DNA from: Bacillota bacterium
GTDB lineage: Bacteria > Bacillota > Sulfobacillia > Sulfobacillales > Sulfobacillaceae
Assembly: GCA_021841025.1 (NCBI GenBank)
Contig: JAKBWA010000029.1
Location: 1-64,000 of the forward strand
Direction: 5' to 3'
Length of the DNA stretch: 64,000 bases
Part shown: one piece after another, positions 1 through 64,000 of the stretch
Layout: the number at the start of each line of letters is the position of its first letter
Position numbering within the stretch: the first letter of the stretch is position 1
Position numbers and translations under genes: made by a program
Notes under the pieces: model-generated
The model's database searches: none
The model's input: the letters and a program-made list of their open reading frames with translations, nothing else
Told to the model about the DNA's origin: nothing

Positions 1-763
1 CTTTTTTCTAAATAAAATAAAATTTGATTAAATATGCAGATTAATAATTCTTTGCTTATGGAACTCGATGGCATTAAAATATCCTGATGGAGTGCAGTAA
101 CGAAAAAGCTGTCAGGTGAGTTAGACAAGGACTGATTCGAGAGCTTGAATAAACTGCCACTGTGCTCTATTAATATCCTTCGTCCCCTACGCATTGAATC
201 TCTGAACGCATGCAACCAAACTGCCCGTGCTTTGGTTGCAGTTCTGACCGCTCATGAGTACATCCTTTCTAGTTCTCACAATCCCAAACACCACCCAAGG
301 CTCGCTAGCCAAACACAATGTAACCAGGCAGATTTGTGCCTTCCCGCTCCAAAAAATACAGACAGATCTCAACCGAGCCGAATTCATCTGCCTCCCCTGT
401 GAACAAGGCCAGCGGCGGCTCTTTTATTTCACACCGAAAGATAAGACAATCGCTTTCTGGAATGCCTTCAACCCTCGAACACCAGCACATGCCGCAAGGA
501 AAATTGCGTCGAAAGTCCGAATATAAGATGGGGGCAAATGGCGCCAAAGGACTCGGAGCACAAAGCATCGGACGCCAGAAACTTTTGGGATCCCTACTAA
601 CCAGGGGGAGGCGCAAAGAGAATTCATCAATGTCGGTTTAATAAGATGCCTTCTATGTTTAGAGCGCCTATGGGCGAATTTAAGAAAAGCGAGGAGTTGT
701 CCCTCAAAGAGCGGGAAGACGATCTCATTGACAGAATCAAGACACGGTTCAAGAATCTGGCCT
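1..763. other. Gene-poor left edge
   Basis: I find no supported gene in this stretch. The first 60 bases are very A+T rich. Short frames are open on both strands (for example 145-402 plus and 305-616 minus), but they overlap one another, have poor ribosome binding sites and resemble no family I know. A 57-codon plus-strand frame (646-819) gives a charged peptide (KKSEELSLKEREDD and following) and runs into the end of the glycerate kinase gene; it could be a decayed remnant. The stretch lies downstream of the glycolate operon, and I see no convincing terminator in it. Confidence 0.5.
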
Positions 764-1876
764 CTAACGACCTATGGTTGCGGCTTGGAAGATCCTCCCG
801 ATATTTTCACCCGTTGTGACCAGCAACCCAGGAGTTTTTTGTATCGCCACTTCAAGGGACAAAGGGCCAGGTACCAAAGTGAAGACACCCGTCAGTCCCG
901 CTGCATAAAACGAGGATAAATCCGGCGGATAGGAGCCCACTACAGCTAAAACAGGCTTGGAGAGAGTGTGAGCCGCATTTATGACCATGCCCACCACCTT
1001 GCCCAAGAGGCTTTGGGCATCCAATTGTCCTTCTCCCGTGAGGACGACATCTGCACGTTGTACCCTCTCCTCCAGTTTCATCCATTCTGCCACCCTCACG
1101 GCTCCCGGCTCCAATTTCCCCCCTGCTGCTAAGATACCAAATCCCAGTCCTCCAGCGGCTCCACTCCCCAAATGATTAACATAGTCTTGTGATCCCTGGA
1201 GCATGGAAGCAAAATGAGCCATGGCACTTTCAAACGCAGATTTCATATCTTCATCAATTCCCTTTTGAGGTCCATAAAGCAAAACTGCCCCTTGCGGGCC
1301 CAAAAGGGGAACAAAGGTATCATACAAACCTGTTAGGGGCTTGGGCAATTGAGGCCAGACAATATGCGCGACTTCCCCGAGGCTCCGGGCCTGTGGGGGC
1401 AAGAGTTGGTTATGAGCGTCATAAAACTTAGTTCCTAATGCATGGAGAAATCCCAGTCCCCCATCGACTGATCCCGTGCCACCCAGGCTTACCACCACTT
1501 CATCAATATCAGGGTCTTGGAACGCTTGATCCACCAATAGCCCAGTGCCTTGACTCGTACTAGCCCACACCGATTCCCGTCTCTTGTCGACAGGAACAAA
1601 AGGCGTGCCCACAGAGGATTCCACCAAGGCAGTCCGCCCCCAGCGGATCCACCATCCATCTTGGGAGCGTCCGTAAGTGTCCACGGTCAAGCCAGGCACT
1701 TTTTTGCCTTGCAAGTACTTCACAAGAATATCTCCTGTGCCTTCACCTCCGTCAGCTAAAGGGCACATGTCCACGTCAATTCCTTCCGAGCGTAAGAGCC
1801 CTTCGCGCAAATACTCAGCAACTTCCAACGACTTCACAGAACCTTTGAAAGAATCGGGAGCTACCAAAATCCGCAT
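764..1876 (-). CDS. Glycerate kinase (GarK/GlxK family)
   Basis: 370 residues, normal for the type-1 glycerate kinase family that phosphorylates D-glycerate with ATP, usually giving 2-phosphoglycerate. The N-terminus MRILVAPDSFKGS and the segment ADGGEGT are family signatures, as are the later SLGGTGSVDGGLG and TGEGQLDAQS motifs. It is the last gene of the glycolate operon: its ATG directly abuts the glcD stop codon, and its ribosome binding site (AGAGGGG) lies inside the end of glcD, which suggests translational coupling. It would finish the glyoxylate to phosphoglycerate route encoded upstream. Whether the product is 2- or 3-phosphoglycerate is inferred from the family. Confidence 0.93.
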   Translation of the reverse strand: MRILVAPDSFKGSVKSLEVAEYLREGLLRSEGIDVDMCPLADGGEGTGDILVKYLQGKKVPGLTVDTYGRSQDGWWIRWGRTALVESSVGTPFVPVDKRRESVWASTSQGTGLLVDQAFQDPDIDEVVVSLGGTGSVDGGLGFLHALGTKFYDAHNQLLPPQARSLGEVAHIVWPQLPKPLTGLYDTFVPLLGPQGAVLLYGPQKGIDEDMKSAFESAMAHFASMLQGSQDYVNHLGSGAAGGLGFGILAAGGKLEPGAVRVAEWMKLEERVQRADVVLTGEGQLDAQSLLGKVVGMVINAAHTLSKPVLAVVGSYPPDLSSFYAAGLTGVFTLVPGPLSLEVAIQKTPGLLVTTGENIGRIFQAATIGR

Positions 1877-3322
1877 TTATGCCCCTCTTTTCGGTTCAAC
1901 AGTGGCGGAAGGAGTCGCCGACAATTCATGGCAAGTCGGTGCACTAGGCAGTAATTTTCCTGGATTGAGAAGCCCGGCGGGATCAAAGGCCTGCTTCAAG
2001 GCTTCTTGTGCGGCAATTTCTTGAGCCGTAAACTGCCGCAGCATGTCGTCGCGTTTCTCAATACCCACCCCATGCTCCCCGGTGATACTGCCGCCTAAGT
2101 TCACACAGACCGATAAAATATCTGACCCCGCTTGAACCACTCGCTTCACCATATCTGAGTCGTGTCCGTCATATAGCAAGAGGGGATGAAGATTCCCGTC
2201 ACCCGCATGAAAGACGTTGGCGATGGCCACGTCGTACGTTTCAGCGATATCACGAATTTTGGCGAGTGCTTCCGGAAGACGGCTTCTCGGAATAACGCCA
2301 TCCTGGACGTAATACTGGGGAGAAATCAAGCCCATCGCACCAAATGCTGTTTTGCGGTTAGCCCACCACCGGGCTTTTTCCTCGTCACAAGAAGGCAGTC
2401 TCACCTCACGAACTTGGTGGTTTTGCAAAACCTTTTGCACTCGCTGTGCCATTGCCGAAACTTCCTGGGCTTCCCCATCCACTTCAATTAAGAGTACCGC
2501 CGCTAAATTCTTTGGATAACCCACCCGGTAAGGACCTAATTCCACAGCCTTTATGGCCAGAGTATCCATCATTTCCAACGCTGCCGGAATAATCCCCTGG
2601 GCAACAATATCCGACACCGCCTGACTGGCTTCGGTGATGTCATCAAATAACGCGAGCACAGTTTCCGTACTCCTGGGTCTGGGCGTCAGTTTGATCCACA
2701 GCTTGGTGGCAATGCCAAAAGTCCCCTCTGATCCAATCATCACCCCCAGCCAATCAACATCATCCGGCTCACCTGCCAAATTTCCCAATATGGTCTTCTC
2801 TCCATTAGCCAAGATCACTTCTGCCATCACCACATGGTTGAGAGTGACTCCGTACTTGAGGCAATGCGGGCCTCCCGAGTTTTCAGCAAAATTTCCGCCA
2901 ATAGTGCAACTTTGCTGCGATGACGGATCTGGGGCATAAAAATACCCTAAAGGCGAAACGGCCTTCGTGATTGCTTGATTGATGACACCGGGTTCAACGA
3001 CCGCAATTTGATTGTTTACATCAATTTCTACGATCCGGTTCATGCGTGAGAGGTGAATAATCACAGAATTTTCCAAAGGCGTGGCTCCTCCGGAAAGACT
3101 AGTCCCGGCCCCTCTAGGCAAAAAAGGAATGTTGTGAGTGGACAAAATACTCACCACACGGCGGACTTGGTCCGTAGAGGTCGGCAAGACAACGGCACGG
3201 GGATTAGCTCTATATAAGGTGTAGGCGTCTTCGGAGTACGCCAGGAGATCCATGGGATCAGTAAGCACGTAATCCGCCCCTACCACCTCTCTGATCTGGT
3301 CTATCCAGCCGTCTGTCATCAT
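1877..3322 (-). CDS. glcD: Glycolate oxidase FAD subunit GlcD
   Basis: 481 residues, FAD-linked oxidase of the GlcD/D-lactate dehydrogenase type. The FAD-binding PCMH domain is at the N-terminal half (PRGAGTSLSGGATP near residue 70), and the C-terminal FAD-oxidase domain carries GDGNLHP and GGSITGEHGVG. It oxidises glycolate to glyoxylate at the membrane together with GlcE and GlcF. There are two adjacent ATG codons at 3322 and 3319; I give the first. One base separates it from glcE. With glcE next to it and glcF in the same operon, glycolate oxidase is much more likely than a lone lactate dehydrogenase. Confidence 0.92.
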   Translation of the reverse strand: MMTDGWIDQIREVVGADYVLTDPMDLLAYSEDAYTLYRANPRAVVLPTSTDQVRRVVSILSTHNIPFLPRGAGTSLSGGATPLENSVIIHLSRMNRIVEIDVNNQIAVVEPGVINQAITKAVSPLGYFYAPDPSSQQSCTIGGNFAENSGGPHCLKYGVTLNHVVMAEVILANGEKTILGNLAGEPDDVDWLGVMIGSEGTFGIATKLWIKLTPRPRSTETVLALFDDITEASQAVSDIVAQGIIPAALEMMDTLAIKAVELGPYRVGYPKNLAAVLLIEVDGEAQEVSAMAQRVQKVLQNHQVREVRLPSCDEEKARWWANRKTAFGAMGLISPQYYVQDGVIPRSRLPEALAKIRDIAETYDVAIANVFHAGDGNLHPLLLYDGHDSDMVKRVVQAGSDILSVCVNLGGSITGEHGVGIEKRDDMLRQFTAQEIAAQEALKQAFDPAGLLNPGKLLPSAPTCHELSATPSATVEPKRGA

Positions 3323-3323
3323 C

Positions 3324-4388
3324 TTAGCCCCCTTCTAGAATTCCCATGGGATCATAAGCGGTCTTTAACCGAGCCCAATAATCCGGCAACTTTGGTGGTT
3401 GGTCCAACCGGGAGCCTTGTAATACTCTGACGCCGCCTCCATTGAACCGAATCCATTCAACGAGCGATTTCACTGAGCTTCGTGGCACAAACCCGAAAAA
3501 ATCCCCTGATTGACATTCCACAGCGAATTCTCCATCCTTCCATGTCGCAACCAAATCCTCAATCCGGGTTAAGGGGACGGCCCCTTTAAGCGTTGCCCAG
3601 GACGAAGGATCTTGTGGCTGTGGCAGAACGGGAGGATTCTTCTCTTCCTGGGCCTCCTCTTTGGTCGCTGCAGATACCACATGGTCCATAGCCATTCCAT
3701 GCCATGCAGCCCATAACTTATAGCGCTCTTCCCCCGGGTTTGGTTCTCGCACTAGCATAATCGCGGCCCAAGGACGCGCTTGCGATATCAGTTGCCGGGC
3801 CTTAGCCGTTAAGTTCGCTGGGCTGTCTGTCCACATCCAGCTTCTTTGTTCGGGTAAAATCGGGCTCACTTTCAGTGTAATTTGTGTTATGACGCCCAAA
3901 TTCCCCCTGGATCCCAGAAACAAACGGGGCAGATTGTAGCCCGCCACATTCTTTACAACACCCGCCCCGGCACGGATCACCCCAAATCCCGGGCTCACCA
4001 CCACCAGACCCAGCACCCTATCCCGAAGAGGGCCATAGCCTCCGCGCCAAATTCCATCCACTCCCGCGGATAAGGCACCGCCAAGCGTATCATCTTGGCC
4101 ATCGGCAACCGTAAGGGGAATCCATTGGTCATGTTCTCGGAGTATAGCATTGAGGGTTTTTACACGCATGCCGGCCTCGACACTCACTACCAAATCTGCT
4201 GGATGGTAAGACAACAGGGAATCCCATGACGCCAAAGAATATTTCTCGGCGCCAGACTCAGAATTGGGTATCAAAAGCCGGTGGCCCAGACCCTCGATTC
4301 GCAGCTTTCCTCCTTGCTGTTCCGTTTGTCGAAACAGATCTAAGAGAGTTTGCTCTTTCTTCCAGGAAATACTTGCCGCCGCACTCAT
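3324..4388 (-). CDS. glcE: Glycolate oxidase subunit GlcE
   Basis: 354 residues, a second and shorter FAD-binding PCMH protein. Visible parts are the RIEGLGHR start of the domain, the GGALSAG and YGPLRDRVLGL stretch and the GAGVVKNVAGYNL motif typical of GlcE. The frame is open upstream to 4442, but that would overlap garR by 32 bases. The ATG at 4388 has an AAAGG-type ribosome binding site and leaves 22 bases after garR, so I use it. GlcE pairs with GlcD and GlcF in the membrane-associated glycolate dehydrogenase complex. The middle of the protein (around residues 240-270) has a charged, Glu-rich linker. Confidence 0.88.
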   Translation of the reverse strand: MSAAASISWKKEQTLLDLFRQTEQQGGKLRIEGLGHRLLIPNSESGAEKYSLASWDSLLSYHPADLVVSVEAGMRVKTLNAILREHDQWIPLTVADGQDDTLGGALSAGVDGIWRGGYGPLRDRVLGLVVVSPGFGVIRAGAGVVKNVAGYNLPRLFLGSRGNLGVITQITLKVSPILPEQRSWMWTDSPANLTAKARQLISQARPWAAIMLVREPNPGEERYKLWAAWHGMAMDHVVSAATKEEAQEEKNPPVLPQPQDPSSWATLKGAVPLTRIEDLVATWKDGEFAVECQSGDFFGFVPRSSVKSLVEWIRFNGGGVRVLQGSRLDQPPKLPDYWARLKTAYDPMGILEGG

Positions 4389-4410
4389 CGGGAACCGCCT
4401 TTCCCTTTTA

Positions 4411-5319
4411 TTACTCCATGGCCAAGTTGGCCCGTTTGGCAATCTCGGCCACCAAATACGAATGATCTAATTCGCCTTTGCCCTGGGCTAGCAGTGAGTT
4501 CATCATATCATGCACTAACGCGGTCAGAGGTGTTGACACCTCCATGTCTTGAGCTGTGTCCAAGGCAATATTCAAATCCTTGCGATGAAGACGCATTTTA
4601 AAACCCGGTTCGAACCGGCGGTCCAACACCCTTTGGCCATGAATTTCGAGGATCCGGCTGGATGCAAAGCCGCCTAACAAAGCCGAACGTACCTTAGCCG
4701 GATCCACACCCGATTTTTCGGCCAACACGAGAGCTTCACCAATGGCTTCAATGGTGATGGCCACAACGATTTGATTGCAGGTTTTGGTGACTTGCCCTGC
4801 CCCGCTGGGACCGATGTGAACAATGTTTTTGCCCATGACCTGAAATAGAGGGTAGGCCCGCTCAAAAGCGTGGACACTTCCCCCTACCATAATTGACAAG
4901 GTTCCTTCTTTCGCCCCAATGTCTCCCCCTGATACAGGCGCATCCAAGCTTTCAGCCCCTTTGGCTTGAGCTTCTTCCGCAATTTTGCGGGCAATCCGGG
5001 GGCTGACCGTCGACATGTCGATCAAAATCTGTCCCGCACGCACCCGGTTCATAATGCCGTGATCCCCAAAATAGACCTGATCCACGTCAGGTGTATCCGG
5101 CAACATTGTAATCACAATATCTGAGTCATCACATACTTGGGCGGGATGATTAGTGCTTTTCGCACCCAGCTTCACGACAGCTTCCATTTTTTGAGGGGTG
5201 CGATTATAGACGATGAGGGGATATCCTGCCCTTATCAAATTTTCTGCCATAGGACGCCCCATAATGCCAAGCCCAATGAATCCAACCGTCGGTTTTACAT
5301 TGTCAACTGTCACACTCAC
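4411..5319 (-). CDS. garR: Tartronate semialdehyde reductase (GarR/GlxR)
   Basis: 302 residues, beta-hydroxyacid dehydrogenase family. It reduces 2-hydroxy-3-oxopropionate (tartronate semialdehyde) to D-glycerate with NAD(P)H. The Rossmann motif GLGIMG lies at residues 16-21; DAPVSGGDIGAKEGTL is the substrate-binding signature, and GQVTKTCNQ carries the expected catalytic lysine. The start is GTG at 5319 with a strong AAAGGAG about six bases upstream. It sits between hyi and glcE in the pathway operon, which separates it from 3-hydroxyisobutyrate dehydrogenases of the same family. Confidence 0.92.
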   Translation of the reverse strand: MSVTVDNVKPTVGFIGLGIMGRPMAENLIRAGYPLIVYNRTPQKMEAVVKLGAKSTNHPAQVCDDSDIVITMLPDTPDVDQVYFGDHGIMNRVRAGQILIDMSTVSPRIARKIAEEAQAKGAESLDAPVSGGDIGAKEGTLSIMVGGSVHAFERAYPLFQVMGKNIVHIGPSGAGQVTKTCNQIVVAITIEAIGEALVLAEKSGVDPAKVRSALLGGFASSRILEIHGQRVLDRRFEPGFKMRLHRKDLNIALDTAQDMEVSTPLTALVHDMMNSLLAQGKGELDHSYLVAEIAKRANLAME

Positions 5320-5394
5320 ACACTCCTTTACGATTGCGATGGGAAAAGCACAGTTTGGAAATCAGATGAGATGATATCCTCTGGCCCATCCGCA

Positions 5395-5425
5395 TTGTTC
5401 GAAAGGCCTCCGGTCTTTCGAACAA
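5395..5425. repeat. Inverted repeat between hyi and garR
   Basis: An 11-bp perfect inverted repeat (TTGTTCGAAAG at 5395-5405, its complement at 5415-5425). The 9-base centre can pair further, giving about 14 bp with one G-U and a 3-base loop. It is in the 179-base gap between hyi and garR. No run of U follows on the minus strand, so it is not a standard terminator. It could be an mRNA processing or stability hairpin, or an operator. Confidence 0.6.
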
Positions 5426-5498
5426 AGGCCGACTGTGGGTTGAACAGGATCTTTCCCCGTTGAGTGCTCTGGGAAAGACACGAAGGGTCCTTCGCAAT

Positions 5499-6299
5499 TC
5501 AGTCGACAGATTCTCCCTTGCGGTAACGGTGCCAGAAACTCAAACTTTCATCTGTTGACCCTAAGGGGATATATTCCAAGCCAATATAACCCTCGTACCC
5601 GGCTTTCTCCAAGGCTTGGAAAATACGGCCATAGTGCAATTCACCCGTACCGGGCTGGTGGCGGCCGGGATTATCCGCAATTTGAATATGATCGATGTGC
5701 TGTCTTAACGCCGTGTAAGTATTGAGGATATCCCCTTGCGTACGTTGCATATGGTAGATGTCGTATTGAATTTTAACCGAGGGTCTTTGGGCTTCTTCAA
5801 TCAGCCTCAGCACTTGATTCGTCGTATTAAGAAAGAATCCGGGGATATCGAAGGGATTGATAGGCTCTATGACCAATGTGAGTCCGGCCTTATTCAATTC
5901 ATCAGCCGCATACCGCACATTGTTTAACAATGTGCGCCACGCATCTTCTTTAGACAAGTCATCAGGTTTCTTTCCCGCAAGGCAATTAAGCCTCGGTGTG
6001 CCTAAGGCCTGGGCATAGTGAATAGCTTCCGCCACACCATCTTGAAAATCCTGAACACGGTCTGGGAGAATAGCAATGCCGCGCTCCCCTTTCTCCCAGT
6101 CCCCTGCCGGCAAATTAAACAATACGATATCCAAGCGGTGAAGGTTTTTGGTTTGTCGCACGTCTTTTAAACCAAAGGCATAGGGAAACAAGAATTCAAC
6201 ACTGGTAAACCCCGCATCTTGGGCCCTTTCAAAACGTTCTAAAAAGGGGACTTCGGAATATAACATGGACAAGTTGGCGGCAAATTTCAACATGCTCAC
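5499..6299 (-). CDS. hyi: Hydroxypyruvate isomerase
   Basis: 266 residues, TIM-barrel xylose-isomerase-like family; E. coli Hyi has 258. It interconverts hydroxypyruvate and tartronate semialdehyde. The start FAANLSMLYSEVPFLERFE and the segment FTSVEFLFPYAF match the Hyi signature; IEPINPFDIPGFFL and QYDIYHMQRTQGD carry the expected metal-binding Glu and Asp residues. AAGGAGGA precedes a GTG at 6299 by five bases and an ATG at 6293 by eleven; I give the GTG. It lies directly after gcl, 51 bases apart. Confidence 0.92.
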   Translation of the reverse strand: MSMLKFAANLSMLYSEVPFLERFERAQDAGFTSVEFLFPYAFGLKDVRQTKNLHRLDIVLFNLPAGDWEKGERGIAILPDRVQDFQDGVAEAIHYAQALGTPRLNCLAGKKPDDLSKEDAWRTLLNNVRYAADELNKAGLTLVIEPINPFDIPGFFLNTTNQVLRLIEEAQRPSVKIQYDIYHMQRTQGDILNTYTALRQHIDHIQIADNPGRHQPGTGELHYGRIFQALEKAGYEGYIGLEYIPLGSTDESLSFWHRYRKGESVD

Positions 6300-6350
6300 T
6301 AAATCCTCCTTCTTTTGCCGATTAAGTCTAATTTCTCCCCTCCCTATGAA

Positions 6351-8099
6351 CTACGTGAGAGGACTCGAAACACTTTGAGGCTCTTTGTCAATCACCGGAC
6401 TAAATTCTTGCACCTTATCTATGCTAGGGCCCATGGCCGCATCGGCTTCCCTTTCGATAAAGACTTCGACTAATACGGGTAACGACCTTTCTTTCGCTTG
6501 GTTTCGAGCCCAATCCAGCGCCTGTTCGAGCTCACCCGGTTCAACCACCCGGCGTCCGATTCCTCCCATGGCTTCCACGACCGCCACGTTATTCATCCCC
6601 ATACCGTCATTGTGATCGTAGCTGATGTCGACGCCGTAATTCATTTGATACTGGTACTTGGAGGGCTGACGGATGAGACCCAAATAGCCGTTGTTTAGCA
6701 TGACCATGACTAGGGGGATGTGATATTGCACTGCCACGGCAATTTCTTCCACGAGAAATTCAAAAGAATAATCGCCTACGACCGCCACAATTTCCTTGTC
6801 CGGAACGGCCAGCTTAACGCCGATGGCGGCGGGAATTTCCCATCCCAAGGGTCCGGCTTGTCCACAGACAAGATAGTGCCGGGGACGATACGTGCGTTGA
6901 AATTGCCCTGACCAAATCTGATAAAGGCCAATAGCGGTAGTAAAGATGGTATCTGGCCCAAAGGTATCATTGATGGCTTTGAAGACACGAGCCGGATGAA
7001 TGGGAATCGTGGTAATATCCATGACCCTATCAACACGTTCTTTAATATCCGCTACGCGTTCGACCCAGTTGGTAGGCGCCTTGGGAGGAGTAAGGAGTTT
7101 GGCTTGCGACACCAACTCTTCCAAAGCCAAACGCGCATCACCAACAATTCCTAAATCCGGTTCAATGATCCGGCCGATTTGCGTAGGCTCCACATCAATA
7201 TGAATAAATTTCCGCCCTTTAGTATAGACTTGCAAATCTCCGGTGTGCCGTTCCGCGAACCTGGCACCAATGGCTAAAACCAGATCGGACTCGAGAAAAA
7301 TTCGGTTGGCGGCCCGAGTCTGCGTTTGAATCCCCACGGTGCCCACATAAAGGGGATGGTCAGCCCCAATCACGCCCCACGCCATCAACGTTGGGGACAC
7401 CGGGATTTGCAAGTATTCGGCAAATTGGCGCAATAGATCTTCGGCTTGTGCATTGACCACGCCTCCCCCTGCCAAAATCAAGGGTTTCTTAGCCTCTTGC
7501 AGCATGGATAAGACCCGTGTAATCGCCAAGGGATTAGGGGGTATAGAAAATACCGGCAACGAACAGTCCACTTCCGGGTCATAGGAAATCTCCGCCTTTT
7601 GCACATCCAGCGGCAAGTCAATATGAACCGGCCCGGGCCGTCCTTCTTTGGCAATGCGAAAAGCCTCGCGAAATACCCAGGGCACTTGTGCAGGTTCCAT
7701 AACCAAAAAACTTTTCTTCACGACGGGCTTCACGATATCGACAATGTCCACGGCTTGAAATCCCTCGCGGTGCAGTTGCGATCGCGGCACTTGTCCCGTA
7801 ATCGTTATCATCGGAATCGAATCGGCCCAGGCTGTGTATAATCCGGTCACCATGTTCGTGCCGGCGGGTCCAGAAGTGCCAATAGCGACTCCCACTTTTC
7901 CCGTAATCCGTGACCAGCCGTCGGCCATATGGGTCGCGCCTTCTTCGTGGCGGGCGGTAATGGACAAAATGCGGTCAGGCACTTTAGACAGCGCCTGGTA
8001 TAAGGGCAATATGGCAGCCCCAGGAATGCCAAAGACCGCGTTAACGCCCTCATCGATAAGTACGGAGACAGCCGCCTCCATGGCGGACATTTTTGGCAT
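6351..8099 (-). CDS. gcl: Glyoxylate carboligase (tartronate semialdehyde synthase)
   Basis: 582 residues, ThDP-dependent enzyme condensing two glyoxylates to tartronate semialdehyde plus CO2. The three ThDP-enzyme domains are present: N-terminal PYR domain (FGIPGAAILPLY, GTSGPAGTNM), central domain with IGARFAERHTGD, and C-terminal ThDP/Mg domain (AVVGDYSFEFLVEEI). The frame is open to an ATG at 8117, but the ATG at 8099 has the better ribosome binding site (GAGGGTGGG) and its MPKMSAMEAA aligns with the E. coli start. The residue equivalent to Val51 of E. coli Gcl is glutamate here (Glu52, in ARHEEGATH), unlike characterised Gcl. The hyi-garR-glycerate kinase context supports Gcl rather than acetolactate synthase. 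Confidence 0.88.
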   Translation of the reverse strand: MPKMSAMEAAVSVLIDEGVNAVFGIPGAAILPLYQALSKVPDRILSITARHEEGATHMADGWSRITGKVGVAIGTSGPAGTNMVTGLYTAWADSIPMITITGQVPRSQLHREGFQAVDIVDIVKPVVKKSFLVMEPAQVPWVFREAFRIAKEGRPGPVHIDLPLDVQKAEISYDPEVDCSLPVFSIPPNPLAITRVLSMLQEAKKPLILAGGGVVNAQAEDLLRQFAEYLQIPVSPTLMAWGVIGADHPLYVGTVGIQTQTRAANRIFLESDLVLAIGARFAERHTGDLQVYTKGRKFIHIDVEPTQIGRIIEPDLGIVGDARLALEELVSQAKLLTPPKAPTNWVERVADIKERVDRVMDITTIPIHPARVFKAINDTFGPDTIFTTAIGLYQIWSGQFQRTYRPRHYLVCGQAGPLGWEIPAAIGVKLAVPDKEIVAVVGDYSFEFLVEEIAVAVQYHIPLVMVMLNNGYLGLIRQPSKYQYQMNYGVDISYDHNDGMGMNNVAVVEAMGGIGRRVVEPGELEQALDWARNQAKERSLPVLVEVFIEREADAAMGPSIDKVQEFSPVIDKEPQSVSSPLT

Positions 8100-8134
8100 A
8101 AGAAATCCCACCCTCATCTCAAAATGTTGATTCG

Positions 8135-9406
8135 CTACTCAGACAAGAAACCGTGACGTTGATAAGCCGTCCAAATTAAGTCGACGGGATGCATGGCCCG
8201 GGGCGTTTGGGACTGCGCTTTAAGCCCGGATTGAATCTGCAATATGCAACCCGGATTAGCAGCTGCCACCCACTGCACTTGTTGGGGAATCGTGGACACT
8301 TTGCGCTCTAACAACTGTTGAGCCATTTCAGGGTGCGTCAAACTATAAATGCCAGCTGCCCCGCAACAACGATCGGAATCCGTCATTTCACAGATCGTAT
8401 AGCCGGCTTTCTGCAACATCTGCCGCACCTCGGGTTTAATCCCTTGTGCATGTGCCAAGTGACACGGGTCGTGGACCGATATCTGCACCTGTTCCTGAGG
8501 CTTATCCACTTTAGGCAAAGGCAATTCAGGAAGTAGTGCCGTGATGTCAACTACCGCATTCTGAAATCGCTCAGCCCGTACTCGAAACGGGTCACTGGGG
8601 CCGAATAACTCCTGATATTCCTTTAACATCGCGCTACACCCTGCCGCCGTCACCACAACTATGGATGCACCTGAGGTTTCAAAGGCCTCGATGTTTTTCC
8701 TGGCCCACTCTCTCGCTATGTCAGGCTGACCGCCGTGCATGTGCAAAGCCCCACAGCAGCGTTGATTCTGGGGGATGATGACATCGACTTTCCCCAGTGA
8801 CAACAGATCAGCGGTATGACGGTTGGTGTCTGCATAGACTGTGTCCATCACACATCCCACAAAGAGCATCGCGCGTTGCGACAAATTAGAATGGCCTTTG
8901 ACGTGGTAGACCCGACTGAGATGTCTCGGGATGGTATCAGGAAGACCTAAAGTCAATCCTTCTAGCCTTTGGGGTATCCATTTGATTCGGGTAAGCCAGG
9001 ATCCCACCATGGGCTTTTTACTTAAGCGCGCCAAGCGTTGAAACCATCTTAGTCCTTTAGGCGACCCAAAGAACAATTGCAAAGGACGGGACACTGTGCG
9101 AAAAATCCTGAATGCTTCGGGTTGAAGGTCAGAAAACTCAGACTTGGCGGACTCGGCCCGCCAGGCTTCGACCAAATGGCCGGTCGGCACATGCGAGGGA
9201 CAGACGGCCTCGCAGGCCCGGCAATCTAAGCAATCATCCAAGGCTTTGGCGGCATGGCTGTTGAGTAGGGAGGGATCCTCTCGAAGACGCTCCAACAGGA
9301 ACACCCTCCCCCGCGGCGATTCAGACTCCAGACCCGTCGTCATGTAGGTAGGACAGGAAGACAGGCAAAGACCACAATGTACACACTGCCCAGTGTCCAT
9401 ACCCAT
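8135..9406 (-). CDS. glcF: Glycolate oxidase iron-sulfur subunit GlcF
   Basis: 423 residues. Two 4Fe-4S ferredoxin motifs are present (Cys8, 11, 14, 18 and Cys59, 62, 65, 69), followed by two CCG domains (QRCCGALHMHGGQ and DRCCGAAGIYSL). It passes electrons from GlcD/GlcE to the quinone pool. It is the first gene of the operon and is separated from glcE/glcD by three metabolic genes, an unusual split of the complex. ATG is at 9406; an in-frame ATG at 9400 sits at a better distance from GAGGGGGG and may be the true start. Confidence 0.93.
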   Translation of the reverse strand: MGMDTGQCVHCGLCLSSCPTYMTTGLESESPRGRVFLLERLREDPSLLNSHAAKALDDCLDCRACEAVCPSHVPTGHLVEAWRAESAKSEFSDLQPEAFRIFRTVSRPLQLFFGSPKGLRWFQRLARLSKKPMVGSWLTRIKWIPQRLEGLTLGLPDTIPRHLSRVYHVKGHSNLSQRAMLFVGCVMDTVYADTNRHTADLLSLGKVDVIIPQNQRCCGALHMHGGQPDIAREWARKNIEAFETSGASIVVVTAAGCSAMLKEYQELFGPSDPFRVRAERFQNAVVDITALLPELPLPKVDKPQEQVQISVHDPCHLAHAQGIKPEVRQMLQKAGYTICEMTDSDRCCGAAGIYSLTHPEMAQQLLERKVSTIPQQVQWVAAANPGCILQIQSGLKAQSQTPRAMHPVDLIWTAYQRHGFLSE

Positions 9407-9422
9407 CCCCCCTCACGTCATC

Positions 9423-9439
9423 GTTTCATAATACGAAAC
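9423..9439. promoter_or_regulatory. Palindromic operator candidate upstream of glcF
   Basis: GTTTCATAATACGAAAC: 7 of 8 base pairs match around a central A. It is 17 bases upstream of the glcF start and downstream of the TATAAT box, so a bound protein would block elongation or initiation. IclR-family regulators bind short palindromes of this size, and an IclR gene lies 1.5 kb away. The link is inference. Confidence 0.5.
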
Positions 9440-9467
9440 TGTGTTTTGTATTGTGGTTGTAATTATG

Positions 9468-9496
9468 ATTATACGGGAAAATATCCATTTAAAACA
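9468..9496 (-). promoter_or_regulatory. Promoter candidate for the glycolate operon
   Basis: A perfect TATAAT box on the minus strand (9473-9468), about 60 bases before glcF. No good TTGACA box lies 16-18 bases further upstream (the best hexamer is T-rich), so this would be an activated or weak -35 promoter. Confidence 0.45.
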
Positions 9497-9932
9497 CATT
9501 TTTTTCGAAAAAATTTGAGAGACTATTCTTCTCTTTACTTTTACCAATTGCCATGGTATTACAAATTATCGCAGCAGGATGGTGCTTATGGCCTTCAGTT
9601 GAACTGACTCAATACTGTCTTTTATTATAGAAGGATCACAGGTCGTCGCGAGAAAATCTGGCAAATATTTTAAAGGCGCCGCACGTTCTGAGCGTACCTA
9701 TAACCCGGTGGCCATTTGGTTCTTGTTTCGTTAAGACGCAGCCAAAGAAGGGAATACCCGTGACAGGAATCCTTTAAGGCTTTCAGCATAACGATATAAC
9801 CGCCCACAATTCCTGAATTTTTACCCACACCCTTTTGGGGTGTTAATCTTTCCCCACAGACTTCCCCGACTGATGGCCAAAATTTCTGGTGTCGACTACA
9901 ATGAAACAAATACTGATACGAAAGACAAGGTC

Positions 9933-10892
9933 ATGCAAATATTTGTTACCCGGGTTAAATGGGCCGTAGCTTTGATGCTTCTTGTACTGGCTCTCGGATC
10001 CATAGGCTTTCATCTCATCTATCATACGAAATGGTTCGAAGCCTTTTATTTTACTATTGCTATCATGTCTACCGTAAGCGATCCGCGTATCACTCCACAC
10101 GGCAACCTTGAGATGGCATTTAATACCCTGGTGATTATCGTTGGGACGGGCGTGTGGATCTTCGGGTTATCGATCATTGTGTCATATTTTTTGGAATCCG
10201 ATTTAGGATATTTCAGGGAGCGTCGAACAATGCGAAACATTGCACAAATGATAAACCATTTTGTCATCATCGGGGCTGGTCGCGTGGGAGAAAGTATTGC
10301 CTTGGAACTCAGAGAACTTGGGGAAGAAGTCGTCGTATTAGATCCTGATGCCCAGCGTGTCGATCGCATTAGAGCACTCGATTTTCCGTCTCTGGTAATC
10401 CCGGGATTTAACGCGGATGCCTTAAAGGTGGCCAACTTGCCTAAAGCTCGCGGCATTGCCCTAGCTATGCCTGACGATGCGCAAAACCTGTACGCATATC
10501 TTACAGCACGAGATCTAAACCCCGATTTATTAGTCGTGGCACGAGCCCAAACGCAAGAATCCGCTCATTATTTGAGAAATTTAGGAGTCACCCGTATTAT
10601 CTTGCCGGATCTCTTGACAGGACACCGAATTGCCCGAATGTTGGCCAAACCCGTGGCACAAGATTTGTTAATGGCCCTGTTAAACGAGGAAGGCGTTCAT
10701 GTTGAAGAAGCCTCCATCACGACTGGAGATCCTCTGGCCCATCAACCGATTCAAAAGGTGCGGCAAATTTACGGGCAACGGGTGACGTTAATCGGATACT
10801 GGCGCGAAAACCATTGGCACATGGCCCCAAGAGCCGACGAACTCATTCTTCCCGGGGATACGATTATTCTCGTGAAAGTGGACGAGTCTTAA
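9933..10892 (+). CDS. K+-channel-like protein with TrkA_N (RCK) domain
   Basis: 319 residues from the ATG at 9933, which has a short AAGG ribosome binding site; the frame is open back to 9840, but a hairpin covers that start. Transmembrane helix 1 is near residues 10-30, a pore-loop region near 35-52 and helix 2 near 65-85. An RCK domain follows, with the Rossmann motif GAGRVG (HFVIIGAGRVGES) and a TrkA_C-like end. In K+ channels the filter reads TVGYGD; here residues 47-52 read TVSDPR. The fold is therefore MthK-like, but K+ selectivity is doubtful. It may be a nonselective channel or a sensor. It is monocistronic and convergent with the IclR gene. Confidence 0.75.
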   Translation: MQIFVTRVKWAVALMLLVLALGSIGFHLIYHTKWFEAFYFTIAIMSTVSDPRITPHGNLEMAFNTLVIIVGTGVWIFGLSIIVSYFLESDLGYFRERRTMRNIAQMINHFVIIGAGRVGESIALELRELGEEVVVLDPDAQRVDRIRALDFPSLVIPGFNADALKVANLPKARGIALAMPDDAQNLYAYLTARDLNPDLLVVARAQTQESAHYLRNLGVTRIILPDLLTGHRIARMLAKPVAQDLLMALLNEEGVHVEEASITTGDPLAHQPIQKVRQIYGQRVTLIGYWRENHWHMAPRADELILPGDTIILVKVDES

Positions 10893-10950
10893 CTGGGATA
10901 TGCTATGCGAATCAAGAAATGCGGCGCGGCCTCCAGAAAGCCATGAGCCA

Positions 10951-11739
10951 TTAACCCATGTATCCTAGCCGTTCTGATATCTGCCGAGCAGCTTGCGCGA
11001 TCAAAGGTCCCACTTCGTTCGCCCGTTCCCATGACAAATGAGCACCCGGGGCGGAAATTCCGATAGCGGCAACAACCCGTTGACGGTAATCTACAATGGG
11101 TGCGGCCACACACAAGGCGCCCGCAACTTGTTCTTCATTGTCAATGGCAAACCCTCGCTCTCTTATGACGCTCAGTTCCTGCTCCAATTGGCGCCAATCA
11201 GTGATGGTGTGATCTGTAAATCGTTCCAAAGAACGTTTTTGCCCGCGAAACTGGTCAATCAATTCGCTACGATATGCCAACACCGCCTTGCCGACAGCGG
11301 TGCAATGAATGGGAGCGCGCCGTCCGACATTTAGCTGCATACGCAAAGGTTGATGCGCGTCAACCGTCGCGACGTATACCATGTCCAGACCATCTTCGAC
11401 CGCCACATTGACAGATTCGCCCAGTTCCGCAGCCAGACGGTCCATAATCGGCTCGGCTGCTCGATTAATCGGCCAAGCCCGGTTGGCTTTTCCGCTCATT
11501 TCAATCAGCCGCAAGCCAACCCGGTAGGCTCCCTGGGTTTCGTCCTGTTCCACGTAGCCCAAATCAATGAGAGTGTGGAGCAACCGGTAAGTCGTGCTCT
11601 TGTGCAACTCAGCGGCCTGAGCCAATTGCTTGAGAGACATGTCCGTATGCAAGACCAATTCTTCCAAAATACGGAACACGCGTTCTACAGAGTGTACGCG
11701 AACAGAATTTTCAGACTCTGAAACCACGTCCTCATCCAT
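10951..11739 (-). CDS. IclR-family transcriptional regulator
   Basis: 262 residues. An N-terminal winged helix-turn-helix (SVERVFRILEELV, then LKQLAQAAELHKSTTYRLLHTL) is followed by the IclR effector domain (HCTAVGKAVLAY, GFAIDNEEQVAGALCVAAPI, AIGISAPGAHL). The frame extends to a TTG at 11775, but the ATG at 11739 has a TTGAGGTG ribosome binding site eight bases upstream and starts MDEDVVSES. Family members of this type (for example AllR) control glyoxylate metabolism; the nearby glycolate operon with its palindrome is the obvious candidate target. That target is inference. Confidence 0.9.
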   Translation of the reverse strand: MDEDVVSESENSVRVHSVERVFRILEELVLHTDMSLKQLAQAAELHKSTTYRLLHTLIDLGYVEQDETQGAYRVGLRLIEMSGKANRAWPINRAAEPIMDRLAAELGESVNVAVEDGLDMVYVATVDAHQPLRMQLNVGRRAPIHCTAVGKAVLAYRSELIDQFRGQKRSLERFTDHTITDWRQLEQELSVIRERGFAIDNEEQVAGALCVAAPIVDYRQRVVAAIGISAPGAHLSWERANEVGPLIAQAARQISERLGYMG

Positions 11740-12122
11740 AGTCAACACCTCAACTTTCACTATTGGTCGTAACAATCTTTCTCTGGCATTGTAGCATTTT
11801 TGACAAACTGAGATGGCTCTAGTAATGCACAGGAGTACGTCTTTCTCACGAGAATTGCAAAACTCTTTTGGCCCGACACCGCCTGGGCACCCCTCTGAAC
11901 CATCCCCAGTTCTTTGAGGTCATTGCGAGGTCATTGCTGGGTGGGTTCTAGTGAACGAGACAAGACGAGCGCCTGACACCAAGCGTTGAACTCACCTTGG
12001 AATCTCTCAATCCCTCCAAAATTTTGCGAACGCTGACTGGTTGTCATGTTTATAAGGTTTTAACAATTCAGAACCCATGGTAATATGAATATCAATCCTG
12101 ACGTGACGAAAGGAAGGGTTTC
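11740..12122. other. Divergent intergenic region iclR / DIP1984 gene
   Basis: 383 bases without a gene. On the minus side an extended -10 (TGC TACAAT; 11788-11793 on the plus strand) could serve iclR. The stretch also has an 11-bp perfect tandem repeat (11916-11937). The plus-strand gene downstream has a strong AAAGGAAGG ribosome binding site just before 12123, and a weak TAATAT box near 12080. Confidence 0.5.
11916..11937. repeat. Tandem 11-bp repeat
   Basis: GAGGTCATTGC occurs twice back to back with no mismatch (11916-11926 and 11927-11937). One helical turn of spacing would place two copies of a binding site on the same DNA face. It may also be chance slippage. Confidence 0.7.
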
Positions 12123-12590
12123 ATGAAATTGGCAGAGGCGCTAGCAGAACGCAAATCCCTCCAAGATCGTCTCTCTACACTGACCTCCAGGGCACGCAAG
12201 GCTCTTATGGTCATTGAGGGGCGAAGTCCCACGGAGTCTGTAGAACAATTGCTCAAGGACATTGACAGAACTTTAAACAATTGGGAACAATTGGTGGTGA
12301 AAATTAACCAAACCAACCTTGCGACCATCTTGCCAAATGGGATGAACCTCATGGAGGCCATAGCCAAACGCGACGCCTTGGTTCGCCATATCGGCGTCTA
12401 CCAGACACTTTTATCCTCGGCAACCGGGGAGCGGGAGTTTCACGGCATGATTCCTAGGGAAATGGTATCCTTAGTCCCCGCAATTTCCCTGGCGCCGCTA
12501 CAACAACAGATAGACATGCTGACGGCGGAACGTCTCAAACTGGATTTGGCCATTCAAGAAGCCGGCTGGACGCATGATTTGATAGAATGA
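12123..12590 (+). CDS. DIP1984 family protein
   Basis: 155 residues, a mostly helical and probably coiled-coil cytoplasmic protein of the DIP1984 (septicolysin-like) family. Family marks are the start MKLAEALAERKSLQDRL, the INQTNLAT segment, MEAIAKRDAL and the C-terminal helical pair ending in AGWTHDL. No catalytic function is established for the family, so I name no role. The start codon has AAAGGAAGG seven bases upstream. It stands alone between the IclR regulator and a long noncoding stretch. Confidence 0.85.
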   Translation: MKLAEALAERKSLQDRLSTLTSRARKALMVIEGRSPTESVEQLLKDIDRTLNNWEQLVVKINQTNLATILPNGMNLMEAIAKRDALVRHIGVYQTLLSSATGEREFHGMIPREMVSLVPAISLAPLQQQIDMLTAERLKLDLAIQEAGWTHDLIE

Positions 12591-12966
12591 CACGTCGTTT
12601 TCAGTAACATAGTTAAAGAGAGAACCTTAATCAAGACGGTAGCAATTATCAATGAGACTCCCGTTCTTTCTGAAGGTCAACTGGCCTGATGGAGAATACC
12701 ATATGATTTTAACAGTCCACGCACGGCACAGGGCACGAAGTATCGGGTAAATGTGCACCGGGCAAGAACGTACGGGGTAAAATGGAGTCAATTTGCAATT
12801 GCGAGGGCGGGATCGGGGCATTAAACAAGAACACAGCACAACGATACCACTTTAGACGAAGAAAAGAGCAGTTAGCTTGTTGCCCATGTGTCCAGAGAAA
12901 GTGTTAAAGGGTCTTTTTGCGTTGTGCGGAACATTATGGTTGTGGATAACTTTTTCGTGGCATAAT

Positions 12967-13080
12967 CTGCCCAATCAAAGTCGTGTGGTTCGTCCCGGTA
13001 GGGTCTAACCGGGGCCGTGCCCAGGGGAAGCAAGCGCCTGGTGACTACATTAACAGTCCGGTGCCTGGCGCCGATTTTTT
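12967..13080 (+). ncRNA. Candidate structured RNA
   Basis: Three consecutive stems lie downstream of a possible promoter (TTGTGG at 12940-12945, CATAAT at 12961-12966): CCCGGT/ACCGGG (12994-13013), CCAGG/CCTGG (13021-13041), and a final G+C-rich stem followed by six T. GACT/AGTC can also pair across 13043-13057. No long frame fits the interval. I do not recognise a known riboswitch, SRP, 6S or tmRNA pattern. It is unattached to a downstream gene, so a small RNA is more likely than a leader. Confidence 0.35.
13059..13080 (+). terminator. Rho-independent terminator
   Basis: Stem of 6 bp (CGGTGC/GCGCCG with one G-U), 3-base loop, then A and six T on the plus strand. There is no plus-strand gene within 460 bases upstream, which suggests it ends a small transcript. 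Confidence 0.65.
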
Positions 13081-13244
13081 CACCGCCCCCCGCGATTCGG
13101 CGAGAACATGAAGTCCACGTGAATGTGAAAAGGAAAACCTCTGTAGGTCATTTCTTTGGCGGAAGCTGGAAGGCATCTGCCAATGGTTGTTATACTGTAT
13201 GGCAACAAGAGGACTCCTATACACCCCTTAGGCGAGTTCCTCGA

Positions 13245-13364
13245 TCACAATGCGATACCTGTCTGACAACCCCAAGCCCTACTGATAAATGCGATTTCCC
13301 CGTTGCCGCTTGACCTCCTGTACTGGCCATGTGCTTTGATTGGGAGACGCTTTTTCTTTGCCAT
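13245..13364 (-). CDS. Possible 39-residue basic small protein
   Basis: Frame MAKKKRLPIKAHGQYRRSSG followed by 19 more residues, lysine- and arginine-rich at the N-terminus. The reason to list it is the ribosome binding site: a perfect AAGGAGG six bases before the ATG. Upstream on the minus strand is a very A+T-rich stretch (13380-13430) with TATATT-like boxes. I recognise no family. It could be a real small protein or the truncated start of a lost gene. Confidence 0.35.
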   Translation of the reverse strand: MAKKKRLPIKAHGQYRRSSGNGEIAFISRAWGCQTGIAL

Positions 13365-13751
13365 GTCCAACCTCCTTATCAGTAAAATATTGTGGAACCA
13401 AAGAATTAATTGCAATATAATAAAAATAATCACCCGAAACTACGGCTAGTCACGGCAATGGTTTTGGCTTTTAATAAAGATTATCAAGACGTGACGTCTT
13501 CTACAGTATCGCAAGGCACCTGCCTTAGGTGAACGAGATGCCAATGACACACCAGATCTCAAAAATATGCCGGAATACCGGATATACGTAAATGCCACGT
13601 ATCATGACAATAATCTAAATTTCCTTTATAACCCCATTCGTAGGAGCATGCCCTGCATTAACGACATGCCAATTTCGCACAGTCAGGAGAGGAGATACGA
13701 TCACCTCGCCTTGGCCGGTTTCCGGCAAATCGTGTGAAGGGAGCCAAAGAC

Positions 13752-14171
13752 ATGCGTAAGCCAGTGCAAACCTATTATCTGCGAAGACTCATCAACACGC
13801 TCGTTGACGAATCCTTAACGAGTCCCAGTTTAGCCGAAATGGTTCACCAGCATTTGCAGGTTGAATGGATTCGAGATCGTCGGCTGTCACAATACCGTAT
13901 CTTTGACTCGCGTGAAGTCTATTGGGAGTTAAGCGTCATTGACGCTCATGGCTATACAGACACGTTGTACCAACAAGGATTGGCATTACTAGCCATTGCT
14001 GTCAATGGCGCATTAGTTGCTCCCGCGGATGAGGAGCGAGCCAGAAAGCTATTTCCCAACCGGGCATTTCGCACTTGCCCTCACTGCGGCCAACGCTTTC
14101 ACTCGTGGCTGGACTATTATGGGCATTACCAGCTCGACCATCTCTTAGACAACCAAGATCAGGCTATTTAA
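13752..14171 (+). CDS. Small protein with classical C2H2 zinc finger
   Basis: 139 residues, family not recognised. The C-terminus has CPHCGQRFHSWLDYYGHYQL followed by DH: Cys109-x2-Cys112-x12-His125-x4-His130, the spacing of a classical C2H2 finger, rare in bacteria. The N-terminal 100 residues are mixed helical and strand, with no membrane segment. The frame is open to a GTG at 13734, but the ATG at 13752 has GAAGGGAG eight bases upstream. A hairpin (13714-13726) sits just upstream in the leader. A DNA- or RNA-binding role is possible but unproven. Confidence 0.7.
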   Translation: MRKPVQTYYLRRLINTLVDESLTSPSLAEMVHQHLQVEWIRDRRLSQYRIFDSREVYWELSVIDAHGYTDTLYQQGLALLAIAVNGALVAPADEERARKLFPNRAFRTCPHCGQRFHSWLDYYGHYQLDHLLDNQDQAI

Positions 14172-14302
14172 CGCTTGATTCTTGTAAAACGGGTTCCAAA
14201 GACGCTATACTTAGCCACAATATGCCGTATTTGTTCAGCGAGAAAAAAGACGGTCGGATACCGGAGAGTTCATCCGGGATCCCACCGGTTGAGGGATAGG
14301 CG

Positions 14303-15151
14303 ATGAATGTTTCCTTGTTAGAGCAAATAGATTCTCTGTGTTGGGATTTGTTAAGCCATATCCCCTCCCAAAACCAATGGCTTCTCAAGCAAACCCTATA
14401 CACAGCACCATTACGCCGACAATTGGTTGCCGCCTTGCCCTTCCACCCCGGAGATCTGGTAGCTGACTTAGGCACAGGGTACGGCGTCATGGCTGTGGAA
14501 ATGGCCGAGACGCTTAAAGTACAGGTGATAGGCGTCGACATCGACACCAATGTCCTTGCCTATGCCAGAGTGTTGACGGAGTCAATCTACGGCCTTCAAG
14601 CGCCGGTGCAATTCATCGAAACCGATGTCTATCATCTACCCTTTGCCGACCAATCGCTCGACGGGATCACTGCTCGGTTTCTGTTTCAGCATCTCAACAA
14701 CCCCCTTCTTTTAGCACGCGAAATTTTTCGCGTGCTAAAACCCGGAGCTCGTGTTTTCATCGAAGACATCGACGACGGTTTCACCATGGAATTTCCTGCC
14801 CTGCCGCATTCGTGGCAAATCGTCATTCAAGCCTTTCGAAAATTGCAGTCCCTTCAAGGAGGCGATCGCTTTATCGGCAGAAAAATTCCCTCATACATGC
14901 ATCAAGCCCACTTGGCTGTCGAAGGAATCGGCATTCGTCCTCTGGCCCAATTCTCTGAGCAAAATCCCCACGACATCGCGCATCAGTTTGAGCGTGAAAG
15001 AATTGAACAAGTGTTGCCGGAACTCTTCACACGCCACTTGTTGACTGAATCACAGTGGCAAGCAGCTCTCCGGGATTTACTCGCTACCGAAGGCCAATGG
15101 CTGTTTCAAAGCGTTTCTCAGTTTCAGATTATGGGCTATCGTCCTCGTTAA
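14303..15151 (+). CDS. Class I SAM-dependent methyltransferase
   Basis: 282 residues. Motif I is VADLGTGYG (about residues 53-61), followed by VIGVDIDTNVL (acidic residue of motif II), and LDGITARFLFQHLNNP and REIFRVLKPGA are the post-II and motif-III regions of UbiE-like methyltransferases. The N-terminal 40 residues may form a substrate lid. The substrate cannot be told. The ribosome binding site is GAGGGAT before the ATG. Its stop codon overlaps that of the convergent reductase gene. Codons for LAREIFRVLK form a 15-bp perfect inverted repeat. Confidence 0.85.
   Translation: MNVSLLEQIDSLCWDLLSHIPSQNQWLLKQTLYTAPLRRQLVAALPFHPGDLVADLGTGYGVMAVEMAETLKVQVIGVDIDTNVLAYARVLTESIYGLQAPVQFIETDVYHLPFADQSLDGITARFLFQHLNNPLLLAREIFRVLKPGARVFIEDIDDGFTMEFPALPHSWQIVIQAFRKLQSLQGGDRFIGRKIPSYMHQAHLAVEGIGIRPLAQFSEQNPHDIAHQFERERIEQVLPELFTRHLLTESQWQAALRDLLATEGQWLFQSVSQFQIMGYRPR
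14709..14740. repeat. Long perfect inverted repeat inside the methyltransferase gene
   Basis: TTTTAGCACGCGAAA (14709-14723) and its exact complement (14726-14740) with a 2-base centre. It encodes the conserved LAREIFRVLK motif, so the protein sequence constrains it, but synonymous choices make it fully symmetric. Confidence 0.85.
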
Positions 15152-16005
15152 AAGTCATTGGCTAGGGGGGTAGGCTCGGCAATAATTTCATGCCATCTGG
15201 TATCGTCGGTCACGTTAGGTTCGTTGAGCATAGTCAGTTGATCAATGGTAACGGGAAATCCGGGCAGATTTTCACCAAATCTGGCTGCTGTAAACATGAG
15301 AGCCAAGGGAACGTGGAACAAGGGAAGATGCTGACGCCCCATGCTAGCCGCTACATGACGGTACAAAGCGTTCAGTGAGAACCTTTTGGGTCCGCCAATT
15401 TCCCAAGTTTGCCCCCAGGACTGCTCAGTCGTGACAAGACGCGCAATAAGTTCGGCCACATCACTGCGCGCTACGGGCTGAAAGAGAGTGGACCCATCGC
15501 CTGGAATAGGTACAACGGGCAGACGGCACTGATTTTTGATCATGATAAAGAAAGACGACCCTCCCCCAAACAACAAAGAGGGACGCAATATTATCGACTC
15601 GACGTTCATATCGTGAATACACTCTTCGGCTTTCCATTTCGTGCGGTGGTAACGGCTTTGAGCTCCCGGCCGGGTTCCTAATGCAGACATGTGGATCAGT
15701 CTCTTCACCCCGTTTTGGACCATGGATTCAACCAGCCGTTTTGTCACCTTATAGTGCATGGTATCGAAGGTTTGACCCGTTGCCGGGTGTTCCTCAATAA
15801 TTCCCACTAAATTGATCACGGTGTCAGTCCTGGCCATCAAAGGGTTTAGGTCGACCGAACGGATATCTCCCGGCTCAAAGAGAACTTCGGGAATTAGGTT
15901 ACGTTTATGACGGGCCAAGACACTCACATCATGACCGTGCAAAACCAGTGCTTTTTGAACCGCCTGTCCCACATAACCGGTGCCGCCTGTCAGCAAAACC
16001 CGCAT
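15148..16005 (-). CDS. NAD(P)-binding atypical SDR (NDUFA9-like)
   Basis: 285 residues. The nucleotide-binding motif LLTGGTGYVG is at the N-terminus; DTVINLVGI, RLIHMSALGT, YHRTKWKAEE and the LRPSLLFG stretch are typical of atypical short-chain reductases related to complex I subunit NDUFA9 and NmrA-like proteins. The usual catalytic YxxxK is represented only by the YHRTKWKAE segment. The frame opens at 16038, but the ATG at 16005 follows an AAAGGGGGCG site and starts at MRVLLTGG. Substrate unknown. It shares overlapping stop codons with the convergent methyltransferase (15148-15151). Confidence 0.82.
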   Translation of the reverse strand: MRVLLTGGTGYVGQAVQKALVLHGHDVSVLARHKRNLIPEVLFEPGDIRSVDLNPLMARTDTVINLVGIIEEHPATGQTFDTMHYKVTKRLVESMVQNGVKRLIHMSALGTRPGAQSRYHRTKWKAEECIHDMNVESIILRPSLLFGGGSSFFIMIKNQCRLPVVPIPGDGSTLFQPVARSDVAELIARLVTTEQSWGQTWEIGGPKRFSLNALYRHVAASMGRQHLPLFHVPLALMFTAARFGENLPGFPVTIDQLTMLNEPNVTDDTRWHEIIAEPTPLANDF

Positions 16006-16057
16006 CCTGACGCCCCCTTTTTCTTTGATTATACACAAGAATTGATCTCGCCGAGAA

Positions 16058-16756
16058 TTAGTGCACCGTAATCTTCACTTCGGAATTTTCTCCGGGCAGC
16101 AAGATATATCCTGCAGCGACTATGGACAGCGTTACCGGGATCCTTTGGGTCACTTTGGTATAGGTTCCAGAGGTAGCTGCTGTGGGAATAAGGGAAAAGA
16201 AGGATTGAGTCGTGGGAGAAATGGCCTTTACCGTTCCCGAAAACGCTACACCGGGATGCGCGTCCACATAAATAGTCGCACTTTGACCGACCGCAACTTT
16301 TCGAATTTTACTCTCGGGAATATTCGCCACAACACTCACGTGAGATAACTGAACCAACGTAAACACCGGCGTTCCCGCAGAAACAGCTTGCCCATTGCGT
16401 ACTGAAATTTTTGCCACGGTACCACTTTGGGGTGCCACTATCTTGACGGTTGATGGAGAAGACGAGGAGCTGGCAGCCGATTTAGTTTTGCTGGTGGCAA
16501 GGGAACTCACAGCCCCTGGAACCAATTCTTTTCCGACGACCTGTCCTTTGGTAATGTGCTGTCCGATATGAAGTCCTAACGATTCTATCGTCCCCGTCTG
16601 TGCGGCCGACACAGGAATGCTGGGGGCGGAAATTGACGCATCTTGCGTGGATACATAATCATAGCTTTGCGTCCAGTAGTAGGCAATAATGCCGCCAATC
16701 AAAATCAAGGCTACGATAATGAGGATGTTGATAAGAATCACTCGACTTTGTTTCAC
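16058..16756 (-). CDS. Membrane-fusion protein (HlyD/EmrA type), first copy
   Basis: 232 residues. One N-terminal membrane helix (residues 7-28) is followed by a biotinyl-lipoyl-like half (SAAQTGTIESLGLHIGQHI and APQSGTVAKISVRNGQAVSA) around a Ser-rich linker (residues about 90-105), then a beta-barrel domain. Start is GTG at 16756 with AAGGAG ten bases upstream. It is the last gene of the MarR-efflux operon, 72 bases after the MFS pump gene. In a Firmicute without an outer membrane, such proteins act as extracytoplasmic adaptors. It is about 30% shorter than E. coli EmrA, because the long coiled-coil hairpin is missing. Confidence 0.82.
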   Translation of the reverse strand: MKQSRVILINILIIVALILIGGIIAYYWTQSYDYVSTQDASISAPSIPVSAAQTGTIESLGLHIGQHITKGQVVGKELVPGAVSSLATSKTKSAASSSSSPSTVKIVAPQSGTVAKISVRNGQAVSAGTPVFTLVQLSHVSVVANIPESKIRKVAVGQSATIYVDAHPGVAFSGTVKAISPTTQSFFSLIPTAATSGTYTKVTQRIPVTLSIVAAGYILLPGENSEVKITVH

Positions 16757-16816
16757 CAGTGTTCGCTCCTTTTAATGACCCTATACAGTGCACAATAAAT
16801 TTTCTTCCAAAATGCT

Positions 16817-16843
16817 GGGGCTCTCTCGTTATCCCTGAGCCCC
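16817..16843 (-). other. Hairpin at the end of the MFS gene
   Basis: GGGGCTC (16817-16823) pairs with GAGCCCC (16837-16843). It spans the MFS stop codon. The following minus-strand sequence is AGCATTTT, so at most a weak terminator that would reduce readthrough into the last gene. Confidence 0.4.
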
Positions 16844-18364
16844 TTGACGATATGTCCTAAGAAACAAAGACAACACGGCCCCCAACAAGGTAATAGCTGC
16901 ACCCAAGACGAAAATGTCGTCTATTCCCATCACAAAAGCCTCTTGTTGAATCAAATGGTACAGTCCATTGATGCTGAGAATCCTTTGACCTGGTAATACC
17001 CCGTGCCCAAGATACACGGACAGGTGATGGATAAACTGCATGCCCGGCTGAGAGTCAGGGGTATATGCGGATGCCAAAGTGCTCGCATGAAGCGCTGACT
17101 GCGATTGCAAAACTGCTGTCATAAATGCCAGTCCAAATGATCCGGCAACACGCTGCATAATATTGTTAATGGCTGATCCGCTACCGACCAAGGGCGTAGG
17201 TATAGCCGACATGCCGGCCGTAGTGGCAGGCATCATCGCCATGCCCATTCCCAATCCCCGCAATGTTAGCCACCATACCACCTGGAAAACCGGCGTCGTG
17301 GTCGATAACCCATGCAACAAAAATGTTGTGTAAGCCAAAATTAATAATCCGGTCAAGACCACCCATCTCGCACCAATACGGTCATACAAACGTCCGGACA
17401 AGGGCATCATGATAGCTGAAGCTAGGGCCGCCGGCATCATCATAAAGCCCGTTTGCATGGCGCCATAACCTGCTACGGTCTGCAAAAAAAGCGGAACATA
17501 GAAAACGCCGGAATACATGGACACGGTTATCACTATGACCAAAAGGTTGGCCATGGCAAAAGATCCACGGGCAAACACCCGGAGGTTAAGCAAAGGATGC
17601 TTCACCATGAGTTCCCATAATGTAAATAAGATGAGGAGAAGAATCGAAACGCCAAAGAGCATGACAATGGCTTCAGAGCCCCATCCCCAAGTTTGTCCTT
17701 CCGACAATGCCAAAAGCAGCCCGAAAAGACCCATCGCCGATAAAGCAAACCCCACGAAATCGAAGGGTCCTGTCACTCCTTTGGGAAATTTTGGGACATA
17801 GGCCAACGCCAAGACCGAACCGATGATGCCTATTGGCACGTTAATGTAGAAAATCAGACGCCAGTCCACATATTGCACCAACCACCCTCCCAAGGCCGGG
17901 CCAATAGCAGGGGCTACAATTATGCCCAATCCCCAGAATCCCATGGCTGTTCCAATCCGGTGCCTGGGCACCATACGGTATACCATAGCCATCGTAATAG
18001 GCATGATCAGCCCGCCGCCCAAGGCTTGCAACACCCGGAACATTGTGAGCACGGAGAGGCTCCACGACAACCCGGACAAGGCTGACCCTACCGTAAAAAC
18101 CACTAATGACAGGACATAAATGCGGCGATATCCAAAGCGTTCACCCAAATATCCAGCCAAGGGCACAACGACACCCAAAGTCAGCATGTAAATAGTGACA
18201 ACCCATTGTACCTGCGCCGTATTCACGGAGAACACACTTTCCAATTTCGGTATGGCAATATTGACGATGGAGGTGTCCAAAATGGCCATAAACCCACCTG
18301 CAATAAGGACGGCCAACGCCACACCCCAATTGTTAGCGATAGTTGATGAATCCTCTCGTGCCAT
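16829..18364 (-). CDS. MFS drug efflux transporter (DHA2, 14 TM)
   Basis: 511 residues with 14 predicted membrane helices, the DHA2/EmrB subfamily. Family marks are LDTSIVNIAIPKLES in helix 1, the motif-A-like GYLGERFGYRRIY loop, and GWRLIFYINVPIG-type sequence (DWRLIFYINVPIGI). It exports toxic organic compounds by proton antiport. A TTG at 18370 is seven bases from AGGAGG and could be the true start; the ATG at 18364 is nine bases after GGAAGG and is given. It lies between two membrane-fusion protein genes in an operon headed by a MarR gene. Confidence 0.9.
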   Translation of the reverse strand: MAREDSSTIANNWGVALAVLIAGGFMAILDTSIVNIAIPKLESVFSVNTAQVQWVVTIYMLTLGVVVPLAGYLGERFGYRRIYVLSLVVFTVGSALSGLSWSLSVLTMFRVLQALGGGLIMPITMAMVYRMVPRHRIGTAMGFWGLGIIVAPAIGPALGGWLVQYVDWRLIFYINVPIGIIGSVLALAYVPKFPKGVTGPFDFVGFALSAMGLFGLLLALSEGQTWGWGSEAIVMLFGVSILLLILFTLWELMVKHPLLNLRVFARGSFAMANLLVIVITVSMYSGVFYVPLFLQTVAGYGAMQTGFMMMPAALASAIMMPLSGRLYDRIGARWVVLTGLLILAYTTFLLHGLSTTTPVFQVVWWLTLRGLGMGMAMMPATTAGMSAIPTPLVGSGSAINNIMQRVAGSFGLAFMTAVLQSQSALHASTLASAYTPDSQPGMQFIHHLSVYLGHGVLPGQRILSINGLYHLIQQEAFVMGIDDIFVLGAAITLLGAVLSLFLRTYRQGAQG

Positions 18365-18406
18365 TCTCAAATACCTTCCTCCTGCTTCCTGGTTACGAAC
18401 CGCTTT

Positions 18407-19027
18407 TTAGAAATGGATGCGTACAGACGCATTTTCTCCTGCGATGAATACCTTTCCGCCTGGATTTACCGATATGGTTACCGGCACCCATTCTTGTTTT
18501 TTAGAGAAACTGCCAACTGGGAGCAAGGGGGACAATGTTCGCAATGTCGTTGATCCAACATGCGACACCCGTCCGGTAAAGGTTGTACCGGGAAACGCAC
18601 TTAATGTGACGTTAGCCACTTGCCCCACCGCCACCTTGCCAGCACGGGATTCCGGGATTTCAGCCACGATCTGACTCTTTCCCTGCTGGACAATCGCCAT
18701 CAAATCCGTCCCGTCCATGACGTCGGCCCCAGTTGACACCCCCAAAGACCCCACTGTTCCCTCCCTAGGTGCGGCAACAGTCAGGGTTTTTCCGGCAACG
18801 GTCGTGATCTGAGCGAGGCTCTGGCCCGTTTTCACATGTTCGCCAGTGTGCACCAGCACCTGGTTCACAGTTCCGGAGTTTGAAGCGGAAACCCAGACAT
18901 AAGGAGCCGTCACGAATGCGTAGGGCGACTCTACGTAATGCGCTTGATTCCACGTATAAAATCCCGCAATGCCCCCCAGTATCATCACGCCCAGGATTGC
19001 CACCAAACCAAAAACCCACCGGGGCAT
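18407..19027 (-). CDS. Membrane-fusion protein (HlyD/EmrA type), second copy
   Basis: 206 residues. Membrane helix at residues 5-25, then two lipoyl-like halves (SASNSGTVNQVLVHTGEHVK and APREGTVGSLGVSTGADV) and a beta-barrel domain ending AGENASVRIHF. The same architecture as the gene on the other side of the pump (closing PGENSEVKITVH), but clearly divergent in sequence. It starts four bases after the end of the preceding gene, whose last codons hold its GAAGGAAGG ribosome binding site. The two copies may form a heteromeric adaptor. Confidence 0.82.
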   Translation of the reverse strand: MPRWVFGLVAILGVMILGGIAGFYTWNQAHYVESPYAFVTAPYVWVSASNSGTVNQVLVHTGEHVKTGQSLAQITTVAGKTLTVAAPREGTVGSLGVSTGADVMDGTDLMAIVQQGKSQIVAEIPESRAGKVAVGQVANVTLSAFPGTTFTGRVSHVGSTTLRTLSPLLPVGSFSKKQEWVPVTISVNPGGKVFIAGENASVRIHF

Positions 19028-19031
19028 TGGT

Positions 19032-19859
19032 TCACCTTCCTTCTGTTGTTTCCGAACCCTGGGCTTCGTGCTCCCAGTGGTCTAATAAACTCGTGTAACC
19101 CATTTGCAAAATTTCTATTTCCTCGAAACGCTCTTGCGCTTGGGTCATGCGTTCGAGCCGGATTCTCATACCAACCGCCTGGCGATATAAATCATCATCC
19201 GAAAGATGAGCCCAGCAACTGTCCTTATCAATTTCCTGCCACAACAGATCGGCTTCTTGGGAAAGGTCCTCCATGCGTTCTGCAATATCTTCTTTACTTA
19301 GCATGGTTCCATAGCGATCTAAGTGAAATACCGGTTCAACTCCATTGGCCCATGCCTCGTAACCTTGTGACAAAATAAATAGCTCTAAGAGCCGGCGCAA
19401 TTGACGAGGCCTTTCATCATAAGCTTGCGATTCGTCTTCAGGGTGATTTTTCATCACGACCTCTGCCACCATCACGGCGCGACTGTGGATATCCCTGGCT
19501 TTATAGCGCCAGCGAGTTCGTGAGATTTCACCGTGAAGAGAGTCAACCCGACCTCGAAGTGTTGTCTTCATAACATTCTTTCCCGGCGACCCAGACGTCT
19601 CTTCCGGTAGGGAATAAACCTGTGGCGAAGGCGTATCGGTCTGGGATGTTTTGGCGTTCGCAGGTGACATTCCTTCCTCCAACAAAGACTCTTCTCGCTC
19701 TCTCTTTCCTAATAACACCGATATGACCCCCGTGAGGATACCGAGACTAATTAGCCCCCACCCCCAAATCGCACCCAGAGATGGTTGACTGATCAGCAAA
19801 TACAGTCCTAATCCCACACCCCCTATGGCTTCGATAATACCGGCAATCAATAATCCCAT
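19032..19859 (-). CDS. Membrane-anchored protein of unknown function
   Basis: 275 residues, family not recognised. Two hydrophobic segments (residues 3-24 and 29-50) form an N-terminal hairpin, followed by a Ser/Pro-rich linker (about 60-95) and a charged, mostly helical cytoplasmic part (about 100-275) with coiled-coil character (RLRRLLELF-like and EERMEDLSQEADLLWQEIDKD-like stretches). It is in the efflux operon, just before the second membrane-fusion gene. A structural or regulatory role in the pump is only suggested by position. Confidence 0.7.
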   Translation of the reverse strand: MGLLIAGIIEAIGGVGLGLYLLISQPSLGAIWGWGLISLGILTGVISVLLGKREREESLLEEGMSPANAKTSQTDTPSPQVYSLPEETSGSPGKNVMKTTLRGRVDSLHGEISRTRWRYKARDIHSRAVMVAEVVMKNHPEDESQAYDERPRQLRRLLELFILSQGYEAWANGVEPVFHLDRYGTMLSKEDIAERMEDLSQEADLLWQEIDKDSCWAHLSDDDLYRQAVGMRIRLERMTQAQERFEEIEILQMGYTSLLDHWEHEAQGSETTEGR

Positions 19860-20031
19860 TAAAAATCGGCTCCCTTTGCATTATCCTGGACTTCCTTGGC
19901 ACATCCTGATTTGCTGAAGGCAAAGATGAGAACGACAAAAGACAGCAGAAGAGGTCGCCCTACCGTTGCACGTCCTTAACTTTGGCGATCCATCCAGCCA
20001 ACGTCCCATGACCATAGTTCATGCCCAAACA

Positions 20032-20490
20032 TCATTCGTCCGGTTCACTGGATTCCTCTATCTTCTCAATGAGTGTTACTAAAGTCTTCAAATCGGATTC
20101 TGTCATTCGCGAAAAAAGATGATCGAGAAATTCCCGCCTCTGTTTTTGCAGTTCTGCAATCTGTATGCATCCCAAAGACGACAATTGGACCAGAACCACA
20201 CGGCGGTCGGAGTCTTGGCGGAATCGATCAATGAACTTTTGATTTGCTAAGCGGTCAATCATAGCACTGGCACTGGCTAGAGATAACCCGAGCTGATCGG
20301 CCACGTCACTCACCGTCATGGATCCTAAATCACTCAAGAGTTTGAGCAGAGAGTACTGGTCCATGGTAAGAGTTTCTTGCGCCATCCGCTGACGCATTTT
20401 ACGACCGATCCGGGAAAAACTCCGATCCAACGTCTCGATATACGTGTCCCGTTCGTCCAAATAATTCACCTTCTTGATAATACACATCAT
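20032..20490 (-). CDS. MarR-family transcriptional regulator
   Basis: 152 residues from the first ATG. It has the winged helix-turn-helix of MarR (MDQYSLLKLLSDLG, MTVSDVADQLGLSLASASAMIDRL, then the wing RFRQDSDRRVVLVQLSSLG). Neither ATG (20490, 20487) has a ribosome binding site, whereas a TTG at 20460 lies six bases after GAAGGTG and would give 142 residues; the promoter I see (20477-20506) fits the TTG better. It heads the efflux operon, 172 bases before the membrane-anchored protein, and probably represses it until a ligand binds. Confidence 0.85.
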   Translation of the reverse strand: MMCIIKKVNYLDERDTYIETLDRSFSRIGRKMRQRMAQETLTMDQYSLLKLLSDLGSMTVSDVADQLGLSLASASAMIDRLANQKFIDRFRQDSDRRVVLVQLSSLGCIQIAELQKQRREFLDHLFSRMTESDLKTLVTLIEKIEESSEPDE

Positions 20491-20506
20491 TAACTATTAA
20501 CGTAAA
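20477..20506 (-). promoter_or_regulatory. Promoter with operator for the MarR-efflux operon
   Basis: On the minus strand TTTACG (20506-20501), an 18-base spacer, and TATTAT (20482-20477). The spacer contains TTAATAGTTAA (20500-20490), an 11-base near-palindrome (4 of 5 pairs). An operator between the two boxes is the classic layout for autorepression. It overlaps the upstream ATG codons of marR, which argues for the TTG start at 20460. Confidence 0.5.
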
Positions 20507-20667
20507 TTAATCTTATTACTAGCAAATAAAAAAGTCAAGACCATCGAATGCGTGCACTCATTGCAGGATATTTTTATGTGCTGTGTCATTTTGTCTTGTC
20601 AGGATGCCGCTATGCCTAAAGAAACTGTTACAAACTTTTATACCACTAACACCGTCTTAGGACAGGT

Positions 20668-21579
20668 CTACTTTTTCGTCAGATTACGCGCAAAAAAGAG
20701 TAGGTTAGCAGGACGTTCCGCAATCCGGCGCAAGTAATAGGAATACCAGTCACGCCCCCAAGGGACATAAACGCGCGCACGGTATCCGTCTTTCGCCAGT
20801 TCTTCTAAAACTGATTGTTTTACCCCGTAAAGCATTTGAAATTCAAACGCGTCTCGGGGAATGTTATGTTCTTTTACGTACCGCAAGATCTGTCCGATGA
20901 TCACTTCATCATGAGTAGCGACTGCCGTAAAATTTCCCCGGGACATGCTGTATTTAACCAAACGCACGTAGTTGTCATCGACATCCGGTTTTGAGGGAAA
21001 GGCGATGGATTGGGGTTCCATGTAGGCTCCCTTGACAATTCGGATATTCTTCGGTGTTTCAGAGAGCATTTTCAAATCGTCCATGCTCCGGTAAAGATAG
21101 GCTTGCAAAACAATGCCCACATGTTGCGGATACTGAGCCCAGGTCTCTAGAAATAAGTTCAGCGTGTCGGTTGTAACATGCGAGTCTTCCATGTCGATGC
21201 GGACAAAATTCCCATACTCGCGAGCTCTTTCCACAATCTGCTTGAGATTATTACGCGCCACGTCTTTGGACAAACCAAGACCCATCATAGTCAATTTCAG
21301 CGAAACATGTGAGTTGACACCTTCTTGATGAATGACATCCAGCATGCGCAGATAGCTTTCCCGGGCTAGATCAGCCTCAGCCAACTGCGTAACCGATTCT
21401 CCCAAATGGTCAAGCGTGACCCCTATTCCCTTCTCGTTGAGGTTCAGCACCACTTGAATCGCTTCGTCTAAGGTCGCACCGGCGACGAACCTCTTGGCTC
21501 CTAACTGCATTCCATATTGCTGCATGGTGTGTGCCACCAACCAGTTGTTCCCTACCCCTAAAATAAGCTGCCTGAACAC
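20668..21579 (-). CDS. Proline dehydrogenase
   Basis: 303 residues, the monofunctional PRODH TIM barrel that oxidises proline to pyrroline-5-carboxylate with FAD and passes electrons to quinone. Signature segments are IRIVKGAYMEP, AVATHDEVI, FEFQMLYGV and the C-terminal RVYVPWGRDWYSYYLRRIAE. A GTG at 21579 lies seven bases after GAGGAGGAG at the end of truA, so the gene is probably translated from the truA transcript; a TTG just before is less likely. No pyrroline-5-carboxylate dehydrogenase is in the window. Confidence 0.93.
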   Translation of the reverse strand: MFRQLILGVGNNWLVAHTMQQYGMQLGAKRFVAGATLDEAIQVVLNLNEKGIGVTLDHLGESVTQLAEADLARESYLRMLDVIHQEGVNSHVSLKLTMMGLGLSKDVARNNLKQIVERAREYGNFVRIDMEDSHVTTDTLNLFLETWAQYPQHVGIVLQAYLYRSMDDLKMLSETPKNIRIVKGAYMEPQSIAFPSKPDVDDNYVRLVKYSMSRGNFTAVATHDEVIIGQILRYVKEHNIPRDAFEFQMLYGVKQSVLEELAKDGYRARVYVPWGRDWYSYYLRRIAERPANLLFFARNLTKK

Positions 21580-21591
21580 CAAAACTCCTCC

Positions 21592-22344
21592 TCATTCTGT
21601 CCCCATATCTCCATAATCGATCCGTTTCAATATTAATCCCTTAGCAGGCGCAACCAATCCGATTTTATCACCGTGGGGATTTTCAAGTCCTTCATACAAT
21701 ATAGACAAATCACCCGTTTTCGCGCAAAACATCATAGCGCCGACGAGATGTCGCACCATACGGTATAAAAATCCGTCCGCACCAATATCGTAACGCCAAA
21801 TCAGGCCATGCTGCTCCATAACCCATCGGCTTTGAAACACATGCCGGGTAGTCGTTTGGGCTGAAGATCCCTCCGACCGAAAAGCCCTAAAGTCATGCCG
21901 ACCTCGTATGGTATCTGCCGCGCGGGTCAATATGCCCCATGACAACGGTTGCTCCATCACAGCGACATACCTCGCTTGTCCCGGCCAGGGAACAAAGTCA
22001 GCGATCCACACACGGTAGCTGTAATATTTTGCTTGCGCATCTTGAATAGGCCGAAATGTTTCGGGAACCCACCTTACTGCACGTACGGACAAATCGGAAG
22101 GAAGGCGGTGATTAAGCACCGTCGTCAACTTATCTAGAGGTATGGGAACGGATCCCGTCCACACGACGACCTGACCCCAGGCATGAACACCGGCATCTGT
22201 TCGACTAGCACCCTTCACTTTGCCCGGACCCAGCAATTGGCTTAAGTGGCGTTCTAATTCTCCTTGCACCGTACGCTGGCCGGGTTGTTTTTGAAATCCT
22301 GAAAAATCTGTTCCGTCATATGCCACCAACAAACGCAAGTACAT
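21592..22344 (-). CDS. truA: tRNA pseudouridine(38-40) synthase
   Basis: 250 residues. It modifies U38-40 in the anticodon stem-loop of tRNAs. The catalytic segment GASRTDAGVHAWGQ holds the nucleophile Asp50; YDGTDFSGFQKQPGQRTVQG is the conserved N-terminus and YRMVRHLVG the C-terminal signature. It follows ecfT by one base, the usual Firmicute order after rplQ-ecfA1-ecfA2-ecfT. Confidence 0.96.
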   Translation of the reverse strand: MYLRLLVAYDGTDFSGFQKQPGQRTVQGELERHLSQLLGPGKVKGASRTDAGVHAWGQVVVWTGSVPIPLDKLTTVLNHRLPSDLSVRAVRWVPETFRPIQDAQAKYYSYRVWIADFVPWPGQARYVAVMEQPLSWGILTRAADTIRGRHDFRAFRSEGSSAQTTTRHVFQSRWVMEQHGLIWRYDIGADGFLYRMVRHLVGAMMFCAKTGDLSILYEGLENPHGDKIGLVAPAKGLILKRIDYGDMGTE

Positions 22345-22345
22345 C

Positions 22346-23041
22346 TTAAATCAACACTTTCCAAGTTAGTAGAAAAACAACCCACGACGCAATCGTAATC
22401 CATGTATCCCTTGGATTCCATTTAGATACAACAGGGACGATTTGTGCACGCCAACCCCGTGCCCAGATTGATTCCGCAATCAGCTCACTGCGCAATATGC
22501 TGATCATAACCAGCGGCGTCAAAAACCGCAGGCGATCCTTCCAATATCCTTTGTGCCCGGCCAATTGGCGTCTCATCCGCACATCGGTAGTCACTCTCTT
22601 GGCGGTAATTCGCAATTCCGGAATATAGCGCATCACCAATAATGCCATCAACGATATTTGTCCAATAATGGCTCGTGGCCCCAACCACTTTTTCAGCACT
22701 TTTTCCACTTGATGAATCATTTCCCGAGGCGCAGAGAGATGCACGATAAGGATACTGAGCCACAAGGCGCAGCCAAAATGCAAGCCGTCCCATAGGGCCC
22801 GGGAAAAGTTATGATCTTGATGATTCACAATGGCTAACAAAGCCCACAGCCCCGGTCCCAATATAAGACCAAACAGCTCAGTTCGCGTCATGCGGATATG
22901 ATAACGGTACTGAATGCCGAATAATATGACGATTTCTGCCCCTGCAAGCCACGCCTCATTGGTCGCAAACAGAATAATTAAGCCTAAAAAGAGAATTTGC
23001 AGTATGACCAACGGATTTATTGGTGCCGCACTTGATTCCAC
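22346..23041 (-). CDS. ecfT: ECF transporter transmembrane subunit EcfT
   Basis: 231 residues with about five membrane helices. The coupling-helix region ends with ESIWARGWRAQ, the Ala-Arg-Gly signature that contacts the EcfA ATPases. With EcfA1 and EcfA2 it forms the energizing module shared by vitamin and metal-binding S components. The start is GTG at 23041 with AGGTGG seven bases upstream, so the gene overlaps the end of ecfA2 by 25 bases. The S components are not in this window. Confidence 0.9.
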   Translation of the reverse strand: MESSAAPINPLVILQILFLGLIILFATNEAWLAGAEIVILFGIQYRYHIRMTRTELFGLILGPGLWALLAIVNHQDHNFSRALWDGLHFGCALWLSILIVHLSAPREMIHQVEKVLKKWLGPRAIIGQISLMALLVMRYIPELRITAKRVTTDVRMRRQLAGHKGYWKDRLRFLTPLVMISILRSELIAESIWARGWRAQIVPVVSKWNPRDTWITIASWVVFLLTWKVLI

Positions 23042-23787
23042 AATTTCACCACCTGTTGCAAGGCTCGCTCAGCATCAATCCATCCTCGGAAAGATACTGG
23101 CGCATTTCGGTTAAGCAGATCACGCCAAAGTTCTTCCAAGGGACTCTGTGCAGACAGGGTATGATGATGCCATAACTTGCCCAAATCGGTAGCACTACTG
23201 TCTAATGTCTTCTCGCACCAAAACCCCGTTTCCATAAAAGACAACAACCATGGCCAGTCGTGGCTGATGACCAAGGTTAGACGGGATAATTCTTGTGAAA
23301 TCAGCCATCGTTTTAACTCCTCACGCCAAAACCCATCAAGTCCTTCCGTCGGTTCATCTAACAACAAGACATCGGGGTTAAGCAGATCATAGGCGGCCAA
23401 TACCACGCGACGTTTCTGACCTGTGCTCAAGGTCCACGGTGACTGATTCCAGAGGGATCCCAACTGCCATCGTGCCACAATCTGGTCGACTCTTTGCTGC
23501 CAACGAGAGTCACTTTGTTTTTTTCCCCTAAAAGCCCAAAGCAGTTCATTGGCAACAGTTGACTCAGTTAATTGATGCTCCGGATGCTGCATAACGCATC
23601 CTACACGCTCATTAATGACTACGGTTCCATGGCGTACCTTGAGTTCTTGGTATAACAAAGAAAAAAATTGACTCTTTCCAGAGCCATTGGGGCCCACTAC
23701 CCCATACAGTCCCTTTTCTGGAGCCTGCCAGAAAGGAATCCGCAGCTCAGAGAAAGGCAATGTGACATTTTCAATTAAAATGGCCAT
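23017..23787 (-). CDS. ecfA2: ECF transporter ATPase EcfA2
   Basis: 256 residues, ABC ATPase. Walker A is GPNGSGKSQ, the Q-loop lies in VMQHPEHQLTE, the signature is STGQKRRVVL (LSGGQ degenerate to LSTGQ), Walker B is DVLLLDEPTEGLD, and the switch histidine is in VISHDW. It overlaps ecfA1 by 13 bases and ecfT by 25. I assign the A2 name from gene order (second ATPase after rplQ). Confidence 0.88.
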   Translation of the reverse strand: MAILIENVTLPFSELRIPFWQAPEKGLYGVVGPNGSGKSQFFSLLYQELKVRHGTVVINERVGCVMQHPEHQLTESTVANELLWAFRGKKQSDSRWQQRVDQIVARWQLGSLWNQSPWTLSTGQKRRVVLAAYDLLNPDVLLLDEPTEGLDGFWREELKRWLISQELSRLTLVISHDWPWLLSFMETGFWCEKTLDSSATDLGKLWHHHTLSAQSPLEELWRDLLNRNAPVSFRGWIDAERALQQVVKLWNQVRHQ

Positions 23788-24563
23788 AGATGCTGCCCCA
23801 ACTCGCGCGGTTTACACCAATCGCTATCCTTCGTCCATTCAGCTGCACCTTTCAGTTCAGCCAATCCCTGACAAAAACGCCACCAGTCATCATGCAAGGC
23901 CTCGAACATGGCATGTTTGGCGAGTTCACAGACCTCCCCTTGGGCAATCCATAGATACCGGTCCGCCAATTCAATCCAGCGGGAATCATGGCTGATGATG
24001 ATCAGGGTTCTTCCGTCACGCTTTTGTTGATCCAATATCTCCACTATGTGTTCTTGCGCGGAGCTATCCAACATGGTTTCCGGCTCGTCCACCACAAGAA
24101 CTTGTGCACGTTGCGCTAAAATCGCAGCCACTGCCGCTAAGTGGAGTTCGCCACCCGAAAGGCTGTCCCAAGCCCTGCGTTTCATTCCTTCCAGCCGTGT
24201 CCTGAAGAGAGCTTCATCTGTGCGTTGTAGCACTTCCTGGTGAGACTTTGCATGCCATATGGAGCTAAGCATGATGTCCTCCTCCACACTCGTTCCCACA
24301 ATCTGATGCTCAGGCTCCTGTTGAAGCCACCCGACTAAATTTTCCGTCCATTCTTCACGCATTCGACCGTCCGACAACTGCAAATCCCCCGAGGACGGCA
24401 ACAGAACTCCTGCCAAAACGCGCGCAAAAGTGGTCTTTCCGCCGCCATTCGGCCCCGAGATCAAAACACACTCGCCCCCGTGAATGATCAAGTTCACGGG
24501 GCCGAGTGCGGGAGTAGGTGCTGTATCATACTGAACCACGACGTGGTTGAATATGATATTCAT
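23775..24563 (-). CDS. ecfA1: ECF transporter ATPase EcfA1
   Basis: 262 residues from the ATG at 24563; the frame is open to 24671, but that would lie inside rplQ. Walker A is GPNGGGKTT (residues 37-45), the Q-loop is in LQQEPEHQIVG, the signature is LSGGELHL, Walker B is VLVVDEPETMLD and the switch histidine IISHDSRW. The start is four bases after the rplQ stop with only a weak ribosome binding site, so translation is probably coupled to rplQ. Confidence 0.88.
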   Translation of the reverse strand: MNIIFNHVVVQYDTAPTPALGPVNLIIHGGECVLISGPNGGGKTTFARVLAGVLLPSSGDLQLSDGRMREEWTENLVGWLQQEPEHQIVGTSVEEDIMLSSIWHAKSHQEVLQRTDEALFRTRLEGMKRRAWDSLSGGELHLAAVAAILAQRAQVLVVDEPETMLDSSAQEHIVEILDQQKRDGRTLIIISHDSRWIELADRYLWIAQGEVCELAKHAMFEALHDDWWRFCQGLAELKGAAEWTKDSDWCKPRELGQHLWPF

Positions 24564-24567
24564 TCGC

Positions 24568-24912
24568 TCAGACCAGTTCCAATATTGCCATAGGTGCGGC
24601 ATCTCCCCGGCGAAATCCTGTTCGCATAATCCGAGTATAACCTCCGGTCCGGTTTTCGTACCGGGGCCCAAGATTGGTAAACAATTTCGTTACCACATCT
24701 TCGTCCCATACATATGCTAGTGCTTGCCGACGTGCGGCCAAATCGCCCCGTTTAGCCAGGGTAATCATATGCTCTACAACGCGGTTCACTTCCTTCGCCC
24801 GCGTCACTGTCGTTTCAATTCGTTCCTCACGCAATGTTGACGTAACTAAATTACGCAACATGGACCGGCGATGTCCGCCAATGCGTCCCAATTTCCGATG
24901 CATTCCCGGCAT
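24568..24912 (-). CDS. rplQ: 50S ribosomal protein L17
   Basis: 114 residues, near the usual bacterial length. The start [20 protein letters not shown] and the helix [20 protein letters not shown] are diagnostic. L17 lies near the peptide exit tunnel on the 50S subunit. It is the last ribosomal gene of the alpha operon; rplM and rpsI, which follow truA in many Firmicutes, are not found here. Confidence 0.97.
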
Positions 24913-24935
24913 GAATCTCCCTCCAACCCCCTAGA

Positions 24936-25883
24936 TTACTCTTCCGCTGGGCGCAAGCCTAAGCCTAATGCGACCAACTTCTCTTTGACCTCTTCTAACG
25001 ATTTTTTACCCAGATTGCGAACCTTCATCATATCTTCATCTGACTTGTTCGTAAGTTCCCCAACGGTGTTAATTCCAGCTCGTTTGAGACAATTAAAGGA
25101 CCGCACTGACAAGTCCAGTTCTTCAATAGGCATTTCTAACAAACGGTCTCGCGAATCCTCATCACGCTGTACACCAATCTCTACACCGGACACAGCATCT
25201 GTCAATTCGATAAATAAGCGAAGGTGGTCCGACAGGATTTTGGCACCACGGGATATTGCCTCTTCCGGGCTTAGGGACCCGTCTGTCCACACTTCAATGG
25301 TCAACCGATCATAATCGGTAATGTGACCCACACGGGTGTCTTCGACGCGCCAATTAACCTTCGTGACGGGGCTAAAGATAGAATCTACTGGTATCACGCC
25401 AATAGCCTGATCGCTCCGCTTGTTTTTTTCTGCGGAAACGTATCCTCTTCCCCGTTCGATGGTCAGTTCCATCCGTAATGAATGTCCTTCATCCACATAA
25501 GCAATGTGCTGTTCTGGCTCAAGGACATCAACGTCCGCATCGGCGATGACATCTCCTGCCACCACTTCCGCTGGTCCGTCTTTCTCAATACGCAAGATGT
25601 GGGGTTCGTCCGACCATAATCGCAATGCCATACGCTTTAGGTTCAGGATAATGTCCGCCGTGTCTTCCTCGACTCCCGGAATAACGGAAAACTCGTGTAA
25701 CACTCCGTCAATACGGACGGAAGTTACGGCCGTGCCTGGCAATGAGGATAACAGAATTCTTCGCAAGGAGTTACCCAGAGTAATACCATATCCTCGGTTT
25801 AATGGCTCGACGGTAAACGCGCCATACTTAGGATCGGTTCCATCATCAACCCGTCGAATTTCCGGCTTCTCAACCTCGGTCAT
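24936..25883 (-). CDS. rpoA: RNA polymerase alpha subunit
   Basis: 315 residues from the ATG at 25883 ([15 protein letters not shown]), which aligns with B. subtilis RpoA; a GTG at 25925 would add 14 residues. The N-terminal dimerisation domain has [20 protein letters not shown] and DGVLHEFS; the C-terminal domain that binds UP elements and activators has [19 protein letters not shown] and [16 protein letters not shown]. It lies between rpsD and rplQ, the standard alpha-operon order. Confidence 0.97.
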
Positions 25884-25936
25884 GTTATCCGCGCCCGCTC
25901 TTAAAGCAGGCTTCCCCCCTTTCACAGACTTAAGGA

Positions 25937-26566
25937 TTAACGAGAGTAGTACTCAATAATGAGCTGTTCCTGAACGGGTGTGTCAATCTCATCACGGCTC
26001 GGCATCCTCACCATGGTACCCCGCCACTGCTCCCGCTGAACATCTAGCCAAGCTGGAACTGTACGAAGCGGAGCCTCCAACATCGCTTTAAATCGCGGCT
26101 TTTGACGACTCACTTCACGCACTTCGACGACGTCACCGGGTTTGACCGAAAATGACGGTATATTCACTCGACGGCCATTCACCGCAAAGTGATTGTGGCG
26201 CACCAGTTGCCGTGCCTCTGCTCGAGAAGAGGCAAACCCCATGCGATAGACCACATTGTCCAAGCGACGCTCTAAAAGTTGAAGCAAAAGCTCACCGGTG
26301 ACACCCTTTTTCGCCGAAGCCTTCCCGAAGTACCGCGAGAATTGACCTTCCATGATGCCGTAGGTCCTGCGGGCCTTTTGTTTTTCCCGCAACTGCACCC
26401 CGTACTCTGAAAGTTTACGGCGTCCTTGGCTCTGGCCATGCTGCCCCGGAGCATAGGCGCGTCGCCTAACCGGACACTTGTCTGTAAAGCACTTGTCTCC
26501 TTTAAGATATAATTGTACCCCTTCACGCCGGCACAACCGGCAAACAGGTCCTGTATAACGTGCCAT
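25937..26566 (-). CDS. rpsD: 30S ribosomal protein S4
   Basis: 209 residues. It is the zinc form: Cys9, Cys12, Cys26 and Cys31 make the N-terminal site. The S4 RNA-binding domain ([20 protein letters not shown]) is intact. S4 nucleates assembly of the 30S body. In many Firmicutes rpsD is moved elsewhere in the genome; here it has kept the ancestral place between rpsK and rpoA. Confidence 0.97.
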
Positions 26567-26590
26567 TTGGCCGCCTCCTTCCTTTCTGTC

Positions 26591-26986
26591 TTATACTCTC
26601 CGTCTTTTTGGTGGACGGCAACCATTATGAGGAATAGGTGTAACATCTTTGATCATACTAACTTCCAGGCCCGCTGCCTGAAGTGCCCGAATTGCGGCTT
26701 CCCGGCCAGAACCCGGTCCTTTCACCAGGACTTCGACTTCTTTTAAGCCGTACTCCATCGCAGATTTGGCAGCTGTTTCAGCGGCCATTTGCGCAGCAAA
26801 CGGTGTGCTCTTTCGAGATCCTTTAAATCCAGCCTGGCCAGATGACGCCCAGGACAAGGCATTTCCCTGTGTATCTGTAATCGTAACGATAGTGTTATTA
26901 AAAGTCGACCGAATATGCGCGGTTCCACGATCTACGTGGCGCTTGTCACGGCGACGGGTTCTGGTTCTACGACGACTGCTTGGCAT
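26591..26986 (-). CDS. rpsK: 30S ribosomal protein S11
   Basis: 131 residues. Diagnostic segments are [36 protein letters not shown] and the C-terminal [17 protein letters not shown]. It forms part of the 30S platform near the mRNA exit. The N-terminus is unusually arginine-rich ([13 protein letters not shown]). Confidence 0.97.
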
Positions 26987-27029
26987 CTGTGCTTCCGGTC
27001 CCTCCTAAAGAAATAATGTAAACACGATC

Positions 27030-27401
27030 TTACCTCTTGCGCTTGGCTCCGACGGTTCGTCTGGGTCCCTTACGGGTGCGTGCATTGGTTTTAGTTCTTT
27101 GGCCGCGAACCGGCAATCCCCGTCGATGACGCAGACCGCGATACGTTCCGATATCGATCAGCCGCTTAATGTTCATCTGAACTTCTCGCCGCAGATCTCC
27201 TTCAACACGATAGTCACGATCGACCACCTCGCGAATGCGAGCGACTTCATCCTCTGTTAAGTCTCGCACTCGCGTGTCGGGATCGACTTGAGTTTTGGCC
27301 AAAATTCTCTGAGACGCAGACAAGCCAATCCCATAAATGTATGGCAAAGCTGCCTCTATTCTCTTATCGCGGGGTAAATCAATTCCTGCAATACGCGCCA
27401 C
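27030..27401 (-). CDS. rpsM: 30S ribosomal protein S13
   Basis: 123 residues, head of the 30S subunit, contacting P-site tRNA and forming intersubunit bridges. [25 protein letters not shown] and the basic tail [17 protein letters not shown] are typical. The start is a GTG at 27401 with GGGAG upstream. Confidence 0.97.
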
Positions 27402-27435
27402 GCTCTTAACTCCCTTCTTCCTTTAGTGATGGTTT

Positions 27436-27549
27436 TTATCCCTGCGCTTGCTTGTGCTTAGGATTCTGGCAAATGACTAAAACTCGCCCGTGACGTTTGA
27501 TCACTTTACATTTTTCGCAAATGGGCTTCACTGACGCTCTAACCTTCAC
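27436..27549 (-). CDS. rpmJ: 50S ribosomal protein L36
   Basis: 37 residues, [20 protein letters not shown] then [17 protein letters not shown]. The zinc ligands Cys11, Cys14, Cys27 and His32 are all present (the C+ form). It starts with GTG at 27549, with AAAGGAGG upstream. It lies between infA and rpsM as in most bacteria. Confidence 0.96.
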
Positions 27550-27576
27550 TGCCTGCTCCTCCTTTCGAGACGCCCA

Positions 27577-27795
27577 TTATTTATATCGATAGGTAATCCG
27601 TCCGCGAGTTAGATCATAAGGTGATAACTGAACCGTAACCTTATCTCCCGGCAGGATTTTAATAAAATGCATGCGAATTTTTCCCGAGATATGCGCCAGT
27701 ACTCTGTGACCATTCGCTAACTCTACCCGAAACATCGCATTCGGCAGGGGTTCAATCACCGTACCTTCGACCTCAATCGCGTCTTCTTTTGCCAC
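27577..27795 (-). CDS. infA: Translation initiation factor IF-1
   Basis: 72 residues, a single S1/OB-fold domain that occupies the 30S A site during initiation. The start [20 protein letters not shown] and the ending [11 protein letters not shown] are standard. It is 27 bases upstream of rpmJ and 106 bases after map. Confidence 0.97.
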
Positions 27796-27838
27796 AGCTT
27801 TCCCTCCTTTCCAGACAATTTCTAGCTCGTTGCCCTAT

Positions 27839-27892
27839 GTTTCCCCCGTTCTAAGGGAAACAAACCTATGGGATACATCCGATCAATTATAA
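27839..27892 (-). promoter_or_regulatory. Hairpin and -10 box between map and infA
   Basis: The 106-base gap holds GTTTCCC/GGGAAAC (27839-27862; 10-base loop) and, upstream on the minus strand, TATAAT (27892-27887). The nearest TTGACA is only 8 bases from TATAAT, so the -35 is unclear. A weak internal promoter for infA-rpmJ-rpsM is possible. Confidence 0.35.
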
Positions 27893-27901
27893 CGGAATTT
27901 G

Positions 27902-28654
27902 TCAACCAATTCGAGTCAATATTTCCGGACCCGATTCCGTTATAAAGATGGTGTGTTCAAAATGGGCCGACAATGACCCGTCCCGCGTCACCACAGTCCA
28001 TCCATCATCCAATACGTCGACTTCATAATCTCCCTGATTAACCATTGGTTCGATGGCCAGAGCCAAACCCGGCTTCAATAATATGCCACGCCCTGGAGAG
28101 CCATAGTTGGGTACCTGAGGATCCTCATGCATTTGATGTCCTATCCCATGCCCCACATAATCGCGGATGACAGAAAATCCATGACTTTCCACGTATTGTT
28201 GAATCGCATAGGAAATGTCGCCGAGATGACCACCCGGTTGGGCCATTTCAATCCCCTTGTACAAGGAATCCTCCGTGACTTCCAGCAATAACTGAGCTGT
28301 CTCATCAGGGGGACCTCCAACAAAAAAAGACAGTGCAGCGTCACCCACAAAAGAGTCAAGAACAGCGCCCAAATCCAGGCTAACCAAATCATGTTCCTTT
28401 AACCGGCGGGAACCGGGTATGCCGTGAACGACCTCATGGTTAACGGACACACATACGCTGGCTGGGTACCCATGGTATCCTTTGAAAACTGGAACAGCGC
28501 CACGATCTCGTATCTCGAAGTCGGCAATGTGATCAAGATCTTTAGTCATCATCCGCGGCTTCACGGCTTTTTTGAGAATTTGGAGCACCTCTGCCACGAT
28601 GAGGCCCGCCCTTTGCATTTTCTCTTTGTCACGTGCACTTTTCAATTCAACCAT
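27902..28654 (-). CDS. map: Methionine aminopeptidase type I
   Basis: 250 residues from the ATG at 28654 (MVELKSARDKEKMQRAG). It removes the initiator methionine. The metal-binding residues are in SLDLGAVLDSFVGDAAL (two Asp), YVGHGIGHQMHEDPQ (His), AIEPM (Glu) and SAHFEHTIFI (Glu). The start lies inside the end of adk with an 8-base overlap, so translation is coupled. Confidence 0.95.
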   Translation of the reverse strand: MVELKSARDKEKMQRAGLIVAEVLQILKKAVKPRMMTKDLDHIADFEIRDRGAVPVFKGYHGYPASVCVSVNHEVVHGIPGSRRLKEHDLVSLDLGAVLDSFVGDAALSFFVGGPPDETAQLLLEVTEDSLYKGIEMAQPGGHLGDISYAIQQYVESHGFSVIRDYVGHGIGHQMHEDPQVPNYGSPGRGILLKPGLALAIEPMVNQGDYEVDVLDDGWTVVTRDGSLSAHFEHTIFITESGPEILTRIG

Positions 28655-29300
28655 GCCGAGCCCCCAACTGCTGAATGATGGCCTGGGAAACCTTTTCAAC
28701 CGACTGTGTCCCGTCAATCTCCAAAAGAATTTCCCGGTCTCGATAAAAAGCGATCAATGGCGCCGTCTCTTCATTATAAACGGACAGTCGCGTCCCAACC
28801 GTCTCAGGACGATCATCTGATCGCTGCACCAATTCCTTGCCGCACACATTGCAAATTCCCGCTACTTGGGGCGGATCAAACCGGATATGATACGTTGCTC
28901 CGCACTCGGGACATATCCGGCGTCCCACCAGACGTTCGACTAAGGCGTCATGGGGCACATTAATATGAATGACCTCGTCAAGAAGACGTCCCCGAGCCCT
29001 TAACATTGCGTCAAGAGCTTTCCCCTGATTGATATTCCTGGGAAACCCATCCAAAACGAATCCAGGACCTGCATCCGGAAGACCTAGCCTGTCGTTGACC
29101 ATGGCTTCCGTAATATCATCCGGCACCAGTTTTCCCTCAGACATAAAGGCTTGAGCCCTTTCTCCTAATCGAGTGCCTTCTTTTAAATGACCCCGGAACA
29201 GATCTCCCGTGGAAATATGGGGAATACTATAGTACTCTGCAATATATTTGGCCTGCGTACCTTTTCCCGCACCAGGGGCACCCAATAAAACTAGGTCCAT
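28647..29300 (-). CDS. adk: Adenylate kinase
   Basis: 217 residues, converting ATP + AMP to two ADP. The P-loop is GAPGAGKGT (residues 7-15). It is the long form with a zinc-type lid: Cys130, Cys133, Cys150 and Cys153. DGFPRN binds AMP. It sits between secY and map, the usual spc-operon tail. Confidence 0.97.
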   Translation of the reverse strand: MDLVLLGAPGAGKGTQAKYIAEYYSIPHISTGDLFRGHLKEGTRLGERAQAFMSEGKLVPDDITEAMVNDRLGLPDAGPGFVLDGFPRNINQGKALDAMLRARGRLLDEVIHINVPHDALVERLVGRRICPECGATYHIRFDPPQVAGICNVCGKELVQRSDDRPETVGTRLSVYNEETAPLIAFYRDREILLEIDGTQSVEKVSQAIIQQLGARHG

Positions 29301-29313
29301 TAACGTGCCCCCC

Positions 29314-30594
29314 TCATTTCATAAATCCTTGATATTGCTTCATGAGCATCTGTGCCTGCATCTGTTTAAGGGTATCCAGTGCCACTCCCACGATAATGAG
29401 GAGCGAAGTCCCGCCAAAATACAGGCCATTAACCCCCATGCCCATCGTGACGAAACTAGGAAGGATAGCCACTAAGCCTAAGAATAACGCGCCCACCAGT
29501 GTCAAACGACTGCTCACACGCCCTAGGTATTCGGCCGTTGGACGTCCCGGCCTAATTCCGGGGATATACCCTCCGCCTTTTTTCAGGTTGTCTGCAACGT
29601 CATCTACCTTAAACACCACTTGTGTGTAGAAAAAGGTAAATAAGACCACCAGAACAAATTCTGCAATGATGTAAAGTGGCGATGTAAACCCAAAATAGTT
29701 CTTCAGAATCGTTACCCATCCGCCTTTAAAAAACTGGCCAATGGTATAGGGCAGAATTAACAGGGAAATAGCAAATATGACCGGAATGACACCCGCCTGG
29801 TTAACGCGTATAGGCAAATGCGTCGACTGTCCTTGATACATCCGTCGCCCCACCACACGTTTAGGGTACTGAACCGGAATCTTTCTCTGGCCTTCATTGA
29901 CAAACACAACCGCCGCAATGATCAACACTGCGATAATGAGAAAGATGATAATCTTAGGCCAACTAATGATTCCAGCCTGGATGTACTTAAACAGTTCTTC
30001 AACACCAAACGGCAACCGCGATATAATTCCGAAAAACACCAACAAAGAGATACCATTACCAATGCCTTTGTCAGTTATTTCTTCACCCACCCACATCAAA
30101 ATGGTGGACCCAGTCAATAGCAAGAGCGCTGTCAGAAGCAAACTGCCAACCGTATGATGAACATACGCAAAGACACCATGAGACGAGTAATTGTAGAGAT
30201 AATAGGCAATCCCTAAAGACTGTAGCGCGCCTAGGCCAAGTGATAACCACCTGGTCACCTTAGTCATTTTCTTTTGGCCTTCTTCTCCTTCTTTGGACCA
30301 TTCTTCCACAGTCGGAATGACTACGGTCATCAACTGCATAATAATGCTGGCGTTGATGTAGGGAATAATGCTCAACGCGAAAATCGATAAAGTTGCCGTG
30401 GCACCACCAGAAAACAAATTAAGCAGCGCAAAAATTGTTGCGCCATGAACGAACAGACTTTGAATCACAGATGCGTGGACGCCCGGAATGGGTATGTGGG
30501 CGCCCACACGAAATACGACCAGCATCAAGAGCGTAAAAAGTATTCGTTTGTTTAACTCAGATGACCGGAACGCATTCATCATATTTTGTGCCAC
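29314..30594 (-). CDS. secY: Protein translocase subunit SecY
   Basis: 426 residues, ten membrane helices, the protein-conducting channel of the Sec system with SecE (encoded at 55.1 kb) and SecG. Typical segments are RVGAHIPIPGVH, ITDKGIGNGISLLVF and GIRPGRPTAEYL. It is one base from the rplO stop, in the conserved place in the spc operon. Confidence 0.97.
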   Translation of the reverse strand: MAQNMMNAFRSSELNKRILFTLLMLVVFRVGAHIPIPGVHASVIQSLFVHGATIFALLNLFSGGATATLSIFALSIIPYINASIIMQLMTVVIPTVEEWSKEGEEGQKKMTKVTRWLSLGLGALQSLGIAYYLYNYSSHGVFAYVHHTVGSLLLTALLLLTGSTILMWVGEEITDKGIGNGISLLVFFGIISRLPFGVEELFKYIQAGIISWPKIIIFLIIAVLIIAAVVFVNEGQRKIPVQYPKRVVGRRMYQGQSTHLPIRVNQAGVIPVIFAISLLILPYTIGQFFKGGWVTILKNYFGFTSPLYIIAEFVLVVLFTFFYTQVVFKVDDVADNLKKGGGYIPGIRPGRPTAEYLGRVSSRLTLVGALFLGLVAILPSFVTMGMGVNGLYFGGTSLLIIVGVALDTLKQMQAQMLMKQYQGFMK

Positions 30595-30595
30595 G

Positions 30596-31033
30596 TTAAA
30601 TCACCTCGGCTCGCCCGGAAACCGCCTCAATCTTTTCTTTTGCCGACTTAGAAAACGCATTCACCTGCACTGTCAAAGGACGGTCCAATTCTCCTTCCCC
30701 TAAGACTTTTACAGGTTTGTTGCGTCGCACCAACCGATGCTCTTTCAAAAGTCCCACCGTAACCACGGTGTTGGCTTCGAACTGATTAAGGTCGCCAATG
30801 TTGACAATCTCATACTCCACCCGAAAAGGATTCACAAACCCCCTTTTAGGCAATCGACGCTGTAAGGGCATCTGCCCTCCTTCAAAGCCGGGACGAATAC
30901 TGCCACCTGACCTTGCCTTTTGTCCTTTATGACCTCGGCCGGCTGTTTTGCCGAGACCGGATCCTAGTCCGCGTCCCCTTCGAGTTTTTTTGCTTCGACT
31001 CCCTGGACTAGCCTTGATCTCGTGCAGCCTCAT
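30596..31033 (-). CDS. rplO: 50S ribosomal protein L15
   Basis: 145 residues. The glycine/arginine-rich N-terminus ([20 protein letters not shown] and [13 protein letters not shown]) and [18 protein letters not shown] are diagnostic. It assembles late on the 50S subunit. Its ATG overlaps the rpmD stop (ATGA). Confidence 0.97.
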
Positions 31034-31233
31034 TGATGACCCTCCTTCCCCTCGGGAATTTCCTCCACACGAACAAGATGACGAATCTTGTGAACCATTC
31101 CCCGAATGGACGGGTTATCCTCAAATTCCACTGTACGCCACATTTTCCGAAGACCCAACCGACTGGCGGTATCTTTTTGTTCCTGGGCGTATCCAATGGC
31201 GCTTTTTACCAAAGTAATACGCAGTTTAGCCAT
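31030..31233 (-). CDS. rpmD: 50S ribosomal protein L30
   Basis: 67 residues from the ATG at 31233 ([19 protein letters not shown]), slightly longer than the usual 60. That ATG has GGGGGG eight bases upstream and overlaps the rpsE stop by 8 bases. [20 protein letters not shown] is typical of L30. Confidence 0.95.
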
Positions 31234-31759
31234 GGTGTGCCCCCCACAATATTTCCCGTACGGAACGCCCGCGAAGTTTTGCAACGTGCTCTGCCTTTTT
31301 TAATTGTTTCAATCCGTCCATAGTCGCAGCCACGACGTTATTGGGATTGGCTGTGCCCAGAGACTTGGTTAAGACGTCCCTGACACCGGCGGCTTCTAAA
31401 ATTGCCCTCACCGCTCCGCCAGCGATTACACCCGTCCCGGGCCCCGCTGGCTTCAACAATACGCGGCCTGCACCAAATACCCCGGTGACTTGATGTGGTA
31501 TGGTACTCCCCAGTCTGGGAACGGTGATCATGGATTTCTTAGCATCCTCCACACCCTTACGGATGGCATCGGGAATTTCTGCAGCTTTTCCCAATCCTAC
31601 GCCCACACGTCCATTTTCATCACCGACCACAACCAAGGCACTAAAGCTGAACCTGCGTCCTCCTTTAACCACCTTGGCCACACGGTTAATTGCGACAACT
31701 TTTTCCTTAAACTCACTCGTGCCCCGTGAATCTTGAGTTTGGGCTGCTGGTCTCGCCAT
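31226..31759 (-). CDS. rpsE: 30S ribosomal protein S5
   Basis: 177 residues, with the double-stranded RNA-binding fold ([20 protein letters not shown], then [20 protein letters not shown]) and the C-terminal [16 protein letters not shown]. It is involved in decoding accuracy and mRNA unwinding on the 30S subunit. Confidence 0.97.
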
Positions 31760-31776
31760 GACTTACCCCCTATATC

Positions 31777-32142
31777 CTAAAATTCAAGTCCGGCTTCCCG
31801 GGCTGCATTCGCCAGGGCCTGTACACGCCCATGATAACGATATCCGCCACGGTCAAACACAACCTTTTTAACTCCTCGGGCAATAGCCCTTTCTGCCACT
31901 AACCGTCCCACTTCTCTAGACTTGGCCACTGTTAAACGGCCTTCCATATTGTCAAAAACCTTTTCTAAGGTCGAAGCTGATGCAATGGTGTGTCCCTTAG
32001 TATCATCGATCACCTGCGCATAAATGTTCAAATTGGACCGATAGACATTAAGGCGCGGCCTTTCCGGCGTCCCTTTAATTTTGTGCCGCAGTCGTAAGTG
32101 CCGGCGTTTGCGGGCCGCGTTCCTGTCAAAACGCGTATACAC
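31777..32142 (-). CDS. rplR: 50S ribosomal protein L18
   Basis: 121 residues, a 5S rRNA-binding protein of the central protuberance. [20 protein letters not shown] and [20 protein letters not shown] are diagnostic. Confidence 0.97.
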
Positions 32143-32153
32143 GTTCTACCCCC

Positions 32154-32693
32154 TCATTTCTTTCCAGTCTTGCCTACCTTGCGAACGATTCGTTCACCGG
32201 CGTAGCGGATGCCCTTCCCTTTATAGGGCTCGGGTGGGCGTACACTCCGAATCCTTGCTGCTACAGCCCCCACAGCCTCTTTGTCATATCCCTTGACAAA
32301 AATGTTGGTAGGGTTCGGTACTTCAAAAACTATACCCGAAGGCGGTTCGATCGTCACCGAATGCGAGAACCCAACCGCCAATACCAAATTCTGGCCTTGT
32401 TTCGAAGCACGGTATCCAACACCTGACATCTCCAAATGTCGCTCAAAACCATTGGACACTCCTTCAACCATATTGGCTACCAAGGTTCGGGACAAGCCCC
32501 ACTGCGCTCGGGCTAAAGGACTGTCATCAACGGGACGCACCAGAATTTGGTTGCCCTCCATAGACAATGTGACTTCGGGCCTCAACGTCCGCTGGAGCTC
32601 TCCTTTAGGCCCCACCACACGTACCGAATGCCCATCAATATTCACATTTACACTCCCAGGAATGGGTATCGATCTTTTACCTATCCGTGACAT
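32154..32693 (-). CDS. rplF: 50S ribosomal protein L6
   Basis: 179 residues, two repeated L6 domains. [12 protein letters not shown] at the start and the C-terminal [16 protein letters not shown] are signatures. It lies near the factor-binding site of the 50S subunit. Confidence 0.97.
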
Positions 32694-32720
32694 GATGGGA
32701 TACTCCTCCTTGTTATCTTC

Positions 32721-33113
32721 CTACCACACGTAGCACAGTACTTCTCCGCCAACATGGATTTCCCGGGCCTGCTTTTCAGTCATAACGCCGCGTGAAGTGG
32801 ACAATACCGCTATTCCTAACCCCCCAAGCACACGGGGCAATTCGTCATGCCCTGCGTACACTCGCAATCCGGGCCGGCTAATGCGTTTCAGGCCAGAAAT
32901 GACACGTTCACGGTTGGGCCCGTATTTTAATTGCAGCCGAATTAGCCCATGTTTGCCGTTCTCTACAAAATCGTAGTCACGTATGAATCCTTCTTGTTTC
33001 AAAATGTGTGCCAGAGCACGCTTTATTTTCGAGTCCGGAACATCCACGTGATCTCGATATACCACATTTGCGTTCCGAATGCGGGTTAACATATCTGCAA
33101 TGGGATCAGTCAC
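32721..33113 (-). CDS. rpsH: 30S ribosomal protein S8
   Basis: 130 residues. [15 protein letters not shown] at the start and [20 protein letters not shown] near the end are diagnostic. S8 binds central 16S rRNA, and in E. coli also represses its own operon; I did not identify that mRNA site here. Confidence 0.97.
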
Positions 33114-33130
33114 TCAGATCCTCCTCTCCC

Positions 33131-33316
33131 TTACCAGCTGGCCTTCCGGACACCCGGGATTTCGCCTTGATGAGCTAACTGCCGAAAACACAAACGGCAT
33201 AGTCCGAAATCCCGAATGTATCCATGAGGGCGGCCGCAAATCTGACAACGATGATATTGTCGCACTTTGTACTTTGGTTTCCTTTTGGCTTTCGCAATAA
33301 GCGACTTCTTTGCCAT
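33131..33316 (-). CDS. rpsN: 30S ribosomal protein S14 type Z
   Basis: 61 residues, the short zinc-binding form: Cys24, Cys27, Cys40 and Cys43. The sequence after the first pair, [20 protein letters not shown], is the standard signature. This form in the spc operon is typical of Firmicutes and Actinobacteria. Confidence 0.97.
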
Positions 33317-33326
33317 ACAATCCCTC

Positions 33327-33881
33327 CTAGCGTTGTGGTGTAAACGGCATGCCCAACATTGCTAACAGTTCCTTAGCCTCTTCATCAGTTTCGGCACTCG
33401 TAACAAGTGTGACATCCATACCCCGGACCTTCTCGACTTTGTCATACTCAATCTCAGGAAAAATAATTTGCTCCCGAATTCCCAACGTGTAATTTCCCCG
33501 TCCGTCAAAACCGCTAGTGGATACCCCGCGAAAATCACGAACCCGCGGCAATGCCATAAAAAAGAGCTTTTCCACAAAATCATACATCCGTTGTCCTCTG
33601 AGTGTCACTTTCACTCCAATAGGCATGCCTTCGCGCACCTTGAACGAGGCAATAGACTTCTTGGCTCTCGTCACCATCGGACGTTGCCCCGTTATTGTGG
33701 CTAAGTCACTAACGGCCGCTTCCAACAATTTTGGATTCCCGATGGAATCTCCTACACCCATATTAATGACAACCTTCACCACTTTGGGCACAACCATCGG
33801 ATTCTTGTATTTGAAACGTTCCTGAAGTTTCGGCACCACGTCTTTGTGGTACCTATCCCTCAGCTCCGACACCACAGCCAT
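33327..33881 (-). CDS. rplE: 50S ribosomal protein L5
   Basis: 184 residues, a 5S rRNA-binding protein. Typical segments are [28 protein letters not shown] and [17 protein letters not shown]. The two residues before the Q-R end vary among species. Confidence 0.97.
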
Positions 33882-33908
33882 TGTTAACCCCCTGTTCCTC
33901 TCTTGGAA

Positions 33909-34220
33909 TTACTCGATTGCCGCCCCGCATCGCTTGCATTGACGCACTTTCTTGCCGTTGTCCAAAAACTTGTGACCTGTTCGTGTTGGCTTTTTGCAAG
34001 ATGGACAAATCACCATGACATTGGACACGTGCAACGGGGCTTCCATTGCGATAATTCCACCCTGCGGATATTTTTGTGTAGGCTTTTGGTGCTTTTTAAT
34101 CAAATTAACCTTTTCGACCACAACCCGACTTTCCTTAGGCAGGGATCGGATGATCTTGCCTTGCTTGCCTTTGTCTTTGCCAGCAAGAACCTTGACCAAA
34201 TCGCCTTTTTTGACGTGCAC
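33909..34220 (-). CDS. rplX: 50S ribosomal protein L24
   Basis: 103 residues with an N-terminal KOW motif (KKGDLVKVLAGKDKGKQGKI). It also has four cysteines in the C-terminal half (CPSCKKPTRTG and VRQCKRCG), the zinc-ribbon variant. It starts 50S assembly. Confidence 0.96.
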   Translation of the reverse strand: MHVKKGDLVKVLAGKDKGKQGKIIRSLPKESRVVVEKVNLIKKHQKPTQKYPQGGIIAMEAPLHVSNVMVICPSCKKPTRTGHKFLDNGKKVRQCKRCGAAIE

Positions 34221-34270
34221 CCCAGTCCCTCCTTCCGTACAGTTCCTGCTATTTGACGTCGTTTCTTGCC

Positions 34271-34642
34271 TTATAGCACTTCAGGTGCCAAAGAAATGAT
34301 TTTCATAAAATCATGCTCGCGCAATTCACGGGCCACCGGTCCAAAAATACGCGTGCCCCGTGGTTCCTTTTCGTCGCCCCGAAGAATGACTGCTGCGTTT
34401 TCATCAAACTTAATGTAAGACCCGTCAACCCTTCTCCGGCCAGTTTTTGTGCGGACAATGACCGCCTTCACAACGTCACCTTTCTTGACCACGCCCCCGG
34501 GCGTTGCCTGCTTTACAGACGCTACAATAATATCGCCAATATTCCCGTACCGTCTAAAGGATCCACCCAGAACGCGGATGCACATAATCTCTTTAGCTCC
34601 GGTATTATCCGCCACACCGAGCCGTGTTTGTGGTTGAATCAC
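34271..34642 (-). CDS. rplN: 50S ribosomal protein L14
   Basis: 123 residues from a GTG at 34642 ([18 protein letters not shown]). The frame is open to 34681, but this GTG has AAGGAGGG eight bases upstream and gives the standard length. It lies at the 50S-30S interface. Confidence 0.95.
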
Positions 34643-34697
34643 AAGGTTTCCCTCCTTTCCTTTCACTCTCTGCTTTTTCACGCACTATCCGAATCCT

Positions 34698-34961
34698 CTA
34701 GATCTCGCTGCGCCGAATGACCTTTATCACGCGCCAATGCTTTTCCTTCGACAACGGACGTGTTTCTTCAATACGGACCACATCACCCGTCCGGCACTCG
34801 TTTTCTTCATCATGAGCTTTAAACCGTTTCGTCCGCCGCATGGTTCGCCCGTAAATCGGATGACGCACCAACGATTCCACAGCTACCACAACGGTTTTAT
34901 TCATTTTGTCGCTGACAACCGTACCTTCACGGATTTTTCTTTTACCTGGTACCTGTTCCAT
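34698..34961 (-). CDS. rpsQ: 30S ribosomal protein S17
   Basis: 87 residues with an OB fold. [20 protein letters not shown] and [20 protein letters not shown] are diagnostic. Confidence 0.97.
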
Positions 34962-34976
34962 CTCGCACTGCCCTCC

Positions 34977-35180
34977 CTACTTTGCGTTTTGCCGGAGCTC
35001 TCGCTCACGGATGATTGTGTGCACCCGGGCTATATCCTTGCGCACCTGGCGAACACGCATCGGGTTCTCTAATTGGGCCGTAGCAAGTTGAAATCTCAGT
35101 CGGAAAAGCTCTTCTTTTAACGCCCGCAATTTAGCTTGAAGCTCTTCATGATCGAGCTCCCGAATCTCTTTAGGCTTCAT
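34977..35180 (-). CDS. rpmC: 50S ribosomal protein L29
   Basis: 67 residues from the ATG at 35180 ([15 protein letters not shown]), which has GGAGGGG seven bases upstream; a GTG at 35186 would add two residues. It overlaps rplP by 11 bases. L29 is two long helices near the tunnel exit, where trigger factor and SRP dock. Confidence 0.95.
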
Positions 35181-35604
35181 GCGCACTCCCCTCCGACTCT
35201 TCGCGTTTTACGAACCGCGTTCTGATTGGCAACTTATGAGCCGCTAGCCGCATTGCCTCACGAGCTACAACCTCAGGAACTCCTGCCAGCTCGAACATAA
35301 TCCGCTGCGGTTTAACCACGGCAACCCAAAATTCAACGTTACCTTTCCCGCTACCCTGCCGGGTTTCCGCAGGTTTCTTGGTCACGGGTTTGTCGGGGAA
35401 AATGGTAATCCAGACTTTACCTCCGCGACGGATATAACGCGTTAACGCTACACGAGCAGCTTCAATTTGCCGATCGGTAATCCACGCCGGTTCTAAAGCC
35501 TGAAGTCCATACTCGCCGAAAACCACCCGATTGCCTCGATGAGCCGTGCCTTTCATTCGGCCCCGATGCATTTTGCGGTACTTGGTACGCTTCGGCTGCA
35601 ACAA
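35170..35604 (-). CDS. rplP: 50S ribosomal protein L16
   Basis: 144 residues. [19 protein letters not shown] and [20 protein letters not shown] are diagnostic. It helps organise the A-site tRNA region of the 50S subunit. Confidence 0.97.
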
Positions 35605-35606
35605 TT

Positions 35607-36284
35607 TTACCGACCTCCCTCTTGAGCCACCCGGACCTGTTTCTTCGCAGCGGGCAGCACCTGTCCTTTAAAGATCCAGACCTTCACACCAATTATGCCG
35701 TACGTCGTCCGGGCTTCTGCAAATCCGTAGTCGATATCAGCCCGCAATGTATGCAAAGGAATCGATCCATCCCACGACCATTCACGCCGTGCAATTTCAG
35801 CTCCACCCAAACGTCCGCTAACCATAATCTTGATGCCTTTTACAGCACTAGCCCGCATAGTTCGCGTGATAGACTGCTTCATAGCTCGCTTAAACGCAAT
35901 CCGCCGCTCCAACTGATTTGCCACGTTTTCCGCGACCAGTTGTGCGTCAGCATCCGGGGCCTTTACCTCAAGAATATTGAGATTCACGTTCCTACCCGTC
36001 AGCTTCTCAAGGTCCTTGCGCAACGCATCGACCCCAACGCCACCCTTACCAATCACCATTCCGGGCTTTCCTGTGTGCACACTGATCTTGAGCTTCTTCG
36101 CCGATCCCCGCTCAATCTCCACTCGTGCAATGCCCGCAGAGCGATGACGCTTTTTAATAAACCGACGGATGGCCAAATCCTCGCCCAACAGTGCTGGCGT
36201 CTCCTTGCGACCGCCATACCATTTTGAATCCCAGTCTTTGACAATTCCGAGTCGCAGACCCTTTGGATGAATTTTTTGCCCCAT
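35607..36284 (-). CDS. rpsC: 30S ribosomal protein S3
   Basis: 225 residues, with a KH domain ([20 protein letters not shown]) and the C-terminal S3 domain ([20 protein letters not shown]). It lines the mRNA entry tunnel. Confidence 0.97.
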
Positions 36285-36293
36285 AATTCCCTC

Positions 36294-36647
36294 CTAGCTA
36301 TTCTCTCTAGGTCGCAGCACGACGGAAATGTGACTCGTCCGCTTCAAAATCGAAAAGGCCTGGCCTCGGCTTCGCGGATGAATTCTCTTTAGAGTCGGGC
36401 CTCCGTCGACCCAGACCGCGTGAACATACAGTTCTCTGGGATCCATGTCGTAATTGTGTTGCGCATTGGCCACTGCGCTATCGATCAACTTCGCAACCAC
36501 CACTGATGCCCTCTTGGGAGTGTGACGCAAAATTGCCTTAGCGTCTCGAATGTCTTTTCCTCGTATCAGGTCCACTACAACCCGCACTTTGCGCGGCGCA
36601 ATGCGAACATGGCGCACATGAGCCCGAGCCTCCGCTATGTCTGCCAT
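36294..36647 (-). CDS. rplV: 50S ribosomal protein L22
   Basis: 117 residues. [19 protein letters not shown] and the extended hairpin ending [20 protein letters not shown] line the exit tunnel, the region where macrolide-resistance changes occur. Confidence 0.97.
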
Positions 36648-36662
36648 ATAGATGCCATCTCC

Positions 36663-36947
36663 TTATTTCAGAGCAGTGGACCGCTCAGTCTTATTCCCAT
36701 GACCCTTAAATGTCCGGGTTGGAGCAAATTCACCGAGCTTGTGTCCCACCATCTCTTCACTAATATAAATTGGCACGTGCCGCCTGCCGTCATGGATGGC
36801 AATCGTGTGTCCTACCATTGTGGGGACCACCGTGCAGGCCCGAGCCCAAGTTCTAATTACTCGCTTCTCGTTCCTGGCATTTAGAGCCTCCACCTTTTTC
36901 AACACTTTTGCATCAATGTAAGGCCCTTTCTTGGTTGAACGACTCAT
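36663..36947 (-). CDS. rpsS: 30S ribosomal protein S19
   Basis: 94 residues. [20 protein letters not shown] and [20 protein letters not shown] are diagnostic. It forms part of the 30S head with S13. Confidence 0.97.
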
Positions 36948-36950
36948 ACT

Positions 36951-37787
36951 CTACCTCCCTGCCTTTCGCCGTCGCACTATCAATCGATCAGACGGTTTGC
37001 GCTTCTTTCGCGTCTTCTTGCCAAGAGCAGGTTTACCCCATGGTGTCATTGGGTGTTTGTGTCCTACCGGCGCCTTACCCTCACCGCCTCCATGGGGGTG
37101 GTCCACTGGGTTCATGGCACTGCCCCGCACGGTCGGCCTCCATCCCAAGTGCCGCTTACGCCCGGCTTTCCCTAATACAATATTTTCGTGCTCCACATTT
37201 CCGACCTGCCCAATTGTAGCGCGCGCACTTACGGGCACTCGTCTGAGTTCTCCAGAAGGGAGTCTTAACAAGGCATATTTGCCTTCCTTCGCCGCCAATT
37301 GCGCCGAAGTTCCAGCCGACCGCGCCAATTGCGCGCCCTTACCAGGTGTTAGCTCCACATTGTGCACCACGGTTCCCACTGGCACATCCTGCAGCTTTAA
37401 CGAGTTTCCAGGCTTGATGTCTGCGGTGGGGCCTGACATCACGCTATCTCCCACCTTCAATCCAACAGGAGCCAGAATGTAAGCCAGGGTATCGTCTTCG
37501 TATTTCAACAAAGCAATCCGGGCAGTCCGAAAAGGATCATATTCGATCGCCTGGACGGTGGCCACGATACCTTCTTTGGTCCGCTTAAAATCAATTTTCC
37601 GGTACAGACGCTTAGTGCCACCGCCACGATGACGGGTCGTAATACGACCGTGGTTGTTGCGGCCGGCCTTGCGGGGCCTGCCCTCCACCAGGGTTTTCTC
37701 CGGCTCCGTCTTGGTGATCTCCTCGAACGTCGACACTGTCATGTGCCGCACCCCAGGAGACGTTGGTTTCATTTTCCTTACTGCCAC
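36951..37787 (-). CDS. rplB: 50S ribosomal protein L2
   Basis: 278 residues. The core [20 protein letters not shown] and the C-terminal [20 protein letters not shown] (with the conserved histidine near the peptidyl transferase centre) are intact. It is needed for subunit association. Confidence 0.98.
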
Positions 37788-37806
37788 GTTCAGGCCTCCT
37801 TAAATG

Positions 37807-38094
37807 TCAGACACTTTCAAAAATGTCGATGCTTTCACCAGGAGCTAAGGTTACGACAGCCTTCTTGCGCCGGGTTGTGCGCCCGACAATCATTCCGCGA
37901 CGTTTCTCTTTGCTAGGACGCCACAAGGTGTTCACCTTGACCACGTGCACCTTAAAGATCTCTTCTACAGCGTGGCGTATTTCAATCTTATTCGCCCTCG
38001 GTGAGACCTCAAAGGTGTACTTGTTCAGGCTCATTTGGTCAGTGCTTTCTTCTGTGACAATAGGCCGGATAATAATGTCGTACGCCGTTTTCAT
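37807..38094 (-). CDS. rplW: 50S ribosomal protein L23
   Basis: 95 residues. YDIIIRPIVTEESTDQMSLN and KYTFEVSPRANKIEIRHAVE are diagnostic. It lies at the tunnel exit and is the docking site for trigger factor and SRP. Its ATG overlaps the rplD stop. Confidence 0.97.
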   Translation of the reverse strand: MKTAYDIIIRPIVTEESTDQMSLNKYTFEVSPRANKIEIRHAVEEIFKVHVVKVNTLWRPSKEKRRGMIVGRTTRRKKAVVTLAPGESIDIFESV

Positions 38095-38717
38095 CGACCA
38101 AACACCTCTTCCACTCGTGCTACCGCCTCTGCATCAAGTACTATCTGATGATACCGAAGAAGGCTGTAAGCATTTAAATTGTCCGTTGTAATGGTATGGA
38201 CCTGGGCGAAGTTCCTGGATGCAAGCTTCCAGTTCTCATTGGGTCGAGCCGTGATAAACAACACATTACGACCTAAACCCAAGGTATCTAGAGCTTTGAG
38301 GACATGTTTAGTCTTGATCTCGGGCACCATAAGCTCCGTCACCACACGCAATTCATCCGATGCAAGTTTTGCACTGAGGGCTTGTCGCAGCGCAGCACGG
38401 CGCATTTTACGCGGAAACTTCAATGAGTAATCACGAGGATGCGGACCAAACACTACTCCTCCATGACGCCAATGAGGAGCCCGTGTTGTCCCTGCCCGAG
38501 CCCGACCTGTGCCCTTTTGCCGCCAGGGCTTACGTCCACCGCCACGAACTTCCGATCGGGTCTTAGTGTCAGCCCTGCCACTCCTTTGATTTGCCTCAAA
38601 AGCAACAATGGCCTGGTGAAGCAACGCATGATTTACCGGGGCGCCAAATACAGTGTCGGAAAGTTGCAATTCACCTGCAACCTGCCCTTCCAGATCATAT
38701 ATACTGACGGTCGGCAT
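38091..38717 (-). CDS. rplD: 50S ribosomal protein L4
   Basis: 208 residues. The extended loop (RSEVRGGGRKPWRQKGTGRA) reaches the tunnel constriction. In E. coli L4 represses the S10 operon; I did not recognise the corresponding leader here. It overlaps rplW by 4 bases. Confidence 0.97.
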   Translation of the reverse strand: MPTVSIYDLEGQVAGELQLSDTVFGAPVNHALLHQAIVAFEANQRSGRADTKTRSEVRGGGRKPWRQKGTGRARAGTTRAPHWRHGGVVFGPHPRDYSLKFPRKMRRAALRQALSAKLASDELRVVTELMVPEIKTKHVLKALDTLGLGRNVLFITARPNENWKLASRNFAQVHTITTDNLNAYSLLRYHQIVLDAEAVARVEEVFGR

Positions 38718-38719
38718 AT

Positions 38720-39370
38720 CTACATCGCTCCTTTCCGATTTCTAACGGAGTCGCGTACCATGACCAACGACCCCCGTGGACCTGGCACTGCACCGCGCAC
38801 GAGCAACAGGTTGCGCTCGGCATCCACTCTCTCGACCCGGAGTCTAAGTGTCGTTACGCGAGCATGCCCTTTGTGTCCCGGCATTTTACGCCCAGGATGA
38901 ACACGGCCTCCGCCTCCAGACGTACGCGCTCCCAAAGAGCCGACACGCCGATGATATTTGGAGCCATGAGTCGTAGGCCCCCGGCGAAATCCCCAACGCT
39001 TGATCACACCGGCAAATCCCTTGCCCTTGCTGGTCCCGGTCACATCTACAATATCTCCAGCAACAAACGCTTCCTCTACCCGAACTTCTGATCCCGGCTG
39101 TAAGTCTGTCGCTCCCGGAATTCGAAATTCTCGCACGTACCGTACGGGCGCCACTCCAATTTTCTCGAAGTCTTTGAGTTGAGGACGAGCCACTTTGTGG
39201 GGTTTAATAAAACCCATCCCCAGTTGAACTGCTTCATATCCGTCCTTGTCCATGGTCCTAATCCGCAGCACCCTATTAGGCTCGGTATGAATTACGGTAA
39301 CAGGCACAGCACGGCCTTGGTCATCAAACACCTGGGTCATGCCCACCTTAATGCCAATAATCCCCTTCAT
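38720..39370 (-). CDS. rplC: 50S ribosomal protein L3
   Basis: 216 residues from the ATG at 39370 (MKGIIGIKVGMTQVFDDQG), with GGAGG upstream; the frame is open further but would overlap rpsJ. GTSKGKGFAGVIKRWGFRRG and THGSKYHRRVGSLG are diagnostic. It assembles early near the peptidyl transferase centre. Confidence 0.96.
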   Translation of the reverse strand: MKGIIGIKVGMTQVFDDQGRAVPVTVIHTEPNRVLRIRTMDKDGYEAVQLGMGFIKPHKVARPQLKDFEKIGVAPVRYVREFRIPGATDLQPGSEVRVEEAFVAGDIVDVTGTSKGKGFAGVIKRWGFRRGPTTHGSKYHRRVGSLGARTSGGGGRVHPGRKMPGHKGHARVTTLRLRVERVDAERNLLLVRGAVPGPRGSLVMVRDSVRNRKGAM

Positions 39371-39383
39371 AATTTCCTCCCGC

Positions 39384-39692
39384 CTACATCTTAATCTCGA
39401 CATCCACTCCGGCCGGGAGATCCAGACGCATGAGCGCATTCACGGTTTTTTGACTGGGATCCATAATGTCAATTAAACGTTTGTGAATCCTGCGCTCAAA
39501 CTGCTCGCGAATGTCTTTCTCGCCGTTTGGAGCGGTTAGAACGGTATACACCTTTTTCTCCGTAGGCAACGGTACCGGACCGGAGACCGCGGCGCCATTG
39601 CGCCGCGCCGTCTCCACTATTGTCGCCGCGGATTTGTCAACAATCTCATAATCATAACCCTTTAGCCGTATCCTAATTTTTTGCTGGGCCAC
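39384..39692 (-). CDS. rpsJ: 30S ribosomal protein S10
   Basis: 102 residues, first gene of the S10 cluster. [20 protein letters not shown] and [20 protein letters not shown] are typical. It also serves as NusE in antitermination. Only 19 bases separate it from tuf, so the str and S10 clusters are fused. Confidence 0.97.
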
Positions 39693-39711
39693 TGTTAGTT
39701 CCCCCTTGCCT

Positions 39712-40914
39712 TTATGCTAATATTTGGGTCACTACGCCAGCGCCCACAGTACGCCCTCCTTCGCGAATAGCGAAGCGAAGACCTTCTTCCATAGCAATCG
39801 GTGCAATCAGTTCCACTTCCATCTGAATGTTGTCTCCGGGCATAACCATTTCCACGCCTTCCGGCAGTTTGACAACACCCGTAACATCTGTGGTACGGAA
39901 ATAGAATTGCGGCCTATAGCCGTTAAAAAACGGGGTGTGCCGTCCTCCTTCGTCTTTGGTCAGCACATACACCTCAGCCTTATATTTCGTGTGCGGGTGA
40001 ATGCTTCCGGGTTTTGCCAGCACCTGTCCCCGTTCTACTTCGTCCTTATCGACCCCACGCAACAGACATCCTATATTGTCCCCGGCCACTGCCTGATCGA
40101 GCGTCTTCCGAAACATTTCCACACCGGTAACGACTGTCTTCTTAGCCGTTTCAACCAAGCCGACAATTTCTATTTCTTCACCAACCTTGATTGTACCGCG
40201 TTCAACACGCCCTGTTACCACGGTCCCACGACCCGTAATGGACATCGTGTCCTCAACCGGCATCAAAAATGGGCGATTGGTGTCTCGCTCTGGAGTTGGA
40301 ATGTAATCGTCAACGGCATCCATAAGTTCCCAAATCTTTCCACACCATTCACAATCCCGCTTGCCGCAACCACATTCGAGTGCCTTCAAGGCTGAGCCAG
40401 CCACTACCGGGATGTCATCGCCGGGGAATTCATAGCTGCTAAGAAGTTCACGAACCTCGATCTCGACAAGTTCCATTAACTCGGGGTCATCCACCATATC
40501 ACTCTTGTTCAAGAAAACGACAATATTGGGAACACCCACCTGCCGCGCCAAAAGAATGTGCTCTCGCGTCTGCGGCATTGGTCCGTCCGCCGCGGACACC
40601 ACTAAAATAGCTCCATCCATCTGTGCTGCGCCAGTGATCATGTTCTTGACATAGTCAGCGTGGCCTGGGCAGTCAACGTGAGCGTAGTGACGCTTGTCGG
40701 TCTCATACTCCACATGAGCCGTGGCAATAGTAATTCCCCGCTCACGCTCCTCAGGCGCCCGATCAATTTGGTCATAAGCTGTAAATTCAGCCTGCCCACG
40801 TGACGCCAGTACCCTGGTGATGGCTGCAGTCAAGGTTGTCTTACCATGGTCAACGTGACCGATTGTTCCCACGTTCACGTGGGGCTTTGTTCGCTCATAC
40901 TTCTTCTTCGCCAT
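39712..40914 (-). CDS. tuf: Elongation factor Tu
   Basis: 400 residues, GTPase delivering aminoacyl-tRNA. P-loop GHVDHGKT (residues 19-26), switch [12 protein letters not shown], and NKSD for guanine binding are intact. Compared with E. coli there is a changed and lengthened segment after SALKALE: residues 181-191 read [11 protein letters not shown], four cysteines (181, 183, 188, 191) that could bind a metal. The ribosome binding site is AAGGAGG. It lies between fusA and rpsJ. Confidence 0.98.
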
Positions 40915-40953
40915 TGCTTAAATCCTCCTTGACATATCTAAAGTTTGCCGGCA

Positions 40954-43029
40954 TCAACGCCGAGCCTTTATAACCTGTTCGGTAACGTGTTTAGGCGCTT
41001 CCTCATAGTGGGCAAATTGCATCGTATACGTGCCCCGCCCTTGCGACCGGGAACGCAAATCGGTCGCATACCCAAACATTTCAGCCAGTGGAACAAATCC
41101 CCGGATAGCTTGTGCTCCACCCGGACGCGGTTCCATTCCTTCGATCCTTCCCCTTCGGGCATTTAGATCGCCTATCACTTCACCCATGTACTCATCCGGA
41201 ACCAAGACCTCAACGGCCATGATCGGTTCCAGCAGTACAGGATTGGCTTTTTGTGCAGCAGCTTTGAAGCCCATTGACCCCGCTATCTTAAACGCCATCT
41301 CACTGGAATCGACCTCGTGGTAGGATCCGTCAAATAGTGTAACACGAACGTCCAATACCGGGTAATCGGCCAACACTCCAGTTTCCATGGCTTCTTTTAC
41401 TCCCGCCTCTACAGCGGGAATATATTCGCGGGGAACAACTCCTCCCACAATTTTGTTCACAAACTCAAAGCCTTGCCCTGGTTCTAGAGGTTCAACTCGT
41501 AACCAAACATGACCATATTGTCCACGGCCACCGCTTTGCCGAATGAATTTACCTTCAGCTTCAACAGTCTTGCGCAAGGTCTCTTTGTAAGCAACTTGCG
41601 GCTTGCCCACATTCGCTTGCACCTTGAATTCGCGAAGTAGCCGGTCCACAATAATTTCCAGGTGCAATTCTCCCATTCCGGCAATAATCGTCTGACCGGT
41701 ATCCGGGTCCGTATACATCCGAAATGTCGGATCTTCTTCGGCTAATTTAGCCAGCGCGGTGCCCATCTTATCCTGGTCGGCTTTTGTCTTTGGTTCGATT
41801 GCTACAGAAATAACCGGCTCAGGAAACACCATAGATTCCAGTAAAATAGGCTGTTGCTCATTGCTTAAGGTATCCCCTGTAGTCGTATCCTTCAAGCCAA
41901 CAGCCGCCGCAATATCGCCGGCGTACACCGTATCAATTTCCTCCCGGTGATTGGCATGCATTTGCAGTATGCGTCCAATACGTTCTCTGCGGCCTTTAGT
42001 TACGTTGAAAACATAGGATCCTGAAGAGAGAGTGCCGGAGTAAACACGAAAGAATGCCAGTTTGCCAACAAACGGATCGGACATAATCTTAAAGGCTAAC
42101 CCTGAAAAAGGTGCTTCGTCTGACACCTCACGAGACGCGGACTCACCGGTGGCTGGATCATGTCCCAGCACGGCACCCACATCCAAGGGCGATGGCAGAT
42201 AATCAACCACAGCGTCCAAAAGGGGCTGAACTCCCTTATTTCGGTAAGAGGATCCACACAGAACCGGCACGAGTTGACTACGTAGGGTGCCCTGGCGCAA
42301 AGCCTTCCGAATTTCCTCCTCGGACAACTCTTCGCCTTCTAGATATTTTTCCATCAAAACATCATCGACGTCAGCCACGGCCTCCAATAACATTTGCCGC
42401 CGCTCTTGAGCAGTGTCTTTCCATTCTTCCGGGATATCGACGTACTCTCCTCGGGTACCCAACTCATCTTCATAAAGGTACGCTTGCATCTTAACGAGAT
42501 CGATGATGCCCTTGAATTGGTCCTCACTGCCCCACGGCCATTGGATTGCCACAGGATTGGCACCAAGACGCGTGTGGATTTGCCAGATTGTATTGCCAAA
42601 ATCAGCCCCGACAATATCCATCTTATTAACATAAGCGATTCGCGGGACATGGTATTTATCAGCCTGTCGCCAAACCGTTTCGGACTGGGGTTCCACACCA
42701 CCTTTTGCATCAAAAACAGCAATGGCTCCATCCAAGACTCGCAAGGAACGCTCCACTTCGACAGTGAAGTCCACGTGGCCGGGCGTATCTATGATGTTGA
42801 TACGGTGATCACGCCATGTGGTTGTGGTAGCAGCAGAGGTAATGGTAATACCCCGCTCCTGCTCTTGTACCATCCAGTCCATCGTGGCCGTTCCTTCATG
42901 AACCTCACCGATCTTATAGGTCCGATGCGTATAGAACAAGATGCGCTCGGTCGTCGTGGTTTTCCCCGCATCAATATGGGCCATGATCCCGATGTTTCGG
43001 GTTCGTTCTAAAGGAAACGCTCGCGCCAT
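40954..43029 (-). CDS. fusA: Elongation factor G
   Basis: 691 residues, translocation GTPase. P-loop [15 protein letters not shown], switch [18 protein letters not shown] and NKMD are present; the C-terminal domain IV has [14 protein letters not shown]. It is the main EF-G form, judged by location in the str operon between rpsG and tuf. Confidence 0.98.
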
Positions 43030-43081
43030 AACTGGGAACTCCCTTCCTACCTAACTATCCTGCGGAATTACCGCAAGCTCT

Positions 43082-43552
43082 TTACCAGCGGTAATGCGCA
43101 AAAGCTTTGTTGGCTTCCGCCATACGGTGTGTTTCATCCCGCTTTTTCACTGCACCGCCGCTGTTCTGAGAAGCATCTAAAATTTCATTGGCTAGCCGCT
43201 CTTCCATCGTGCGTTCATGTCGCGCTCTCGCATAGTGTACTAGCCAGCGAACGGCCAACGACATACGCCTTTGAGGCCGCACCTCTATAGGTACCTGATA
43301 GGTGGCACCACCGACTCGCCTGGGTCTTACCTCTAACAGAGGCGTTACGTTTTTTATAGCCTCTTCAAATACTTCCATCACATCTTTTTGACTCTTTTCG
43401 ACGACAATATCGAAAGCACGATATACTATGTGCTCGGATAAACTTTTTTTGCCGCTCATCATCACTTTATTAATCAGCGCAGCCACTTGCGGGCTGTTGT
43501 ACACGGCATCCGGAGCCAATTCGCGAACCCCAGCCGTCCCACGTCTGGGCAT
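43082..43552 (-). CDS. rpsG: 30S ribosomal protein S7
   Basis: 156 residues. [20 protein letters not shown] and [13 protein letters not shown] are signatures. It nucleates assembly of the 30S head. Confidence 0.97.
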
Positions 43553-43576
43553 ATTTTTCCTCCTTAAACGACCCTC

Positions 43577-43963
43577 TTATTTCTTGCCTGCGGGCTGATT
43601 CTTTTTAGCACCATATTTCGATCGTCCTTGCGACCGTTTCTGCACGCCACCCGCATCCAAAGTACCTCTAATGACGTGGTAGCGGACGCCCGGCAAATCC
43701 CGAACACGGCCTCCGCGCACCAACACAACCGAGTGCTCCTGAAGATTGTGGCCAACTCCTGGAATGTAGGCCGTAACCTCTTCACCGTTTGTTAAACGCA
43801 CCCGGGCGACTTTTCTGAGCGCCGAGTTGGGTTTCTTGGGCGTCACGGTCTTCACGCTAATGCAGACTCCCCGCTTTTGCGGATTACCTTTTAATGCCGG
43901 AGCGGCGGACTTCTTCTTGGCTTTTTTTCGTCCATGCCGTACCAACTGGTTAATCGTCGGCAT
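43577..43963 (-). CDS. rpsL: 30S ribosomal protein S12
   Basis: 128 residues. [34 protein letters not shown] (with the lysine whose change gives streptomycin resistance) and [16 protein letters not shown] are present in the wild-type form. It acts at the decoding centre. Confidence 0.98.
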
Positions 43964-43979
43964 TCACGCCCACCTCCTT

Positions 43980-44249
43980 TCACTTATCTGGGGGGGTCTC
44001 GGGTAGTAGTAGGGCCGCACACGCAGCACCGACTTCTATTCCGCAAAGCCGACCCAATTCATCCATCGAATCCACATATTCCAGCGGTACACCGCGGGCC
44101 TGACTCTGGGCAACGACTTCTTCAATGACGCGGGGTTCTGCGTCCTTAGCCACAAAAACCCCCACTGCCATTCCCTGAGTCATACGTTTCAAGGTCTCGC
44201 GCATACCCACAACACGCCGGCGACGATTTTTTAATTCGTCAACATCCAC
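43980..44249 (-). CDS. rplGB: L7Ae-like ribosomal protein (YbxF/RplGB type)
   Basis: 89 residues from a GTG at 44249 with GGGAGGAC upstream. The frame is open to 44303, but the start used matches the B. subtilis YbxF N-terminus. GVFVAKDAEPRVIEEVVAQS and LGRLCGIEVGAACAALLL are the L7Ae/L30e signature, a kink-turn RNA-binding protein. It sits between rpoC and rpsL, as in other Firmicutes. Confidence 0.9.
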   Translation of the reverse strand: MDVDELKNRRRRVVGMRETLKRMTQGMAVGVFVAKDAEPRVIEEVVAQSQARGVPLEYVDSMDELGRLCGIEVGAACAALLLPETPPDK

Positions 44250-44293
44250 TGGTCTGTCCTCCCGGCCCTCACAGGCTTTAGACACACTTGCGT

Positions 44294-44322
44294 ATTTTAT
44301 CACCAGGAAATGGGCGTGTCAA
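44294..44322 (-). promoter_or_regulatory. Strong sigma-A promoter of the L7Ae-rpsL transcript
   Basis: TTGACA (44322-44317), a spacer of exactly 17 bases, and TAAAAT (44299-44294) preceded by TG at the extended -10 position. It lies in the short gap after rpoC, inside the hairpin described at 44306-44339. Confidence 0.8.
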
Positions 44323-44339
44323 TTATCACGCCCATTTCC
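44306..44339 (-). repeat. Perfect 13-bp hairpin after rpoC
   Basis: GGAAATGGGCGTG (44306-44318) and its complement (44327-44339) with an 8-base loop. On the minus strand it begins four bases after the rpoC stop. There is no U run afterwards, so it is at best a weak terminator. The promoter -35 TTGACA starts in its loop and runs into the 3' arm. Confidence 0.75.
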
Positions 44340-44343
44340 GGGC

Positions 44344-47300
44344 TTATTTGATTAACTCGTTCTCCATCGCTTTATCCGCTGTGTCTTCTGCACCATGAAT
44401 AATCACATTGCGGTAGCGGGACATACCCGTTCCTGCTGGGACCAATTTTCCAATAATCACGTTTTCTTTGAGGCCTAGCAGGGGATCTCTCTTAGCCTTG
44501 ATGGACGCTTCCGTTAACACACGCGTTGTTTCCTGGAAGGACGCCGCTGACAGGAAAGAGTCCGTAGCCAAAGAAGCCTTGGTAATTCCTAGGACCACCG
44601 GTTTCGCCACGGCCGGAGTGCCTCCTCGCATCAGAACCTCGGCGTTCTGATCCTCAAAGTCAAAGCGGTCAACTAAGGCACCTGGCAACAGTGCGGTATC
44701 GCCCGCTTCCTCTAGCTTGACCTTGCGCATCATTTGACGAACCATCACTTCGATGTGCTTATCGTTAATATCGACACCTTGCACCCGGTAAACACGCTGG
44801 ACTTCCTGCAAAAGGTAATTTTGTACCCCGTTTAAGCCCATGACTCGCAATAAGTCATGCGGATTGACCGATCCTTCCGTCAATTCCTCACCGACATGGA
44901 CATGATCACCTTCGTGAACCCGAATCCGTGAGCCAAAAGGTACCGTATACGACTGGGATTCGTGTTCATCGTCATTGACCACCGTGATTTCGCGGCGCCC
45001 TTTGTTTTCACCCATGCGCACAATTCCGGCAATCTCCGCAATAATCGCTTGACCTTTCGGCTTGCGGGCTTCGAAAAGTTCTTCGACTCGAGGAAGACCC
45101 TGAGTAATATCGTCTCCGGCCACGCCGCCCATGTGGAAAGTCCGCATGGTAAGCTGTGTTCCCGGCTCTCCGATACTTTGCGCTGCAATAATACCCACAG
45201 CTTCTCCGACTTCAACAATGCCGCCCTTAGCCAAATTCCTTCCATAACAAGCCACACAAACTCCGAAACGAGACTGACAAGTTAAAACCGAACGCACTCG
45301 CAGTTCCTTTATACCCGCGTCAATAATAGCTTGCGCCGTATCTTCAACAAGCAGTTCATTACTATGAGCAAGAACCTCACCCGTTTCCGGATGGTTGACA
45401 TCCTCAGGAACTACTCGTCCAACCAGCCGATCATAAAAACTTTCGATAACCTGTCCGCCGTCCCGAATTTCCCGGACTACGGTCCCCTGCGTGGTGCCGC
45501 AATCCACTTCTCGCACAATAACATCCTGAGCCACATCAACTAGGCGTCTGGTTAGGTAACCGGAGTCCGCCGTCCGCAAGGCCGTGTCGGCTAACCCCTT
45601 CCTCGCGCCGTGTGTTGATGTGAAATACTCCAGCACTGTAAGCCCTTCTCGAAAGTTAGCACGAATCGGCAACTCGATAATCCGGCCCGAAGGATCCGCC
45701 ATTAATCCTCTCATTCCCGCAAGTTGCGATATCTGCTGCACGTTACCGCGAGCTCCCGAGGTAGCCATCATATATACCGAGTTGTTACGATCTAAAGTCT
45801 CCATCAAGGCCTGAGTCACACGCTCTTTAGCTCGCGTCCAAATACCGATGACCCGTTCATAACGCTCGTCAGCTGTGATCAGACCACGTCGGTATTGCCG
45901 CGTCACCTGCAATACCTCTTCCTCAGCTTCTTCAAGAATTTTCTTCTTGGATTCCGGAATAACAATATCGGATACCGAAATCGTCACTCCGGCTTTAGTC
46001 GCATACTGGAATCCTAAGGCTTTAATCCGGTCAAGCGTTTTGGCGGTGACATCATTTCCATACATGCGGAACATGTCTGCGACGATAACGGCCAGCTGTT
46101 TACGGCCAATGGTTTGGTCGATAAATCGTAGTTCCACAGGCAGTGCATCGTTGTATAAAAACCGCCCTAAAGTGGACGTGCGGCGTTGCCCGTCATAGCG
46201 CATGGTGATTCGCGCGTGTAGATCCAAAAATCCTTGGGCATAAGCCATCTCGCCCTCTTGGAGATCCGAGAGGACCATTCCTTCTCCCTTAGCGTTTTCT
46301 TTATCCATCGTCAAATAGTACGATCCCAATACCATGTCTTGAGTCGGAGTCACGACAGGTTGACCGTCCTTGGGATTAAGAATGTTCTGGGTCGACAGCA
46401 TGAGTACTCTAGCCTCAGATTGCGCTTCAGTGGACAAAGGCACATGCACGGCCATTTGATCTCCATCGAAGTCTGCATTGTAGGCTGTACACACGAGAGG
46501 GTGAATTTGAATAGCTCGCCCCTCCACCAGCACTGGTTCGAACGCCTGAATCCCCAACCGGTGCAATGTAGGTGCCCGGTTTAACAACACCGGATGCTCT
46601 TTAATGACATCTTCCAAGACATCCCAAACTTCGGGGCGCACGCGCTCCACCATACGCTTGGCCGATTTAATATTGTGAGCATATCCCTCGTTGACGAGTC
46701 TCTTCATAACAAATGGCTTAAACAGTTCAAGCGCCATTTCCTTGGGTAGTCCGCACTGATGCATTTTCAGTTTAGGGCCTACCACAATCACCGACCGTCC
46801 CGAATAGTCAACACGTTTTCCCAGCAAGTTCTGGCGAAAACGTCCTTGCTTTCCTTTCAGCATATCTGACAGTGACTTTAACGGTCTATTCCCCGGTCCC
46901 GTTACAGGACGCCCCCGACGGCCGTTGTCAATCAAAGCATCAACCGCTTCTTGCAACATACGCTTCTCGTTGCGGACGATAATATCCGGAGCTCCGAGGT
47001 CTAATAGTCTCTTGAGGCGATTGTTGCGGTTAATGACGCGTCGGTACAGATCGTTAAGATCTGAGGTCGCAAACCGTCCTCCATCAAGTTGCACCATAGG
47101 ACGTAAGTCGGGAGGGATTACAGGAATTACGTCCAAAATCATCCATTCTGGACGATTGCCCGATTGCCTAAATGCTTCGACAACTTCAAGCCGGCGGATA
47201 GCCCGGATTCGGCGCTGCCCTGAAGAGCTGTTGAGTTCTCCTCGCAGATCACTTGACAATTCTTCCAGATCCAGCTCCAACAGCAACTCCTTGATTGCTT

Positions 47301-47817
47301 CAGCTCCCATTCCGGCCCGGAAATGACTGCCGTATTTCTCTCGGTACTCGCGGTATTCCGATTCGATCAGCAACTGTTTCTTCATCAATGGAGTGGTTCC
47401 CGGCTCAATAACGACATATGCCGCGAAATAAAGAACCTTTTCCAAAGCACGGGGGGACATGTCAAGAATTAACCCCATGCGCGAAGGAATCCCTTTGAAA
47501 TACCAGATATGAGACACCGGCGCGGCCAGCTCAATATGCCCCATGCGTTCCCGCCGCACCTTGGAGCGTGTGACCTCAACCCCGCAACGGTCGCACACCA
47601 CTCCTTTATAACGGACCCGTTTGTATTTACCGCAGTGACATTCCCAATCCTTGGTCGGACCAAAGATCTTCTCGCAAAAGAGACCCTCGCGCTCTGGCTT
47701 CAAAGTGCGATAATTGATTGTTTCCGGTTTTTTCACTTCGCCCTTGGACCATTCCCGGATTTGTTCCGGAGAGGCCAGAGCAATCCGCATGGAGTCAAAA
47801 TGGTTAACGTCTAGCAT
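44344..47817 (-). CDS. rpoC: RNA polymerase beta' subunit
   Basis: 1157 residues. Zinc site 1 is [20 protein letters not shown] near residue 60; the catalytic Mg motif is [12 protein letters not shown]; the second zinc site is formed by CGTTQGTVV and [13 protein letters not shown]. The rudder, bridge helix ([10 protein letters not shown] to [20 protein letters not shown]) and trigger loop are in order. The length is typical for Firmicutes, without the large proteobacterial insert. Confidence 0.98.
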
Positions 47818-47837
47818 CGAGTTGGATCCCTCCCGGA

Positions 47838-50800
47838 TTAGTAGTCCTCGCCGTCATTGTCATCGCCGTCATCCAAATCATCAGAATCCTCATCTTGATC
47901 CTCGTCAAGGGGCTCATCGAAAGACGTGTCTTCTGAGCCACGTCGCAGAATGGCGTAAGCATTTTCTGCTTCTTTGTCGAAATTCATGCCGCCACCAGGC
48001 TCAAATTCTTTGGACGCTCCTTCTGAGTCCTCCATTAAGCGATGAAGTTCCTGACCTTCTGTTTCGTCAATTCCCTCGGGGAGCAGATCAAAGGCTTTGG
48101 CTTCATTGATTGGCTCATCGTCAAGTTCACGAATCTCAATTTCTTCTTCGAGTTCGTTCAGAATCTTGACGTCCAGTCCCAGGGATTGCAGTTCTTTGAT
48201 TAACACCTTGAACGACTCGGGTACTCCCGGTTCTGGAACATTTTCTCCCTTTACAATCGCCTCATAGGTCTTAACCCGGCCGACCACATCATCGGACTTC
48301 ACTGTCAAGAGTTCTTGCAGAGTATAGGCCGCTCCATAAGCTTCCAAGGCCCACACTTCCATTTCTCCGAAACGCTGTCCGCCAAACTGCGCCTTACCAC
48401 CCAAAGGCTGTTGGGTTACTAACGAATAAGGACCGGTCGACCGTGCATGAATCTTGTCGTCTACCAAGTGGGCCAATTTCAACATATAGACAATCCCGAC
48501 AGTAATTTCGTTGTCAAAAGGCTCGCCAGTTCTTCCGTCATATAGCACCGTCTTGCCGGAAGCTGGCAAGTTAGCCTTTCGGAACAGCTCCTGCAAGTCG
48601 TCCTCTTTCACGCCGTCAAATACGGGCGTCGCGACTTTCATTCCCAGAGCCTTTGCAGCCCAGCCCAGATGGGTCTCCAGCACCTGGCCAATGTTCATTC
48701 GGCTGGGAACCCCTAAGGGATTCAGCACAATTTCCACGGGTGTGCCGTCAGGGAGAAAAGGCATATCCTCTTCCGGAAGGATGCGAGAAATAACTCCCTT
48801 GTTGCCGTGGCGGCCGGCCATTTTGTCACCTTCAGATATCTTTCTTTTTTGGGCGATGTACACCTGAACCAACTCATTAACACCCGGGGACAATTCGTCA
48901 CCCTGGTCCCGTGTAAACACCTTCACATCCACCACAATGCCGGATTCACCATGGGGCACCCGCAGGGATGTGTCGCGAACCTCACGCGCTTTCTCCCCGA
49001 AAATGGCCCGAAGTAACCGTTCTTCGGCAGTGAGTTCGGTTTCACCTTTGGGCGTGACTTTACCAACTAACACATCCCCAGGACGGACTTCGGCGCCAAT
49101 GCGAATGATTCCCCGGTCATCCAAGTCCTTGAGCACTTCTTCACCAACGTTGGGAATATCCCGCGTAATTTCCTCAGGACCAAGTTTTGTGTCCCTGGCA
49201 TCGCATTCATATTCTTCAATATGAATGGAGGTAAACACATCTTCTTTGACAAGCTTTTCGCTCAGCAAGATGGCGTCCTCGTAGTTGAATCCTTCCCATG
49301 GCATGAAAGCTACCAAAACATTGCGGCCTAATGCCAGTTCGCCATGGTCAGTGGACGGGCCGTCAGCAATAATTTGATTGGCCTTAACCCGTTCTCCCTT
49401 GTGTACAATCGGTTTTTGGTTAATGCACGTTCCTTGGTTGGACCGCGTGAACTTTAACAAGTCATAGGTCGAGACTGTGTGATCGTCGTTGCGAATGACA
49501 ATCTTGTTAGCTTGGACTCGGTCTACAACGCCGTCTTTTTCACTAATGCTGACAACCCCGGAATCCCTGGCCGCTTTGGCCTCCATTCCCGTTCCGACAA
49601 TCGGAGAATCCGTCACCAACAATGGCACAGCTTGTCGCTGCATGTTGGCACCCATTAAGGCTCTGTTCGCATCGTCGTGCTCAAGAAAGGGAATCAATGC
49701 TGTCGCAATCGACACCACTTGCTTTGGAGACACGTCCATAAAATCGACCCGGTCCGGACTTTCTTCACCAATCTCGTGCCGGGATCGTGCCGTCACCCGG
49801 GTAGCCAGGAAATGTCCATCGTCACTCAAGGGTTCATTCGCCTGGGCAATGACAATATCATCTTCTTCATCAGCGGTCAGATAGACAATTTCGTTGGTCA
49901 CTATGCCCTGTTCCTTATCCACCCGCCGATAGGGTGTTTCAATAAAGCCGTAAGGATTAATTCGCGCAAAAGTCGACAACGACCCGATCAATCCAATATT
50001 GGGTCCTTCAGGGGTTTCAATAGGACACATTCTGCCATAGTGGGAGTGGTGAACATCTCTTACCTCAAATCCTGCGCGCTCGCGCGATAGCCCCCCAGGC
50101 CCTAAAGCCGATAGGCGCCTTTTGTGCGTGAGTTCCGCCAAAGGATTAGTCTGGTCCATAAACTGCGAGAGTTGTGATGAGCCGAAAAACTCTTTGACAG
50201 CAGCCACCACTGGACGAATATTAATCAAGGCTTGAGGGGTAATGGCTTCAATGTCTTGAATCGTCATGCGTTCTCGCACAACTCGTTCCATTCGGCTTAA
50301 TCCCACACGAAACTGGTTTTGTAATAATTCACCTACCGAACGAAGACGGCGATTGCCCAAATGGTCGATGTCATCGGTGATACCAACACCCTCGAATAAA
50401 TTGGTCAGATAATTGAAGCACGCAATAACATCTTCTCGTGTCACGGTTTTGAGAGCCATATCAGGCTGGCCATTGGAGACAACCATCACTTCTTCACCGT
50501 TAGCTAGCTGCACTCGCATGGTTTTGACTTGGGCCTCATCTAATGCTAGGGCCTGTTCTCGGTCAATATGATCGCCTTCATGAACAAGAAGCTCTCCCGT
50601 TTCCGGGTGGACAATGGTCTCGAGCGCTATAGTTCCGACAATCCGACGCCGCAGAGAAAGTTTTTTGTTAAATTTGTAACGTCCCACACTCGCCAAATCA
50701 TATCGTTTGGCATCAAAAAACAGAGACTCTAAAAGGTTCTGTGCACTTTCTACGGTAGGAGGCTCCCCCGGCCTCAGGCGCTTATATATTTCAATAAGAG

Positions 50801-51488
50801 CGTCTTCTTGCGTCTTCGCCACGTCTTTGGACAACGTGGTACGAATGCGTTCGTCATCTCCAACCGCATCAAGAATTTGCGCATCGGTTCCTAGTCCCAA
50901 CGCCCGCATCAGGACCGTTGCCGGCAATTTTCGCGTCCTGTCTATACGCACGGACAACACATCGTTAGAGTCTGATTCAAATTCCAACCAGGCTCCGCGG
51001 TTAGGAATCATGGTGGCAAAGTACAGCTTCTTACCTGTGGGATCGATCTGTTCGCCAAAATAAACTCCCGGCGAACGAACCAACTGACTGACAATGACTC
51101 GTTCGGCACCATTGATGATAAAGGTGCCTTTGTTGGTCATCAGGGGAAAATCCCCCATAAAGACGTCTTGTTCCTTCACTTCACCGGTCTCTTTGTTGAT
51201 GAGCCGCACACGCACGTGCAACGGCGCTGCATAGGTTACATCGCGCGCTTTACATTCTTCCACAGAATATTTTGGGGTCTTCAAATTGTAATCTACAAAC
51301 TCTAAAATGAGATTGCCGGTAAAATCCTGGATGGGAGAAATGTCCCGAAACATTTCGCGCAACCCTTCGCGCAAAAACCATTGATACGAATTTTGCTGTA
51401 TCTCAATCAGGTTGGGCATGTCGAGCACTTCGTCAATTCGCGCAAATGACACCCGCCCTGGGTGCTCGGTTTGGAGAGAATAAGCCAT
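47838..51488 (-). CDS. rpoB: RNA polymerase beta subunit
   Basis: 1216 residues. The rifampicin-binding region [20 protein letters not shown] followed by [20 protein letters not shown] is wild type. The C-terminus carries an acidic tail of about 25 residues ([20 protein letters not shown]). It is 20 bases from rpoC. The gene has its own promoter candidate at 51596-51624. Confidence 0.98.
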
Positions 51489-51595
51489 TCACAGTCAGCT
51501 CCTTGTTCCTGATTTAAGTCCCAAAAGGTGGCGCGAGTACTACCTTGCGTCGTGGTTGTTGGTATGAATTGGCTTATAAAATATGGCAATTAAAA

Positions 51596-51624
51596 ATAAT
51601 ACCACAAGCCCACCCTAAGGTCAA
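51596..51624 (-). promoter_or_regulatory. Sigma-A promoter of rpoBC
   Basis: TTGACC (51624-51619), a spacer of 17 bases, TATTAT (51601-51596), about 110 bases before rpoB. The -35 starts at the last three bases of the loop of the hairpin described at 51608-51651 and its spacer is the hairpin's 3' arm. Confidence 0.75.
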
Positions 51625-51651
51625 CAGTTATTTCTTCACCTTAGGGAGGGC
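51608..51651 (-). terminator. rplL-rpoB hairpin (attenuator candidate)
   Basis: GCCCACCCTAAGGT (51608-51621) pairs with 51638-51651: 13 of 14 positions, one A-A mismatch, 16-base loop. On the minus strand it begins 26 bases after rplL; a T-rich stretch (TATTATTTTT) follows a few bases later. A partial terminator between rplL and rpoB is a known way to set ribosome/polymerase ratios in other bacteria. Confidence 0.6.
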
Positions 51652-51676
51652 TATTCTAGGTTAGACTCGCGTCACC

Positions 51677-52063
51677 TTATTTAATCTGAGCAGTAGCTCC
51701 TGCTTCCTCCAATTTCGCTTTGGCTGCTTCGGCATCCGCTTTAGCAATCTTCTCCTTAACGGGCTTCGGTGCCCCATCTACCAGGGCTTTGGCTTCCGTA
51801 AGCGACAATCCAGTCAGTTCGCGGACTGCCTTAATGACCTGAACCTTCTTATCACCGGTACTGGTCAGAATAACATCAAACTCGGTTTGCTCAACTTCTT
51901 CAGGAGCCGCTGCCGCCCCTCCGCCACTTGCCGGAGCCGCCGCAACAGCCACCGGTGCCTGTGCCGTCACTCCGAATTCTTCCTCCAACGCCTTAACCAA
52001 CTGAGATAATTCTAGCACATTCATCTCTTTTACGCTTGCAATGATTTCTTCTACCTTCGCCAC
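51677..52063 (-). CDS. rplL: 50S ribosomal protein L7/L12
   Basis: 128 residues: N-terminal dimerisation domain ([20 protein letters not shown]), Ala/Gly-rich hinge (about residues 38-58) and the C-terminal factor-binding domain ([20 protein letters not shown]). It is the stalk protein that recruits translation GTPases. Confidence 0.98.
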
Positions 52064-52100
52064 AATTTTTCCTCCTTATATCATCATATCATCAGTGTTG

Positions 52101-52631
52101 TCAATGTCCCGTTTGGGCTTCTCGTTGTTGACGTATCTGATCCAAAGCGCGCGCCAAATTTGTCATGGGAGCCGTTAACACCCACACCAATTGCTGTATA
52201 GGGGCGTTTAATGTTCCCGCCAATTTTCCGAGCATGACCTCGCGGGAAGGCAAATCCGCAAGTTCCCGCACTTCGTTTGCCGAGATTGCGTGTGAACCCA
52301 GAATCCCCGCTTTGATCTCAATTTTACGAAATTCGCGGATAGCTTGCGACAACAATTTAGCTGCCGCCACAGGATCATCATGAGAAAACGCCACAGCTGT
52401 GGGGCCTTCTAGATATGGGTCTAAACCTTTGATACCGATTTCATCAGCCGCACGCTTTATGAGCGTATTTTTAATCACGCGGAAAGTGACTCCGCCCTGT
52501 CGCAGATTCTCTCGCAGCTGGTTCAATTGCTGAACAGTGAGGCCGCGGTAATCGGCCAGTACGGCCGAAGGTGCCTTTTCGAGTTCTTCACGAGTCTGTT
52601 CAATAATACGGGCTTTTTGCGGTGTTGGCAT
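52101..52631 (-). CDS. rplJ: 50S ribosomal protein L10
   Basis: 176 residues from the ATG at 52631 (MPTPQKARIIEQTREELE), with AAGGAGG nine bases upstream. It is the stalk base that carries L7/L12 dimers. The first 15 residues of the longer frame lie inside the leader attenuator and are not translated. It probably represses its own leader (see 52735-52779). Confidence 0.96.
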   Translation of the reverse strand: MPTPQKARIIEQTREELEKAPSAVLADYRGLTVQQLNQLRENLRQGGVTFRVIKNTLIKRAADEIGIKGLDPYLEGPTAVAFSHDDPVAAAKLLSQAIREFRKIEIKAGILGSHAISANEVRELADLPSREVMLGKLAGTLNAPIQQLVWVLTAPMTNLARALDQIRQQREAQTGH

Positions 52632-52659
52632 TCCATCACCTCCTTGAGCAAAGAATTCC

Positions 52660-52696
52660 AAAAAAAATACCTCCACCCAAGAACAATGGTGCGAGG
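52660..52696 (-). terminator. Leader attenuator before rplJ
   Basis: On the minus strand CCTC(G)CACC pairs with GGTGGAGG across a 10-base loop, followed by TA and eight T. It is 28 bases upstream of the rplJ ATG and so can end transcription before the gene. With the L10 leader upstream it forms an attenuation switch. Confidence 0.8.
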
Positions 52697-52734
52697 ATCA
52701 AGGACTTGTTTTAAAAAACTTATCCAAAATTCTA

Positions 52735-52779
52735 CCTATAGTGGGATGTTTAAGCCATAACAGCCCCCACTGTCTTGGG
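52735..52779 (-). promoter_or_regulatory. L10 leader (ribosomal protein L10 binding site)
   Basis: The minus-strand RNA reads CCCAAGACAGTGGGGGCTG, then GGCTTAAACATCCCACTATA and GG. The AGACAG, then G-rich strand, GGCUUAA and closing C-rich strand fit what I remember of the Firmicute L10 leader. The stem CAGTGGG/CCCACTA-type pairing closes it. L10-(L12)4 binding here would favour the attenuator at 52660-52696. Confidence 0.7.
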
Positions 52780-52789
52780 TTCGTGTTTC

Positions 52790-52818
52790 AATTTAGCATG
52801 GAGTTTAAAGAAAAGCAA
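52790..52818 (-). promoter_or_regulatory. Promoter of rplJ-rplL
   Basis: TTGCTT (52818-52813), 17-base spacer, TAAATT (52795-52790) with TGC directly before it (extended -10). The predicted start site falls just upstream of the L10 leader. Confidence 0.65.
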
Positions 52819-52860
52819 CCTTGGGTTTATAGATTTTTCGCATGCACCCAATTTCGCAAG

Positions 52861-52891
52861 AAAGAGGCCGCATAAAATTTGCAGCCTCTTT
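52861..52891 (-). terminator. Terminator after the 58-residue membrane protein gene
   Basis: AAAGAGGC (52861-52868) pairs with GCCTCTTT (52884-52891); the stem extends to 12 bp with one G-U and a 7-base loop. Minus-strand sequence afterwards is TTTCTTG. It is 31 bases beyond the small gene. Confidence 0.6.
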
Positions 52892-52921
52892 CATGTGAAC
52901 CGCGCATCGCCTCGGCAGTAT

Positions 52922-53098
52922 TCAGATTTCTGGACGGTCCACTACGGTATTTGCACCCGTAGCAATACTTAAAACAATGATCCCGATAGACACCAGCAAC
53001 ATTCCTATCGTCAAGTTGTGCAGATGTTCCATCTTGCCTCCGGCAACTATAGCCAAAATAGAGGCTAACGAAAGAAAAAGTTTTACGAGACTGCGCAC
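52922..53098 (-). CDS. 58-residue two-helix membrane protein
   Basis: Starts with GTG at 53098: MRSLVKLFLSLASILAIVAG, then GKMEHLHN, then LTIGMLLVSIGIIVLSIATG and a polar end ANTVVDRPEI. Two membrane helices (about residues 4-20 and 29-48) with a short polar loop. The ribosome binding site is excellent: AAGGAGG eight bases upstream. It has its own promoter (53229-53257) and a terminator downstream, so it is an independent unit inserted between rplA and rplJ. I recognise no family. Confidence 0.7.
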   Translation of the reverse strand: MRSLVKLFLSLASILAIVAGGKMEHLHNLTIGMLLVSIGIIVLSIATGANTVVDRPEI

Positions 53099-53228
53099 GT
53101 GGACCGCCTCCTTAGAACTACCGCGTTAGAACTTCGCGTCTAATAGTAAAGAATATTCGTGCTATTCTTTCGCCAATTTCGCTTGACAATTTTGACAATA
53201 ACCTCTTCAAATCTGTGGTGCATGCAAT

Positions 53229-53257
53229 ATTATACCAAACGCCTTGGTGGCATGCAA
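53229..53257 (-). promoter_or_regulatory. Promoter of the 58-residue membrane protein gene
   Basis: TTGCAT (53257-53252), a 17-base spacer, perfect TATAAT (53234-53229). The -35 overlaps the T run of the rplA terminator. The leader would be about 120 bases long. Confidence 0.65.
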
Positions 53258-53286
53258 AAGCTGCAACATCACCCGGATGTTGCAGC
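53256..53286 (-). terminator. Terminator after rplA
   Basis: GCTGCAACAT (53260-53269) and its perfect complement (53277-53286), 7-base loop, followed on the minus strand by TTTTGC. It starts 20 bases beyond the rplA stop and ends the rpmG-secE-nusG-rplK-rplA transcript. Confidence 0.8.
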
Positions 53287-53306
53287 TCACCAAGAACGCG
53301 CGTTCT

Positions 53307-54014
53307 TTAAACCGCTTGAACGCTCCGTTGCACCGAGAGGGGGTTAACGCGAATTCCTGGTCCCATTGTCGTTGAAAGCGTTATGGACTTTAAATAAACA
53401 CCTTTAGCAGCCGATGGGCGCGCCTTATTTAATGCGTCCACCAAGACTGCCAAATTTTCTTGCAGAGCATCAATGGAAAAACTCGCTTTACCGATAGGGC
53501 CATGGATAATGCCGGCTTTTTCCGTCCGAAATTCGATTTTACCTGCCTTTATTTCCTTTACGGCGTTGGCCACATCAAAAGTTACGGTGCCCGTCTTAGG
53601 GTTAGGCATCAAACCCTTTGGGCCCAAAATTTTTCCTAATCGCCCGACCAGTGCCATCACGTCCGGCGTAGCTACTGCCACATCGAATTCAGTCCATCCG
53701 GATTGGACACGTTGGGCCAAGTCTTCATCACCAACAAAATCAGCCCCAGCCTCTTCTGCTTCACGCGCCTTATCTCCTTTAGCAAAAACGGCAACCGTCT
53801 GCGTTTTCCCGATGCCTCGCGGCAACACAACAGCGCCTCGCACTACCTGATCGGAATGGCGGGGATCAACGCCCAACCGGATGGCCACTTCTACGGTCTC
53901 ATCAAACTTGGCACGTGCAGTCGACTTGACGAGTTCCAAAGCCTCCTGGGCATCATACAGACGTCCTCTATCAATTTTTGCTGCCAACTCCTGGTAACGC
54001 TTTCCTTTGTGCAT
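53307..54014 (-). CDS. rplA: 50S ribosomal protein L1
   Basis: 235 residues. [40 protein letters not shown] and [15 protein letters not shown] are diagnostic. It forms the mobile L1 stalk that moves the E-site tRNA. In many bacteria L1 also represses the rplKA mRNA; I did not identify that site. Confidence 0.98.
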
Positions 54015-54062
54015 CTAAAAAACCTCCTTGTGGTTACGCGGCCATTGCCTCCCACCAATCTT

Positions 54063-54488
54063 TTACTCTACAACGTCAACGCCCATGCTCCGTGCCGTAC
54101 CCTCGATCATTCGTATTGCCGCTTCAATTGTGGTGGTATTTAAATCAGGCATTTTTGTTTCGGCAATTTCCCGAACCTGGGCACGCGTCAATTTTCCCAC
54201 TTTATTCGTGTTGGGGTGAGACGACGCCGTTTCTATTCCCAGCGCCTTCTTAATTAAGACTGAAGCCGGCGGGGTCTTCGTAACAAAGGTAAATGACCGA
54301 TCCTCATATACGGTGATTTCTACAGGAACAATCATCCCAACTTGGCCCTGGGTCCGCTCATTGTAATCCTTCACGAAAGCCATGATGTTGACTCCATGCT
54401 GCCCTAGAGCCGGACCCACCGGCGGAGCTGGTGTCGCCTTGCCTGCAGGAATTTGAAGCTTAATCACAGCACTAACTTTCTTTGGCAC
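54063..54488 (-). CDS. rplK: 50S ribosomal protein L11
   Basis: 141 residues. [20 protein letters not shown] then QHGVNIMAF, and [17 protein letters not shown] are diagnostic. It lies at the GTPase-associated centre, the thiostrepton and RelA site. Confidence 0.98.
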
Positions 54489-54504
54489 TGTTTCCCCTCA
54501 TTTC

Positions 54505-55035
54505 TTAATCCATTTCCGCGACTTGACCAAAGTCCACCTCCAACGGCGTTTCTCGTCCAAACATGGACACGGTCAGTCGAACTTTCCCTCGATCTTGAAA
54601 TATTTCCTCGATACGGCCGGAAAAGCCCTCAAATGGCCCTTCACGAACCAATACCTCCTGTCCAATCGACAAGTTAACTTTGGGCAACTCGGGGACTCCC
54701 GAGAGGTCGCTGCCCAAAATCATATGCACTTCATGGTCGAGCAGAGGAATCGGTCTGGCCCCGGAACCGACAAACCCTGTTACCCCGGGCGTATTCCGCA
54801 CCACATACCACGAATCATCGGTCATGATCATCTCAACCATAACGTAGCCCGGAAAAACTTTTTTCTTGACAAGTTTTTTCTTCCCGTCTTTTACTTCAAG
54901 TTCTTCTTCCATGGGCACAATGACTCGAAATATCTTGTCCTCCATGTTCATCGATTCCACACGCTTTTCGAGATTCGCTTTGACTTTATTTTCGTAGCCC
55001 GAGTACGTGTGAATCACATACCAGTTTTTCTCCAC
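54505..55035 (-). CDS. nusG: Transcription termination/antitermination factor NusG
   Basis: 176 residues from a GTG at 55035 (MEKNWYVIHTYSGYENKVKA), which aligns with B. subtilis NusG and has AAGGCGG upstream; the frame extends to 55071. The NGN domain has FPGYVMVEMIMTDDSWYVVR and the KOW domain VREGPFEGFSGRIEEI. It binds RNA polymerase and modulates pausing and termination. It lies between secE and rplK, as usual. Confidence 0.95.
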   Translation of the reverse strand: MEKNWYVIHTYSGYENKVKANLEKRVESMNMEDKIFRVIVPMEEELEVKDGKKKLVKKKVFPGYVMVEMIMTDDSWYVVRNTPGVTGFVGSGARPIPLLDHEVHMILGSDLSGVPELPKVNLSIGQEVLVREGPFEGFSGRIEEIFQDRGKVRLTVSMFGRETPLEVDFGQVAEMD

Positions 55036-55106
55036 CGTACCAGCCGCCTTCCAAAACAAAAAATGCGCCAAGCTGGCGTCAAGGTAAGGACTCCAAGGCG
55101 CTTGTA

Positions 55107-55331
55107 CTAGCGAATAAAATTGAGCCCAAAATTAAACACCGCGTCCAGCCCTGAAATAATCAGTGCCACTACCAACGAAAAGGACACCACGAATCCCGTA
55201 TAAGACAACGTTTGCCGTGGTGTAGGCCACACCACCTTTTTCAGTTCGGATCGCACTTCCCGCAAGTACTTGCGAGGCCGATCGCGATTGGCTGCTGTTA
55301 CTTTTCCCTTGGCTTCCATCATTTTCCCCAT
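55107..55331 (-). CDS. secE: Protein translocase subunit SecE
   Basis: 74 residues, single-helix type. KYLREVRSELKKVVWPTPRQ is the conserved amphipathic helix, followed by one membrane helix (about residues 45-68). It clamps SecY. ATG codons at 55322 and 55319 are alternatives. Confidence 0.94.
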   Translation of the reverse strand: MGKMMEAKGKVTAANRDRPRKYLREVRSELKKVVWPTPRQTLSYTGFVVSFSLVVALIISGLDAVFNFGLNFIR

Positions 55332-55349
55332 TTCTGTGAAACCAAAACC

Positions 55350-55499
55350 CTATCGAGTCTCACGATGAATGGTATGGATTCGACACCACCGGCAATATTT
55401 GCGCCGCTCTAACCGGTTGGGATCGTTTTTCTTGTTTTTGGTTGTCGTGTAATTTCGGCGTTTGCAATCAGAACACGCTAAAGTAATAATTGTCCGCAT
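55350..55499 (-). CDS. rpmG: 50S ribosomal protein L33
   Basis: 49 residues: [20 protein letters not shown], then [20 protein letters not shown] and IHTIHRETR. The zinc cysteines 9, 12, 36 and 39 are present. The ribosome binding site is AGGAGGT six bases before the ATG. It is the first gene of the nusG transcript. Confidence 0.95.
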
Positions 55500-55526
55500 G
55501 CTGTTACCTCCTACTCATGCGGATGG

Positions 55527-55555
55527 ATTTTATCATATCGATCATTGCCTGTCAA
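55527..55555 (-). promoter_or_regulatory. Strong sigma-A promoter of rpmG-secE-nusG-rplKA
   Basis: TTGACA (55555-55550), a 17-base spacer, TAAAAT (55532-55527) with TGA before it (extended -10). The -35 and part of the spacer lie in the last codons of the upstream 96-residue gene. Confidence 0.8.
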
Positions 55556-55832
55556 TCATGAGGAGACCAAAGAACGCCGGTGTAAGAAACACAAGACCGC
55601 AACCAAAAAAAATAACAACGACCGTCATAAGTTCTTCAACTGTTTGCTTATCTCTTTCTTGCGGATCATGCGGCCCCAGGAAGATGCCCATGAACGATGA
55701 GAATCGGATCCCTCTTTTTCCCATCATCACGTCTTCATTGACGCCGGGATATTTCTCTGTCATCAAGGCCACCTTCCATGAGGCCCGATCCGGTTTGTGG
55801 TTCACTTGTCGGTAGCCTTTGAGTTTTCCCAT
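55542..55832 (-). CDS. Small membrane protein of unknown function
   Basis: 96 residues from the ATG at 55832; an ATG at 55763 (73 residues) has a better ribosome binding site (GGAAGGTGG). The C-terminal part has one clear membrane helix (TVEELMTVVVIFFGCGLVFL onward), the N-terminal part is basic and polar. I recognise no family. It ends inside the nusG-operon promoter. A TATGAT box 11 bases upstream of the first ATG would make the longer form nearly leaderless. Confidence 0.5.
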   Translation of the reverse strand: MGKLKGYRQVNHKPDRASWKVALMTEKYPGVNEDVMMGKRGIRFSSFMGIFLGPHDPQERDKQTVEELMTVVVIFFGCGLVFLTPAFFGLLMIDRQ

Positions 55833-55902
55833 ACCAAAAGCATCGTATCATAGATGAAACGCCCGAGTTAAACCGTAAAGAGGAAAACCATTACCGCCAT
55901 GC

Positions 55903-55923
55903 AAAAAAACGGGGGTAATCCCG
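55903..55923 (-). terminator. Terminator after cbbX
   Basis: On the minus strand CGGG pairs with CCCG around a short loop, followed by seven T (55909-55903). The stem is only four G-C pairs, but the U run is strong. It lies 26 bases after cbbX. Confidence 0.5.
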
Positions 55924-55948
55924 AAATTTTCAAAAAATCCCGTGGAAT

Positions 55949-56875
55949 TTACGCTTCATGGGATTCTTGGTCCCGATCCGGCGAGCCTTGGAATACTCGG
56001 CTGGCTAAGATGTCTTCATCTTCGATCGTCATCAAGTCCTCTTTTCCGAGACGCCCTCCCTTAGCAAACAGCCTGTTTGCCTGTCTTAACCGTGCACGGT
56101 CGAGGGCATTACGCACACTGCGGGCATTGGCAAAATTCGACATGGCCATTCTTCGGTCCAAATATGTCCTAAATGCTTGCCGAGCGTCCGGACTAAAGCG
56201 ATAATGCTGTTCGGCTAGCATCAATTCCGCAATTAACAAAAGCTCCTCTGCATTATAATCGGGGAAGTCAATGTGATGGGCAATACGCGAGCGCATCCCG
56301 GGGTTGGATCTGAAAAACCTGTCCATCCGGTCTTTATAGCCCGCCAAAATCACGACCAGATCGTCCCGCTGATTTTCCATGACCTGCAGCAAGATTTCGA
56401 TGGTTTCCTGACCATAGTCGCGTTCGTTTTCTTCACGATAAAGATAATAGGCTTCGTCAATAAACAATACCCCGCCCATTGCCCTTTTTAAAACCTCTTT
56501 CGTTTTGGGAGCCGTGTGGCCAATATACTGGCCCACCAGGTCATCACGGGTCACGGCCACCAAATGACCCTTACGAACGTATCCTAGACGATTAAGTATT
56601 TCAGCCATCCGCAGGGCAACCGTAGTCTTGCCGGTCCCGGGGTTTCCCGTGAATGACATGTGCAAGGACGGAGTTTGTGAGGCTAATTCCAGCTGTCTTC
56701 GCATCTTGTCTACGATCAGCAACGCGGCAATTTCGCGAATGCGGGTCTTCACAGGTTTTAGACCGACTAATTCACGGTCTAACTGGGCCAAAATGTCCAT
56801 GACTTTGGATTCTTTCAGCACGGTATCAAAATCTAAAAAGTTCGTGTCTTCAATATGGGTCGCATCTTGTGTCAT
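55949..56875 (-). CDS. cbbX: Rubisco activase CbbX (red type), AAA+ ATPase
   Basis: 308 residues, very similar to Rhodobacter CbbX over its whole length. Walker A is [11 protein letters not shown], then [20 protein letters not shown], the pore loop [20 protein letters not shown], Walker [21 protein letters not shown], and the C-terminal helical domain [20 protein letters not shown]. It removes inhibitory sugar phosphates from red-type (form IC/ID) Rubisco. The ATG at 56875 is used; a GTG at 56884 is possible. It follows rpe in one transcript. The Rubisco genes are not in the window. Confidence 0.95.
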
Positions 56876-56941
56876 TGTTTTCACCGCCCGCTATAAAGGC
56901 GCCTTCCCTCCTTAACATTTGTCTCGTTATTTCCGAAAACC

Positions 56942-57631
56942 TTAACCCGTATATAGCTGCTGCATCCCGAGTTCGGCTTGTTCACGGATTTGTTTAATGG
57001 CCGCTTTTCGGTTCTGTTTTCCAAAAATGGCACTGCCCACAACAAATATTTCGGCCCCTTTTTGGCTTATTTTGAAGGCCGTATCAGGGTTAATTCCGCC
57101 ATCCACTTCAATGGCCACCTGCGAATATTCAGATGCATCCAACAATCGCCTGAGACTCAAAACCTTCTCCATCATCAAGGGGATAAATTTCTGCCCGCCA
57201 AAACCGGGGTTAACCGTCATGACCAAGATGTAGTCCAAATCAGGCAACACATTCTCGACAACCTGAATCGGAGTGGAAGGCGTGAGTGCCAACCCCGCCT
57301 TTTTACCCGCACTGCGTATCATATCCAACGCACGCTGTACATGCGGAGTTGCCTCATAATGTATCGATATGCTGTCTGCTCCTGCCTTCAAAAAATCCGG
57401 GATGTACTGCTCAGGCTTAACGATCATGAGATGGACATCCAAGTGTGCTGGGGTATCCTTACGCACGGACTCGACAACAACAGGACCAATGGTAATGTTG
57501 GGCACAAATTGACCATCCATCACATCCACATGAATCCAATCGGCGCCGCCCTCTAAAACATCTTGCACCTCATGGCCCAAATGAGCAAAATTCGCGGATA
57601 GAATAGACGGGGCAATCACCAGATTTCTCAT
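56942..57631 (-). CDS. rpe: Ribulose-phosphate 3-epimerase
   Basis: 229 residues from the ATG at 57631 with AAAGGGGG upstream (the frame is open to 57688). It is a TIM barrel that interconverts ribulose 5-phosphate and xylulose 5-phosphate. APSILSANFAHLG, WIHVDVMDGQFVPNITIGP, DVHLMIVKPEQYI, VMTVNPGFGGQKFI and IEVDGGINPDTA are complete. Next to cbbX it probably serves the Calvin cycle as well as the pentose phosphate pathway. Confidence 0.97.
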   Translation of the reverse strand: MRNLVIAPSILSANFAHLGHEVQDVLEGGADWIHVDVMDGQFVPNITIGPVVVESVRKDTPAHLDVHLMIVKPEQYIPDFLKAGADSISIHYEATPHVQRALDMIRSAGKKAGLALTPSTPIQVVENVLPDLDYILVMTVNPGFGGQKFIPLMMEKVLSLRRLLDASEYSQVAIEVDGGINPDTAFKISQKGAEIFVVGSAIFGKQNRKAAIKQIREQAELGMQQLYTG

Positions 57632-57697
57632 TGTATCCCCCTTTCCAGGCAAAAGCCTAACACGCTTCAACCTTGTGAATTTTCTCACTAATTACTA

Positions 57698-57726
57698 ATT
57701 ATTCATGATGACTGTTCTCTTGTCAA
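57698..57726 (-). promoter_or_regulatory. Promoter of rpe-cbbX with overlapping palindrome
   Basis: TTGACA (57726-57721), a 17-base spacer, AATAAT (57703-57698). The perfect palindrome CTCTTGTCAAGAG (57717-57729) covers the -35 and could be an operator. Confidence 0.75.
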
Positions 57727-57822
57727 GAGTTGCCGGGTCAATCGCCTTAATCAGCCATATCAATACCCACTTTGGTGAACACATGTCTAATCACCATGAT
57801 TGTCCCGTATATATGATCAGAA

Positions 57823-57874
57823 TCTCCCGGGAACGCTTCTCGGTTTCCCGGGGAGAAAAGCCATGGCTTTTCTC
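57823..57874. repeat. Two overlapping inverted repeats upstream of the DUF2231 gene
   Basis: Repeat A: TCTCCCGGGAA (57823-57833) pairs with 57845-57856 (one bulged G). Repeat B: a perfect 22-base palindrome GAGAAAAGCCATGGCTTTTC plus TC (57853-57874). The two share 57853-57856 and cannot both form fully. They lie 42 bases before the plus-strand gene. Confidence 0.75.
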
Positions 57875-57915
57875 GTTCCTGCTCCTTATTATTCTGCCAT
57901 AGGAGGGCGGTACCC

Positions 57916-58308
57916 GTGTTGGGGATTATCATGCAAAACCTCCAGAATCATTTGCATCCGGGCATCGTTCATTTTCCCATAGTGTTGTTTTTACTAACCG
58001 CCTTGGCTCGTGCGTTCAGTGACAAAGCCCCCTCGTGGTTAATCCGTCTCGGGCTGTGGATGAGTATCGGCATGGGATTTTTGGCACTCTTCTCGGGTCT
58101 GATAGCAGCCCAACCGCACATCGTTAAACTGGACAGCCTCCTTACATGGCATCTTCGTCTAGCCTCTTTGTGGATGGGATGCGTTTTATATTTGAGCATG
58201 GTGCAAGATCACGACGTCGAACCCTCCTTGACGACCGTAATTTGGATTGCAGCCAGTCTTCTCATCATCGCCACAGCTACTGTCGGCGGCATTATTGTTC
58301 ATTCCTGA
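57916..58308 (+). CDS. DUF2231 family membrane protein
   Basis: 130 residues with four membrane helices. LHPGIVHFPIVLFLLTALAR is the family signature, with conserved histidines (HLHP, VHFP) that could bind heme or metal. The function is not established. The start is a GTG at 57916, with AGGAGG nine bases upstream; an ATG six residues later is possible. It overlaps the convergent gene by 10 bases. Confidence 0.8.
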   Translation: MLGIIMQNLQNHLHPGIVHFPIVLFLLTALARAFSDKAPSWLIRLGLWMSIGMGFLALFSGLIAAQPHIVKLDSLLTWHLRLASLWMGCVLYLSMVQDHDVEPSLTTVIWIAASLLIIATATVGGIIVHS

Positions 58309-58673
58309 CCCACTTGCGGGTCTCTGTGCCGAGCATAGACTCTGCCTACAACCGCGTCCGCCACCCCTACAATAGCCCCAATCACAATCGCGTCAAACAC
58401 ATAGACAGGACTATGAACCGCAGGAGACACATATTGAATAAAACCAAGAATCAGTATGGAAGTCGAGACGATAAATCCTACCAGACCTCGCCCCGGGGGC
58501 GAAAGATACCCCCCAAACAACTCATCCGCTAAATACCCGATTCCCGCACATAGCACTGCCAGGACTATCGCTTGGGACCAAGAAACTGCGGGAAACTGAG
58601 TTAAGGTGTAGCGAAACACCTCCAACAGAACCCACACGGCCACAAATCGTATGATGGCCCCCCTCCAATTCAT
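58299..58673 (-). CDS. Four-helix membrane protein (DUF2512-like)
   Basis: 124 residues with four membrane helices. GIGYLADELFGGYLSPPGRG followed by LVGFIVSTSILILGFIQY resembles the DUF2512 (YndM-like) family, in which this region reads as a Gly-Asp and Pro-Arg-Thr-Gly loop. The match is partial. The ribosome binding site is AAAGGAAGGG. Function unknown. Confidence 0.7.
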   Translation of the reverse strand: MNWRGAIIRFVAVWVLLEVFRYTLTQFPAVSWSQAIVLAVLCAGIGYLADELFGGYLSPPGRGLVGFIVSTSILILGFIQYVSPAVHSPVYVFDAIVIGAIVGVADAVVGRVYARHRDPQVGQE

Positions 58674-58897
58674 CGCTTTCCCTTCCTTTAGGCTGGTTAG
58701 TCTCGAATCTCAGTACCTAACTCGTGTTTTCTTGAGCTGTTGCTAGTGTGACTCGTTCATGCTTTCTTTATTCTTTCAAGTCACAGAAATCCTTGCGCGC
58801 ATCCCTCTTAGCTGCTCACGGCACGAGACCATATAATCCTTTGGATCAGATTCTCGTTCGATCTGGCTTGATTCATGCACACACGAACGTGCGGTTT

Positions 58898-59740
58898 TTA
58901 TCCGTATTGGCACACAAACAGCGTGAAGATTCCCATTAAATAGACTTCCGAAATATATTGTTGCCAGGTGAGATATTTTGTTCTTTGAGAGGGCGAAGAA
59001 ATGATACTAAGACCTGCCGTGCCAAGATAACCGACACCCATGACAAAGCTTCCCAATAGATAGACTCCGCTTGAAGTATCGAGGTAATAGGGAACCAAGC
59101 TCACTAACGTTGTCAGGACGGAACAGATCAATACACGGGTTTTGAGTCGTTCTTCCTGAGCCGGAAAGGACATCTGAACTTTTTGGCTGTACTGAGTGTG
59201 CCAGAGCAAATACACATTCCAAATATAGGCTTGGGCCCACAACAACGCAATAGCAGCCAGCACCTCGTCCTTTCCGACAACGTGCTGGCGGCCGATTAAC
59301 AAACCTGCTACCGGGCTCATAATGCCCAACAGACTCGCGACTGCAAGACCGCCCCCTCGATTTCCCAGAAAACGCGCAGCAAGAAGGACGTTAAAGGCAT
59401 CAAATGTGACCCACGTCAAGTCTGGCTGCTGGAGCCGCAACATCAGCCACGACGCAGCCTGGCCAAAAAAAGCCACAACCCAGGTTTTTTTCGGCAGCGG
59501 CGTAAAAATGCCGTGCATCATGATGAACATGCTCACCCACGCTTCACTCCATGCCCATAACAGTGGTATGAGCTGCAAGAAGTGTGCTGAATTATGCATG
59601 GCACACAGAATACTGGTGACGTATAACAACACCAAAATAAATCGTAACGGGATTTTCGTTCCGGTGCTGCCCATATGCGCCCGAGGCGACCTAATTTTGG
59701 CGCGAGCGCGGGAAATATGGCGACCTTGACTCAGATTCAC
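58898..59740 (-). CDS. Polytopic membrane protein in the oxidase operon
   Basis: 280 residues, about eight hydrophobic helices from residue 31 onward, after a basic N-terminus (RHISRARAKIRSPRAH). I recognise no family; it is not obviously CtaA, CtaB or CtaG. The GTG start at 59740 overlaps the stop of the previous gene (GTGA), so it is translated with the oxidase. An assembly or heme/copper insertion role is suggested by position only. Confidence 0.65.
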   Translation of the reverse strand: MNLSQGRHISRARAKIRSPRAHMGSTGTKIPLRFILVLLYVTSILCAMHNSAHFLQLIPLLWAWSEAWVSMFIMMHGIFTPLPKKTWVVAFFGQAASWLMLRLQQPDLTWVTFDAFNVLLAARFLGNRGGGLAVASLLGIMSPVAGLLIGRQHVVGKDEVLAAIALLWAQAYIWNVYLLWHTQYSQKVQMSFPAQEERLKTRVLICSVLTTLVSLVPYYLDTSSGVYLLGSFVMGVGYLGTAGLSIISSPSQRTKYLTWQQYISEVYLMGIFTLFVCQYG

Positions 59741-59943
59741 GGCTTGGCTTTCCGAGAGTTCTTTTGTTGAAGGTCATGCGCTTTGTCGTCAAATTGCTCA
59801 TCAACGCGTAAGGCCACTTTGCGAAAAGTAATCAATAAAACCGTCATGACTACAATCTGAAAAAACCACCAAAAAGGATCCCACCAATGGGCTATGCCTG
59901 GACTAAACGGAATACGAACCGGCAAATGCGGAAAAAAACTCAT
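59737..59943 (-). CDS. Small single-helix membrane protein of the oxidase operon
   Basis: 68 residues from the ATG at 59943, seven bases after AGGAGG (59946 is an alternative). One membrane helix (HWWDPFWWFFQIVVMTVLLI) with a tryptophan-rich start and a charged cytoplasmic tail (DEQFDDKAHDLQQKNSRKAK). Small subunits like CoxD/CcoQ have this form. No family is recognised. Confidence 0.65.
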   Translation of the reverse strand: MSFFPHLPVRIPFSPGIAHWWDPFWWFFQIVVMTVLLITFRKVALRVDEQFDDKAHDLQQKNSRKAKP

Positions 59944-59973
59944 CATCCCACCTCCTAGCAAACTGTAAGGCTA

Positions 59974-60519
59974 TCAAATCCAATAAAGCAGCAGATACAC
60001 TAATAACCCGGCTACTAACTGAAAGATCCAGAAATACACGGCCGCATCAGCATCCCAATGATATTCCGCCGTAAAAGCCACCCTGACTGCACGAAAGCTG
60101 ATAGCGACCATGATGAAAACACCGACAAGCTCATAAAATCCCGACACGCCTGTCAGGGTATAATACACTTCTCCGTAGCGTGTGCCTGGGAAAACAAACC
60201 GAGTGCCCCATTGATAAGCGAGAAGAATCAGTTGAACAGTGCCCAACACGGCCGCTCGGCGAAATCCCTGAACCATATCCATGAGCTTGCCCCGCCTGAT
60301 GCTCAAAAGGGCTCGCCAGGCAACCCACCCCGATGCGATGTCGAATAAGGCTTCGCCAGCCCCTAGCCAGTGATTGACCCAAGGGCTCACATAATCGCCG
60401 TTAAACATATACCAGTCGCTGAAGATGAGAACAAAAGGCACACACTGGCTAACAAGAAAAATACGGAATCCCCAACGATAAGCTGCCATTTCCCTGTCTT
60501 TGGGATAAGTCGACGCCAC
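59974..60519 (-). CDS. Heme-copper oxidase subunit III
   Basis: 181 residues with five membrane helices, the short bacterial form. AAYRWGFRIFLVSQCVPF near the start, GFYELVGVFIMVAISFRAVR and WDADAAVYFWIFQLVAGLLV at the end follow the CoxC/CyoC layout. It lies directly after coxA (28 bases). Confidence 0.8.
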   Translation of the reverse strand: MASTYPKDREMAAYRWGFRIFLVSQCVPFVLIFSDWYMFNGDYVSPWVNHWLGAGEALFDIASGWVAWRALLSIRRGKLMDMVQGFRRAAVLGTVQLILLAYQWGTRFVFPGTRYGEVYYTLTGVSGFYELVGVFIMVAISFRAVRVAFTAEYHWDADAAVYFWIFQLVAGLLVYLLLYWI

Positions 60520-60547
60520 TGATTTTTCCCCCTAAATGTCAGTTCAT

Positions 60548-62416
60548 CTAATTCGATTCCGGTTGATCTTTCACAATATAAGCCGAGGGCTTATCGTGGT
60601 CGTAGCGGTAGAATCCCCGCACAACTTCGACCTCACCCGGAAAGTTTTCCTCCGAAGGGGGCGAAGAAGCCAACCATTCCAAGGTTTTCGCGTGCCATGG
60701 GTTCTCAGGAGCCGATGGTCCCTTTCGCCAAGCCCAAATAATATGGATAGCATGTCCAACAAACCCAGCCCCTAGGAAGAAAGCAAACAAAGACACATCG
60801 TAGTTCAAGGCCTTTAGATAGGGGGGATAGGCCGGAACCCATCGATTCATCCCCTCCAATCCCACAAGAAACATTTGACTAAATGTGCCGTTGAAACCGA
60901 TAAATATCCAGACTGCCAATATCATGCCCCACGTTTCGTTGTACATTCTCCCGGACAATTTGGGCAGCCAATAATACATGGAGGCAATCCATGTAAAGAT
61001 CATGCCGCCAATAATCGTGTAGTGAAAATGAGCGATGACGAAGAAAGTATCGTGCACTTGGAGGTTCACAGGCGGATCAGCTAAATACACACCGGTCAGC
61101 CCTCCAATCAAAAAATTAAATAAACTCATCAAGATGAGAAGAGAGGGTGTTGTTAAACGCAATCTCGCCTTCCATAATGTGCCAATTGCTGCCATAAAAG
61201 AAAATCCCGTGGGAATGGAGATCATTTCCGTGAAGAAGGCAAAGGGAAACATCTCACTATTGCGCATATTGGTGAACATATGATGAGCCCATACCAATCC
61301 GCTTAGCATCATGACAAAGATCAGGCCGATAATGGCCCAGTCTCGGGCAAACAGATTTTTTTGCGCCATCACGGGAATCATTTCGTTCCACATGGCGATA
61401 GCGGGCAACACGATGATATACACTTCCGGATGACCGAACAGCCAGAACATACTCAGATAGGTTTCGACACTGCCTAAGGCATCAAAAAAGTTCCACGGTA
61501 CCAGTTTCGATAATAACGCCATGACAAAGGTCATTTCGATTTCCGGCTGCCAAATCAAATTGAGCAAGGACACCGTTAAAATTCCCCACACGAACAATGG
61601 TATCCGTGCCCATGTCATGCCCCGAGTCCGGTAAAAAATGATCGTCGCAGCAAGATTCAAAGACGTCAAGATGGTCGACAAAGTCATGGCAAAAATGCCG
61701 AGATAGTAGTAAACCATACCACCTGGATCTTGCATGGCCAAAGGCTCATATCCCCGCCAACCTGTATCCCAGTACCCCAACAGGGGACTGGCTATCAAAG
61801 TCAGTGCTCCGAAGGGCAAGAGCCAGTGTCCCAATCCGGACAGCCGAGAGAAAACGGTTCGTTTGGCTCCAATCATCAGAGGCACAAAATAGTTGCCCAG
61901 TCCGGAAATCATGGCGACAGTGCCGACCCCAAACATCATAAGCGATCCATGAACTCCTACTGCAGCGAGATATTGGCCGGAATAGGTGAAAAAATGCAAA
62001 GAAGGCTGCATCAGTTCATAGCGGATGGCCATCGCGTCCAACCCTGCCACGAGAAAAATGGAACTGGACGAGAACAGATATTGTATGCCGATGACCTTGT
62101 GGCTGGTACTTAGTCCAAAATACCGGCGCCAATTTTTAGGCTCTACCCAAGTACTCGGAAACCCGAATAGGGGCAACACCACTTCCTCATAACCTCCGAT
62201 CCCTAAAAGCCACCCGACAAGAGCTCCCACCCAACCTACGACTGCCGAGGGTTCTGTGACCAAAGGATTCCCCCGGAAAGGATCGACGGCTACTGTCAAG
62301 AGATCGCCGATGATAAATCCCGCTGCGGCCCAAATAAATCCCCGCCAAATGGGTGCCATATGTAGAATTTTCGGCTGGGGATCATTACGCGGTTCAGCCT
62401 GTGTCATATCTCTCAT
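60548..62416 (-). CDS. Heme-copper oxidase subunit I
   Basis: 622 residues with an extra N-terminal membrane region (residues 25-80) before the 12-helix core. Heme and copper ligands are all present: His156, His463 and His465 for the hemes, His329, His378 and His379 for CuB, and Tyr333 of the cross-link (GHPEVY). The usual D-channel aspartate is Arg186 (IGAKRTVF), its asparagine partner is Ser193, and the K-channel lysine is Ser406 (PTGFSF). Glu331 near the active site is kept. The start ATG (62416) is 11 bases from GGGAGG; an ATG three codons later is possible. It reduces O2 to water. Confidence 0.92.
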   Translation of the reverse strand: MRDMTQAEPRNDPQPKILHMAPIWRGFIWAAAGFIIGDLLTVAVDPFRGNPLVTEPSAVVGWVGALVGWLLGIGGYEEVVLPLFGFPSTWVEPKNWRRYFGLSTSHKVIGIQYLFSSSSIFLVAGLDAMAIRYELMQPSLHFFTYSGQYLAAVGVHGSLMMFGVGTVAMISGLGNYFVPLMIGAKRTVFSRLSGLGHWLLPFGALTLIASPLLGYWDTGWRGYEPLAMQDPGGMVYYYLGIFAMTLSTILTSLNLAATIIFYRTRGMTWARIPLFVWGILTVSLLNLIWQPEIEMTFVMALLSKLVPWNFFDALGSVETYLSMFWLFGHPEVYIIVLPAIAMWNEMIPVMAQKNLFARDWAIIGLIFVMMLSGLVWAHHMFTNMRNSEMFPFAFFTEMISIPTGFSFMAAIGTLWKARLRLTTPSLLILMSLFNFLIGGLTGVYLADPPVNLQVHDTFFVIAHFHYTIIGGMIFTWIASMYYWLPKLSGRMYNETWGMILAVWIFIGFNGTFSQMFLVGLEGMNRWVPAYPPYLKALNYDVSLFAFFLGAGFVGHAIHIIWAWRKGPSAPENPWHAKTLEWLASSPPSEENFPGEVEVVRGFYRYDHDKPSAYIVKDQPESN

Positions 62417-62461
62417 ATTTCAGTTCGCCTCCCACAAATATTCACGGACGTCCGACCCTAT

Positions 62462-63274
62462 CTAGGCCCCATGCGCCTGGAGGGATTTTTGATGCGCAAT
62501 CCACGTATGAAATTGCTTCGCCTTCACGATGTAGAGGGGCGCTTCCATGTAAGGATGTCCGGGCCCGCATACCTCCGCACACTGCACCCGGACTAAGGGG
62601 CTTGTTTTGTAACTAGCTACGCGCTGTGGAATAAGAAACTCCGTACGCGTTTCACCGGGAATCACATCTTCTTTAATGCCAAATGCAGGAATCCAAAAAC
62701 TATGGATCACATCCGCATAGACGTCGTACCGATGAAATGGATCTTCACTGCGTAAAAAGAACTTCACGGGGCGGCCCACGGGCAATTCCAACTCGTCCTG
62801 TCCTCGGGCATTCACCGCCTGTTGAATCCCGTATTGCGGATAACTGAAAATCCATTCCCACTGTCTGGCCGTGACGTTAACAATAAGGGGGTGTTGCTTT
62901 TGTTCGTGGTTCCAATTAGCAAACATCGTTTCCAGGTCCACTGCCGTCGGATGAAGCCAAAACACGATATTTAGCACGAAACTAGTGCCTACCCACAGGA
63001 GTATGTACCATTTGTTGCGCATCGTCTGTACAGAGCTTGGTTTCGGGCTGTTGTCCGGCGCACGAAAACGGATCAACACGAAAATGAGCAATAGCACAAC
63101 AAATATAAAGATGGGAAGGAGCCACGATGACAAAAAATTAAAAGCATTCAACGCAATATGCCCCTGATTAGATATGGTGTAATACATTGAATGCGCTTGA
63201 ATTCTGTGGAACCCAATTTCCGCCACTATCACCGCGATAAGCCAAATAACCGCAAAAACAAGGGCTTCTGCCAC
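62462..63274 (-). CDS. Heme-copper oxidase subunit II (CuA type)
   Basis: 270 residues. Hydrophobic segments near residues 3-22, 48-70 and 90-108 precede the extracytoplasmic cupredoxin domain. The CuA ligands are complete: His191, Cys232, Glu234, Cys236, His240 and Met243 (QCAEVCGPGHPYM). The aromatic entry RQWEWIFSYPQYG is typical. A third helix is unusual for this subunit. It accepts electrons from a copper protein or cytochrome. Confidence 0.9.
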   Translation of the reverse strand: MAEALVFAVIWLIAVIVAEIGFHRIQAHSMYYTISNQGHIALNAFNFLSSWLLPIFIFVVLLLIFVLIRFRAPDNSPKPSSVQTMRNKWYILLWVGTSFVLNIVFWLHPTAVDLETMFANWNHEQKQHPLIVNVTARQWEWIFSYPQYGIQQAVNARGQDELELPVGRPVKFFLRSEDPFHRYDVYADVIHSFWIPAFGIKEDVIPGETRTEFLIPQRVASYKTSPLVRVQCAEVCGPGHPYMEAPLYIVKAKQFHTWIAHQKSLQAHGA

Positions 63275-63308
63275 CTGTATTTCCCTCCTTTATCGCGCCT
63301 TCGTGTTG

Positions 63309-63938
63309 TCACGCCGGCAAAATATTGATAACGCCCTTCATTCCGTCCCGGTAATGGATAAATTCCTGAACAAAACAGCCAAATTGCCATATTCCAGGCT
63401 TGTTGGGGACGGTAAACGTTAATGTCAAACTGCCGCCAGGCTTCAGCGTAGGACTAAAATCACCGCCTGTAGCAATTTTGTAGGGGCCTTTAGGCCCGGT
63501 ATAGGTAACATGAGCCTTATGAGGAACAAAATTGTCAATTTGGTAAGGATTGCTTAAGGTGACATCGACGCCATCCCAAAAATCAATCGCCCATGCATCC
63601 GCGTTCATGTACCCAAACCCTTGAAAATAGGCCAGATTAAGTTTTCGGCCAATTGTCCATTCATGCCAATGGGTGTGACTTTGATTTTGTAAGACAACCT
63701 GGAGCCGATCACCGACTCTCCAGGTCATGTAGTTCGGAATAAAGTAGTAATCGAGCTGATATAAATGAATTTTTCCCGAACTCACGGGGGACCCGACCAA
63801 TCTGCGCGTCAATCCTACGATATCGGGTTTGGCGAACAATGAAAGTAAGGCTGTGGCCCCCAGACCCACTCCACCCCAAATTAGCTGTCGCCTGCTCCAC
63901 CTTTGTTCCACCATGCCAGAGGGTTCCTGGTTGTCCAT
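63309..63938 (-). CDS. Tat-exported cupredoxin-domain protein
   Basis: 209 residues. A twin-arginine signal (SRRQLIWGG, Arg16-Arg17, then a hydrophobic stretch to about 36) is followed by a cupredoxin fold. Candidate type-1 copper ligands are one of His88/90/92 (SHTHWHEW) and Cys188, His195, Met200 (GCFVQEFIHYRDGM). The Cys-x6-His spacing differs from the Cys-x2-His of plastocyanin. It precedes coxB by 34 bases and is a likely electron donor or extra subunit, comparable to sulfocyanins in acidophile oxidases. Confidence 0.78.
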   Translation of the reverse strand: MDNQEPSGMVEQRWSRRQLIWGGVGLGATALLSLFAKPDIVGLTRRLVGSPVSSGKIHLYQLDYYFIPNYMTWRVGDRLQVVLQNQSHTHWHEWTIGRKLNLAYFQGFGYMNADAWAIDFWDGVDVTLSNPYQIDNFVPHKAHVTYTGPKGPYKIATGGDFSPTLKPGGSLTLTFTVPNKPGIWQFGCFVQEFIHYRDGMKGVINILPA

Positions 63939-64000
63939 CTTTCATCGCCTTTCTTTTGCAAAATCGTTCCCGCATTCCCGAGTCCTAATGTTTTTTGGCT

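Follow-up and report, generated by a model that had tools for sequence, protein, structure and literature searches.

A predicted glyoxylate carboligase gene with the canonical glutamate

The window, meaning the whole 64,000-nucleotide stretch of DNA that was analysed, carries on its minus strand a gene for a predicted Glu-type glyoxylate carboligase of 582 amino acids (gcl; 6351..8099), identified by PDB matches and by its position in a phylogenetic tree. The reading frame is open from the ATG at 8099 to a stop codon at 6351-6353. An in-frame ATG at 8117 is an alternative start that would yield 588 amino acids; the start at 8099 is favoured because it is preceded, at a distance of a few bases, by GAGGGTGGG, which resembles a ribosome-binding site, and because the alignments of orthologues begin at MPKM/MLKM. 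The best-matching named Gcl orthologues come from Sulfobacillus, which makes it probable that the genome belongs to this genus or to a near relative.

The gene is part of a cluster on one strand with the order glcF-gcl-hyi-glxR-glcE-glcD-glycerate kinase (glxK). The genes for hydroxypyruvate isomerase (hyi; 5499..6299, minus strand; TIGR03234, 364.5 bits, cut-off 353), tartronate semialdehyde reductase, also named 2-hydroxy-3-oxopropionate reductase (glxR; 4411..5319, minus strand; TIGR01505, 387 bits, cut-off 341) and glycerate kinase (764..1876, minus strand; TIGR00045, 268 bits, cut-off 168) all score above curated cut-offs. Three further genes match glycolate oxidase subunits best, but below cut-off: a glcF-like iron-sulphur subunit (8135..9406, minus strand; PRK11274, 240 bits, cut-off 333), a glcE-like FAD-binding subunit (3324..4442, minus strand; from the open reading frame list and a family match) and a glcD-like subunit (1877..3322, minus strand; PRK11230, 496 bits, and TIGR00387, 468 bits, both below cut-off). 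The listed TTG start of the glcE-like reading frame overlaps glxR, and the true start probably lies further inside it. A gene for an IclR-family regulator (10951..11775, minus strand; family match), separated from the cluster by a plus-strand reading frame, is a possible regulator of the gcl cluster; IclR genes are found near Glu-type gcl in other phyla too. Elsewhere in the window's genome there is a separate ilvB, within an ilvC-leuA-leuB-ilvB-ilvE cluster (gene names read from the sequences), and because the genome has its own ilvB in this ilv/leu cluster the window gcl is not needed for valine synthesis.

At a distance from the gcl cluster, a ribosomal protein L10 leader was detected on the minus strand at 52655-52797 (Rfam RF00557, 55 bits), upstream of more minus-strand genes. 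It is followed by reading frames of 1216 (47838-51488) and 1157 (44344-47817) amino acids, which by size and order would fit RNA polymerase subunits.

The codon of Glu52 lies at 7944..7946 (minus strand). As the first-pass annotation had proposed, full-length alignment with Escherichia coli Gcl (2PAN) places this residue, within ARHEEGATH, opposite Val51 (ARHVEGASH) in a gap-free vicinity; its likening of the residue to acetolactate synthase (ALS) was also borne out, with Glu52 aligned to the catalytic Glu of those enzymes (RHEQ/RHES). In ThDP enzymes this Glu protonates and deprotonates N1' of the cofactor, with one known exception, Gcl, although the source does not name it at that point (PMC6350894), and a published survey describes substitution by Val as characteristic of the entire Gcl family (PMC3534367). 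The same Glu is present in 7/7 other Gcl orthologues first taken from the window's own family (74-83% identity to the window protein) and in the second gcl copy (L274) of one own-family genome; Glu52 is therefore not a sequencing error. That genome, from the window's own genus (G006; C98, C64), has two Glu-type gcl clusters (L273 and L274) that differ in gene order, one being arranged as in the window and the other having glcF between glcE and glcD, and the two gcl products share 83% and 75% identity with the window protein.

The window protein groups with glyoxylate carboligases

Compared with the PDB, the best matches of the window protein were all Gcl (E 1e-175 to 1e-170), while the best ALS match stood at about 1e-93. 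The protein passed the cut-off of NF008431, a glyoxylate carboligase family (820 bits, cut-off 791), and scored below that of TIGR01504, also glyoxylate carboligase (658 bits, cut-off 711), as did several other Glu-type proteins. A careful tree of 55 proteins separated the Gcl clade, including the window protein, from ALS at 100/100, and a quick tree of 97 rows agreed; the column of residue 51 was excluded from both. Thus, on the phylogenetic check that the first-pass annotation had proposed, the window protein does not fall inside the acetolactate synthases.

Five residues specific to E. coli Gcl (I393, L421, L478, I479 and H285), which we take from the structural literature to line the substrate pocket, are all present in the window protein (I390, L418, L475, I476 and H285), and this Ile/Leu/Leu/Ile/His set occurs in nearly all Glu-type Gcls. 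At the same sites 12 of 13 ALS proteins have Val, Met, Met and Val, and none has the His; the position of the ALS tryptophan is Pro479 in the window protein. The window gene therefore has the RHE-motif Glu of ALS but neither the Val/Met/Met/Val set with Trp, nor a place in the ALS clade, nor one in an ilv/leu cluster. The RHE Glu itself is not diagnostic of ALS, since it is common to most ThDP decarboxylases (94%; PMC3534367). With Glu52 the window protein also departs from the published description of a Gcl as having Val in place of Glu (PMC3534367) and, judged by that description, would fall outside the family; we argue that membership of the family should not be decided by Val, because in the census and tree described below it marks only one nested clade.

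The first-pass annotation had raised the alternative that a carboligase with a wider range of substrates had been recruited to the pathway. An ALS-like enzyme with a broad donor range (pyruvate and glyoxylate), brought into a glyoxylate cluster, would agree with the Glu shared with ALS and with the 53 NCBIfam families that match at E<0.001, mostly ALS among the matches listed. The score against TIGR00118 (ALS), 511, is near but below the cut-off of 538, which two deeper Glu-type relatives from Bacillota exceed. However, the separation of Gcl from ALS on the tree, the presence of all five Gcl residues without the ALS Trp, a dedicated ilvB elsewhere in the genome and the recurrence of the same gene partners in several phyla make this recruitment improbable. 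As judged from the tree, the Gcl-specific residues and the operon, the window protein is a real Gcl and not an ALS.

Glu-type enzymes are common among Gcl homologues

The distribution of Glu and Val was assessed with a profile (A2) built from 12 Glu-type and two Val-type sequences and run against an even sampling of phyla. For the window's own phylum the query was the window protein and the threshold 1e-130, loose enough to admit Val types like that of E. coli. The census was confined to phyla with a previously known Glu-type gene, and it is therefore not a survey of all bacteria; its counts exclude seed genomes. Every match in Pseudomonadota was Val-type (47/47, with 0 Glu), the only Glu enzyme from this phylum being a seed, that of Inquilinus limosus. 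Actinomycetota had both forms (23 Glu, 13 Val), and all matches were Glu-type in Chloroflexota (4), Acidobacteriota (1), Methylomirabilota (4) and other Bacillota (7). Glu is thus common among Gcl homologues, the very finding that the first-pass annotation had named as counting against its view of the window gene as an exception among Gcls. The gene is therefore no exception, and what has to give way is the rule of a Gcl family without this Glu. No earlier report of a Glu-type Gcl was found in the open-licence literature.

Within Pseudonocardia, 8/29 of the loci taken were Glu-type and 21/29 Val-type, and several genomes held two copies. Two of these (G459, with L122 and L129; G1603, with L310 and L311) each have one Glu and one Val copy, every copy lying beside hyi and glxR. 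A contig scan that yielded 80 loci, every one of them Glu-type, was set aside when estimating frequencies because Glu itself formed part of one of the two patterns searched for. An in-frame TGA in three matches was considered as recoding and rejected: no stop lies inside the aligned protein, and the TGA is most likely the ordinary stop codon, lying where the match ends.

Neighbouring genes were located with the proteins encoded in the window as tblastn queries, as calling of reading frames was noisy in GC-rich loci; such a search may miss remote hyi and glxR genes and unrelated kinds of glycerate kinase. Both hyi and glxR were found near gcl at 7/7 own-family loci and at 21/21 Val-type loci. 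Among actinobacterial Glu types both were present in 9/12 and at least one in 12/12, and at the single Acidobacteriota locus (L259), where one flank is short, the isomerase and reductase genes are both present. At Glu-type loci of other Bacillota, both were found in 3/7, at least one in 5/7 and neither in 2/7, while in Chloroflexota and Methylomirabilota hyi or glxR was found at 1/4 and neither at 3/4. The reduced contexts contain IclR genes, FAD oxidoreductases, a sulfatase and transporter genes. Because hyi and glxR are both absent nearby, function may differ in some of the deeper Glu-type genes. Two deep Bacillota proteins (L112 and L114), Glu-type and within the Gcl clade, exceed the ALS cut-off of TIGR00118 but reach neither Gcl cut-off, and databases may therefore list them as ALS.

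A single change between Glu and Val

Both trees required a single change between Glu and Val. The Val-type Gcls form one clade (100/100) nested among Glu-type rows. Its closest sister is the I. limosus protein (98/90), and two actinobacterial proteins come next (100/100); a clade uniting all Glu-type Gcls was rejected (AU test, p=0.0014). Because the ALS outgroup also has Glu and the tree requires only one change, Glu is ancestral and Val derived once. These comparisons suggest that the Glu form came first and is the more widespread of the two, and that the E. coli form lost the Glu in one later event. That Glu52 reverted recently from an ancestral Val, or results from an error in the sequence, would fit the Val of the well-characterised Gcls and the survey that treats Val as characteristic of the family (PMC3534367), but it is scarcely credible for a residue found in every other own-family orthologue taken and in all sampled matches outside Pseudomonadota and Actinomycetota, on a tree where the Val clade lies deep within Glu.

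The two types are separated by 34 columns. From Glu-type to E. coli Gcl the changes include N82D, A/G113D, D/E283N, Y393S, E421T and S445D (window numbering). The codon of Glu421 lies at 6837..6839 (minus strand), and in the tree set the residue is Glu or Asp in all Glu-type Gcls, Thr in all Val-type Gcls and Gly in ALS; that of Ser445, in GDYS, lies at 6765..6767 (minus strand), and every Val-type Gcl in the tree set has Asp448 at the aligned site. The transitional Glu-type proteins, from I. limosus (L109) and the two actinobacteria (L184, L217), already show some of the changes, namely Asp113, Asp246 and Ala399, but retain Asn82, Glu424 and Ser448 (E. coli numbering). The co-changes are confined to few branches and, from these data, cannot be called compensatory.

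Discussion

Family, gene context, distribution and the single change on the tree are established directly here, and from these the catalytic activity of the window protein and the role of Glu52 are inferred. We consider it highly probable that the window gene encodes a true Gcl of a Glu lineage ancestral in the family, using canonical ThDP activation, and that the Val51 enzymes arose through one loss. The predicted enzyme would join two molecules of glyoxylate with release of CO2 to give tartronate semialdehyde, which the hyi and glxR products together with glycerate kinase would convert to phosphoglycerate, while GlcDEF would supply the glyoxylate from glycolate. Glu52 would hydrogen-bond N1' of ThDP and so promote the imino tautomer and the ylide, as in ALS, and this canonical activation would be combined with the substrate pocket of a Gcl. 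Given a Glu together with Gcl residues and Gcl gene partners, Glu-assisted activation is the simplest reading. The first-pass proposal of a Gcl with a different mechanism is accordingly upheld as to family, glyoxylate cluster and canonical Glu, and its mechanistic part takes the form of an expectation that ThDP activation would be unlike that of E. coli Gcl.

We know of no Glu-type Gcl that has been assayed as a purified enzyme. Gcl activity was reportedly shown in Pseudonocardia dioxanivorans by Grostern in 2012; in what is presumably the genome of this organism Gcl appears to be Val-type, and we do not use it as proof of Glu-type activity.

On the proposed history, Glu enzymes would be the ancestors of Val51 enzymes such as E. 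coli Gcl, the Glu having been lost once, together with the fixation of many other changes. As a variant of this explanation, Glu-type and Val-type enzymes could be two mechanistic classes for the same reaction, the loss of the acid in the Val class being compensated elsewhere, for example by Asp82, Asp113 or Asp448 (E. coli numbering); Glu52 may then matter in ways that single swaps cannot reproduce. The class-separating columns, with the substitutions listed above, and the transitional proteins, which carry only some of them, point in this direction. However, co-changes on one or a few branches amount to few events, which may have nothing to do with residue 51, and we regard the variant as rather unlikely. 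A broader formulation, which we advance tentatively and hold to be less likely than not, is that there are two distinct Gcl classes: an ancestral, widespread one with Glu, and a derived one in which the Glu was lost once with compensating changes in the active site, some genomes (e.g. in Pseudonocardia) keeping both paralogues, possibly for different conditions.

From these alignments and trees, the published rule that Val51 marks the whole Gcl family is valid for one derived clade alone. Should the Glu-type enzymes be active Gcls, that single clade is what departs from the use of this Glu by ThDP enzymes, and before/after pairs, transitional sequences and two-form genomes would make the loss of a key catalytic residue, and what was gained with it, open to experiment. 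Because some genomes hold both forms, the puzzle of the missing glutamate can be addressed with natural pairs. The window Gcl is no isolated anomaly, yet it runs counter to a rule stated for its family and offers material with which to test that rule.

Looking across known systems, the window protein can be aligned end to end with E. coli Gcl (EC 4.1.1.47; E 2.6e-171, 48% identity), shares its five Gcl-specific residues, and has the hyi and glxR partners that also accompany Val-type gcl. It differs in having Glu52, Asn82, Gly113, Glu283, Tyr393, Glu421 and Ser445 where E. coli Gcl has Val51, Asp, Asp, Asn, Ser, Thr and Asp and, unlike the E. coli gene, it forms one cluster with glcDEF. With the ALS large subunit (IlvB/IlvG) it shares whole-length homology, the RHE-motif Glu and the equivalent of Arg284, whereas the pocket set, clade (100/100) and gene cluster are those of Gcl. 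The closest parallel in gene content is the glc-gcl cluster of Sulfobacillus thermosulfidooxidans, for which a figure legend gives IclR, glcF, gcl, hyi, glxR, glcE and glcD, nearly the same gene set as in the window; the passages on this cluster make no mention of the Glu and route glyoxylate via malate synthase, not Gcl (PMC5418355).
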